The position numbers were made by a program, and so were the translations under genes. Positions 1 to 29,035 of a stretch of DNA of 29,035 nucleotides are shown here, in pieces (positions within the stretch are counted from its first letter, which is position 1; every line of letters begins with the position of its first letter). The DNA is from a virus: positions 1 through 29,035 of the IMG/VR virus record IMGVR_UViG_3300037493_001285, one strand, 5' to 3'. The notes below the pieces were generated by a model. That model was not told the DNA's origin and made no database searches. It saw only the letters and a list, made by a program, of their open reading frames with translations.

Positions 1-1
1 G

Positions 2-1873
2 ATATTTATTGCTGAAGCATATAACTATCTTATCAATAAACTTGATGATAATGGATTCTGCAACTTAATAAATGTTGAGGTACAATATAGATGTCAAGGT
101 GTATTTAAGCAGTTGGTAAAAGGTTATTTCATTTTATCTGAATGTAACTTTCTATTAGATAATTGTCAAGTCAAGACAAAGCTATATGATGAAAGTTTCT
201 CAACCAAGATAAACAATAACAAAAACATCCCTTTCTCAATGTTAAATGCATTGACAAAGAACTTGCAACCAGTAACACTACCAACTATAATTAATGGTCA
301 GTTGTTTAATCCAGCAGATGGTGTATATGATACAAATGATATCATAGGGTATTCAATATTTGATGTGTTCAAGCATCTTGTAAGTTGCATGAGTGATAAC
401 CTTATTGACTTTGCAAGTAATCTATTTCAATTTGATTTAGCAACAAGTGGTGACTTATATATTGTTACCAATGGTGAGGCAATAAGAAGTAGATTGACTG
501 GTGAGGTAGTGGTTAGCTTTGAGAAACTATTTACTGCAATGCATAAGAAGTTGAACTTATGCTTAGTGTTTGAGAAACAAAGTAGTGGAAGACCATTACT
601 AAGAATAGAAGAGGCTGCATATATCAATCAACAAGATGCATCAGTTAACTTATACGACCAGCCTGATATAAGTTTAACATTTGATAGAGATAGATTATAC
701 TCAGCGGTAAGTTTTGGTTCGTCTCCAATGTTAGAAGCAGAGGATTGTACCGATGGCACTTGCTCATTTACTCAGACACCATTTAGAGGATTCCGAGAAG
801 AGACATTTGGATTTACTGGTGAATGCAACACAAGCAAAGTTCTTGACTTAAATTCAAGTGATATCATCTTTGATACTAATATCATTGAAGATGTATTTAG
901 ATTTAATGCACAAGATAGAAAACTTGATACATTCGTTATTGAGTCAAATTATGATACGAATACTAATTTATATCGTGCTAAAAAGTTTGACCCTTACAAC
1001 ATAGGTCAAGATGTATATAATGGTGGGTTTAGAAATATAGAGGTATCTTCAAATTGGATAGATGGTTATCCTAATAGCTTATTCAGTTTTCTTAACATTC
1101 CACCAAATTCAGCACTTGCTAACCTAACTGCATTTGGTAACTATCCAATTGCTGGTCAACCTTTCTTTGTTGCAGATGATGGTGCATTTAGTGACTTTGA
1201 ATCTTATAATGGGTTTCCAGTACCATTCTCAAATGTTGTTTATGATGATAATAATAACTTTGATAATTTTGTTTATACTGCACCATTCTTAGGAACTTAT
1301 AACATAGGTTCTTATGTTGTGATGTCGGGTATATTTATTACTGGTAGCAAGTTTTCATTTATATCTATTATTCACATGAACTCTGCTAATGTAGTGATAC
1401 AGACATATAATGGTCCAGTACTACAAAAGCAATCAGTGAACGTAACTATTTGTACTAAGAATATTAATATTTTAATGAATGCTGGAGATAAGATTAAAAT
1501 TAATGTATCAACTAAAATTGGTACATCAGGTCCACCAGTAAACCAAGCAATTCAAAATCAAGGAGTCGATGGTGGTATATTGTATACTACACAATTAATT
1601 ATAAGTGGTTTGCCATTATTAGCAAGTAACCCACCAAGTGAGTTACAACCAGTAAACATTGAAGATGTTAGAGCGTATCTTTACAACTTTGAAAGACCAT
1701 TGACAATGAATCAAATTGAGAATATACTTGAAAATACATCAAAGCCAATAACATTTGGTAGGTATGAAGACCCACTAAGAGTTATTAAGGGATACATTAA
1801 GAAGGTTGATGTTAAGTCAATCATTGAGCAAGAAGCATCATTTGAACTTAAATCAAACAAGATATTAAGATGA
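2..1873 (+). CDS. Tail/baseplate-like structural protein, 5' end outside window
   Basis: The frame is open from base 2 with no stop, so the gene starts left of the window; the TTG at 113 is only an internal codon and 624 codons are visible. No catalytic motif is seen. The first half mixes alpha and beta and contains LFTAMHKKLNLCLVFE, a pattern seen in hub or tail-associated proteins. The centre is Asn/Ser/Gly-rich and beta-like. The C-terminus (YIKKVDVKSIIEQEASFEL) resembles a closing beta-sandwich segment. It is followed with a 4-base ATGA overlap by another large virion-like gene, so the two are probably translated together. Tail or baseplate protein is an inference from size, composition and position; a minor virion protein of another kind is possible. 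Confidence 0.55.
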   Translation: MFIAEAYNYLINKLDDNGFCNLINVEVQYRCQGVFKQLVKGYFILSECNFLLDNCQVKTKLYDESFSTKINNNKNIPFSMLNALTKNLQPVTLPTIINGQLFNPADGVYDTNDIIGYSIFDVFKHLVSCMSDNLIDFASNLFQFDLATSGDLYIVTNGEAIRSRLTGEVVVSFEKLFTAMHKKLNLCLVFEKQSSGRPLLRIEEAAYINQQDASVNLYDQPDISLTFDRDRLYSAVSFGSSPMLEAEDCTDGTCSFTQTPFRGFREETFGFTGECNTSKVLDLNSSDIIFDTNIIEDVFRFNAQDRKLDTFVIESNYDTNTNLYRAKKFDPYNIGQDVYNGGFRNIEVSSNWIDGYPNSLFSFLNIPPNSALANLTAFGNYPIAGQPFFVADDGAFSDFESYNGFPVPFSNVVYDDNNNFDNFVYTAPFLGTYNIGSYVVMSGIFITGSKFSFISIIHMNSANVVIQTYNGPVLQKQSVNVTICTKNINILMNAGDKIKINVSTKIGTSGPPVNQAIQNQGVDGGILYTTQLIISGLPLLASNPPSELQPVNIEDVRAYLYNFERPLTMNQIENILENTSKPITFGRYEDPLRVIKGYIKKVDVKSIIEQEASFELKSNKILR

Positions 1874-3537
1874 GTTTTACATCAATACCAAACCAGCCTA
1901 TTATATTTCGTTCACAAGATGAAGTATTAACTCCTTGTGTAGAATGTGGTAATTCGGAATATAATCAATTGATAGATTTTAATGACCAAATATTCTTTCA
2001 GATAGAATCTACTCCATGTGAGCAAAAACCTATTAAAACATTTTATACTCAAATATTTGAATGGACAAATGAATTTGGTAATGTATGTGGTACTGGTACT
2101 GAAAATGGTTTGTATTCTAATTTGTTATATATAGATTATGAATATCAAATGTATTCCGTGAAATTTCAACTAATTAATATTGATGCTGGTGCGCTATATG
2201 TTAAATTGAATGGTAGTGTAACTTATGAATTAACCATTGCTGGTACTTATACTCTTTACTTTAATAACCCTACAATTTCAGATAGCAGTTTTATTGATTT
2301 GATATTTGAATCAAACAATTTTTTAGGTTGCTTTTATGCACCAAGTATAGAAGTGCTTGGTATAGGTTCAAAGAATCAAATGAAACTTGGTATTGTAGAT
2401 GCGGTAACATTAGAAACTATAGATGTTATAACACCATTATACACTACTAAGGACAATAAAATTACTGGTGCATTTGATTTAACAGATGTTGCAGTTGATG
2501 CTGGATGTTATCGTTTAGCGATTGCTGACTTTTGTGAGAATACTTGCAATCAATTTAAAGTCACTAATGGACTATTTACTTTATTCTTTGGTAGCATCTA
2601 TGGATGGACAAGTGGTAGTGCGTTTGGAGGTGCAGTAACATTCACTCAGAATAATGTATTTTTTAATGTGGGTGTAGGTGGCTCAGATGCTTTTATCATA
2701 AATACAACAAGTGAATTATGTACTGGTAAGTATTACTATATTTCAATAGTTGTTGAAAGTCGAAGTAGTGCAGATATCAAAGTTTCTATTGGAGATAATG
2801 AAACAACCTTTCCAGCGGGAACTGGATACATAACTGCTGCACTATTTGCTGGTGCGCCAAATATCAATGGAACTAAACTTGTTATTACTGCATTACAAAC
2901 TGGATTATTTGGTGGTTCTGTAAACATATCAAAAGTAGATGTGCAGATTGACGATGATGATATACAATGGAACAAATACTCTGATGTACTTTCTATTGGT
3001 GAATATAGTGACCCATGTAAATATTTCAAGATTGAAGGTTGTAATGCTGAAGACCAATTCAACTTAGCATTTGGTGGCTCTTCATTCTTACCTATGATTA
3101 GACTTGAAGGTAAAAGGGCAAAGGCTCAATATGTGACCAATGCTAATACCTTTAGATATGCATCAGGTAAGTGGTCAGCTAACTATGTTAATCGTCTTAA
3201 ACAATGGACATATCATTTTGGTAGACTACCCGAATATGTTCTTGATTTCTTATCTACCATATTCTATTATGACAATTGCTATGTAAATGGCAAATTGATG
3301 TTTCCTCAAGATAATGCATTTCCTACTATTGATTGGTCAGATGCTGATGGTTACTTAGGTTCATTCAACATTGACCTAATAGAGAAAGACAATAAGGTTG
3401 TCAAGGTTCAATGTGGTGACTCAGATGCTAATTGTCTACCATCAATCTTAAACTTAGGAGATGAGCCATTCTTATTGTTACAAGACGATAATAGAATGAC
3501 TACTCAAGATTCTGTTAATTTGTATTACGAAAATTAA
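1870..3537 (+). CDS. Large virion-associated protein with C-terminal FLLLQ-type peptide
   Basis: A 555-aa protein whose ATG overlaps the stop of the upstream gene (ATGA). It is acidic, rich in Asn, Tyr, Phe, Gly and Thr, and predicted by eye to be mostly beta strand, as is usual for tail or adhesin proteins. It has many Cys (for example TPCVECG near residue 20 and CFYAP near residue 155) but no enzyme motif. The end is notable: FLLLQDDNRMTTQDSVNL followed by YYEN closely resembles the peptide encoded in the -1 frame after the major capsid gene. Both may be short C-terminal tags used on virion proteins. The gene is followed by a promoter, so it probably ends a transcription unit. Specific function unknown; tail or baseplate part is the best guess. 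Confidence 0.55.
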   Translation: MSFTSIPNQPIIFRSQDEVLTPCVECGNSEYNQLIDFNDQIFFQIESTPCEQKPIKTFYTQIFEWTNEFGNVCGTGTENGLYSNLLYIDYEYQMYSVKFQLINIDAGALYVKLNGSVTYELTIAGTYTLYFNNPTISDSSFIDLIFESNNFLGCFYAPSIEVLGIGSKNQMKLGIVDAVTLETIDVITPLYTTKDNKITGAFDLTDVAVDAGCYRLAIADFCENTCNQFKVTNGLFTLFFGSIYGWTSGSAFGGAVTFTQNNVFFNVGVGGSDAFIINTTSELCTGKYYYISIVVESRSSADIKVSIGDNETTFPAGTGYITAALFAGAPNINGTKLVITALQTGLFGGSVNISKVDVQIDDDDIQWNKYSDVLSIGEYSDPCKYFKIEGCNAEDQFNLAFGGSSFLPMIRLEGKRAKAQYVTNANTFRYASGKWSANYVNRLKQWTYHFGRLPEYVLDFLSTIFYYDNCYVNGKLMFPQDNAFPTIDWSDADGYLGSFNIDLIEKDNKVVKVQCGDSDANCLPSILNLGDEPFLLLQDDNRMTTQDSVNLYYEN

Positions 3538-3546
3538 TTATATTTG
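3519..3546 (+). promoter_or_regulatory. Bacteroidetes-type promoter for the 3623 gene
   Basis: A perfect TAnnTTTG element (TATATTTG, 3539-3546) lies 16 nt after a TTTG (3519-3522) that overlaps the end of the upstream gene. The known Bacteroidetes spacing is about 17-23 nt, so this one is slightly short. It would give the 179-aa gene its own transcript with a leader of about 70 nt. Confidence 0.55.
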
Positions 3547-3622
3547 TAAATCTTTTTGCACCCAGTAGGTTTAACGGAAGCAACCTTAAATAGCGACTGA
3601 ACAACTTTAAATCTATACTACA

Positions 3623-4162
3623 ATGGGCTGTGCCTCATATTGCGAATCAGGACTTGAGCCACATGACTTGGTGTCGTGCGGTGAATATAAATTAGGTGGT
3701 GTGTCTGCCATCGTTATCGGTTCATGTGCATCTGTTCTTGCTAATCCCGAAGACCCTGCTGAAATTGAAGCAGCTATTCTTGCTGGGACTGCGGTATTAG
3801 TTGAAGATATTCGTTTTGCTCTTCCTGCTGGTTCACCTATTACGGTTGATTCACCAGTAGGTTGTGGTACTACAATACGTATCAATGAAGATAGAACTGC
3901 TACTCTTTACGATGCAAACGTAACTGACCAAAACAACGCATTCTATAACTCATTAAACCAACAAAAAGTAGGTTGGATTATGGCTTATCTATGTGATAGT
4001 GGTAAGGTTATTTACATCGACCCACCAGTAGGTATCACAACATCTGCTAACTTTATTATCCCTGAACAGAACAACGAATTACAGAGATATGAAGTTACTT
4101 TCTCATGGAGAGAAAAAAACATTCCTACTCAATTCGCTGCACCAGCGGGTATCTTTGGATAA
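3623..4162 (+). CDS. Probable structural (virion) protein, 179 aa
   Basis: A compact protein starting MGCASYCESG, with several Cys in the first 35 residues and a beta-rich body ending in an aromatic strand (YEVTFSWREK) and a short tail (FAAPAGIFG). No catalytic or DNA-binding motif is seen. Codons such as CGT, GTT and GCT are more frequent than in the neighbours, resembling the major capsid gene and suggesting high expression. It has its own promoter (3519-3546). The stop TAA shares its last A with the ATG of the glycosyltransferase (TAATG). A major tail or decoration protein would fit, but this rests on codon use, promoter and context only. Confidence 0.5.
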   Translation: MGCASYCESGLEPHDLVSCGEYKLGGVSAIVIGSCASVLANPEDPAEIEAAILAGTAVLVEDIRFALPAGSPITVDSPVGCGTTIRINEDRTATLYDANVTDQNNAFYNSLNQQKVGWIMAYLCDSGKVIYIDPPVGITTSANFIIPEQNNELQRYEVTFSWREKNIPTQFAAPAGIFG

Positions 4163-5115
4163 TGACTGAGGAATTACACACTAACGATATTACCACATCT
4201 TCTACGGAGGGTGTGGTACTATTTGCTTTTGGCAAGGCTGGATACTATCAAGCAGCATACAACTTAGCCTATTCAATAAAGCATTATTCACCATCAGTTA
4301 AGATAGCACTCTTTGTTGATGAAATCAATAAGTGCAATAATGCTACTGGTGACATCAACAATTACGTTGATTCAATTTCAGAAATAGAACATTCCGACCT
4401 ATACGTAGATGGTAAATTTGACCCAGCTATGTTAAAGGTGTCTTTATATAAGTATCTGCCTTTCAAAAACAATCTATATCTTGATGTTGATGCGGTTTGT
4501 CTTAAAGACATTCAGCCACTTATTGATGATTTAGTTAGTACAAAGAGGCATTACATCAGTCATTGTGTGGGGTATCATACTATTGATTTAGGACGTGATA
4601 TCCCCTCAATGCAATGGGCATGGGCAGATGACATTTGGGAGCATTTTAAATTAGAAAATGATTCAATACTACCAGCAATCAATAGCAGCCTCCAATTTAT
4701 TAAGATAGGCAAAGAGTCAAATAAGTTATTTGAGATTCTTAGAAACCTTTATACGAATAACCAATTACCTACAAATAGATTGAGAATGAAGTGGGGTAAT
4801 GGTCAACCTGATGAACTCTATATGAATGTTGCATTGGCTATGACCCAGTATGACCCATCTTATAAGAATGAAGGTTTAGTAGGTGGTGGTAAATCTGAGA
4901 CTGGGTTCATTCATTTTGCTAATGTTCGTGGTTTAACATTTCAAGAGGTAACAGATAACTTTTACTTTCAGTCTTACTATGGTGGTCGCAATTTTACCTC
5001 ACGATTCTATACTGAGTGGTTAGATAGGTTAATGAAGGTAATGATGCGAACTCAAAATAAAATACATCAATTCCATATTGATAGAATCATAGGTCAAAAA
5101 TACGTTAATAAATGA
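4162..5115 (+). CDS. Glycosyltransferase, GT-A fold with DXD motif
   Basis: A 317-aa protein when started at ATG 4162, which forms TAATG with the previous stop. A longer frame from 4105 would overlap the upstream gene by 58 bases and add an unlikely peptide. The order fits small GT-A (GT8-like) enzymes: a first Rossmann-like half (VVLFAFGKAGYYQAAYNLA), then YLDVDAVCL with Asp108-Val-Asp110 as the metal/nucleotide-sugar binding DXD, then NSSLQFIK and GNGQPDELYMNVAL, where the second half of the active site is expected. It would transfer a sugar from a nucleotide donor to an unknown acceptor, perhaps a virion protein or host surface glycan. The next gene, a methyltransferase, overlaps by ATGA, so the two may act in sequence. 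Confidence 0.75.
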   Translation: MTEELHTNDITTSSTEGVVLFAFGKAGYYQAAYNLAYSIKHYSPSVKIALFVDEINKCNNATGDINNYVDSISEIEHSDLYVDGKFDPAMLKVSLYKYLPFKNNLYLDVDAVCLKDIQPLIDDLVSTKRHYISHCVGYHTIDLGRDIPSMQWAWADDIWEHFKLENDSILPAINSSLQFIKIGKESNKLFEILRNLYTNNQLPTNRLRMKWGNGQPDELYMNVALAMTQYDPSYKNEGLVGGGKSETGFIHFANVRGLTFQEVTDNFYFQSYYGGRNFTSRFYTEWLDRLMKVMMRTQNKIHQFHIDRIIGQKYVNK

Positions 5116-5699
5116 AAGACATATATACCAAAAAAGCAGTAAAACCTAAGAAGGTTGTTAAAGAAATAATAACTACTGAGACATTCACAGAGGTTGCAAG
5201 ACACGACTGGAACTCAGAAGATGAGGTAGGTCAGTTCTTAGCATCATTAGTTAAAATGTCAAAGTATAAGACTATTTTAGAAATAGGAGTATTTGAAGGT
5301 GAAACTACACAACATCTTATTAAGGCACTACCTAAAGGTGGTCAATATGTTGGTATTGATATCAATGATTATAGAACTGATGCTACTAAGCTATACATGA
5401 AAGAGGGTGGTAAGGCAATTGACTTTATTCTTGGTAACTCACATAACGAACTTAGTAAGCTACCATCAAATCACTTTGACTTAATCTTTGTGGATGGTGA
5501 CCATTCTTGGGCATCAATATTACCTGAATTTAAGTTAGTTGAAAAGTTAGTTAGTCGTGGTGGTGTAATTGCTTACCATGATACAATTCATTTACAAGAC
5601 CCTAAGAGACTTGTTGATTATGCAGCACATTATAACTACAATACAACAACATTGAACACACCTGAAGGTCGTGGAATATCTTTAATATCTAAATACTAA
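5112..5699 (+). CDS. Class I SAM-dependent methyltransferase (Methyltransf_24-like)
   Basis: A 195-aa protein with the class I fold motifs in order: ILEIGVFEGETT (residues 55-66, SAM-binding loop), YVGIDIND (79-86, acidic residue for the ribose), DLIFVDGDHSW (123-133) and GGVIAYHDTIH (150-160). The VDGDHSW and AYHD pattern is typical of the Methyltransf_24 group, often found next to glycosyltransferases and used on sugars. There is no DNA-methylase DPPY or NPPF motif, so a DNA target is unlikely. The first 25 residues are Lys-rich. The ATG overlaps the glycosyltransferase stop (ATGA), making a two-gene sugar-modification unit just before the portal gene. The acceptor cannot be told from the sequence. 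Confidence 0.78.
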   Translation: MKDIYTKKAVKPKKVVKEIITTETFTEVARHDWNSEDEVGQFLASLVKMSKYKTILEIGVFEGETTQHLIKALPKGGQYVGIDINDYRTDATKLYMKEGGKAIDFILGNSHNELSKLPSNHFDLIFVDGDHSWASILPEFKLVEKLVSRGGVIAYHDTIHLQDPKRLVDYAAHYNYNTTTLNTPEGRGISLISKY

Positions 5700-5703
5700 A
5701 ACT

Positions 5704-5781
5704 ATGAAACTATCTTTTTGTCGTTCTAAGTCTTGTGGCTCACACATCATCAATACTACAACTCCTAAATCAGTAGCTTAA
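5704..5781 (+). CDS. Possible 25-aa micro-protein
   Basis: A short frame, MKLSFCRSKSCGSHIINTTT then PKSVA, fills almost the whole 83-base gap between the methyltransferase and the portal gene. It starts 4 bases after the upstream stop and ends one base before the portal ATG, the tight spacing seen between real genes here. It carries two Cys (C6, C11). It could be a real micro-protein, a leader peptide that couples translation into the portal gene, or chance. Confidence 0.4.
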   Translation: MKLSFCRSKSCGSHIINTTTPKSVA

Positions 5782-5782
5782 T

Positions 5783-7702
5783 ATGGCACTCTCTATAGAA
5801 GAGGTTAACAAGATAGTCAGAAAGTTTGCCTATAAACATAAGGCATTCGAAAATGACAAGTCAAGGTCACAAGTAAATCCTATATCAAAACGTAGGGTAG
5901 GAATGTACCAGTATCCCGAATATTGGGATGGTTACAATTTCTCTGCTATGATGTATGATTCAATCTTACCTCACGCACGTGCTGATGTCTACCCTGACCA
6001 TCTTCTATCTGTTAGAAGTCCTAATCAAACAGAGGCACAATACGAGTACATTAAGGCTAATTACAAGGCTACAACTCTAAATGTCTTTGAAGATTTTAAA
6101 GCTACTATCTCACGTGCATTTGCTGACCAAAACTGGAGCATTAATGTAAGACCCGAATTAGATGAAAGATTTGGTGAAGATACCTTTAGCAGATTCATCA
6201 ATGAAGAGATTGAAAAGTTTGGTAGTGTTGAGGCATTCGTAAAGTCAATGCTACCAACATTGAAGTTGATTGACCCTAATGGAATCATTGCCATTGAACC
6301 TGAAGATTTTGATTATGAAGATGAGAATGATAATGGTAATGGTGAAGAGGTATTACTTGGTAACAATCTTATTAAACCAATGCCATCATACTACAATTGC
6401 AAACGTATCGTAGGTCAAGAATATGGTAGATGGTACTTGGTAATAGATGAAGATAAGAGTTATGTTAAAGTAGGTAGTAAGACTGAAGAGAGTGGAATCA
6501 TACTTGAGTTGTTCGATGATACTTATATCTATAGAATAGAACAAGTAGGTAAGAAGAGTGAACTAACATTTGGTGAACCAGTTGTATACTTTCAACATGA
6601 CTTAGGTTATGTACCATGTCGTAAGTTAATGGGTACACCATTGTTAGTTAATGATGAGTTAGTATTTCAATCTCCATTCATTACGGCAGTACCACTACTT
6701 GACCAAGTAGTTCTTGATGAATCTTATTTACAGATGTCAAAGGCTACATCTGCATTTCCTTTCATGGTTGCATTAGGTGAGATATGTGAGTTTGTAGATA
6801 GAGAGGGTAACAGATGTGATAATGGTCAGATATTTGACCCTATCGGTGGTGGTTATCGTACTTGTGGCAGTTGTAGTGGTGCTGGTGTAAAAAGTCGATT
6901 CAGTCCAACTGGTATGCTCTTAGTTAAACCTAAGACATCAATGAGTGAGGGTGACTCAGGATTAAGTGGTGACTACATGAAGTTTGTAAGTCCACCAATG
7001 GACACCTTGACCTTTCTTAGAAATGAGATTAATACTCAGATGGATAAGTCAAGGAGTGTATTACATCTACCATCAAGTGACCAATCAGGAACTATTGGTG
7101 AGGCATCAACTGCTACTGGTTCACTTAATAAAATGAGAGCCTTATATGCGTTTGTTAAACCTATCTCTGACCAACTATTCGGAATGTATGAGTTCATGCT
7201 TAACACTATTGGTCAAATGCGTTATGGCGAATACTTTGGGGGTGTTAGTTTGGTATATCCTACATCATTTGACATCTCAACTCCAAGTGATTACCTTGCA
7301 GTTATATCAGAGGGTATTACGGCTGGTGTACCTCCAGCGGTAACTTATGCTAATGTCTACAACTATATCAAAGCCATAAACTATACCGATGATGAAAGTG
7401 CTGCAATCTATGAATTGATTATGTCAGCAGATGAATTGTTATTAATGGGTCAAGCGGATATAGTAGCACGACTTGGTTTAGGTACTATTGAAAAATGGCA
7501 AGATGTATTGCATCAATCAGCACCTCAATTAGTAATGGAATTGATACGTACTTTTATACCTAATGCAGAGTATGAAAATTTCTTAGACCAACCAATGCAA
7601 GAACAGATAGTACAATTAAGAGATGCAGCAGTAGGTAAGGTAAGAGAGGTACTTGACCCTATTCAATTGGCTCAACAAAATCTATTAAGTGGCATCGCTT
7701 AG
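5783..7702 (+). CDS. Portal protein-like, with Cys4 insert
   Basis: A 639-aa protein, a usual length for a long portal. It is followed by a MuF-like gene, a scaffold-like gene and the major capsid gene, the standard head order. It is acidic and largely helical, with a very acidic loop (EDFDYEDENDNGNGEE, about residues 174-189), a conserved-looking FQHDLGYVPCRKLMG segment (270-284), and a helical end (MEFMLNTIGQMRYG-type stretch then EQIVQLRDAAVGKVREV). Residues 335-364 carry four Cys, C335-x9-C345-x15-C361-x2-C364, arranged like a zinc ribbon within a helical region; this is unusual for portals. The name rests on size, composition and synteny rather than a diagnostic motif. It would form the dodecameric DNA-passage ring at one capsid vertex. 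Confidence 0.7.
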   Translation: MALSIEEVNKIVRKFAYKHKAFENDKSRSQVNPISKRRVGMYQYPEYWDGYNFSAMMYDSILPHARADVYPDHLLSVRSPNQTEAQYEYIKANYKATTLNVFEDFKATISRAFADQNWSINVRPELDERFGEDTFSRFINEEIEKFGSVEAFVKSMLPTLKLIDPNGIIAIEPEDFDYEDENDNGNGEEVLLGNNLIKPMPSYYNCKRIVGQEYGRWYLVIDEDKSYVKVGSKTEESGIILELFDDTYIYRIEQVGKKSELTFGEPVVYFQHDLGYVPCRKLMGTPLLVNDELVFQSPFITAVPLLDQVVLDESYLQMSKATSAFPFMVALGEICEFVDREGNRCDNGQIFDPIGGGYRTCGSCSGAGVKSRFSPTGMLLVKPKTSMSEGDSGLSGDYMKFVSPPMDTLTFLRNEINTQMDKSRSVLHLPSSDQSGTIGEASTATGSLNKMRALYAFVKPISDQLFGMYEFMLNTIGQMRYGEYFGGVSLVYPTSFDISTPSDYLAVISEGITAGVPPAVTYANVYNYIKAINYTDDESAAIYELIMSADELLLMGQADIVARLGLGTIEKWQDVLHQSAPQLVMELIRTFIPNAEYENFLDQPMQEQIVQLRDAAVGKVREVLDPIQLAQQNLLSGIA

Positions 7703-8600
7703 AGATATAGTCAAAGAAAAGATTGCACTCTTTGATAGCACACCTGATAAGATGGGTACTGCTACCGAAAAGGTGCAGTTAAAGATATGGAAAGAACTAC
7801 TACCAGTAATCAATGACCTTGAGGTAGATGCTACTGGTAACATTATTCAAAGTGATAACAACGTAGCAAGAATTGGAATCATTGCAGATAAGTTAAATGA
7901 AGCACTTGCTGGTAAAGAATACCAAGCAGTTATCAAAACATTCCTTAACTCTATTGATGAAGGTGTAGTGTTATCTAATGAAGTGGCTCAAAAATTCGAC
8001 CCAGCATTTGAACCAACGGCTGCACAAACTAAGCTACTACAGATATCTAAGACCAATGCCATAGATACTTTCATAGGTAGTGGATTAAAGAACAATGTCA
8101 CTCAACCATTTGTTGAGCAGTTGGTCACTAATATTTCTGCACGTGCGCCATTAAGAGATACCATTAATGCACTACAAGGTGTGGTACTTGGCACAGATGC
8201 TACTGAGGGTTTGTTATTAAGACACATTAAGACCAATGCATTAACGGCTCAAGCGGTAGCAGATAGGTCTTATTCAGCAGCAGTTAATGAAACCATTGGT
8301 GCTACCTACTTTGAATATCTCGGTGGTGAGGTTCCGACTACAAGACCATTCTGTCAACATCGTGAGGGTGAGGTATTCCATAAGGGTGAGATAGAACAAT
8401 GGGGTAGAGGAATTAACTCTGCTGGTATAGATGATATAGTAGATGGAACTTGGGCTGGTCGTATTGATGGTACAGATGCTAAATCAATATTCACTTTTGT
8501 TGGCGGTTGGAATTGTAGACATTACCTTGTGCCAATAGAAGCAGATGAAGTTGACCCATCTGTTAAAGCAAGAGCAAAGGCTGAAGGTTTCACACCATAA
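7689..8600 (+). CDS. MuF-like minor head / head morphogenesis protein
   Basis: A 303-aa protein starting at GTG 7689, overlapping the portal gene by 14 bases; no ATG fits nearby. The N-terminal 200 residues are helical. The C-terminal part contains RPFCQHREGEVFHKGEIEQW (about 221-240) followed by GGWNCRHYLVPI (272-283), the Cys/His-rich pattern typical of phage minor head proteins of the MuF/SPP1 gp7 type. Such proteins bind the portal inside the procapsid and take part in assembly or in early DNA delivery. The position directly after the portal supports this. A short gap with a promoter-like element separates it from the next gene. Confidence 0.72.
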   Translation: MASLRDIVKEKIALFDSTPDKMGTATEKVQLKIWKELLPVINDLEVDATGNIIQSDNNVARIGIIADKLNEALAGKEYQAVIKTFLNSIDEGVVLSNEVAQKFDPAFEPTAAQTKLLQISKTNAIDTFIGSGLKNNVTQPFVEQLVTNISARAPLRDTINALQGVVLGTDATEGLLLRHIKTNALTAQAVADRSYSAAVNETIGATYFEYLGGEVPTTRPFCQHREGEVFHKGEIEQWGRGINSAGIDDIVDGTWAGRIDGTDAKSIFTFVGGWNCRHYLVPIEADEVDPSVKARAKAEGFTP

Positions 8601-8622
8601 TATAACACAATCAAAAAATTAT

Positions 8623-8630
8623 TATCTTTA
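8623..8630 (+). promoter_or_regulatory. Weak promoter-like -7 element before the 8635 gene
   Basis: TATCTTTA matches TAnnTTTG in 7 of 8 positions. It is preceded by an ATCAAAAAA block (8610-8618) also found at other candidate promoters here. No TTG lies at the proper distance. The ATG follows after only 4 nt, so a transcript from here would be leaderless or nearly so. Confidence 0.3.
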
Positions 8631-8634
8631 CACA

Positions 8635-8865
8635 ATGAACGTAATAGTAATGCCTGAAGGAGAGATTAAGAAAGTCTCCAATATGGTTGCTGAACTACTT
8701 ATACTTAATGGTGGTCGCAAATTAGAACTTAAACCAATTGAACTAAATATAAACAACAATGAAGGAACAAGAAGCATTGGAATTAGTGAAATTCCTAAAC
8801 CTCGAAAACGCAGAAACAATAGAAGAAGCGAAGGAAAAATTTTCAGCACAATGGATAAAAAGTGA
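8635..8865 (+). CDS. Small protein overlapping the scaffold gene
   Basis: A 76-aa frame from ATG 8635, chosen over an upstream ATG at 8545 that lies inside the MuF-like gene. The first 38 residues (MNVIVMPEGEIKKVSNMVAE and on to LLILNGGRKLEL) look like a normal small head-module protein. The rest, ending in basic PKPRKRRNNRRSEGK, overlaps the scaffold-like gene out of frame for 107 bases. The overlap may be genuine dual coding, or the gene may simply run on until it meets a stop. Function unknown. Confidence 0.5.
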   Translation: MNVIVMPEGEIKKVSNMVAELLILNGGRKLELKPIELNINNNEGTRSIGISEIPKPRKRRNNRRSEGKIFSTMDKK

Positions 8866-9574
8866 GGAACTATCATCTAAGATAGGAAGAGTAACTGGTA
8901 GCATTACTAACGTAGCACGTAAGGCATTTGAGCCATTTGGCATCGTACTTACTGAAGATGATTTTAAGGATAAGAAAGTAGAAGAGGTACTTAGGAGTGC
9001 ATCAGAGAGAGCCAAAGAATCATTTGAAGCACAACGTGAGGAATGGGAAAAGAGAGCATCAGGTAACGGCTCAGAGACATTAATCAAGGAATGGGAATCT
9101 AAGTATAAGTCACTTGAGAAAAAACATAATGATGTTGATTCTGCTCGTCAAGATGTGATGGCTCAATTTGATAAGTACAAGGAGAAAGTAAAAGAAGAGA
9201 CTAAGGTTAATTCAATAAACTCAATCTTTGAGAAAGAACTTACTGCTATTAAGATTGACCCAAGTGTATCTGACATTACTCTTAGAGGTTTCAAGTCAGT
9301 CATTGCTGAAAAGTATGTCATAGATTTAGAAGACGATGGTAACGCAATAGTGAAAGATAAAAAGAGTGGTGAGAGATTAAAGTCAACTGCTAAGGCTGGG
9401 TCATTTTTAGGTATCTCAGATGTCTTATTGAAAGAAGCAACTGATGCTGGTATTATCCAAAAAAATGTACATCAAGGTAAAACTATAAATCAAAAAGGTG
9501 CATACATCCCAGCACTTGAAACAACACAAAACAACAAAACAAAAAGTGTTAACCCACGTTTCTTAGGTATGTAA
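8759..9574 (+). CDS. Scaffold-like coiled-coil protein
   Basis: A 271-aa, highly charged protein with heptad-rich helices, especially residues 70-150 (for example KKVEEVLRSASERAKESFEA and SKYKSLEKKHNDVDSARQDV). It lies between the MuF-like gene and the major capsid gene, where tailed phages keep the capsid scaffold. Many such proteins also begin with a helical segment and end in a flexible tail; here the end is Asn/Gln/Lys-rich (TTQNNKTKSVNPRFLGM). No Ser-His-Asp protease signature is seen, so it is not evidently a fused protease. It would guide shell assembly and leave before packaging. A promoter-like element and a terminator follow. Confidence 0.7.
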   Translation: MKEQEALELVKFLNLENAETIEEAKEKFSAQWIKSEELSSKIGRVTGSITNVARKAFEPFGIVLTEDDFKDKKVEEVLRSASERAKESFEAQREEWEKRASGNGSETLIKEWESKYKSLEKKHNDVDSARQDVMAQFDKYKEKVKEETKVNSINSIFEKELTAIKIDPSVSDITLRGFKSVIAEKYVIDLEDDGNAIVKDKKSGERLKSTAKAGSFLGISDVLLKEATDAGIIQKNVHQGKTINQKGAYIPALETTQNNKTKSVNPRFLGM

Positions 9575-9580
9575 TTTTAC

Positions 9581-9588
9581 TATCTTTG
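9581..9588 (+). promoter_or_regulatory. Promoter -7 element before a short hairpin RNA
   Basis: A perfect TAnnTTTG (TATCTTTG) just after the scaffold-like gene stop. No clear TTG at 17-23 nt upstream. If active it would start a transcript near 9594 that ends at the terminator at 9637-9665. Confidence 0.35.
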
Positions 9589-9593
9589 AGTGT

Positions 9594-9665
9594 TCATAGT
9601 GGTTTACTTTTTATGCGAAGATTAAGTAAATGGAGGAAGGGTAGCAGAAATGTTACCCTTTTTTT
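9594..9665 (+). ncRNA. Possible short two-hairpin RNA
   Basis: Between the -7 element at 9581 and the T-run at 9659-9665 the roughly 70-nt transcript would hold two hairpins and no gene: a 7-bp stem with a 14-nt loop (9603-9630) and the terminator stem with a GAAA loop (9637-9660). It could be a stand-alone small RNA, or just the trailer of the scaffold transcript, with the first hairpin protecting it. The start is inferred from the promoter element only. Confidence 0.3.
9637..9665 (+). terminator. Intrinsic terminator after the scaffold gene
   Basis: A 10-bp stem (9637-9646 with 9651-9660, one G-T pair) closed by a GAAA tetraloop and followed by a run of seven T (9659-9665). It ends transcription from the portal-scaffold unit. 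Confidence 0.85.
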
Positions 9666-9777
9666 ATGTTTGTAACTGATTGATTATCAGGCAAAAGTAT
9701 TATCTTTTTAAAAAGGTATTGCAGTATCAAAAACACATTGAGTGTCTTAAAACGTATATTTGAGTCTTTAAAAACGA

Positions 9778-9812
9778 TTTGAGAAAAACAAATAATATCA
9801 AAAATATTTTTG
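9778..9812 (+). promoter_or_regulatory. Promoter for the major capsid gene
   Basis: TATTTTTG (9805-9812) fits TAnnTTTG, with TTTG 23 nt upstream (9778-9781) and ATCAAAAA directly before the -7 element. The leader would be about 110 nt. A second perfect -7 element, TATATTTG, lies at 9755-9762, with a TTG only 14 nt upstream. Two promoters fit the high demand for capsid protein. Confidence 0.55.
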
Positions 9813-9929
9813 TAAATTAGCCACGCAAAAAGACAAAGTAGTCAATCGTGACTTTAACACGATACCAAAAAGTAGGTAAAATACTCAACCTTTAATGAGT
9901 CAAAAACTAACTTTCTAAATCGACTAACA

Positions 9930-10973
9930 ATGTCAATTTCTCGTATACTATCGGAATGCCCGAATATCCAAGCACCACTTGGTCAACTCTTCATTGAGGT
10001 TGGTCAACGTGAATCATTACCTTTTCTTGAGTATCTTAATTCTCCTGAAAACGTAAAACTAATTCGTCAACAAGTTTCAACTGGTGGCGGTAAATTAAGA
10101 ACAGTTGAAGCACGTTGGATTCAACGCTTACCTGAAACAGAAGTAGAAGAGGGTGCAGAGATTATGAATTGTACTGCTACTAATGTATATGGTGACACTA
10201 CAACAACTTACACCTTAGAGACTACAGATACTTACCAAGCATCTCAGTTAATCTCAGGAGCAGACATTGCACGTCATTGTCAAGATAATAGTGTGTACTT
10301 CTTAGAATCAGTTATGCGCCTTATGGACGTAATTGATAGAAAAGTTGCTACTGCTGCTGCTACACAAGCGGTTGCTGCTATTGGTACATGGGGTACTGAT
10401 GTAACTGGTTTCTACACAATGGATGGTGACTGCATCGAAATTGCAACACTTGATTCTACTGGTGCATTAAATCCATTTGCTTTAGCTGACATTCAACAAG
10501 CAGCTACAATGGCTAACTATCCATCTTCACCAATTGCTTTCGGTGGTGCTGCTATGCAACGCTACGCTAATGCAGTTAAGGCTGGTTGCTGCTCACAGAG
10601 TGGTATTGATATCTTAGCAATTAGCCAACAAAATGGTTTTGGCTTTGCTTATGATGCTCGTTTAGCTGCTGCTCAAGGTAACCAAACATCTGCATTGGTA
10701 ACTACTGCTGGTGCTATCCAATGGTTATCTTATAACCTTGCTGAGTGGAACTCAAACTTTACACCAAGTGTAGGTATGGGTTATACTCGTACAATTGCAT
10801 TCACTCCTGCTGGTGTACCAGTTGACTTGACTCTTAAGGATGATTGCGGTAACCTATCAGTTATCGTAACTGCTACTGGTAAAGTTGTAACATTACCAAC
10901 TGACATCTATGAGGCTGGAGACAAATTTGCTGGTGTGAACTATGTGAATTGTGTTTCTATTGTAAACCCATAG
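9930..10973 (+). CDS. Major capsid protein
   Basis: A 347-aa protein with the composition of a capsid subunit: Ala/Gly/Thr-rich, few Lys, many beta strands and one long helix region (VYFLESVMRLMDVIDRKVAT, about 125-144). It sits after portal, minor head and scaffold-like genes in its own transcription unit, with promoters upstream and a strong terminator downstream. Codons are more regular and richer in CGT, GCT and GTT than nearby, as expected for the most abundant phage protein. An HK97-type fold is likely but cannot be proved here; no protease cleavage site is obvious. The last codons form a -1 slippery heptamer before TAG, and the -1 frame stays open to 11050, so a 26-residue extended minor form is possible. 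Confidence 0.78.
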   Translation: MSISRILSECPNIQAPLGQLFIEVGQRESLPFLEYLNSPENVKLIRQQVSTGGGKLRTVEARWIQRLPETEVEEGAEIMNCTATNVYGDTTTTYTLETTDTYQASQLISGADIARHCQDNSVYFLESVMRLMDVIDRKVATAAATQAVAAIGTWGTDVTGFYTMDGDCIEIATLDSTGALNPFALADIQQAATMANYPSSPIAFGGAAMQRYANAVKAGCCSQSGIDILAISQQNGFGFAYDARLAAAQGNQTSALVTTAGAIQWLSYNLAEWNSNFTPSVGMGYTRTIAFTPAGVPVDLTLKDDCGNLSVIVTATGKVVTLPTDIYEAGDKFAGVNYVNCVSIVNP

Positions 10974-11050
10974 ATAGCCCACAATTTCTACTGAGTGAAA
11001 ACTTAGATGAATTGCTGGGTCAGAATGGTGACAATTTACTATCACAATAA
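10964..11050 (+). other. Candidate -1 frameshift signal and capsid extension
   Basis: The last sense codons before TAG (10971-10973) read A_AAC_CCA at 10964-10970, a formal X_XXY_YYZ slippery site. Seven bases later a stem-loop begins: 10978-10986 pairs with 11010-11019 (9 bp, C11015 bulged), 10987-10990 pairs with 11004-11007, and 10994-10996 pairs with 11001-11003, capped by GAAA (10997-11000). After a -1 slip the ribosome would add 26 residues (IDSPQFLLSENLDELLGQNG then DNLLSQ) and stop at TAA 11048-11050, just before the terminator. The other frames stop within a few codons. A short extended capsid form made this way is known from phage T7 (gene 10). Y=C is a less usual slippery base. Confidence 0.6.
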
Positions 11051-11054
11051 ATTG

Positions 11055-11086
11055 AGGGGTGGGTGTTTAAATGCCCACCCTTTTTT
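11055..11086 (+). terminator. Intrinsic terminator after the capsid gene
   Basis: GGGTGGG (11057-11063) pairs with CCCACCC (11074-11080), extended inward by two G-T pairs and one A-T pair around a TTAA loop, and followed by six T (11081-11086). A strong terminator. Confidence 0.9.
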
Positions 11087-11087
11087 A

Positions 11088-11095
11088 TAACTTTG
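11088..11095 (+). promoter_or_regulatory. Promoter -7 element for the connector/fibre unit
   Basis: TAACTTTG is a perfect TAnnTTTG just after the terminator, 13 nt before the ATG at 11109. No TTG at the expected distance. It would restart transcription for 11109-16281 and perhaps the lysis genes. Confidence 0.45.
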
Positions 11096-11108
11096 AAAAA
11101 ACTAAAAT

Positions 11109-12155
11109 ATGTGCTTTGAAAAACTATTAGGTTTGAAAGGCTGCTCATTATCAGAGCCTACTACTGGTTTATACATTGATGATTTGGGCATTAATACTAC
11201 ATTACTTGGTCAATTAATCACAGACCAATATGTAAGTGGTGTAGAATTGTTTGAGGGTAAGAGAGCCTTTGCTTGGAGGAAATTATCAAGTGATATCTTG
11301 ACTCGTCTTCAAGCAACAATGAAAGCAGATACTATCATTGAGAATAAGAGAATAGGACAAGTTTTGACCAATGCATCCAATGTTGACCTTGCACTTGGTG
11401 CTGGTAGATATGCTGGTATTCGTGTTAAGATTGACCCAAACAATACATCATTCTTAAATTTCTATCTCAGTCAGTTACAGATTGACATTTACACGATGAA
11501 TACACCAGTAGAGATATTGGTGTTCGATATGTCAACCTTGAAATTAATTGATTCATTTGATTATCAAAGTGAAGCAGTAGAAGAGTTTATTGGTAAAACA
11601 TTCAAGGCTAAAAGAAGAAAGTTAGATTTGGCTTTTGTTTATGAGTCATTGTACGATACTACCAAAATGATTACTAAGAAAGGTGCTTGTACAGATTGTG
11701 GTGGTAGACTTAAAGAGGCTCATATCTGCCCATTTGTAGATGCTATTGGAATCGAATTAACTACTGATGGATTCAATGTACTATCATCAACATCTAAGAA
11801 GTATACTCAAGGAATGTCATTTGTTTATAATGTTAATTGCGATAGAGATAGTTGGTTGTGTTCTATTGGTGGGTTAATGGCTATGCCTTTAGCATATGCA
11901 ACAGCAGTAGAAATATTCAATTATGCATTGACTATCTCACCTAATCAGAGAGTAAATACGGCGGTATCAGTTAACAAGGGTAACAAGGTCTTTGCAACTG
12001 CTGATGCAACAGAGGGTATTGTAGCAGCAAGGGATATAGCAGCAACAAGATACAATGAAGAGTTAAGTGCAATGCTAACTAATATGCGCTTACCCGATGA
12101 TAGACATTGCTTTGATTGCAATAAAAATTACAAGTACGTAACGGCTCTCCCATAA
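11109..12155 (+). CDS. Probable head/neck structural protein, 348 aa
   Basis: No family recognised with confidence. It is the first gene after the capsid terminator and precedes a 199-aa connector-like gene with a TAATG junction, so a head-completion, neck or minor virion role is likely. The middle has a Cys-rich turn, GACTDCGGRLKEAHICPF (about residues 193-210), and the C-terminus has another pair (HCFDC, near 335-339). Together these could bind a metal or form disulfides between subunits. The rest mixes helices and strands, with a repeated Asn/Thr/Ala-rich section near residues 275-300. No enzyme motif. Confidence 0.5.
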   Translation: MCFEKLLGLKGCSLSEPTTGLYIDDLGINTTLLGQLITDQYVSGVELFEGKRAFAWRKLSSDILTRLQATMKADTIIENKRIGQVLTNASNVDLALGAGRYAGIRVKIDPNNTSFLNFYLSQLQIDIYTMNTPVEILVFDMSTLKLIDSFDYQSEAVEEFIGKTFKAKRRKLDLAFVYESLYDTTKMITKKGACTDCGGRLKEAHICPFVDAIGIELTTDGFNVLSSTSKKYTQGMSFVYNVNCDRDSWLCSIGGLMAMPLAYATAVEIFNYALTISPNQRVNTAVSVNKGNKVFATADATEGIVAARDIAATRYNEELSAMLTNMRLPDDRHCFDCNKNYKYVTALP

Positions 12156-12754
12156 TGCCTACTATAAAAGAAATGAACATTAGATTGGATGCTCTTAATA
12201 AAGAGTGGTTAAGGGAATTTAAACCACTCTATCGTGCTGGTACTAATCTAAAGAGGGTAATGTATAAGAGAATTTTTGGAACTGGTAATAAAGGTGGATA
12301 TAATACTAATATGGATTCATTACCAACATTTCCATATTCAACTACACCTATCTATGTTGACCCTAACTCAGTAAGAAATGCACCAGCATCATTTAAGTTT
12401 GGTAAAAAAACTATTGATTCAAAAGGTAAAACTAAGAAAGGCAAACCAATTAAATCACTTTATTTTCAAGGTGGTTATGCTGAATTAAAGACTAAGACAT
12501 CTGCTAAGTTACCACTACAATTAACTGGTAAGTTAGCTGGTGGTTTTCTTAACTCTGAAATGGTGAATGATGGGTTAATCATTGATATTACCTTACCTGA
12601 TTCTGAGGTATTGAAAGTAGAGGGGTTAGAATTTGGTAATAGATATTCAAGTGGTTATGGAGTAATCTTTCAACCTACCGATGTGGAAGAAGAAGAGTTC
12701 TTATTAAAACATGGTCAATATATAGTTGATGCAATAAATGAAATGTTAAAATGA
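12155..12754 (+). CDS. Tail-completion / neck protein candidate
   Basis: A 199-aa protein whose ATG shares the A of the previous TAA (TAATG). It is basic in the first half (FGKKTIDSKGKTKKGKPIK, about 84-102). The C-terminal half reads like small neck or HK97 gp10-type proteins: LPLQLTGKLAGGFLNSEM, then a strand-turn-strand with an RYSSGYGVIFQP segment, ending in a helix (HGQYIVDAINEMLK). In that family the protein sits between connector and tail tube. The assignment is by pattern and position, moderately uncertain. The next gene overlaps by ATGA. Confidence 0.5.
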   Translation: MPTIKEMNIRLDALNKEWLREFKPLYRAGTNLKRVMYKRIFGTGNKGGYNTNMDSLPTFPYSTTPIYVDPNSVRNAPASFKFGKKTIDSKGKTKKGKPIKSLYFQGGYAELKTKTSAKLPLQLTGKLAGGFLNSEMVNDGLIIDITLPDSEVLKVEGLEFGNRYSSGYGVIFQPTDVEEEEFLLKHGQYIVDAINEMLK

Positions 12755-15540
12755 ACCTACTAAAGAGCATAATAGAGAGATTGAACCAAAGGGTTGAGGT
12801 AGCTAATATCTTTGACCAACTATACCCACTTTGTGAACTTAATGCAAATGGTAATGAGAAAGCATGGGTACATTATATAGGTAATGGTCAGGCTGAAGTA
12901 GTAACTAATTTTGATGCTAAACAAGGAACTCTCTTTTGGGCAAAACGTGGTAAGGTATCAGTTGTTAAGACTGAATCATTCAAGGTTAGTGGATGCAAAA
13001 CATTATATCAAACAACATTTCCATTAACGGCTTATGCAGTAGTAAGAAAGTCACATCTACCTTGTGATAGTGAAGACTCTCAAGATTGGATAGCATCACG
13101 AATCTACAGATTGATAAGTGGTACTGACCCTGATTTCAAAAGTGCATTAGCAGTCATTCAGTACGAGGTAATACCTAATGGTTATGTCAATGAGATTAAG
13201 TCATTAACTGCTAACTATGAGTGGGCGTGTGTTGCTATTGATGTAGATGTTGTAGTAGTAAGTACATCTGAAGATGGATGTTATGATATATGTGCAACTG
13301 GTGACATTCCACTACCCGATTTTGAACCATGCACACCATGTCTAACAGAGGTAGCAGTAGATGGTGTAACAATAACTGGTAATGGTACAACTGCTGACCC
13401 ATTAGTAGCAGTTGGTGGTGGTGGTTCAATCGTTTTACAAACAGATGGTGTTAATAACGGCTCACAATCAATTTTAAATCTAAAAGAGGGTACTAACATT
13501 ACCATTACTGACGATGGTGTAGGAGGAATCACTATTGATGCATCAGGTGGTGGTCTTACTCCATCATTACAAGATGTAACTGATGTTGGTAATACAACTA
13601 CCAATGATATATCATTCGGTTCAGGAGTAGGTGCTATATTTAATAATGGAGCAAAGGTAAAAGAAGGTACTACAGATGCTGGTTTAGGTGGAGCAAAGGG
13701 TGTAGCTATGATATGCTCCAATGCCTATGAATTGAAATGGGAGGCTGGTCGATTATACTATATGGAGCAAAACGGCTTTACTATCCGTGAGGTCACCCAT
13801 AACTTTACTATCACTCCATTAGTTACAGATGATTCAACAAAAGGTTTTGTAGTTGGTTCAAGGTGGACATTAGATAATGGTGATTTATATATTTGCTCAG
13901 ATGATACAATTGGTGCAGCAGTATGGAATCTTCAATCAGTTGGAGGTGTAACAGATGTTACTGCTACTGCACCATTATCATCAAGTAGTGGTGCAACACC
14001 CGATATAAGCATAAGTCAAGCAGATGGTACTACAGATGGTTATTTAAGTTCTACAGATTGGAATACATTTGATGGTAAGTTTAATGTACCAACGGGGTTA
14101 AGTACCGACTACCTTGATGGGACTGGTTCACCAGTAGCTTTTCCAACAATACCAACTGGTTCAGTTACATCAGTAGACTTAACAATGCCATCTGCATTCT
14201 CTGTTACTGGCAATCCAATAACTACAAGTGGTACATTGGCTGTTGCTGCTAATGGTGTGTCAACTCAATACATCAGAGGTGATGGTCAACTTGCAAACTT
14301 TCCGACATCAAGCGGAGGCGGTGCATCAGTTAGCTACTACCTCAACGGCTCAGTAAGTCAAGGTACTTTCGGAGGTGTCGCAATGCGTGAGATTAACAAA
14401 GTGCCAATCATTGGAGGTGGAACAGATTTCACTATCAATGCAGATGGCTATATTCAGTCATTCATAACTGATGCAAACGACCCAAATCAATTGGCAATTC
14501 CTGCGGGAAATTGGAACTTTGAAACTTACTTCAGCGCATCAAGCAACGGTGGAAGTCCAAGATTCTACATTGAGCTTTATAAGTGGGATGGCGCAACATT
14601 GACATTGATTGCATCCAATTCCACTAATCCAGAAAACATTACAGGAGGTACTACGATTGATTTATATCTGACTGCATTAGCAGTACCACAAACAACTCTT
14701 GCTGCAACTGACAGACTTGCTGTTCGATTTTATGTGATACATAGTGGGCGCACAATAACAATGCACACAGAGGACAATCACTTAAGCCAAGTCATTACAA
14801 CTTTCTCAACTGGCTTGACTGCGCTCAATGGACTCACTGCCCAAGTGCAACTCCTTGCAGTTGGAACAAGTGGAACTGACTTTGCTATTTCATCGGCAGG
14901 CTCAACCCACACCTTCAACCTACCAACGGCAAGTGCTGCCAACAGAGGAGCATTAAGCACAACGGATTGGAGTACATTCAACGGCAAGCAAGATACCTTA
15001 ACAAGTGGTACAAACATCAAGACCATCAACTCGACTTCGATACTTGGTGCAGGAAATATAAGCATTCCAGTTCCTACTATATACAAGTCAACTACTGATT
15101 CAGCAAGTTTCAGCAATACAACTAACACGGTTGTATTTACTCAATTGATAGCAGCTAATACCTTTGCAGTTGGTGACATCATTAGACTTAATTTCCGTAC
15201 AAGAAAAACTGGTGTATTAGGAAATCAAACTTTAAGAATGTATGTTAATGCAACTGCTGACTTAACTGGTACTCCAATATTGGTAAGTGCATGGGCAACA
15301 AGTACGGCAGCAAACTTATTGAATCAAATGTTTAGGCATTGGGTAATTAAGAATGCGACTACAAATACAGAAACATTATTTTCTGCATTTACTGGTTTTG
15401 CATCTGACTATGGAAATACAAATGGTATGGTTGCTAATGCCATTGATTGGACGGCAAACAGATATATTGTTTTTGCTCTTCAAAATAGTAATGCAGCAGA
15501 TGTCAATTTTGGTTCAATGTTTTTTATAGAAAAAATATGA
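12751..15540 (+). CDS. Large fibre/adhesin protein with virion-binding N-terminus
   Basis: A 929-aa protein. Residues 1-185 form a separate, Cys-containing alpha/beta domain that probably attaches to the virion. From about 190 it becomes Gly/Thr/Ser/Asp-rich and repetitive, as in fibres: VDGVTITGNGTTADPLVAVG (205-224), GSQSILNLKEGTNITITDDG (237-256), then two copies of an LSxTDWxTFxGK motif, DGYLSSTDWNTFDGKF and RGALSTTDWSTFNGKQ, which are common in phage fibres of Bacteroidetes. The C-terminal 150 residues form a different, probably globular, receptor-binding head. Bases of roughly 14290-15080 are richer in G/C than the flanks, suggesting exchange of a fibre segment between phages. It would bind the host surface. 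The next gene overlaps by ATGA. Confidence 0.68.
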   Translation: MNLLKSIIERLNQRVEVANIFDQLYPLCELNANGNEKAWVHYIGNGQAEVVTNFDAKQGTLFWAKRGKVSVVKTESFKVSGCKTLYQTTFPLTAYAVVRKSHLPCDSEDSQDWIASRIYRLISGTDPDFKSALAVIQYEVIPNGYVNEIKSLTANYEWACVAIDVDVVVVSTSEDGCYDICATGDIPLPDFEPCTPCLTEVAVDGVTITGNGTTADPLVAVGGGGSIVLQTDGVNNGSQSILNLKEGTNITITDDGVGGITIDASGGGLTPSLQDVTDVGNTTTNDISFGSGVGAIFNNGAKVKEGTTDAGLGGAKGVAMICSNAYELKWEAGRLYYMEQNGFTIREVTHNFTITPLVTDDSTKGFVVGSRWTLDNGDLYICSDDTIGAAVWNLQSVGGVTDVTATAPLSSSSGATPDISISQADGTTDGYLSSTDWNTFDGKFNVPTGLSTDYLDGTGSPVAFPTIPTGSVTSVDLTMPSAFSVTGNPITTSGTLAVAANGVSTQYIRGDGQLANFPTSSGGGASVSYYLNGSVSQGTFGGVAMREINKVPIIGGGTDFTINADGYIQSFITDANDPNQLAIPAGNWNFETYFSASSNGGSPRFYIELYKWDGATLTLIASNSTNPENITGGTTIDLYLTALAVPQTTLAATDRLAVRFYVIHSGRTITMHTEDNHLSQVITTFSTGLTALNGLTAQVQLLAVGTSGTDFAISSAGSTHTFNLPTASAANRGALSTTDWSTFNGKQDTLTSGTNIKTINSTSILGAGNISIPVPTIYKSTTDSASFSNTTNTVVFTQLIAANTFAVGDIIRLNFRTRKTGVLGNQTLRMYVNATADLTGTPILVSAWATSTAANLLNQMFRHWVIKNATTNTETLFSAFTGFASDYGNTNGMVANAIDWTANRYIVFALQNSNAADVNFGSMFFIEKI

Positions 15541-15755
15541 TAGATATAACTATTCAAGGTGGCTATGTAACCTTTAACACATCGGTAAGCGGTGCGATTG
15601 CATCCAATGTAGAACTATGCGAAGTGGTTGATGATTTATCATTTCACTTAGGTACTAACATTGGAGTATTCTTAATCAATGTAAATGATAGTTCAATCAA
15701 TGGACTTACCTTTACTGATTCAACCAAAGCAGTTAACTACATTTTAAACAACTAA
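15537..15755 (+). CDS. Small protein in the fibre operon
   Basis: A 72-aa protein with an ATGA overlap to the fibre gene and 4 bases before the next. Predicted beta-rich (ITIQGGYVTFNTSVSGAIA), ending in a short helix (DSTKAVNYILNN). No recognised family. G/C-rich codons in its first third resemble the foreign-looking fibre section. It may be a fibre chaperone or accessory virion protein, but nothing proves it. Confidence 0.5.
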   Translation: MIDITIQGGYVTFNTSVSGAIASNVELCEVVDDLSFHLGTNIGVFLINVNDSSINGLTFTDSTKAVNYILNN

Positions 15756-15759
15756 TATC

Positions 15760-16281
15760 ATGGCTGGAATAAAAATTACCGACCTAACCCCACTTGCTAC
15801 GGCGGCAAGTGATGACTTGCTTTACATTGTCGATGTAAGTGATACAACTGAAAGTCCTGAAGGCTCTTCTAAAAAGATAACTTTGGCAAACTTGAAATCA
15901 GCATTAGATGTTTCAAGTGATGTGTTTCAATCTACTGAAACAACTCCAACTGGATTTGATTCTTTAGGTATCAATGAAGGTTCATATTTAAGGATTGGAG
16001 AAATTGTTCATTATGGATGCAATATAGAATTCAGTCTTGAAGCAACTGGTGTAGGTGCTGACCAAACAGGGGAGTTTGATATTGACTTTCCTGAAAAGGT
16101 TAATAATTTTAGTTTGGATTGGTATAGTTTTAACTTATCATTTAATGAAACATTGACAAGTACATTTTCTTCAAGCATTATTGAAGATAATTTAAAAGCA
16201 ATTATAACTATTAATAGTGCTGGAACTGGTGCTATACCAACAGATGGAGTGCTATATTTTACTGCTATTTATAAGCGATGA
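15760..16281 (+). CDS. Short fibre / receptor-binding-like protein
   Basis: A 173-aa protein. The start, KITDLTPLATAASDDLLYIV followed by a Thr/Ser/Pro-rich linker and KKITLANLKSAL, is a recurring N-terminal segment of phage tail fibre and tail spike proteins, where it trimerises or attaches the shaft. The rest is a beta-rich domain with a Gly-rich end (TAIYKR). It follows the main fibre gene, consistent with a second adhesin or a fibre tip. The lysozyme ATG overlaps its stop (ATGA). Confidence 0.6.
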   Translation: MAGIKITDLTPLATAASDDLLYIVDVSDTTESPEGSSKKITLANLKSALDVSSDVFQSTETTPTGFDSLGINEGSYLRIGEIVHYGCNIEFSLEATGVGADQTGEFDIDFPEKVNNFSLDWYSFNLSFNETLTSTFSSSIIEDNLKAIITINSAGTGAIPTDGVLYFTAIYKR

Positions 16282-16736
16282 ACATTAGCAAACGTGGTAT
16301 ACAACTTTTGAAAGACTTTGAAGGTCTTAGGCTCAATGCCTACAAGTGTAGTGCTGGTGTTGCTACAATTGGTTTTGGAAGTTGTTTCTATCCCGACAAA
16401 TCTAATGTCAAGATGGGCGATGTGCTACGTGATAAAGAAGAGGCTGAAATATTACTGATTAATACCTTAGTTGACTACGATATCTATGTTAGCAAGTACA
16501 CCAAGTCAGTCAAGTTGACCCAATACCAATTTGATGCTTTGGTGTGCTTTGCCTTTAACGTGGGTTTAGGTAACCTTTCCAAGTCTACACTACTCAAGAT
16601 GGTACTAAGCAATCCAAATGACCCTAAGATACCAGCAGAGTTTGCTAAATGGAACAAGGCTGGTGGAAAAGTAGTGCAAGGTTTGGTTAAAAGAAGACAA
16701 AAAGAAGGAGAACTATATTTCACAAAGGTCGTATAG
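16278..16736 (+). CDS. Endolysin, GH24 lysozyme (T4/lambdoid type)
   Basis: A 152-aa muramidase that cleaves the glycan backbone of peptidoglycan at the end of infection. The start FEGLRLNAYKCSAGVATIGF fits the GH24 pattern E-x8-[D/C]-x5-T: Glu15, Cys24, Thr30. Cys in place of the usual Asp is a known variant of the family. Later family segments are LTQYQFDALVCFAFNVGLG and a C-terminal VVQGLVKRRQKEGELYF, the expected arginine-rich helix. No signal peptide, so export would depend on the holin. It overlaps the upstream fibre gene by ATGA and is followed 5 bases later by a holin-like gene. Confidence 0.92.
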   Translation: MNISKRGIQLLKDFEGLRLNAYKCSAGVATIGFGSCFYPDKSNVKMGDVLRDKEEAEILLINTLVDYDIYVSKYTKSVKLTQYQFDALVCFAFNVGLGNLSKSTLLKMVLSNPNDPKIPAEFAKWNKAGGKVVQGLVKRRQKEGELYFTKVV

Positions 16737-16741
16737 TTTGT

Positions 16742-16951
16742 ATGGCTATTGAACCGAAGAAATTTAAACAGATAGCTGACTTGATTATGGTGTATTGGCA
16801 TCTAACAATTGGCTCACTCATATCTGTAGTTGGATTTTGGCTATTTTTCTCTAAGAAGATAGATAAAGAGTCATTTGCATACATCATTGGTGCAGTAGTT
16901 ACCTTGAAATGGGTGTGGAAACCATCTGAGAAAGGGGGTACTGATGTTTGA
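16742..16951 (+). CDS. Holin-like membrane protein
   Basis: A 69-aa protein with two hydrophobic segments, about residues 14-37 (LIMVYWHLTIGSLISVVGFW) and 45-59 (FAYIIGAVVTLKWVW), separated by a charged KKIDKE turn and ending in a charged tail. Size, topology and position directly after the lysozyme fit a holin, which opens the inner membrane at the lysis time. Overlaps the next gene by 8 bases. Confidence 0.7.
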   Translation: MAIEPKKFKQIADLIMVYWHLTIGSLISVVGFWLFFSKKIDKESFAYIIGAVVTLKWVWKPSEKGGTDV

Positions 16952-17432
16952 AGCAGTTAAGGATACCATCCAGTCTAACTATAAGGTCACTTATGATACA
17001 ACATACACTATAAATCGTAAGGAAATAAAACAACCTGAACCATTTATGTTTGTAAATCACTATATGGGTGACACCTCAATGTACATTTACAAAAATCAAT
17101 GGGGTGAGACACTATATGTTGATGAATTATTGACTAAATTTGAGCCAAATGTTGAGGTAGAAGTTGAGCCAATACCAGTAATACCATTTCGTGCATCAGA
17201 TACCATACAACCTTGTGATGCTAAGTGGTTAATTAAGGGAAAAAAGTTTGAACTTACACCTTATTCGATACAAAAATGTGAAAATAAGATGGCTCAAGAC
17301 TACTTATATAGTGATTTATCAAACTCAATTGTAATGATGTTGATGCTATTGGCTACCTCAATATGGCTATATCGTTCTACATTTTATTGGTTAGATATGA
17401 TTCGTAAGATTAACAAGATAGTACGTAGTTAG
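16944..17432 (+). CDS. Membrane protein of the lysis cassette
   Basis: A 162-aa protein. The first 120 residues are soluble and beta-like, with a Glu/Pro-rich stretch (EVEVEPIPVIP, 71-81). One strong membrane helix follows at about 126-144 (LSNSIVMMLMLLATSIWLYR), then a short basic tail (RKINKIVRS). Family not recognised. Lying between the holin-like and PAS-HisKA genes, it could be an antiholin, a lysis regulator or a partner of the PAS-HisKA protein; the sequence alone does not decide. ATG overlaps the holin-like stop by 8 bases. Confidence 0.5.
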   Translation: MFEAVKDTIQSNYKVTYDTTYTINRKEIKQPEPFMFVNHYMGDTSMYIYKNQWGETLYVDELLTKFEPNVEVEVEPIPVIPFRASDTIQPCDAKWLIKGKKFELTPYSIQKCENKMAQDYLYSDLSNSIVMMLMLLATSIWLYRSTFYWLDMIRKINKIVRS

Positions 17433-17435
17433 TCA

Positions 17436-18005
17436 ATGTCAGCAATATACATCTTAGCCAATTCTATTGACTTGTTGTATGTCGTATCTGACTATGAAGG
17501 TAAGATAGTTAGTTCTAATGACCTTTTCAAAGAGTATAGTTCACACATCAAACCTAAGAAGGTAAGTGATATCATAACAGATGATACTGAGTTAGATGAT
17601 TATGTTCAATCGGTTAAGAGAGCCATTGAGATTACACCTAACCCAGTAAGAATCTACGCACGAACTAAGCAGAAAAATAGTGGTTTAAGATGGGTGCTTT
17701 GGAATTGCTATGCAATACTTGGTAGTTTACATTTTGTAGGTTTTCAAATTACCGATGTCACCAGTATAACATCTCACGAACACGAGAAACAAAAGCAGTT
17801 ACTTGAAGAGTTCAGATTTATGTTATCTCACGAACTAAGGCAACCATTGACATCAGTTGCTGGTGTGGTTAAGTTGTTACTTGACAAAGAGGGTAAGATG
17901 GAAGATGTAGAACAAAACGAACTACTCAAGATGGTTGATGATTCAATGAAGAGATTAGATGAATCAATACATTTACTGGTTAAGAAAGCAACACGGCAGT
18001 TATGA
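17436..18005 (+). CDS. PAS-HisKA protein lacking an ATPase domain
   Basis: A 189-aa protein with the front half of a sensor histidine kinase. Residues about 8-108 look like a PAS domain (DLLYVVSDYEGKIVSSNDLF at the start, LRWVLWNCYAILG and GFQITDVTS at the end). A linker helix leads into a HisKA dimerisation domain (118-185) with the H-box FMLSHELRQPLTSVAGVVKL: His132 would be the phosphoacceptor, Glu133 the usual acidic neighbour and Pro137 the helix-bending Pro. The protein ends after the second helix. No N, G1, F or G2 box of HATPase_c is present here or in any frame of the next gene, so it cannot phosphorylate itself. It may dimerise with or take phosphate from a host kinase, or act as a decoy. 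It has no membrane segment. Confidence 0.8.
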   Translation: MSAIYILANSIDLLYVVSDYEGKIVSSNDLFKEYSSHIKPKKVSDIITDDTELDDYVQSVKRAIEITPNPVRIYARTKQKNSGLRWVLWNCYAILGSLHFVGFQITDVTSITSHEHEKQKQLLEEFRFMLSHELRQPLTSVAGVVKLLLDKEGKMEDVEQNELLKMVDDSMKRLDESIHLLVKKATRQL

Positions 18006-18202
18006 GAGAATGCACCTTACCAATGGACGAAGAAGAAGCAGATGAGAGACTGCTTAATGTGGTAAAGCATTATGTGACTGAACGTGAAATGCCAATTTAT
18101 GTAGCTAAGAATGTTCTTAGAAGCAACCTAAGAGATAAGTCTTGTTTTGAATTGAAGTGGGAAAAGTTCATTAAGTTAATTGGTGGTTATGCAACAAAGT
18201 AA
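18002..18202 (+). CDS. Small acidic/basic protein after PAS-HisKA
   Basis: A 66-aa protein with an ATGA overlap to the PAS-HisKA gene. It has a helical, acidic start (PMDEEEADERLLNVVKHYVT) and a basic end. No known family and no membrane segment. The tight coupling suggests a joint role with the PAS-HisKA protein, but it contains no ATPase or receiver motif. Confidence 0.5.
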   Translation: MRECTLPMDEEEADERLLNVVKHYVTEREMPIYVAKNVLRSNLRDKSCFELKWEKFIKLIGGYATK

Positions 18203-18863
18203 GTTTGATTCACTTGATAAGGTGCTAATGATGGTTGCTGCATTTGTTATGATACTTATATTTATTCATACTTGTGGTAAGAATGGTCAGTTAACTATTG
18301 ACTATCGTAAGATGAAAGAAGAGGTACAGAATTATAAGGTGCAGCACTTAGAAGATTCAAGTAAATTGATTAGCCAAGCTATAAACTATCAGAGTGAGAT
18401 TGATTCAAGGAATATGGCAATTAAACTACTTGCCATTCGAAATCCTAAAGAAGTTGTTAAGATTCAATATAAGACTAAGGTAGAAACTAAGATTCAACTT
18501 GCTGAACCTATCACAATTGATTCAAGTAAGTACATTAAGTTACCAGTTGAGTTCTCAGATTATAATGATTGGTATTCTATTGATGGTAAGATAGACTCAT
18601 TAGGAGTGCTTGTAATCGACTCAATTGTATCAAGTGGTACTTTGACTTATTCTGTTGGAGATACGTTAAGAGATGGTCTTATTAATCGTTTGTTGAGAAA
18701 ATCAGATAGTGTAGTTAGATTACACATTGATAATCCTACTATGTCAATCAGCAACCTATCTAATATTTACGTTAAGAAAGAACCCAAGTGGTATGAATCA
18801 ACTGCATTTAAAGTTGGTGTAGGTGTATTATTAGGTATTGGTATCTGCAGTCAAATAAAATAA
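18189..18863 (+). CDS. Spanin-like protein with both ends hydrophobic
   Basis: A 224-aa protein when started at ATG 18189 (TTG 18180 and GTG 18183 lie just upstream in frame). A hydrophobic N-terminal segment (residues 11-28) ends in HTC29GK, then a long, charged region with coiled-coil potential (YRKMKEEVQNYKVQHLEDSS), a beta-like middle, and a C-terminal hydrophobic segment (about 204-221, FKVGVGVLLGIGIC). This layout fits proteins that span the periplasm, such as unimolecular spanins that join inner and outer membranes at lysis. Cys29 is not in a canonical lipobox (IHTC), so lipid attachment is doubtful. It is the last gene before the early promoter region. Spanin is an inference from topology and place. 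Confidence 0.5.
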   Translation: MQQSKFDSLDKVLMMVAAFVMILIFIHTCGKNGQLTIDYRKMKEEVQNYKVQHLEDSSKLISQAINYQSEIDSRNMAIKLLAIRNPKEVVKIQYKTKVETKIQLAEPITIDSSKYIKLPVEFSDYNDWYSIDGKIDSLGVLVIDSIVSSGTLTYSVGDTLRDGLINRLLRKSDSVVRLHIDNPTMSISNLSNIYVKKEPKWYESTAFKVGVGVLLGIGICSQIK

Positions 18864-18894
18864 TTGTAAAAATAACTATCACAAAATCAATCAG

Positions 18895-18926
18895 TTGCGT
18901 AATGTGACTAAAAATAATTATGTTTA
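18895..18926 (+). promoter_or_regulatory. Weak upstream promoter of a tandem pair
   Basis: TTG (18895-18897), a 21-nt spacer and TATGTTTA (18919-18926, 7 of 8 matches to TAnnTTTG). Its TTGCGTAAT start resembles the promoter at 25339. Confidence 0.3.
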
Positions 18927-18940
18927 TTTTGATAGAGGTA

Positions 18941-18970
18941 TTGCAGATTCAAAAAAAGGTTTTATCTTTG
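18941..18970 (+). promoter_or_regulatory. Promoter of the early/replication module
   Basis: TTG (18941-18943), a 19-nt spacer and a perfect TATCTTTG (18963-18970). The upstream GGTATTGCAG and TTCAAAAA blocks recur at other candidate promoters. It lies between the lysis cassette and the replication genes, with a leader of about 45 nt ending in A-rich sequence before ATG 19019. Confidence 0.7.
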
Positions 18971-19018
18971 CCATATCAATCAATCACAAACATTTACTAA
19001 TTCACTAAATCAAACATT

Positions 19019-19213
19019 ATGACAACTTTACAAAAATTTACAATTTGGACACCAAACGAATTTGGTATTGGATGCTTTACAATTAAAGCAAAGGATTTTC
19101 AAGATGCATTTAAAAGGCTTGGAAAAAAAGACAAATTAAAAGATGGGTGGATTGACGATGAAGATGGAGAAACAAAATCATTTAGAGAAATTTGTGACAT
19201 ACCATTATTTTAA
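19019..19213 (+). CDS. Small hypothetical protein, first early gene
   Basis: A 64-aa protein, the first gene behind the strong early promoter and followed by a terminator-like hairpin, so it may be made in excess early in infection. The fold looks alpha/beta: a strand (FTIWTPNEFGIGCFTIKAKD), a helix (DFQDAFKRLGKK) and an acidic loop (WIDDEDGETKSF). No family recognised. First-placed small genes of phages often act on host functions, but there is no direct evidence here. Confidence 0.55.
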   Translation: MTTLQKFTIWTPNEFGIGCFTIKAKDFQDAFKRLGKKDKLKDGWIDDEDGETKSFREICDIPLF

Positions 19214-19228
19214 TTAACTAACCAACTA

Positions 19229-19260
19229 AGGGAGGCTCAGTCCTCCCTATATTTTCTTTT
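19229..19260 (+). terminator. Terminator-like hairpin after 19213
   Basis: AGGGAGG (19229-19235) pairs with CCTCCCT (19242-19248), with a 6-nt loop, followed by a T-rich tail (ATATTTTCTTTT). It probably lowers, rather than stops, read-through to the following genes, as no new promoter is seen before 19285. Confidence 0.65.
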
Positions 19261-19284
19261 ACTCACTCACTAAATTTAATCACT

Positions 19285-19482
19285 ATGAACAATCAATTTC
19301 AAATCTCAATTGAGACCAACACAACATCTGAGTCAATCTCTTCACATCAACTTTTAAGAGATGCTAAAATGTGGGCTGACACCTACCTTACCACCAAGAA
19401 ATCTGAATACATAGAGTCTGAAAATCCATCCATCGTAATTTGGGAAGGTGACTATATGGTACAATACATTCCTTTTTTTTAA
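19285..19482 (+). CDS. Small hypothetical protein, 65 aa
   Basis: A 65-aa protein with a leader of the AATCACTATG type. Beta start (FQISIETNTTS), helix (HQLLRDAKMWADTYL), and a hydrophobic end (SIVIWEGDYMVQYIPFF). No family recognised and no enzyme motif. It belongs to the run of small early genes before the SSB-like gene. Confidence 0.5.
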   Translation: MNNQFQISIETNTTSESISSHQLLRDAKMWADTYLTTKKSEYIESENPSIVIWEGDYMVQYIPFF

Positions 19483-19522
19483 TCCACTAATTTTCTAATC
19501 AATCAATCTAAATTCGTGTAAT

Positions 19523-19816
19523 ATGAACACATCAACCTTATTCAAACTTGCAGATGGTAACACCTATTTTCACTATGACCATCTCAACGGCTCAATGGTT
19601 TCAATCGTAACTGATGGATGCTATAGCGGAATCTTTACCCGATGCGATTCTAATTGTGCCGTAATGGCTCGTCAATTCCACAAAGAAGAGTATCACAATG
19701 TACCTATTATTTATCGTGACTATGTTGCGGTATCTACAGATGAATACGTTGAAGCATTCGACAAAGCAATGGCTAAGTTAGAAGATGCTGCACACATCAT
19801 GTTTAAATCACTTTAA
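19523..19816 (+). CDS. Small hypothetical protein, 97 aa
   Basis: A 97-aa early protein. It has a beta-rich first half with three Cys (GCYSGIFTRCDSNCAVMAR, near residues 32-50) and an acidic C-terminal helix (DEYVEAFDKAMAKLEDAAHI). The Cys spacing (C33, C41, C45) could bind a metal but is not a known finger. Codon use is more G/C-rich (CGT, GCG, GAC) than neighbours. Family unknown. Confidence 0.5.
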   Translation: MNTSTLFKLADGNTYFHYDHLNGSMVSIVTDGCYSGIFTRCDSNCAVMARQFHKEEYHNVPIIYRDYVAVSTDEYVEAFDKAMAKLEDAAHIMFKSL

Positions 19817-19843
19817 TTTTTAATCAATAAATCCAAATCAGTT

Positions 19844-20542
19844 ATGTTACCAACTTTAAATGCTCCAATTGGAGGCGAATCCAATTACACTAACAAGATA
19901 GCACCAGTAGGTATGCATCTTGCAAGAATCTATCAAATCATTGACTTAGGAACAACAGAGCAAACTGGTCAATTTGGTGGTAAGAAAAGAAAGGTTCAAG
20001 TATTATTTGAACTACCATTAGAAACTGCAGTCTTTGACCCACAGAAAGGTGAGCAACCATTCTACGCACGTAATATGTACACCTTATCAATGCACGAGAA
20101 AAGCACTCTAAGAAAAGATGTTCACTCTATTGAGGGTAAGACATTGACTGAAGATGAGGCTAAGAAATACAATGTATTTAGTTTAATTGGTCGTGAGTGT
20201 ATGGTTAATATAATCCACAAGCAAAGTGGAGATAAGACCTTTGCAAACATTCAAACTATTACACCAGTTCCTAAAGGTATGGTATGTCCTCCAGCAGTTA
20301 ACCCACCATTAGTATTCTCTACTCAGCAACCCGATATGGTTGTATTTAGAAGTCTACCTGAATTCGTTCAAGATAAGATTAAGTTGAGTGATGAGTTCAT
20401 TGCTTATATGAATGCAGAGATGAGTGCGAAATATCCAAAGATTGAAGCACTACCCACATTCACAATTGAAAAGCCAGTTAACCCAAGTGATTTTGATTGG
20501 ATGCAAGGTGACCAAGAAGACCCAACAAAATTACCTTTCTAA
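19844..20542 (+). CDS. Single-stranded DNA-binding-like protein
   Basis: A 232-aa protein. The first 150 residues have an OB-fold-like run of strands, with HLARIYQIIDLGTTEQTGQF (24-43), KKRKVQVLFELPLE and, later, TFANIQTITPVPKG (141-154). This pattern occurs in phage single-strand binding proteins that sit in recombination clusters. The end is acidic and finishes DQEDPTKLPF, like the C-terminal tip by which SSBs recruit repair and replication partners. It would protect single-stranded DNA and help annealing. It lies upstream of the recombination nucleases. Named by pattern, not by a diagnostic motif. Confidence 0.62.
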   Translation: MLPTLNAPIGGESNYTNKIAPVGMHLARIYQIIDLGTTEQTGQFGGKKRKVQVLFELPLETAVFDPQKGEQPFYARNMYTLSMHEKSTLRKDVHSIEGKTLTEDEAKKYNVFSLIGRECMVNIIHKQSGDKTFANIQTITPVPKGMVCPPAVNPPLVFSTQQPDMVVFRSLPEFVQDKIKLSDEFIAYMNAEMSAKYPKIEALPTFTIEKPVNPSDFDWMQGDQEDPTKLPF

Positions 20543-20551
20543 TTAATTAAT

Positions 20552-20574
20552 AAGGGGGTAAACACTACCCCCTT
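20552..20574 (+). terminator. Hairpin after the SSB-like gene
   Basis: A perfect 9-bp stem, AAGGGGGTA (20552-20560) with TACCCCCTT (20566-20574), and a 5-nt AACAC loop. Only a short T-run follows, so it may be a weak terminator or an RNA-end stabiliser within the early unit. Confidence 0.6.
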
Positions 20575-20589
20575 TAAAAACCCTTTACT

Positions 20590-21240
20590 ATGAAAGCAGA
20601 ATTAATACTCAAGGTTGATTCACTCTATGAAGTCATCAACCATTCAAATACTCTCAAGACTCAACAACTAATCAAAGATGCCCCAAATAAGGTTGAGGAT
20701 AAACTATCTTATGACATTACTGAGCATACTATCAAATTGGCAAATGAAGTCGTTAAATCGATTGAATCAATGCGTAAATACGTAACTACTCCTATTGATG
20801 CATACAAAAAGCAGATAATGGATGTGGAGAAAGAAGCAACTGAATCACTCAAGAATTACATTGAATCTGCTAAGACTATGATGTTAGCCTACAATGAAGA
20901 GTTAGAAAGAGTGCAACGTGAGGCAAATGAAAAGTTAAAGATTGAATCTGAGAAATCATTAGAAGATGCACCTATTGATGTCTTTAATACATTGGCTGGT
21001 TACTTTGTTGACCAAGCAATATCAATCAATACTGAGCAGCCTAAGAACATTAGAGTAACTAAAAAGGCAAGAATCTGTGGTGAGGTGAATTGGTCAATGG
21101 TGCTTAATGTACTATTCGCTGCTGAATGTTTAGACTACCAAGAACTGCTAACACCACTTGCTAAAGCTATGGAGAAATGCGGAGTGGTTAAGATTGATGG
21201 TATTGAAATTTACGACCATAAGACCCAAGTAATACGTTGA
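20590..21240 (+). CDS. Coiled-coil phage protein of the recombination cluster
   Basis: A 216-aa protein. Residues 55-125 form long charged helices (for example ESMRKYVTTPIDAYKKQIMD), a pattern seen in phage proteins next to SSB or annealing proteins (DUF1351-like). The C-terminal third (about 150-216) is alpha/beta, with KNIRVTKKARICGEVNW and GVVKIDGIEIYDHK. It sits between the SSB-like protein and a RecB-type nuclease, so a part in replication or recombination is likely. The exact role is unknown. Confidence 0.5.
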   Translation: MKAELILKVDSLYEVINHSNTLKTQQLIKDAPNKVEDKLSYDITEHTIKLANEVVKSIESMRKYVTTPIDAYKKQIMDVEKEATESLKNYIESAKTMMLAYNEELERVQREANEKLKIESEKSLEDAPIDVFNTLAGYFVDQAISINTEQPKNIRVTKKARICGEVNWSMVLNVLFAAECLDYQELLTPLAKAMEKCGVVKIDGIEIYDHKTQVIR

Positions 21241-21243
21241 GTT

Positions 21244-21783
21244 ATGAGACTAAATGAAGTAGTAATATCAGGCACAAAAAAATTAAATCTTTCAACTATA
21301 AATCTCTTAAATCAAAAACCAATGAACACACAACTAACTATTGAAGAAAAGAAATTAAGAAGAGGTAATGCATTGTATTCATTTACTAAAGGCAAAGACC
21401 ATTATCAAGTGATTGAACTCTTTGAAAAATATAGATTGATTCACAATCTTAACAAAGTAGAACTAAGTAAACTTGCTGGATTTTCAGGTGACCATTATAG
21501 CGGTATATCATCATACAATTCAAGGTTCAGCAGAAAGGCATACAACAACTATGTCAATGCTATTAACAAATTGAATGTAGATAAAGAGGCTAATGAGAAT
21601 AAAGATAAAGAGCAAAAGCCAGTCTATGCAGTACATCATCCATTGCCAGTTTATAAACCAACACAAGCACCATCAAGTAACAATTTTGAATTAACTGATG
21701 AGATGTGTATCAATTTCTTGAAGGCTACTGGTCTTTATAAGATAAGCAAGTCAGAGGTAACTACTAATTGGGTTGAATTATGA
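21244..21783 (+). CDS. Possible HTH DNA-binding protein
   Basis: A 179-aa frame from ATG 21244. The ATG at 21322 (153 aa) is a serious alternative, as it follows an A-rich leader of the type used elsewhere and removes an unusual N-terminus. Residues 66-110 (IHNLNKVELSKLAGFSGDHY, then a second helix NNYVNAINKL) look like an XRE-type helix-turn-helix. A Lys/Glu/Pro-rich linker follows, then a small C-terminal helix pair ending in SKSEVTTNWVEL. It may regulate the early genes or bind DNA in replication. ATGA overlap with the nuclease gene downstream. Confidence 0.45.
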   Translation: MRLNEVVISGTKKLNLSTINLLNQKPMNTQLTIEEKKLRRGNALYSFTKGKDHYQVIELFEKYRLIHNLNKVELSKLAGFSGDHYSGISSYNSRFSRKAYNNYVNAINKLNVDKEANENKDKEQKPVYAVHHPLPVYKPTQAPSSNNFELTDEMCINFLKATGLYKISKSEVTTNWVEL

Positions 21784-22397
21784 CTCGTGACCAATTCGTA
21801 TACTACCCAGCACTATCTTGCTCACGAATCAAAAAACACTATACTGGTGATATATCATATGCAAAGGTAGCCTTAGAGTTAGGTGTTAGCCTACACCATC
21901 AGTTACTTGATTTAAAACCTGAACAGATGAACCTTGAAGCATTTAACGTACACAAGGCAATAGGTAACCATCCAGTAGCTAAAAGGATAATGAACGGTGC
22001 AATAAATGAACACCCATTGATTAAGGAAGTTCAAATTGGTAGACATACTATTCAAGGTAAAGCAATGTTTGACATCTACAATAAGCAACTTAATGTGATA
22101 GCTGATATCAAAACTACATCAGCAAAGACCTTAGACGTATTTGGTTCAGATATGGTCAAGCATTACAATCACATTCAAGCAGTATGGTATTCATTGATTG
22201 CTGGAATTGACCCTAAGAACTTCTACTACATTGGAGTGACTGCAAGAAGTAAAAGAAGTGGTAGCACATCAGATTCAATCTTAGTATATCGTCACAATGA
22301 CCACGAGATAGCAGATGCCTACAAACTTATTACTGGTTACCTTGACATCAACATTAACGAACTCAAATCAAATTTTAATTCATCTTATAAATCTTGA
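21780..22397 (+). CDS. PD-(D/E)XK exonuclease, RecB/Cas4 type
   Basis: A 205-aa nuclease. The RecB-family signs appear in order: SCSRIKKHYTG (13-23) and LGVSLHHQLLD (34-44) as the N-terminal helix pair, GKAMFDIY with Asp98, VIADIKTT with Asp109-x-Lys111, and IQAVWYS with Gln133-x3-Tyr137. Together they form the metal site of this family. In phages with SSB/annealing genes it resects DNA ends to make single strands for recombination or copies DNA ends. It lacks the Cys set of iron-sulfur Cas4. It overlaps the upstream gene by ATGA. Confidence 0.82.
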   Translation: MTRDQFVYYPALSCSRIKKHYTGDISYAKVALELGVSLHHQLLDLKPEQMNLEAFNVHKAIGNHPVAKRIMNGAINEHPLIKEVQIGRHTIQGKAMFDIYNKQLNVIADIKTTSAKTLDVFGSDMVKHYNHIQAVWYSLIAGIDPKNFYYIGVTARSKRSGSTSDSILVYRHNDHEIADAYKLITGYLDININELKSNFNSSYKS

Positions 22398-22400
22398 CCT

Positions 22401-22655
22401 ATGAACTTTAACGATAAGAAAACATCAATGATGAAATTGGTTGACCTATTAAAGACTCACGAACCACTAATGCAGAAATGTCCTGAAGTGATTGATATAA
22501 TAGAAAACCTTTACATTGATATTGAAAAGAATCAGATTATAGAAGCATATCGTAATGGTAGAACTGACCAACAAAGTTCAATTGGTAAATGGTATAATCG
22601 TAGTTCATTGAATTATTATAATGAGACATTTAACAAGGTGACCAATGAAGGCTGA
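22401..22655 (+). CDS. Small helical hypothetical protein
   Basis: An 84-aa, mostly helical protein 3 bases after the RecB-type nuclease. Its central part, AYRNGRTDQQSSIGKW, followed by YYNETF, is a phrase I associate with small proteins of Bacteroidetes phages; no function is known. Overlaps the next gene by 11 bases. Confidence 0.5.
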   Translation: MNFNDKKTSMMKLVDLLKTHEPLMQKCPEVIDIIENLYIDIEKNQIIEAYRNGRTDQQSSIGKWYNRSSLNYYNETFNKVTNEG

Positions 22656-23091
22656 TATAATCGAACACATTGAATACTTGACCAACAAGTCTAATAAGTT
22701 CAAAGAGATTGATGAAAGGTATTCAATAGCGGTCAATAGATGGTTCTTATGTGGTGGTGAATTGCGTTCAAATGAAATAGCAAACTACCTTGACATTAAC
22801 CACAATAAGTTAACTCTATTGATTCAGAAAAGAATGTCACTAATGACTGGTGTTGACATCAAAGACCAAGCACCTAAGATTGAAGTGATTTATAGTGAGA
22901 AAGAAATAGAAAGGCTCTACCCTAAGTCATACAGATTTGAATGGCAACCAGTATACGAATTGAACTACTATCTTTACCTTGCAAACAATTCAAGAAGTCA
23001 ACTTATACATAACTACAAAATCTTTTTAAATGAATCACGAAGCAGAGATATACAAGGTCATAGCAAGGTATCTATCAATCAAATATCCTAA
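22645..23091 (+). CDS. Hypothetical protein with HTH-like segment
   Basis: A 148-aa protein with a possible winged-helix or HTH unit at about residues 40-64 (LRSNEIANYLDINHNKLTLL). The second half is Tyr-rich (YELNYYLYLANNSRSQLIHN). It overlaps the upstream gene by 11 bases and the VRR-NUC gene by 62 bases, so the end is read in two frames. It may be a DNA-binding partner of the neighbouring nucleases. Family not recognised. Confidence 0.45.
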   Translation: MKADIIEHIEYLTNKSNKFKEIDERYSIAVNRWFLCGGELRSNEIANYLDINHNKLTLLIQKRMSLMTGVDIKDQAPKIEVIYSEKEIERLYPKSYRFEWQPVYELNYYLYLANNSRSQLIHNYKIFLNESRSRDIQGHSKVSINQIS

Positions 23092-23413
23092 GTTGATATT
23101 CAGATTTGACTTTGCTGCTGGTATGTACTTGAGTCCATATATGGCAAATAAGCATAAGGCACAGAATCCAATCAAAGGTTATCCTGATTTGTTCATTGCA
23201 CTTCCTAAAGGTAACTTTGCTGGTCTATTCGTTGAGATTAAAAATGACAAGGCTAACCCATTTAAGAAAGATGGTACATTGAAATCAGGTGACCATTTAG
23301 AAAGACAAGCAGAGGTACTTAAAGCATTAAATGAAGTTGGTTATGCTGCTTTATTTTCAACTGGTGTAGACGAAACAATAAAAGTTATTGAAAGCTATTT
23401 GAATCAAAAATAA
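23030..23413 (+). CDS. VRR-NUC domain nuclease
   Basis: A 127-aa single-domain nuclease. The VRR-NUC signs are Glu4 in the first helix, GYPDLFI (50-56) with Asp53, GLFVEIKND with Glu69-x-Lys71, and ERQAEVLKALNEVGY with Gln93. Stand-alone phage VRR-NUC proteins cut structured or branched DNA and may act as Holliday-junction resolvases or helpers in recombination. It starts inside the end of the previous gene. Its end carries the -33 element of the promoter for the RNA at 23432. Confidence 0.82.
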   Translation: MNHEAEIYKVIARYLSIKYPKLIFRFDFAAGMYLSPYMANKHKAQNPIKGYPDLFIALPKGNFAGLFVEIKNDKANPFKKDGTLKSGDHLERQAEVLKALNEVGYAALFSTGVDETIKVIESYLNQK

Positions 23414-23426
23414 AATTTTATATTTG
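23398..23426 (+). promoter_or_regulatory. Promoter for the structured RNA
   Basis: TTTG (23398-23401), a 17-nt spacer and a perfect TATATTTG (23419-23426). ATCAAAAA (23403-23410) lies in the spacer, as in other promoters here. The RNA start is expected near 23432. Confidence 0.7.
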
Positions 23427-23431
23427 CATCA

Positions 23432-23539
23432 TTCAGAGGTAGTAGCCTGAATGGATTAAAAAAAATTGTCGCCCTATGGTGACTGCGAGACCGAGATTAA
23501 TTCAAGGTCGCTACTACCGCAGTCTTCATAGGGCTTTTT
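23432..23539 (+). ncRNA. Structured RNA with candidate pseudoknot and terminator
   Basis: No gene lies in this gap. P1 is a 7-bp hairpin (23430-23436 with 23447-23453) with a 10-nt loop. Nine loop bases (GGTAGTAGC, 23438-23446) are perfectly complementary to 23510-23518 (GCTACTACC). After an A-rich linker comes a long helix: GCCCTATG (23471-23478) with CATAGGGC (23527-23534), and GACTGC (23481-23486) with GCAGTC (23519-23524). Inside it is a small GACC/GGTC stem (23489-23492 with 23506-23509). Five T follow the helix (23535-23539), making it a terminator. The pairing of the P1 loop to the strand beside the helix would form a pseudoknot. With the upstream promoter, this looks like an independent RNA of about 105 nt. 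It matches no RNA family I know, though a leader or attenuator for 23553 is possible. Confidence 0.7.
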
Positions 23540-23552
23540 AATTCTAAATATT

Positions 23553-23882
23553 ATGACAACAAATCTTGAAAAAATGACTAAGTGGGAAGTTCAAAAGGCA
23601 ACTTTCCTAATCTTAATGGCAAAGGATTTAGAAATGGATATCCATTGCTATGGTGAATTGGATGTAAACCAAAATAGTGGATATACCTATTTATGGCTGG
23701 AAGATTATGACTTTACTCTTTATCTTCCTATTAATTGTGATTTGAAAAGAGAGGAAGTTTATGTATTGTGGACAAACCATCATACTGGTGAAGAGATAGA
23801 AGAATCATTAGATGAATTTAATGATTTGCAAGACATTAATGAATGGGTAAAAAAATTAGAAAATGAACATGGACTCTCGTAA
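23553..23882 (+). CDS. Small acidic hypothetical protein
   Basis: A 109-aa acidic protein (many Asp and Glu). It is alpha/beta: an N-terminal helix (KWEVQKATFLILMAKDLEMD), strands (YTYLWLEDYDFTLYLPI), and an acidic C-terminal helix (EEIEESLDEFNDLQDINEW). No family or catalytic motif. Acidic small phage proteins sometimes mimic DNA, but nothing here proves it. It starts 13 bases after the RNA terminator, so its expression may depend on read-through. It overlaps the next gene by 20 bases. Confidence 0.5.
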   Translation: MTTNLEKMTKWEVQKATFLILMAKDLEMDIHCYGELDVNQNSGYTYLWLEDYDFTLYLPINCDLKREEVYVLWTNHHTGEEIEESLDEFNDLQDINEWVKKLENEHGLS

Positions 23883-24501
23883 TACTTGCATCTTTTATCG
23901 TTCAATGTTTGAATCAATAAAAGAACTACCTAAAGAGAATCAGGCTGAGTTATACAATGCCATCTTTGAATACTCATTAGACTTTGTTGAACCATCATTA
24001 AGTGGTCTATCATTAACTATATGGAGACTCATAAGACCAGTATTGGAGAAAGGTAATACTAACTATATCAATGGAAGTAAACCAAAATCAAAGCAAACAA
24101 TAAGCGAATCAGAAGCGAAAGTTAAGCGAAATGAAAGCGAAAGCCAAGCCTATAAGGATAAGGATAAAGATAAGGATGAAGATATAGATAAGGATAAAGT
24201 TATTAGTGCTAAAGCAACATCATTCAAGTATTATAATCATCAAGACCTAATCAACCAAATGAAACCACTAATAGATAAGTTTGGCAAAGATACTTGTAAT
24301 GCTTTCTACTCTTATTGGTCTGAGCCATTAGCCAATGGTAAGATGAGATTGACTAATGAGAAGGCTTGGGATACACATAGAAGGTTATCATCTTGGAAAC
24401 AAAGAGAGAAACAACCTAATAACAACTTTGTCAAACAACCACAACCAGTATTCAATCGTTCATCTCAAGGTCAGAAATATGTAGGTGACGATGTAATCTA
24501 A
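23863..24501 (+). CDS. DUF6291-like probable replication initiator
   Basis: A 212-aa protein. The N-terminal 65 residues (CIFYRSMFESIKELPKENQA, then ELYNAIFEYSLDF and LTIWRLIRPVLEKGN) fit the DUF6291-type helical domain of phage and mobile-element replication proteins. Residues 70-112 are a low-complexity linker: Ser/Glu/Lys-rich, then KDKDKDKDEDIDKDK. The C-terminal part (about 115-212) is helical (FYSYWSEPLANGKMRLTNEK, RLSSWKQREK), like the helicase-loading end of replisome organisers. The linker DNA holds phased iteron-like repeats (24091-24152) and an A/T-rich hexamer repeat, as in phage lambda, where the origin lies in the O gene. It precedes the helicase gene by two genes. Function inferred from these features. 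Confidence 0.6.
   Translation: MNMDSRNTCIFYRSMFESIKELPKENQAELYNAIFEYSLDFVEPSLSGLSLTIWRLIRPVLEKGNTNYINGSKPKSKQTISESEAKVKRNESESQAYKDKDKDKDEDIDKDKVISAKATSFKYYNHQDLINQMKPLIDKFGKDTCNAFYSYWSEPLANGKMRLTNEKAWDTHRRLSSWKQREKQPNNNFVKQPQPVFNRSSQGQKYVGDDVI
24091..24156 (+). repeat. Six phased 11-bp iteron-like repeats
   Basis: AAGC-led units start at 24091, 24102, 24113, 24124, 24135 and 24146, exactly 11 bp apart. The middle four are AAGCGAA; the outer two are AAGCAAA and AAGCCTA. Eleven is not a multiple of 3, so the units fall in all three codon phases, and the repetition is held at DNA level. The spacing puts them on one face of the helix, as protein-binding iterons do. Confidence 0.8.
24151..24201 (+). 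repeat. A/T-rich GATAAG-type hexamer repeat
   Basis: Directly after the iteron-like array lies an in-frame hexamer repeat (AAGGAT / AAAGAT variants) coding the KDKDKDKD linker. Very A/T-rich and purine-biased on this strand, it could be the duplex-unwinding element of an origin, or simply a charged linker. Confidence 0.6.
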
Positions 24502-24505
24502 AATT

Positions 24506-25318
24506 ATGAAAACTATAAACTCACTATCAGGCGGTAAAACATCATCATATATGGCTTACCATTACCCAGCAGATTATAATATATTTTCTTTAGTCACTAT
24601 CGAAAATGTTAGATGTTCACCTAATGACAAAGGTCTTATTAAAATTATCTCAGATAAGATTGGCAAAGAATTTATTGCTACTGCAGAAGATGATAAGACA
24701 CTTGTTGTCATTTTAGAACTTGAGCAGTTAATAGGTCAAGAAATCATATGGGTAAGTGGTAACACGTTTGATTCAATAATAAATAAAAAAAAAATATTGC
24801 CTAATTCATTGACAAGGTTCTGTACATCAGAAATGAAAATGAGACCTATTTGGGATTGGTGGTATAAAAATATTAATGAAAAGATTAAAATGGGTATTGG
24901 TTACCGATGGGATGAAATGGAAAGAGCCGAAAGACTAACTAACACATTTAAAGGAATAGTAGGTAAATCAAGCAACGGAAGGAATAAATGGAAAGAGATT
25001 GAATGGAGGCAAGGATATTTTCCACTAATTGAAAATAAGATAACACACTTACCAGTTAAATTATGGGCAAACTCAACCAGTCTTGAATTTCCAAGTGATA
25101 GTAATTGTGTAGGGTGTTTCCACAAATCTAAGGAACAACTAAGAAAAAACTATGAAGACAACCAACAAAAAATGCAATGGTTCATTGACCAAGAAGCTAA
25201 ATATAAAAGCACTTGGAAAAATGGAATGAGTTACAAAAACATATCTAAGTTAGGGTTGCAACTTGATTTTAATTATGGTGGAGGTGCTGGGTGTCAAGGT
25301 GGATTCTGCACCGATTAA
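24506..25318 (+). CDS. PP-loop ATPase of the PAPS-reductase/DndC type
   Basis: A 270-aa protein beginning with the N-type ATP pyrophosphatase P-loop LSGGKTSSYMA (SGGKTS, residues 8-13). Further family-like segments are RFCTSEMKMRP (105-114) and NCVGCFHKSKEQLRKN. Cys106, Cys201-x2-Cys204 and a C-terminal pair (Cys263-x4-Cys268, in GAGCQGGFCTD) could hold an iron-sulfur cluster, as in DndC and some tRNA thiolases. Such enzymes activate a substrate with ATP or handle sulfur. Phage versions are common; their substrate is mostly unknown. A role in nucleic-acid modification is possible. It sits between the probable initiator and the helicase. No dndB, D or E gene is nearby, so classical phosphorothioation is not supported. 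Confidence 0.72.
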   Translation: MKTINSLSGGKTSSYMAYHYPADYNIFSLVTIENVRCSPNDKGLIKIISDKIGKEFIATAEDDKTLVVILELEQLIGQEIIWVSGNTFDSIINKKKILPNSLTRFCTSEMKMRPIWDWWYKNINEKIKMGIGYRWDEMERAERLTNTFKGIVGKSSNGRNKWKEIEWRQGYFPLIENKITHLPVKLWANSTSLEFPSDSNCVGCFHKSKEQLRKNYEDNQQKMQWFIDQEAKYKSTWKNGMSYKNISKLGLQLDFNYGGGAGCQGGFCTD

Positions 25319-25338
25319 AAAAATAATTCATAAATGTA

Positions 25339-25368
25339 TTGCGTAATCAAAATATAATTGCATATTTG
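25339..25368 (+). promoter_or_regulatory. Promoter for the helicase unit
   Basis: TTG (25339-25341), a 19-nt spacer and CATATTTG (25361-25368, one mismatch to TAnnTTTG). ATCAAAA lies in the spacer (25346-25352). The leader of about 25 nt is A-rich and ends AAACACTATG. Confidence 0.5.
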
Positions 25369-25400
25369 CCTATAATTAAATCACTAAAAAAACAAACACT

Positions 25401-25583
25401 ATGAGAAAATTCGCAAAGTACCAACAGAATCTATGTCACGATTATGAATTCATTTATTCATACAAAACTAAAGTAGCTAAGATAACAGACGATGGTGTTG
25501 TTAAATTAGGCTACTGGTCTATGACAACATCAAAGCATATAAATTATGCTGCTAAGGAATTAAATTCATACGTAAGACAATGA
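25401..25583 (+). CDS. Small conserved-looking protein before helicase
   Basis: A 60-aa protein behind its own promoter. Basic, with YQQNLCHDYEFIYSYKTKVA and a Trp-containing YWSMTTSKHINYAAKELN end, a phrase I associate with small Bacteroidetes phage proteins. It overlaps the helicase gene by ATGA. Function unknown; the coupling suggests a link to replication. Confidence 0.55.
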   Translation: MRKFAKYQQNLCHDYEFIYSYKTKVAKITDDGVVKLGYWSMTTSKHINYAAKELNSYVRQ

Positions 25584-26971
25584 TGACTAACCCACAACAA
25601 GCACTCATAGGTATTCTGATGACTGGTGAGACACATCAGGAACTAATACCACAACTTGGTGAGCATCTCTTCAATGAGGTGCTTACCTCAAGGTGTTATG
25701 TAGTAATCAAGAAAACGATTGACAAAGGACTTACTCCTAACATAGTCAATTTCTTTATGACTGCTAAGGACATTGATAAGTTCACACCTAAAGAAATATC
25801 TGAAATAGTTACTTGGTCAAACAACTTGACCTATAATGAACCAGTTAACGAATACATTGCCATACTTAAAGATAATCACATCAAGAGGTCAATAGCATCA
25901 ATTGTAACTGAGCAGTCATTAGGTCTTGTTAATACTGATGGTTTCACAACTGCTACATCAATCATCAAATCATTAACTGATTTACTTGATACTGGTTCTA
26001 ACTCTGATAATATTATTGACCTTTCACAATTGACTAATGAAGAACGTGAATCATATTACAGAAGAGCAGCACTAACATTATCTGGTAAGACTACTGGACT
26101 TGAGACTGGGTTAAAGTCACTTAATAAGTTTACTGGTGGATTCCATCCCGAATTCATAATTATTGCTGGTAGACCATCAATGGGTAAGACTGCACTTGCA
26201 CTATTTCACGGAATGAAAAGTGGTGAGGCTGGAATCTATTTTAATCTTGAGATGAATAAGAGCCAACTATGTCAAAGGTTAATACTACAAGAGGCTGGTG
26301 ACTCAATACATTCTTCAAGACTCAGAGACGGCAATCTTAGTCAATCTGAACTGCACTCATTTGAAAAGACCATTGGCAGCATTGAGAAAGCACCATTTCT
26401 AATCTATGACAAAGCAAGGTGTGGAGTCCACGAGGCAATAAGGGTAATGAAGAGAGAGCATCGTAAAGGAAGATGCAAGTGGGCAATTATTGACTATCTT
26501 CAATTGATGACCATAGAAGGCTTTAAAGGAGGTAATCGTGAAGCAGAGGTAGCTGAGATAAGTAGAACATTAAAAGCAGCACAGAAAGAACTTGGAATAC
26601 CAATTATAGCATTAGCACAATTGAGTAGGGAGGTAGAAAAAAGAGCAGATAAAAAACCAATATTATCTGACTTGAGAGAATCAGGGTCATTAGAGCAAGA
26701 TGCTGATAGTGTAGCCTTTGTTTGGAGACCATCATACTATGGATTGAATGATGATGATGGTAACCCATACACCAATCACATCTTCTATCTATTTGAGAAA
26801 CATCGTCAAGGTGCAACGGGTGTAGTTGAGTTCAGACATTCACCAAATATGACCAACTTTACAGATGTTACCACTCACGAGATTGGTAGTACATTTTTAC
26901 CTCAACCTAAAGACCTAAGACATTATGCAGACAAAGACTGGGATAAAGAAACCGACCATACACCTTTCTGA
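25580..26971 (+). CDS. dnaB-like: Replicative DNA helicase, DnaB type
   Basis: A 463-aa hexameric helicase of the usual DnaB length. The N-terminal helical domain (NPQQALIGILMTGETHQELI and onwards to about 110) is followed by a linker and the RecA-like core: Walker A GRPSMGKTA (197-205), Walker B WAIIDYLQLM (301-310), LAQLSREVEKRADKKP (345-360) and DLRESGSLEQDADSVAFVWR (364-383), which carries the conserved glutamine/arginine-finger region. It unwinds DNA at the phage fork. The ATG overlaps the previous stop (ATGA); the second ATG at 25583 is an equal start. No primase is seen in the window. Confidence 0.93.
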   Translation: MMTNPQQALIGILMTGETHQELIPQLGEHLFNEVLTSRCYVVIKKTIDKGLTPNIVNFFMTAKDIDKFTPKEISEIVTWSNNLTYNEPVNEYIAILKDNHIKRSIASIVTEQSLGLVNTDGFTTATSIIKSLTDLLDTGSNSDNIIDLSQLTNEERESYYRRAALTLSGKTTGLETGLKSLNKFTGGFHPEFIIIAGRPSMGKTALALFHGMKSGEAGIYFNLEMNKSQLCQRLILQEAGDSIHSSRLRDGNLSQSELHSFEKTIGSIEKAPFLIYDKARCGVHEAIRVMKREHRKGRCKWAIIDYLQLMTIEGFKGGNREAEVAEISRTLKAAQKELGIPIIALAQLSREVEKRADKKPILSDLRESGSLEQDADSVAFVWRPSYYGLNDDDGNPYTNHIFYLFEKHRQGATGVVEFRHSPNMTNFTDVTTHEIGSTFLPQPKDLRHYADKDWDKETDHTPF

Positions 26972-27080
26972 GCAATTACCTTGTGAGTTCAACTACTATG
27001 AGATAAGAGGTGGTAAGTGCGAATTTGCAAAAGTGTATCATGGAAAGATACATTGCACAAACAAAAATTGTAAAACATAA
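26925..27080 (+). CDS. Small Cys4 zinc-ribbon-like protein
   Basis: A 51-aa frame that starts inside the helicase gene (ATG 26925, 47-base overlap) and fills the following gap. The sequence MQTKTGIKKPTIHLSEQLPC then EFNYYEIRGGKCEFAKVYHG and KIHCTNKNCKT has four Cys (20, 32, 44, 49) in two pairs and a basic end, as in tiny zinc-binding phage proteins. It has no ATG nearer the gap. The fit to the gap, the Cys pattern and the amino-acid composition argue for a real gene; it has no assigned function. Confidence 0.6.
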   Translation: MQTKTGIKKPTIHLSEQLPCEFNYYEIRGGKCEFAKVYHGKIHCTNKNCKT

Positions 27081-27100
27081 TCAAATCTTACCTATATTTG
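27068..27100 (+). promoter_or_regulatory. Promoter giving a nearly leaderless mRNA
   Basis: TTG (27068-27070), a 22-nt spacer and a perfect TATATTTG (27093-27100). The ATG of the next gene follows after only 6 nt, so the mRNA would start at or next to the start codon. ATCAAA (27080-27085) lies in the spacer. Confidence 0.6.
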
Positions 27101-27106
27101 TAGGCT

Positions 27107-27316
27107 ATGGAACAAATAAAGAAAGAAAATAGAGGTGGCAAAAGAATAGGTGCTGGTCACCCATTCAAATATGGTGAACGTACAATTAGTATCACATTTC
27201 GCATACCAACATCACACAAGGCACTAATCAAAGCAATGGTCAAAGAATACCTTGATAAGGTTAGTAATGAATACAAATCAAGTAAACCAACTAAATCTGA
27301 ACATTATGGCTGCTGA
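27107..27316 (+). CDS. Small basic DNA-binding-like protein
   Basis: A 69-aa protein with the N-terminal NRGGKRIGAGHPFKYGERTI, the GGKRxGAGxP phrase found at the start of many phage and plasmid DNA-binding proteins, then a strand (ISITFRIP) and a helix (SHKALIKAMVKEYLDKV), an arrangement like ribbon-helix-helix repressors. It may bind DNA as a dimer. It is the first gene behind the promoter at 27068, so it may be a regulator. Overlaps the next gene by 11 bases. Confidence 0.6.
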   Translation: MEQIKKENRGGKRIGAGHPFKYGERTISITFRIPTSHKALIKAMVKEYLDKVSNEYKSSKPTKSEHYGC

Positions 27317-27524
27317 ACAATCAAGCATTGAACTAATTTTTGAAAAACAAAACGAACTTAATATAGATGATTTCATCTTATGGCTCAATAGCAACTACGA
27401 TGAACTCAAGTCTCAGCATAAGATGGAAGTGATGGGTGCTTATGAGATGGGTCAAGAAGATAATGAAAATTATGGCTATTCATCTACTGGTTCATTAAAT
27501 CATTATATTCAATTCTATGGATAG
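27306..27524 (+). CDS. Small helical hypothetical protein
   Basis: A 72-aa acidic protein from ATG 27306. An upstream ATG at 27252 would overlap the previous gene by 65 bases and add an unlikely peptide. Helical, with LNIDDFILWLNSNYDELKSQ and a Gly/Tyr-rich end. It has no recognised family. Its stop overlaps the next start by 8 bases. Confidence 0.5.
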   Translation: MAAEQSSIELIFEKQNELNIDDFILWLNSNYDELKSQHKMEVMGAYEMGQEDNENYGYSSTGSLNHYIQFYG

Positions 27525-27900
27525 CAACCTACTACTTATACCTTGTGCAATTGAATCAGTAGCTACAAGAAGAGATAAGACTCTAAAGGTAGTTATAGGT
27601 ACACAAGAACTATCTCCAGCGAAGGCAGCAGAGTTATTCAATCAATGGACATCAGGTGTAGGTGTGATGGCATTCAAAGGTGAATCATTCAATTACAATG
27701 ATGAAGAGTTACTCAAGTCAATCAAGATAGATGCAGAAGAGATGGGTTCTAAGACACCAAGTCAAAGGCTGAGGTCATGTCTTTATGTATTGTTTGAACG
27801 CAACCCCGAAGGCTACCAAGACTTCAATAACTATTACTCAGCAATGATGGATAAGTTCATTGATATGGTTAAGAAACGAATTGATACCTACCAACTATGA
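27517..27900 (+). CDS. Hypothetical phage protein, 127 aa
   Basis: A 127-aa protein. The first half has strands (DKTLKVVIGTQELSPAKAAE) and a helix; the second half is helical, with ERNPEGYQDFNNYYSAMMDK, then FIDMVKKRID. This ending is a phrase I associate with phage proteins of this phylum. Function unknown. It overlaps the Gp88-like gene by ATGA. Confidence 0.5.
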   Translation: MDSNLLLIPCAIESVATRRDKTLKVVIGTQELSPAKAAELFNQWTSGVGVMAFKGESFNYNDEELLKSIKIDAEEMGSKTPSQRLRSCLYVLFERNPEGYQDFNNYYSAMMDKFIDMVKKRIDTYQL

Positions 27901-28559
27901 ATCTACTAACTCAGAATAGTGATTTAAAAAAGTCAGGCATATTTGGTTGGACATTACCAGCACATTGGGTTACACTAACAGATGGTACAAAGTTTAATAC
28001 TTGCCCTAATGCTGGTGCTTGTGCTGCTTTTTGCTATGCTAAAAATGGTACTTACCTATTTAGTAATGTTCGAAAGGCTCACATTGAAAAGTTAGAACTC
28101 GTACTTAACAATCGTGAAGAGTGGAAGAGAATGATGGTTGATGAAATTAAGAAACCTAAGTACAAATCTAAATACATTCGTATACATGATGCTGGGGACT
28201 TCTTTAATGAACAATATGCTCAAGATTGGATTGATATAGCTACTGAGTGCAATGAGTCAATATTCTATACCTACACTAAAGAAGTGACAATGATGAAGCA
28301 ATTACAAAAGCCTGATAACTTCATTGTCATATACTCATTTGGTGGTAAGCAAGACCAGTATATCAATAAAGAAGTAGATAGGCACTCTGATGTATTTCCC
28401 GACTATGATGAAATGATTAGACTTGGTTATGTTGATATAGCAGAAGACGATAAACAAGCAGCCATTAATCCTAACCATAGAATTGGACTATATCGAAACA
28501 ATATCAAACACTTTATAAAAAAGATGGGTGCTAAAAAGTTTAGTGACTATCAAAAGTAA
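27897..28559 (+). CDS. Gp88-like protein with Cys cluster
   Basis: A 220-aa protein resembling the Gp88 family of phages (known from mycobacteriophages and others; function unknown). The key region is FNTCPNAGACAAFCYAKNG with Cys36-x5-Cys42-x3-Cys46, then a helix (NVRKAHIEKLELVLNNREEW), YIRIHDAGDFFN with a conserved-looking HDAGD (near 96-104), and a strand-helix pattern ending in a Lys-rich helix. The three-Cys cluster beside an alpha/beta barrel-like pattern resembles iron-sulfur enzymes such as radical-SAM relatives, but the CX3CX2C motif is absent, so this is only a guess. It overlaps the upstream gene by ATGA. Confidence 0.7.
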   Translation: MNLLTQNSDLKKSGIFGWTLPAHWVTLTDGTKFNTCPNAGACAAFCYAKNGTYLFSNVRKAHIEKLELVLNNREEWKRMMVDEIKKPKYKSKYIRIHDAGDFFNEQYAQDWIDIATECNESIFYTYTKEVTMMKQLQKPDNFIVIYSFGGKQDQYINKEVDRHSDVFPDYDEMIRLGYVDIAEDDKQAAINPNHRIGLYRNNIKHFIKKMGAKKFSDYQK

Positions 28560-28565
28560 TATACT

Positions 28566-28949
28566 ATGAACAAGACCCACACCATAATAGATTCAAATGG
28601 TAATAAAATAATTGCCTCTCACAAAGATTCAATCATAAATCTATCATTGATACTTGTAGATGGTAAGAAAAGAGCCATAGGTCAGATTGATAAGGTCAAA
28701 AGAACTCTTAGGCTGGTTAGGTCACGAGGTAAGCATCTGATGAGAGCCAATAACTCATATGGGATAAACTACTACCTGATTGAGAATGGTAACACATTTG
28801 ACCTAGTTGAGATAGTTGACGAACAGAATAGCTGGTTAGTATCTAAAGACTATCTGATAGAAAATTGCACAACTATGAACTTCAAGGCTCAAGGGTTTGA
28901 GTTACAGAAATTCATATCACTTGATAAATTAAATACATTTGCAATATGA
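28566..28949 (+). CDS. Hypothetical protein, 127 aa
   Basis: A 127-aa protein, basic in the first half (KRAIGQIDKVKRTLRLVRSR) and rich in strands, with a short Tyr-rich turn (NNSYGINYYLIENGNTFDLV). No family or catalytic motif. It starts 6 bases after the Gp88-like gene and overlaps the ParB-like gene by ATGA, so it belongs to the same unit. Confidence 0.5.
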   Translation: MNKTHTIIDSNGNKIIASHKDSIINLSLILVDGKKRAIGQIDKVKRTLRLVRSRGKHLMRANNSYGINYYLIENGNTFDLVEIVDEQNSWLVSKDYLIENCTTMNFKAQGFELQKFISLDKLNTFAI

Positions 28950-29035
28950 TTAAAACAAAGAGTGTAAAGATTAGTGAGGTAAAAGTAAATCCAAACAATC
29001 CACGACTTATCAGAGATGATAAATTTGCTAAATTG
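28946..29035 (+). CDS. ParB-like domain protein, 3' end outside window
   Basis: The first 30 codons of a gene that runs off the right edge; ATG 28946 overlaps the previous stop (ATGA). The peptide KSVKISEVKVNPNNPRLIRD then DKFAKL matches the start of ParB/Sulfiredoxin-like nuclease domains (strand, then NPxNPR with a conserved Arg). In phages such domains often begin DNA adenine methyltransferases or stand-alone regulators. Which one this is cannot be told from 30 residues. Confidence 0.65.
   Translation, partial: MIKTKSVKISEVKVNPNNPRLIRDDKFAKL

Follow-up and report, generated by a model that had tools for sequence, protein, structure and literature searches.

A conserved phage PAS-HisKA protein without an ATPase domain, encoded with a small partner gene among lysis genes

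Gene Content of the Locus

The window, that is, the whole stretch of DNA analyzed here, is 29,035 bases long and is the entire IMG/VR virus record IMGVR_UViG_3300037493_001285. The gene under study lies at positions 17436–18005 on the + strand, starts with ATG and encodes a protein of 189 amino acids; coordinates, strand, frame and length had been given correctly in the original prediction. We describe the product as a PAS-HisKA protein without an ATPase domain, on the basis of a Pfam HisKA match, an AlphaFold2 model and 253 complete non-duplicate copies.

The neighboring genes described here are also on the + strand. Upstream, an endolysin gene of the phage lysozyme family (16278–16736; Pfam PF00959, E = 1.3e-37) is followed by genes for a holin-like small membrane protein of 69 amino acids with one predicted membrane segment (16742–16951) and for a protein whose single membrane segment lies close to the C-terminus and whose DTIQP motif also occurs in diverged relatives (16944–17432). 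Downstream are found a gene for a small soluble protein of 66 amino acids, hereafter the small partner (18002–18202), and a gene for a spanin-like protein (18180–18863), in which an N-terminal membrane segment is followed by a Cys and, further on, by a weak C-terminal hydrophobic stretch. Among the 240 complete relatives listed, the N-terminal segment and the Cys were present in 238 and the C-terminal segment was above threshold in 83, the window copy being below. The holin-like and spanin-like proteins had no usable match in Pfam, PHROG or NCBIfam; thus, of the flanking lysis genes, the lysozyme is identified by homology, while holin-like and spanin-like are names given on topology. The tight coupling noted in the original prediction is correct: the PAS-HisKA gene begins 3 nt after the upstream stop codon and shares a 4-nt ATGA start/stop overlap with the small partner gene, which the original prediction had missed, as it had the size and the universality of the family. 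Elsewhere in the window, at 4105–5699 in the structural-gene block, a 336-aa protein without a family match adjoins an O-methyltransferase-like gene (PF01596, E = 4.2e-19).

Domain Composition and Predicted Structure

The Pfam HisKA profile (PF00512) matched residues 129–178 with an E-value of 1.1e-9 and a score of 38.6 bits, for a cut-off of 26.9. This profile also matched 36 of 37 diverse family members at E up to 1, and the record holding the most diverged copy (L243) gave no PF00512 match at E = 0.05. The predicted H-box was present, with His132 (codon at 17829–17831), the predicted phospho-acceptor, in the context ...EEFRFMLSHELRQPLTS..., and this His was found in 200 of 200 distinct genes. 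For the front part of the protein, Pfam gave no match in the window copy, though 3 of 37 family members matched PAS_9 at E up to 1, and the S-box profile reached E = 0.0029 and 17.7 bits, under its cut-off of 22.9 bits. The NCBIfam models of the PnpS and PhoR kinases covered residues 17–180 (E = 3.9e-8 and 1.7e-7), with scores of 30–33 bits against membership cut-offs of 334–400, and the alignment ended at about half of the model length, ahead of the ATPase domain.

An AlphaFold2 model built from 37 family members (mean pLDDT 79.4, pTM 0.51) predicted a PAS fold at residues 11–106 (17466–17753) and a helical hairpin, with helix 1, which includes the H-box, at residues 111–150 (17766–17885) and helix 2 at residues 157–188 (17904–17999); an earlier model from 16 close sequences (pLDDT 51.4) was too poor for use. 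The PAS part superimposed on known PAS domains with a Z-score of 14.6 and an rmsd of 1.9 over 94 residues, and a Foldseek search with the whole-length model matched LOV-histidine kinases (chimeras) at E = 1.1e-7. The PAS-like front seen in the original prediction is thus borne out by the modeled fold and by the PnpS/PhoR alignment across both domains. The same prediction had called for a structure prediction, with the absence of a HisKA fold as the outcome that would speak against it; instead, a HisKA hairpin was predicted. Profile match, His with the following acid and two antiparallel predicted helices are all found in this product, which, as judged from sequence and model, is a PAS domain followed by a complete two-helix HisKA/DHp domain. 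In the model, the protein ends after DHp helix 2, just where a kinase would continue into its ATPase domain. No membrane segment was predicted, and the protein is probably cytoplasmic and dimeric.

Absence of ATPase and Receiver Domains

The original prediction had found no HATPase_c motif in this gene or the next, and this was confirmed on a wider scale. The HATPase_c profile (PF02518) matched none of 30 records, i.e., the window and 29 relatives, while control genomes were positive in 14 of 14 cases; the receiver domain profile (PF00072) also matched none of the 30, with 12 of 14 control genomes positive. These records are 13–62 kb long, most of them 28–39 kb, and may be fragments. An ATPase supplied by another phage gene was therefore rejected, PF02518 being present in 0 of 30 records, and no domain of the HATPase_c type occurred among the 26 window ORFs run against Pfam. 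The PAS-HisKA protein is thus not a histidine kinase, as it lacks a HATPase_c domain in cis. Also, a two-component system of the phage's own was not found, no phage-encoded receiver being detected in these 30 possibly incomplete records.

Linkage to the Lysis Region

A search of related phages for linkage to lysis genes, proposed in the original prediction, placed the gene in the lysozyme region throughout: in 185 of 185 listed loci with enough sequence, the lysozyme gene lay at most 2.1 kb upstream of the PAS-HisKA gene, and in the capsid-anchored set described below the linkage was found in 47 of 47 cases (of 80 loci kept). By BLAST, the spanin-like gene was present nearby in 191 of 191 listed loci and the small partner gene in 205 of 210, the five misses being short divergent copies, of which three were read (L111, L059, L123). 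An open frame with the motif of the small partner, taken from the alignment, was present in 242 of 242 listed non-duplicate contigs with room for it (11 contigs end too soon), and the 4-nt overlap in 216. The small partner counts 52–68 amino acids in most aligned members, with D, L, Y and MP invariant in 16 of 16. It has no usable relative in Pfam or the PDB, the best PDB match (E = 0.016) being to an unrelated protein; Pfam returned scattered weak matches, such as LexA_DNA_bind (E = 0.026; 2 of 16 members). Its assignment as a known kinase inhibitor or a DNA-binding protein is unproven, these profile matches being unusable.

Three diverged loci (L243, L291 and L304) carry different versions of the lysozyme and membrane genes as well as additional inserted genes, and a lipoprotein-like (spanin-like) gene with a C-terminal hydrophobic stretch lies upstream of the PAS-HisKA gene. 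The PAS-HisKA and small partner genes are still paired there, at the end of the lysis region. Since the pair persists where the lysis genes have been replaced, we consider the pair itself to be the unit. The PAS-HisKA product falls outside the holin, endolysin and spanin classes, having no membrane segment and no homology to lysis proteins, and its PHROG matches are to families of unknown function and kinase families only. Moreover, these phages share ancestry and the gene order is partly inherited, so that the link to lysis is weaker than it looks. The PAS-HisKA protein without ATPase, its predicted HisKA hairpin and its place in the lysozyme region have thus held, while the lysis link of the original prediction reflects in part inherited gene order; it is a link by place, from which an effect on lysis may be supposed.

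Other genes were observed in these regions. L243 carries a DNA (cytosine-5) methyltransferase gene inside the lysis region (13130–14173; TIGR00675, E = 5.1e-30), and secreted-looking proteins of about 255 amino acids are encoded between the lysozyme and holin-like genes in L040 (6452–7252), L053 (6297–7058), L243 (12201–12968) and L291 (7102–7866), with no convincing NCBIfam match.

Distribution of the Family

The PAS-HisKA gene was found in at least 266 non-duplicate viral contigs, the window included, duplicates having been taken out by listed duplicates and by sequence containment. Pattern scans of viral contigs kept 41, 80, 80 and 80 loci, one of them confirming as many as 394 relatives, and a scan with the PAS part alone kept the best 80 of 403; the large scans thus hold the best 80 of 198–403 confirmed relatives, the most distant ones lying outside the sample. 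Complete non-duplicate copies among the listed relatives numbered 253, with lengths of 188 (195 copies), 189 (55) and 183 amino acids (3). The equivalent of His132 was kept in all 253, so that homologues lacking the His, named in the original prediction as evidence against it, did not occur in this set. Two scans used H-box patterns, which favor conserved copies, three used patterns elsewhere, and a further one was capsid-based; the scans patterned outside the H-box and the capsid-anchored scan likewise showed no loss. The latter does not select for the PAS-HisKA gene, and the gene was present in 43 of 43 of its contigs with at least 8.5 kb downstream (of 80 loci kept), the copies of L239, L256, L274, L276 and L289 being incomplete, as far as read at contig ends. 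The gene is thus near universal in its phage lineage.

Two pattern scans of a prokaryote genome collection (120 and 62 candidates), which distant relatives can escape, gave no confirmed relative, and a prophage life style is therefore without support. Among 50,697 annotated phage records no family member was found (best E = 8e-3, over residues 104–174 only), nor any match to the window capsid protein, and neither the HisKA nor the family profile matched any of six isolated phages of Bacteroidota. On plasmids, too, no close cellular kinase was found: PAS-domain proteins encoded there, some of them sensor kinases, were matched in 17 records with 25–38% identity and E = 1e-4 at best, weakly spanning up to 94% of the length of the PAS-HisKA protein. 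In the open-access literature searched, we found no description of an ATPase-less phage HisKA protein; the family is a known kind of domain protein, for whose placement among lysis genes no description was found in that literature.

Residue Conservation and Selection

Residue counts were made on 200 distinct genes. His132 was invariant, with CAT as codon in 107 genes and CAC in 92, one row's codons being out of register. The following position (H+1) was always an acid (Glu 199, Asp 1), H+3 was Arg in 197, H+4 was Gln in 197, Ser in 2 and Asn in 1, and H+5 was Pro in 199; in helix 2, L181, K184 and R187 were invariant. Mean amino-acid entropy was 0.17 for residues 126–140, the lowest of the stretches compared, 1.04 for residues 1–110, 1.28 for helix 2 and 2.22 for the loop. 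As the mean codon entropy was 1.7 or more despite the low amino-acid entropy, the constraint acts on the protein. A near-fixed central H-box with a variable helix 2 and loop is what one would expect of a constant chemistry combined with a changing partner surface. Pairwise dN/dS values against the window were about 0.075 for the PAS-HisKA gene (14 pairs), compared with 0.091 in the capsid gene (8 pairs) and 0.092 in the lysozyme gene (14 pairs), all upper bounds, as the count averages over paths and Leu, Ser and Arg changes give a non-zero dN in near-identical stretches. The PAS-HisKA gene is thus under strong purifying selection.

The exceptions in the H-box belong to two outlying lineages (L291/L304 and L243), whose capsid protein is 85% identical to that of the window. 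L291 and L304 read SHELLSPL, with Ser at H+4. L243, the most diverged copy (40% identical), reads NHDVINNV, with Asn at H+4; Arg, Gln and Pro are gone, and the His and the acid (here Asp) are kept.

In HisKA kinases, the H+1 acid is required for kinase activity and dispensable for phosphatase activity, while phosphatase activity requires Thr or Asn at H+4, and the N375Q change in CrdS left no measurable phosphatase activity, according to the available text of PMC3510030. In the phage family, H+4 is Gln in 197 of 200 genes rather than Thr, as in RetS, or Asn. As the H+1 acid is kept together with this Gln, the protein looks suited to accepting a phosphoryl group rather than removing one from a receiver. 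To judge from its residues, the Asn of L243 would permit phosphatase activity, and the Ser of L291 and L304 may also be a partial exception.

Host Group and Expression

Relatives of the portal protein were found in 18 records, 17 of which are named phages of Bacteroidota genera. A Shine-Dalgarno-like site was present at none of the 39 window gene starts examined, and the motif TAnnTTTG occurred 30 times, for 16.6 expected and a maximum of 29 in 200 shuffles. Absent Shine-Dalgarno sites and TAnnTTTG are marks of Bacteroidota, so both observations fit a Bacteroidota host. From the window start to position 18863 the genes form a one-direction block, after which a Bacteroidota-type promoter-like site (TTG ... 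TAnnTTTG; 18941–18970, + strand), a consensus match from a pattern scan, heads the next block. The PAS-HisKA gene therefore stands near the end of the late block, a layout that suggests late expression.

Proposed Function and Alternatives

We favor, tentatively and at a little under an even chance, the reading that the PAS-HisKA protein is a phosphoacceptor that uses host two-component proteins. The protein would be a conserved phage half-kinase, a PAS-DHp protein made together with the lysis proteins and the small partner. Because a DHp domain without an ATPase domain cannot phosphorylate itself, the phosphoryl donor would have to be the host's. His132 would be supplied by a host two-component protein, through the action in trans of a host histidine kinase's ATPase domain or through exchange with a host receiver domain, and a host signaling path would thereby be drained or re-routed late in infection. 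The obvious candidate would be an envelope or nutrient response still active at that time, and the PAS domain and the small partner may tune the half-kinase. As PnpS and PhoR are kinases of the phosphate regulon, the host target may be related to phosphate, although generic similarity among PAS-HisKA proteins could also account for this match. RetS and PIT4, described below, serve as precedents for the phosphoacceptor reading. Against it, the His and the acid may have been retained to pack the DHp core, and the H+4 residues of L291/L304 and L243 depart from the pattern. A more elaborate scheme, in which a host kinase phosphorylates the half-kinase in trans and the phosphoryl group of His132 is passed, gated by the PAS domain, to the small partner, lysis being timed or protected in this way, we consider improbable. 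If true, it would represent a two-gene phage signaling module grafted on the host two-component network and reading the signaling state of the host.

DHp domains are dimerization domains, and the protein could also act as a passive decoy, forming mixed DHp dimers with a host kinase or covering a host receiver, with no phosphotransfer. The match of the whole-length model to LOV-kinases agrees with this idea, as does the reported binding of host kinase domains by PIT4 of Pseudomonas phage LSL4, in the available text of PMC10714779. However, such a decoy could do without the His and without the kinase-specific acid, yet both are kept in 200 of 200 genes, and L243 retains them despite the loss of the remaining H-box, which leaves this reading unlikely. 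A similar difficulty faces the view that the hairpin and the His serve structure or assembly only, as a pseudo-DHp scaffold free of phosphoryl chemistry. The phage has no ATPase, and a PAS-DHp protein could be a plain dimer scaffold; yet the scaffold leaves unexplained the H+1 acid and, in L243, a His kept while Arg and Pro were lost, and we regard it as quite improbable. The least credible proposal, with hardly any chance of being right, is that the gene is the decaying remnant of a captured kinase or that the match arose by chance: the alignment to PhoR/PnpS-type kinases does run up to the start of the ATPase domain, but decay is contradicted by the lengths of 183–189 amino acids in 253 of 253 complete copies and by the dN/dS of about 0.075.

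Two other alternatives turn on the position of the gene and not on its chemistry. In one, the PAS domain senses the state of the dying cell (redox, ligand or energy) and the protein, via its DHp dimer, regulates the small partner or the neighboring membrane proteins and sets the time of lysis, host two-component proteins playing no part. The lysozyme region in 185 of 185 listed loci and the coupling with the small partner gene in 242 of 242 contigs argue for such a phage-internal regulator. Nevertheless, the spanin-like gene moves and the lysozyme and membrane genes are swapped while the pair stays, so that it is not tied to one lysis set; shared ancestry accounts for much of the fixed gene order, and lysis control alone does not explain the catalytic residues. 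We think this regulator unlikely. The pair could instead be a host-modifying set at the end of the late block with no part in lysis, which we hold to be possible if somewhat doubtful, and which is compatible with the phosphoacceptor reading. It would agree with the promoter-like site that follows at 18941–18970 and with the position of the pair behind the whole lysis set in L243, L291 and L304. Accessory genes are usually patchy, however, and this gene is not, being present in 43 of 43 long-enough capsid-anchored contigs (of 80 loci kept).

The phosphoacceptor reading matters because the family would carry the phospho-acceptor fold of the host kinases themselves while being near universal in a phage lineage and placed among lysis genes. 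Were it phosphorylated by host kinases, host sensing would be linked with the closing stage of the infection cycle, and the protein would offer a natural tool for re-wiring bacterial signaling. Reports of phage proteins with a direct action on host two-component systems are very rare. The available text of PMC10714779 states that no phage protein acting directly on host two-component systems had been reported before PIT4, in 2023. Our sequence and model data suggest that the half-kinase and its tiny companion gene, found in many related Bacteroidota-type phages, may plug into host signaling at lysis. The observation behind the original prediction was right and larger than first seen, and its interpretation, in which the protein enters host kinases as a decoy or relay so that host signals influence lysis timing or stress response, may be considered plausible.

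Comparison With Known Systems

Sensor kinases of the PhoR/PnpS type, the best NCBIfam matches, share with the phage protein the succession of PAS and HisKA over residues 17–180, and differ from it in their catalytic ATPase domain and membrane segment. In Pseudomonas aeruginosa, RetS has a degenerate ATPase domain and an intact H-box and down-regulates another kinase (PMC5992135), which indicates, within the available text of that paper, that loss of ATPase function need not prevent a kinase from controlling another one via its remaining domains. The phage protein resembles RetS in having an intact H-box and no working ATPase. However, RetS, as described there, keeps its degenerate HATPase domain, a phosphoryl-accepting receiver and an HExxT phosphatase motif, whereas the phage protein lacks both ATPase and receiver and reads HExxQ. 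Phosphotransferases of the Spo0B/ChpT type transfer phosphoryl groups between two receivers. Those of the Spo0B type have a DHp-like fold, used there to carry a phosphoryl group, and Spo0B has a remnant ATPase domain; the phage protein, in contrast, adds an N-terminal PAS domain and has no remnant ATPase and no receiver partner in the phage. The available text of PMC11210211 likens Spo0B to a kinase's phosphotransfer domain. PIT4 is, like the protein proposed here, a phage protein targeting host two-component kinases, but it is the product of an early gene, and the available description of it, which sets it apart, contains no kinase mimicry.

Virus-encoded proteins were also matched in BFVD. 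The histidine kinase A0A6J5L941 (528 aa) matched over PAS and DHp (Foldseek, E = 3.0e-7), and several such virus-encoded histidine kinases are much longer than the phage protein, while A0A8D9CBR8, from an uncultured marine phage and named "histidine kinase", is of similar size at 165 aa (E = 6.4e-4). In Cellulophaga phage phi19:1 (L305/L306), gp108 (54202–54924, 240 aa), taken by protein length to be BFVD entry R9ZZL0, matches the PAS-HisKA model at E = 1.5e-3. It has no Pfam match, the gene next to it matches a holin very weakly, and it is perhaps another PAS-like protein beside lysis genes.

Follow-up and report, generated by a model that had tools for sequence, protein, structure and literature searches.

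A probable structured leader RNA with a covarying loop-loop pairing at the head of replication operons in Bacteroidota-type phages

RNA control in phages of Bacteroidota is poorly known. A stretch of ∼105 bases in one such phage is, in our judgement, an undescribed structured leader RNA, either an attenuator or a dual small RNA and leader, with a kissing-loop pseudoknot, and it would give these phages a common structured leader at the head of their replication operons. The phage is of Bacteroidota type and comes from an IMG/VR virus record of 29,035 bases; the window analysed here is the whole record. In the reading that we favour with somewhat better than even confidence, the RNA is the 5′ leader of a phage replication operon, forms the pseudoknot, and is mostly terminated, with regulated or leaky read-through into the genes behind it.

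Results

Layout of the element

The element lies between a nuclease gene (23030-23413) and a gene for a protein of 109 amino acids that starts at 23553. Its parts follow one another as a TATATTTG box, hairpin P1, an A-rich linker, a terminator helix consisting of P2a, a 2x2 internal loop and P2b, and a U tract. The P2 helix encloses a small stem, P3, together with a strand complementary to the loop of P1. The features of the locus, with the evidence for each, are:

23030-23413: small nuclease gene, Holliday-junction-resolvase-like, upstream neighbour of the RNA
23419..23426, + strand: -7 box TATATTTG of a predicted Bacteroidota sigma-A promoter (sequence; box in homologues; published consensus)
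23430..23453, + strand: hairpin P1, covarying stem 23430-23436/23447-23453 (CATTCAG/CTGAATG), loop 23437-23446 AGGTAGTAGC
23439..23446, + strand: 5′ strand of the pseudoknot, GUAGUAGC, within the P1 loop (covariation, 584/584 cells Watson-Crick)
23454..23470, + strand: A-rich linker, consensus AAAACATT (alignments A1 and A2)
23471..23487, + strand: 5′ half of the terminator helix, P2a 23471-23478 and P2b 23481-23487 with the 2x2 internal loop between them (covariation)
23489..23509, + strand: P3 (23489-23492/23506-23509) and a small apical stem, variable, absent in subfamily 2
23510..23517, + strand: 3′ strand of the pseudoknot, GCUACUAC, inside the terminator hairpin (covariation)
23518..23534, + strand: 3′ half of the terminator helix, P2b 23518-23524 and P2a 23527-23534 (covariation)
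23535..23539, + strand: U tract of the predicted intrinsic terminator (sequence; U-rich stretch in homologues)
23553..23882, + strand: small gene, 109 amino acids, between the RNA and the replication gene, start codon 18 nt past the hairpin (no Pfam or PHROGs family match)
23863..24501, + strand: DUF6291 protein, likely replication initiator (PF19808, E 5e-14; downstream of the RNA in 41/41 contexts)
25580..26971, + strand: DnaB-type replicative helicase, same operon (PF03796, E 2.5e-74)

An initial annotation, made from the letters of the window, had described a promoter box, P1 and its loop, a composite helix (23471-23487/23518-23534) and a U tract, and all were recovered where it had placed them. 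Its remark that no gene lies within the element also holds, the ORF list containing none of at least 40 amino acids there. In the window sequence, P1 has a 7-bp stem and a 10-base loop, and the folding energy of the element (z = -4.3) was equalled in 0 of 200 shuffles. A hairpin loop with at least 8 complementary bases elsewhere arose in 0.7% of dinucleotide shuffles and one with at least 9 in 0.2%. The multiple exact pairings had been called unlikely by chance; taken from the window sequence alone the loop complementarity is only suggestive, and it was covariation among homologues that settled the matter.

The promoter and terminator are predicted elements, read from sequence. All 74 aligned homologues have the box, placed 9-12 nt ahead of P1, and its loose consensus is TAnnTT[TA][GA]. 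TAnnTTTG is the -7 box of sigma-A promoters in Flavobacterium and Bacteroides, with its G at -5 (PMC6847099, PMC9723704), so the RNA is predicted to start at ∼23431, at P1. No TAnnTTTG box was found inside the RNA in the 74 aligned homologues. At the other end, a G+C-rich hairpin is followed by a U tract, as in intrinsic terminators; P2 covaries, and a U-rich stretch follows it in homologues. A simple terminator scan misses the predicted terminator because it allows loops of 3-8 only.

Covariation of the loop pairing among homologues

We fetched 55 related loci through the upstream nuclease gene, disregarding the RNA, and in many of them the RNA lies directly behind that gene. These loci and a pattern scan gave alignment A1, with 37 distinct RNAs. 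A covariance model built without the pseudoknot retrieved more divergent copies, some of which had lost the seeding pattern, and alignment A2, on which the pseudoknot was likewise not imposed, holds 74 sequences.

Across 73 distinct homologues in A2, the pseudoknot is paired and Watson-Crick in 584/584 cells, with no G-U pair and no mismatch, and 6 of its 8 positions show double changes. The absence of G-U from these 584 cells contrasts with shares of 7.9% in P1 and 3.0% in P2. In the same alignment P1 has double changes in all 7 pairs, and P2 is paired in 99.9% of cells with double changes in 10/15 pairs. When the structure was slid along the alignment as a control, only about 29-45% of cells were paired (28-45% over the alignments taken together), and the covariation score was reached by 0/500 shuffles. 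Loop and partner change together, for example as GGTAGTAGC/GCTACTACC, GGTCGTATC/GATACGACC, GGTGGTATC/GATACCACC and ACTGGAATC/GATTCCAGC, among others. The covariance search in related phages that the initial annotation had proposed as a check thus returned compensating changes in both pairing strands, and these homologues confirm, by comparative sequence analysis, that the loop-strand pairing is real.

The pairing was first reported with nine bases, its downstream stretch being GCTACTACC at 23510-23518. It is indeed perfect in the homologues, but its true length is 8 bp (23439-23446 with 23510-23517), because C23518 belongs to the P2b stem, where it pairs with G23487 in 37/37 A1 sequences, and a ninth loop pair fails in four of them. 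A switch in which P1 and the nine-base pairing compete had also been suggested. Against it, every homologue preserves the two helices, and with the geometry of the window RNA (L1 2 nt, L2 0 nt) an H-type or kissing-loop pseudoknot can accommodate both without steric conflict. P3 and the internal loops, by comparison, vary or vanish among homologues.

The pairing strands occur as 16 alleles within one subfamily, and a tree of 57 downstream proteins requires at least 31 allele changes, a count sensitive to the shortness of the protein alignment and to possible recombination among the contigs. Two sister RNAs (L296 and L297) differ by one base elsewhere and by two complete base pairs in the pseudoknot. 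Strict complementarity combined with so many allele changes suggests loop-specific RNA-RNA recognition. One way in which this might operate, possible although we hold it only tentatively, is that the terminated leader uses its complementary loops to act, in trans, on leaders of the same phage that are still being transcribed, for copy-number sensing or for immunity to related phages. Both pairing strands lie in hairpin loops and can therefore pair between molecules; the strictly Watson-Crick pairing, the number of alleles and of changes on the tree, and near-identical RNAs with different alleles all fit such control. The phage DNA searched held 10 matches that could mark a second phage target of the loop, where ∼13 were expected, and this lack of an excess also agrees with it. 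A purely cis pairing that drifts would, however, give the same pattern.

Genomic context of the RNA

Homologous loci typically run from promoter box through P1, A-rich linker, terminator hairpin and U tract to a start codon, usually followed by a helicase gene. The first start codon, usually 9-20 nt past the hairpin, is that of the DUF6291 gene or of a small gene before it. In 41/41 distinct contexts a DUF6291 gene lies downstream, directly or behind one small gene, mostly with a DnaB helicase gene next, and the upstream genes differ among these 41 contexts. When contigs were fetched by the DUF6291 protein alone, the RNA stood in front of the gene in 45/50. It was absent from the leaders of DUF6291 homologues in Riemerella phages and from contigs L304, L309, L310, L313 and L315. 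In the window, a PAPS-reductase-like gene (24506-25318) separates the DUF6291 gene from the DnaB helicase gene.

The start codon lies 6-20 nt past the terminator hairpin in 71/74 homologues. This leaves hardly any space for a separate promoter of the downstream gene, whose expression therefore probably relies on polymerase reading through the terminator. With a start codon so close and no room for a second promoter, the element reads as a replication-operon leader and not as an independent gene. The initial annotation had called it an independent RNA, which does not agree with its constant place at the head of an operon, nearly always one of replication genes, or with a start codon that follows the terminator by a few bases. 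A related possibility, which we regard as unlikely, is that it is a stable small RNA in its own right, with a protein or a host RNA as its target, and that its place before replication genes is due only to a shared early promoter region. Such an RNA would account for the compact fold closed at both ends and for its own promoter box and terminator; the close and constant start codon and the near-constant linkage to replication genes argue against it, as does the fact that, apart from the A-rich linker and a few purines, no unpaired core is conserved. The RNA may nonetheless have a protein or a host RNA as an additional target.

The DUF6291 protein is a likely replication initiator. Its structure model is all-helical and of low confidence (pLDDT 67), and no PDB match to the model was found, so the assignment draws on gene order and on Phg_2220_C-like C-termini in relatives. 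DUF6291 proteins (window 23863-24501; L380, L353, L371, L340 and others) keep their N-terminal domain and exchange their C-terminal domains, Phg_2220_C-like or others, suggesting that they are modular replication initiators. The constant DUF6291 partner in the first subfamily, together with the leader position, the pseudoknot and the A-rich linker, might also point to autoregulation by this protein or to a riboswitch sensing a ligand or protein. We consider this improbable, since the RNA also heads operons in which DUF6291 is not the first replication gene, the internal loops and P3 are too variable to leave a visible conserved binding pocket, and no Rfam riboswitch was matched.

A second subfamily and isolated phages

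Relatives of Cellulophaga phage phi19:3 gp007 (DUF6291) yielded leaders of a second subfamily, with the same plan and unrelated loops, such as CATCCGAC/GTCGGATG, GCTCTCAC/GTGAGAGC, CCTTCGAC/GTCGAAGG and GGCTGGAC/GTCCAGCC. In these RNAs P3 is missing and P2b closes the apical loop of the terminator hairpin; this loop is itself the pairing strand, so a true kissing loop is predicted. Of the 94 distinct leaders of these genes, 53 have the terminator near the start codon, and in 48 of the 53 the P1 loop is complementary to the terminator interior, two of these (L363 and L401) looking like chance. At least 8 complementary nt were present in 12/26 leaders, against 1.05 expected from a shuffle control. 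In an alignment of 25 leaders, P1, the pseudoknot and P2b are paired in 425/425 cells; the leaders had been selected in part on P1 and the pseudoknot, but not on P2b. A pattern scan that avoided the pairing strands fetched 28 leaders, and in each of the 27 whose P1 could be read, 7-9 nt are complementary.

The first genes downstream of these pattern-fetched leaders vary and encode DUF6291, another initiator-like protein with a Phg_2220_C-like end, small proteins, or NUMOD4-type endonucleases followed by a PriCT-1 primase. The same plan heads replication or early operons in many IMG/VR contigs, and it occurs in isolated phages, in which it can be tested directly. Flavobacterium phages elemoA, lillamy9-1, hemulen6-2 and 11b carry the RNA before DUF6291 genes, with a small gene in between in the first three. 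In Tenacibaculum phage Gundel_1 (L561 2515-2613) it precedes an AntA/KilAC antirepressor gene; the loop allele of this phage, GCTCTCAC, is that of many metagenome contigs. The leader module thus appears to move between operons. An antirepressor gene downstream counts against a strict replication-leader reading, and this gene and the varied downstream genes of the second subfamily fit a stand-alone RNA.

Searches for known families and further copies

Rfam 15 gave no match at gathering score in the window or in ten divergent homologues, and a permissive scan of 23300-23600 returned chance matches only, with no ribozyme even at E up to 5. No published description of the leader RNA was found in the open-access literature. 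With no family match, and with homologues that carry compensating changes, the initial proposal of a new structured phage RNA stands. The pistol ribozyme forms a pseudoknot with the loop of its P1, whose partner strand lies where P2 meets P3, on the 5′ side. The leader RNA resembles it in that its P1 loop also pairs near this junction, and a self-cleaving ribozyme related to pistol was considered. This is very improbable: the pairing strand (23510-23517) is on the opposite, 3′ side of the inner stem, as the initial annotation had noticed, the pairing is of 8 bp within a terminator helix, no catalytic core was found, and P3 is absent in subfamily 2. Type III antitoxin RNAs (ToxI, CptI) are tandem pseudoknot repeats upstream of an RNase toxin gene, and this class was rejected for the leader RNA, which is a single unit followed by genes for DUF6291, helicases and primases and not by an RNase toxin.

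Comparison of the window RNA with phage records at the DNA level gave chance matches only, and a bacterial genome scan with a 15-base pattern was at about chance level among the matches listed. Covariance-model searches, run without a positive control, found no copy in 6 genomes and in 395 genomes sampled from the class (Bacteroidia) of one Bacteroidota genome. Weak covariance-model matches 2 kb downstream of the element were rejected as further copies, being inside the DnaB gene.

Discussion

We propose that host polymerase would start at the TAnnTTTG box and that P1 would fold first, its loop capturing the complementary strand as this emerges inside the terminator hairpin. Capture would create a kissing-loop or H-type pseudoknot. 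Transcription would probably end at the U tract in most cases and yield a compact ∼105-nt RNA, and the operon would be expressed through regulated or leaky read-through. Because the P1 loop would reach its partner while the 3′ half of the terminator is still to be transcribed, loop-loop pairing could influence terminator folding, and we infer that it sets the fraction of read-through, in cis and/or between RNA copies. Two observations sit uneasily with the leader or attenuator reading. A classical attenuator would have a conserved alternative (antiterminator) fold, and no such pairing was seen across homologues, by eye or in the RNAalifold consensus. In addition, the RNA is separated from the replication gene by a small or unrelated gene in a sizeable fraction of contexts, which speaks against one particular start codon being the target of control.

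Countertranscript attenuation in plasmids pT181 and pIP501 places a replication gene behind a leader terminator and uses loop-loop pairing of changeable specificity. Both properties recur in the phage leader, whose terminator is a predicted one; the plasmid systems differ in that they use a separate antisense RNA, whereas no conserved antisense promoter was noticed at the phage loci. A phage parallel is the CI RNA of satellite phage P4, which stops transcription of the P4 replication genes (PMC4825925). It too is a small phage RNA from a replication-operon leader with complementary stretches in the same leader, and it acts by premature termination (PMC4825925), for which the leader RNA has a predicted terminator. 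The silencing of P4 replication genes by RNA-mediated premature termination (PMC4825925) is in keeping with control in trans. Complementarity to sites in the replication leader is found in all homologues, but both sites lie in one RNA. The P4 RNA, in contrast, undergoes processing, and the two separate sites with which it pairs lie beyond its own hairpin, which weakens the case for trans control; the partner in the leader RNA is inside its own terminator hairpin, and no sequence or family relation between the two was seen. IsrK RNA of the Salmonella prophage Gifsy-1 likewise combines a short terminated RNA and a read-through mRNA from one promoter, and its short form can act on its own long read-through form (PMC4825925). 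Structure, host and genes differ, and IsrK acts on translation of a downstream ORF.

By analogy with P4 CI RNA, the leader RNA could perhaps serve copy-number or immunity control, which we offer as conjecture. Loops that are hypervariable and yet strictly complementary raise the question of RNA addresses for copy control or exclusion among phages. It is conceivable, at a probability we would put near one in several, that a widespread undescribed system exists in which the replication leader gives every phage a kissing-loop ‘address’ of its own, and terminated leaders, by pairing with nascent ones, sense gene copy number or exclude phages with the same address.

Other terminator arrangements were seen at related loci. 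In six contigs (L008, L013, L026, L033, L035 and L044), a second conserved hairpin/terminator, TTGACACGATGTCAATGGGGTGGGCGGTTGTTAG...CTAATTGAACTGCCCACTTTTTT, lies directly behind the nuclease gene and before the helicase gene; it replaces the loop-loop RNA there (e.g. L013 ∼2224-2330), which is found further downstream. In Cellulophaga phages phi19:3 (L321 2440-2545) and phi13:2 (L318 2446-2550), the DUF6291 leader is differently arranged and contains two interleaved perfect 9-bp helices, CTCTCACAA/TTGTGAGAG and ACCGCTAAA/TTTAGCGGT, the second being the terminator. As a lead only, this arrangement may be a pseudoknotted terminator of another topology.

Follow-up and report, generated by a model that had tools for sequence, protein, structure and literature searches.

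The initiator gene O of phage lambda and of Stx phages has the replication origin in its middle, where iterons that bind the initiator are accompanied by an AT-rich tract, with four iterons in lambda and six in the Stx phages (PMC7466680). In Bacillus phage SPP1, oriL is located inside gene 38, so that direct repeats and an A/T-rich unwinding element lie in the gene for the origin-binding protein gp38; its partners are a helicase loader and a DnaB-type helicase (PMC6316719). A literature search for described phage origins of similar layout to the locus reported here yielded only these lambda/Stx and SPP1 cases, and no paper that it found named DUF6291.

The locus lies in the window, the whole stretch of DNA analysed here, which is a 29,035-bp virus record and possibly a fragment. 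Three features of an in-gene phage origin are found together: direct repeats inside the proposed initiator gene that are conserved as DNA, an easily melted tract adjoining the repeats (24149-24199), and a helicase gene near the proposed initiator (DnaB, 25580-26971). We consider it probable, at roughly 0.8, that the repeats are iterons for the protein of their own gene and that the array and the hexamer tract form the phage replication origin. An earlier note on this DNA had likewise read the array as a replication origin bound by the DUF6291-like product, and our results support that reading.

The DUF6291 gene and its surroundings

The proposed replication initiator gene (23863..24501, plus strand) encodes 212 amino acids, and the product is indeed DUF6291-like, as residues 9-77 match Pfam PF19808 (E 5e-14; 52.6 bits against a curated cut-off of 27.2). 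The protein falls in PHROG 19415, of unknown function, and PF19808 is rare in the genomes sampled (3 of 395 and 4 of 398). The Pfam match delimits the N-domain (23887..24093, plus strand), with three predicted helices and proposed as the iteron-binding domain. Predicted structure and shared C-domains define a second, C-terminal domain of three helices (24238..24411, plus strand), which is exchangeable between initiators and is proposed to contact the helicase or its loader. In the AlphaFold model the three-helix N-domain is confident (mean pLDDT ~97 over residues 11-60) and is joined by a disordered linker to the three-helix C-domain. Comparison of the model with the PDB by Foldseek and VIA-align returned no significant match, including to solved DNA-binding proteins, and no credible hit came from searching PDB sequences with a profile; structural neighbours in BFVD include two proteins annotated as replisome organizers. 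DUF6291 is best read as the putative DNA-binding domain of an initiator.

A gene for a DnaB-like replicative helicase (25580..26971, plus strand; Pfam DnaB_C, E 2.5e-74; PHROG 19) begins 1 kb downstream of the DUF6291 gene, and in 39 of 46 homologous loci a DnaB gene lies no more than 3 kb downstream; in phage PJN03 the next gene is a primase/helicase. Other neighbours in the window encode an exonuclease VIII-like and a Holliday junction resolvase-like protein. A PAPS-reductase-like gene (24506-25318, plus strand; PHROG 424) sits between the proposed initiator and the helicase, and the Riemerella phages GRNRAP2 and CRP34 likewise have such a gene downstream of their proposed initiator.

GC skew was dropped as a general proof of the origin since the relatives disagree. 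The distance from the array to the detrended minimum is 65 bp in circular NrS-3, and in the related phages GRAP2 and CRP19 it is 419 and 444 bp, in each case within 1% of the genome. The minimum lies 3.1 kb off the array in PJN03 (7% of the genome) and 45% of the genome away in CRP34. In the window, possibly a fragment, the skew is uninformative and no minimum falls at the array.

At the head of the DUF6291 gene group is a pseudoknotted RNA-like element (23423-23541, plus strand), in which a hairpin loop pairs over 9 bp with a distant strand, accompanied by three nested stems and a U-run. Pairing is kept in 96.3% of cells across 42 distinct homologues, with both sides changed at 24 of the 33 pairs, and no relevant Rfam match was found up to E 1. 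A pattern scan gave 64 distinct copies, 36 of them with a DUF6291 gene downstream; others precede different initiator-like genes followed by DnaB, or helicase genes. Replication modules may use the element as a leader, a terminator or a small RNA.

The repeat array and hexamer tract

The array (24091..24152, plus strand), delimited by repeat search and homologues, consists of AAGCAAA, four copies of AAGCGAA and AAGCCTA in 11-bp steps. It is located just behind the DUF6291 domain, about 230 bp inside the gene, and runs directly into (ATAAGG)n. The units start at 24091 (AAGCAAACAAT), 24102 (AAGCGAATCAG), 24113 (AAGCGAAAGTT), 24124 (AAGCGAAATGA), 24135 (AAGCGAAAGCC) and 24146 (AAGCCTATAAG), and the spacers between them are all different. 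Upstream and in register is a degenerate unit of AACCAAA type (AACCAAAATCA; 24080..24090, plus strand) that the earlier note had missed; many homologues have AACCGAA at this place.

AAGCGAA occurs five times in the window against 1.45 expected, and four of the five are inside the array. When the sequence was recoded synonymously according to the window's codon usage, four copies in register arose once in 100,000 trials, and no heptamer recurred four times at fixed spacing in any of 100 Markov shuffles of the window; together these exclude chance for the array and confirm the six AAGC-led units, four of them AAGCGAA, at the exact 11-bp spacing given in the earlier note. At lags of 11 and 22, autocorrelation within the array is 0.68 and 0.69, respectively, and Tandem Repeats Finder reports the 11/22-bp array with the adjoining hexamer tract (24152-24199).

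The (ATAAGG)n-type tract (24149..24199, plus strand), which encodes YKDKDKDKDE..., is the proposed DNA unwinding element on account of its fixed codons and low duplex stability. The hexamer repeat does follow the units directly, as had been claimed, but its A/T richness is not unusual: its content is 71%, and 20% of the window's 48-bp stretches are equally rich. What was seen instead is low duplex stability, since nearest-neighbour energies place 24149-24196 among the least stable 1.5% of the window's 48-bp windows.

Variation across the family

We assembled 191 genes from viral-contig homologues, more divergent relatives and phage genomes, forming 81 clusters at 70% N-domain identity. The best non-triplet period was 11 bp in 55 of the 80 clusters tested. 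This period beat synonymous recoding at p<=0.01 in 44 clusters, compared with 4 for lag 10 and 1 for lag 7; a clear 11-bp array is missing in about a third of clusters. The hexamer repeat accompanies 71 of 80 DUF6291 clusters, and in 31 of 49 the distance from where the last core starts to where the hexamer repeat starts is 4-6 bases.

Cores vary among clusters and include AAGCGAA, AAGCAAA, AACCAAA, AACCCC and ACAACC. The last of these is found in the divergent genes L058, L061 and L063, which yet have the same TATAAGGATAAGGATAAGGAT element. Shortly behind the N-domain, a GG[RAK] motif is present in all 34 AACC-type clusters and in none of the 15 AAGC clusters, an association with a Fisher value of 6e-13 that is uncorrected for descent (62 and 86 genes). 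On a poorly resolved N-domain tree the core requires a minimum of 7 changes, against 13 in shuffles, and an independent-pairs test of core against GG motif, for which too few branches were supported, was not significant. We tentatively propose, at somewhat less than even odds, that DUF6291 is a widespread phage initiator family with self-carried iterons in which GG[RAK] sets the third core base as C (AACC) or G (AAGC). If true, this would be a simple protein-DNA recognition code, readable from each gene alone.

Arrays outside the DUF6291 coding sequence

One homologous locus, L024 (same place as L154), carries an array outside any apparent gene: four AAGCGAA and one AAGCC, spaced by 11 bp and located 25-58 bp ahead of the start codon, with in-gene units present as well. 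This second array, together with the frequent self-repression of plasmid initiators via their iterons, would fit an operator through which the DUF6291 protein regulates its own transcription while replication starts elsewhere. No similar upstream array was found in the window or in nearly all homologues. In those genes the array is instead about 230 bp inside the gene beside a fixed hexamer tract, with a helicase gene following, and we consider an operator unlikely.

When viral contigs were searched for AAGCGAA occurring three times in 11-bp steps, 110 stretches were returned. Among the 99 distinct arrays in the loci examined, 64 are in genes with a DUF6291-like domain (E<1e-5), and several others are at the corresponding position of genes whose products have DUF1376, Lin1244_N, Phage_rep_org_N or Phg_2220_C domains. 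In another phage group, AAGCGAA arrays of 11-bp period were observed between genes, with ATAAGATAAGATAAG repeats behind them (L077 3787, L082 10788 and L091 3350, array-strand positions); no DUF6291 gene was found on these fragments.

When cellular genomes were scanned with the DNA pattern, the same array pattern was met mostly as chromosomal minisatellites, so initiators cannot be recognised from the array alone and the setting is needed for the origin reading. AAGCGAA-based 11-bp minisatellites are dispersed in large numbers in Chitinophaga, Capnocytophaga and Bacteroidales chromosomes (L186-L302), and many chromosomal arrays have 1-3 spacer types. The window array was rejected as a minisatellite of this kind, which would require near-identical whole units, spacers included, because its spacers differ and vary among homologues.

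Exchange of the N-domain with its repeats

The Riemerella phages GRNRAP2, PT03, CRP34 and CRP19 are 97-99% identical over ~2 kb on either side of the 5' part of the DUF6291 gene, and the 5' part itself is unrelated in DNA. The start of the foreign block is 27-36 bp ahead of the start codon of GRNRAP2. In comparison with CRP19 the block ends on the hexamer tail's first base (2825), and in comparison with PT03 and CRP34 on the base directly after the tail (2852). These edges imply that N-domain and repeats are exchanged as one unit in these phages, the C-domain and flanks staying in place. Elsewhere, genes that share N-domain and array can have different C-domains. The window's C-domain also occurs in Riemerella CRP5 and Cellulophaga phi13:2, with a replicative helicase as the next gene in the former and a DnaC-like one in the latter; L048 has a C-domain and upstream element as in the window group, with a different N-domain and without AAGCGAA.

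The end of the block swaps at the hexamer tail and the differing C-domains on genes with the same N-domain and array are what would be expected if the repeats were conserved as recombination seams for shuffling initiator N- and C-domains. Seams would leave unexplained the 11-bp phase, the lineage-specific cores with variable spacers and the match of core to N-domain, and as the whole account of the repeats they are very improbable. The hexamer tract may serve in both roles, as origin element and as recombination seam.

Selection on DNA rather than on the linker

The earlier note had argued that the units cross all three codon phases and that protein coding does not explain them. The crossing is correct (phases 0,2,1,0,2,1 in order), but it cannot carry the argument by itself, because any 11-bp repeat in an open reading frame does the same (3 x 11 nt = 11 codons). 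The peptide K-R-x-x-S-E-x-E-A-x-x is simply (AAGCGAANNNN) translated in three frames. It is the homologues that exclude a coding origin. A scan of viral contigs supplied 62 homologues with 45 distinct arrays, in which the AAGCGAA core is retained in all three phases. Mean core entropy at codon positions 1, 2 and 3 is 0.21, 0.26 and 0.11 bits, and that of the 4-bp spacer is 1.02, 1.36 and 1.15 bits. Third positions that are the most fixed, next to spacers free at positions 1 and 2, are not expected from protein-level selection. Together with the 55 of 80 clusters above, these entropies bear out the comparative check that had been proposed, in that the 11-bp phase is kept in homologues while the protein changes.

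Codon use agrees between array and tract in being more restricted than elsewhere in the genes. Within arrays, Glu is encoded by GAA in 190 of 190 cases (314/534 elsewhere in the same genes), Ser by AGC in 96 of 115 (69/523) and Arg by CGA in 43 of 47 (75/420), and the only Ala codons are GCG and GCC. In the hexamer tracts of homologues, Asp is GAT in 240 of 240 (335/481 elsewhere) and Tyr is TAT in 62 of 62 (241/433). These patterns indicate that selection keeps DNA signals rather than the encoded linker peptide, and the peptide (K-R-x-x-S-E-x-E-A, then YKDKDKD) would for the most part be a by-product. That the repeats are a low-complexity protein linker which arose by replication slippage and has no role as DNA is scarcely credible, even with the linker predicted to be disordered and repetitive K-D linkers being common, given a core fixed at third codon positions with spacers varying at the first and second, a period of 11 that is no multiple of 3, a non-coding copy, and spacers that differ, in contrast to slippage copies.

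A model for the proposed origin

The origin reading is favoured by the codon use, the way the core follows the N-domain, the non-coding copy of the array, the Riemerella block swap and the neighbouring helicase. In the proposed mechanism, one initiator molecule would bind per helical turn, all on one face of the DNA, and the resulting oligomer would open the (ATAAGG)n tract, in which base stacking is weak. Recruitment of the phage's DnaB helicase, whose gene lies 1 kb downstream, would fall to the C-terminal domain.

This reading would give a testable function to a Pfam family that occurs in many phages and has had none assigned, and the origin and binding site of each member could be predicted from the gene itself. 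With both partners in one gene, the about 190 genes would form a data set on the co-change of initiator and site and on the movement of cassettes between phages.

Comparison with known systems

Some members of the initiator-like families Phage_rep_org_N, Lin1244_N and DUF1376, which are different Pfam families from DUF6291, have the same AAGCGAA array of 11-bp period, located in the linker that follows their N-domain. Periods were mixed in the Lin1244_N and Phage_rep_org_N loci used for comparison, with many members having other periods or none. Two Lin1244_N genes of Bacteroidota (L544 and L546) have an 11-bp array with a TTCAAC core in the linker, which suggests that the self-carried 11-bp layout is not confined to DUF6291.

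The window resembles lambda and the Stx phages in having iterons and a melting tract inside the proposed initiator gene, and differs from them in its short cores, variable spacers and reading in all three frames; the lambda and Stx iterons are longer than 11 bp. No link between the window protein and O came out of the Pfam and PDB searches. SPP1 is alike in its direct repeats and melting element inside the gene for the origin-binding protein, which has a DnaB-type helicase among its partners, and it has in addition a distant second site, oriR, of which no counterpart was seen in the window fragment. The proposed origin would work in the manner of those of SPP1 and lambda, a likeness that need not reflect common descent with gp38 or O. 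What is new here is the putative initiator family itself, its three-frame 11-bp layout, a hexamer tract written as dipeptide repeats, and lineage-specific cores tied to the domain that is predicted to bind them.
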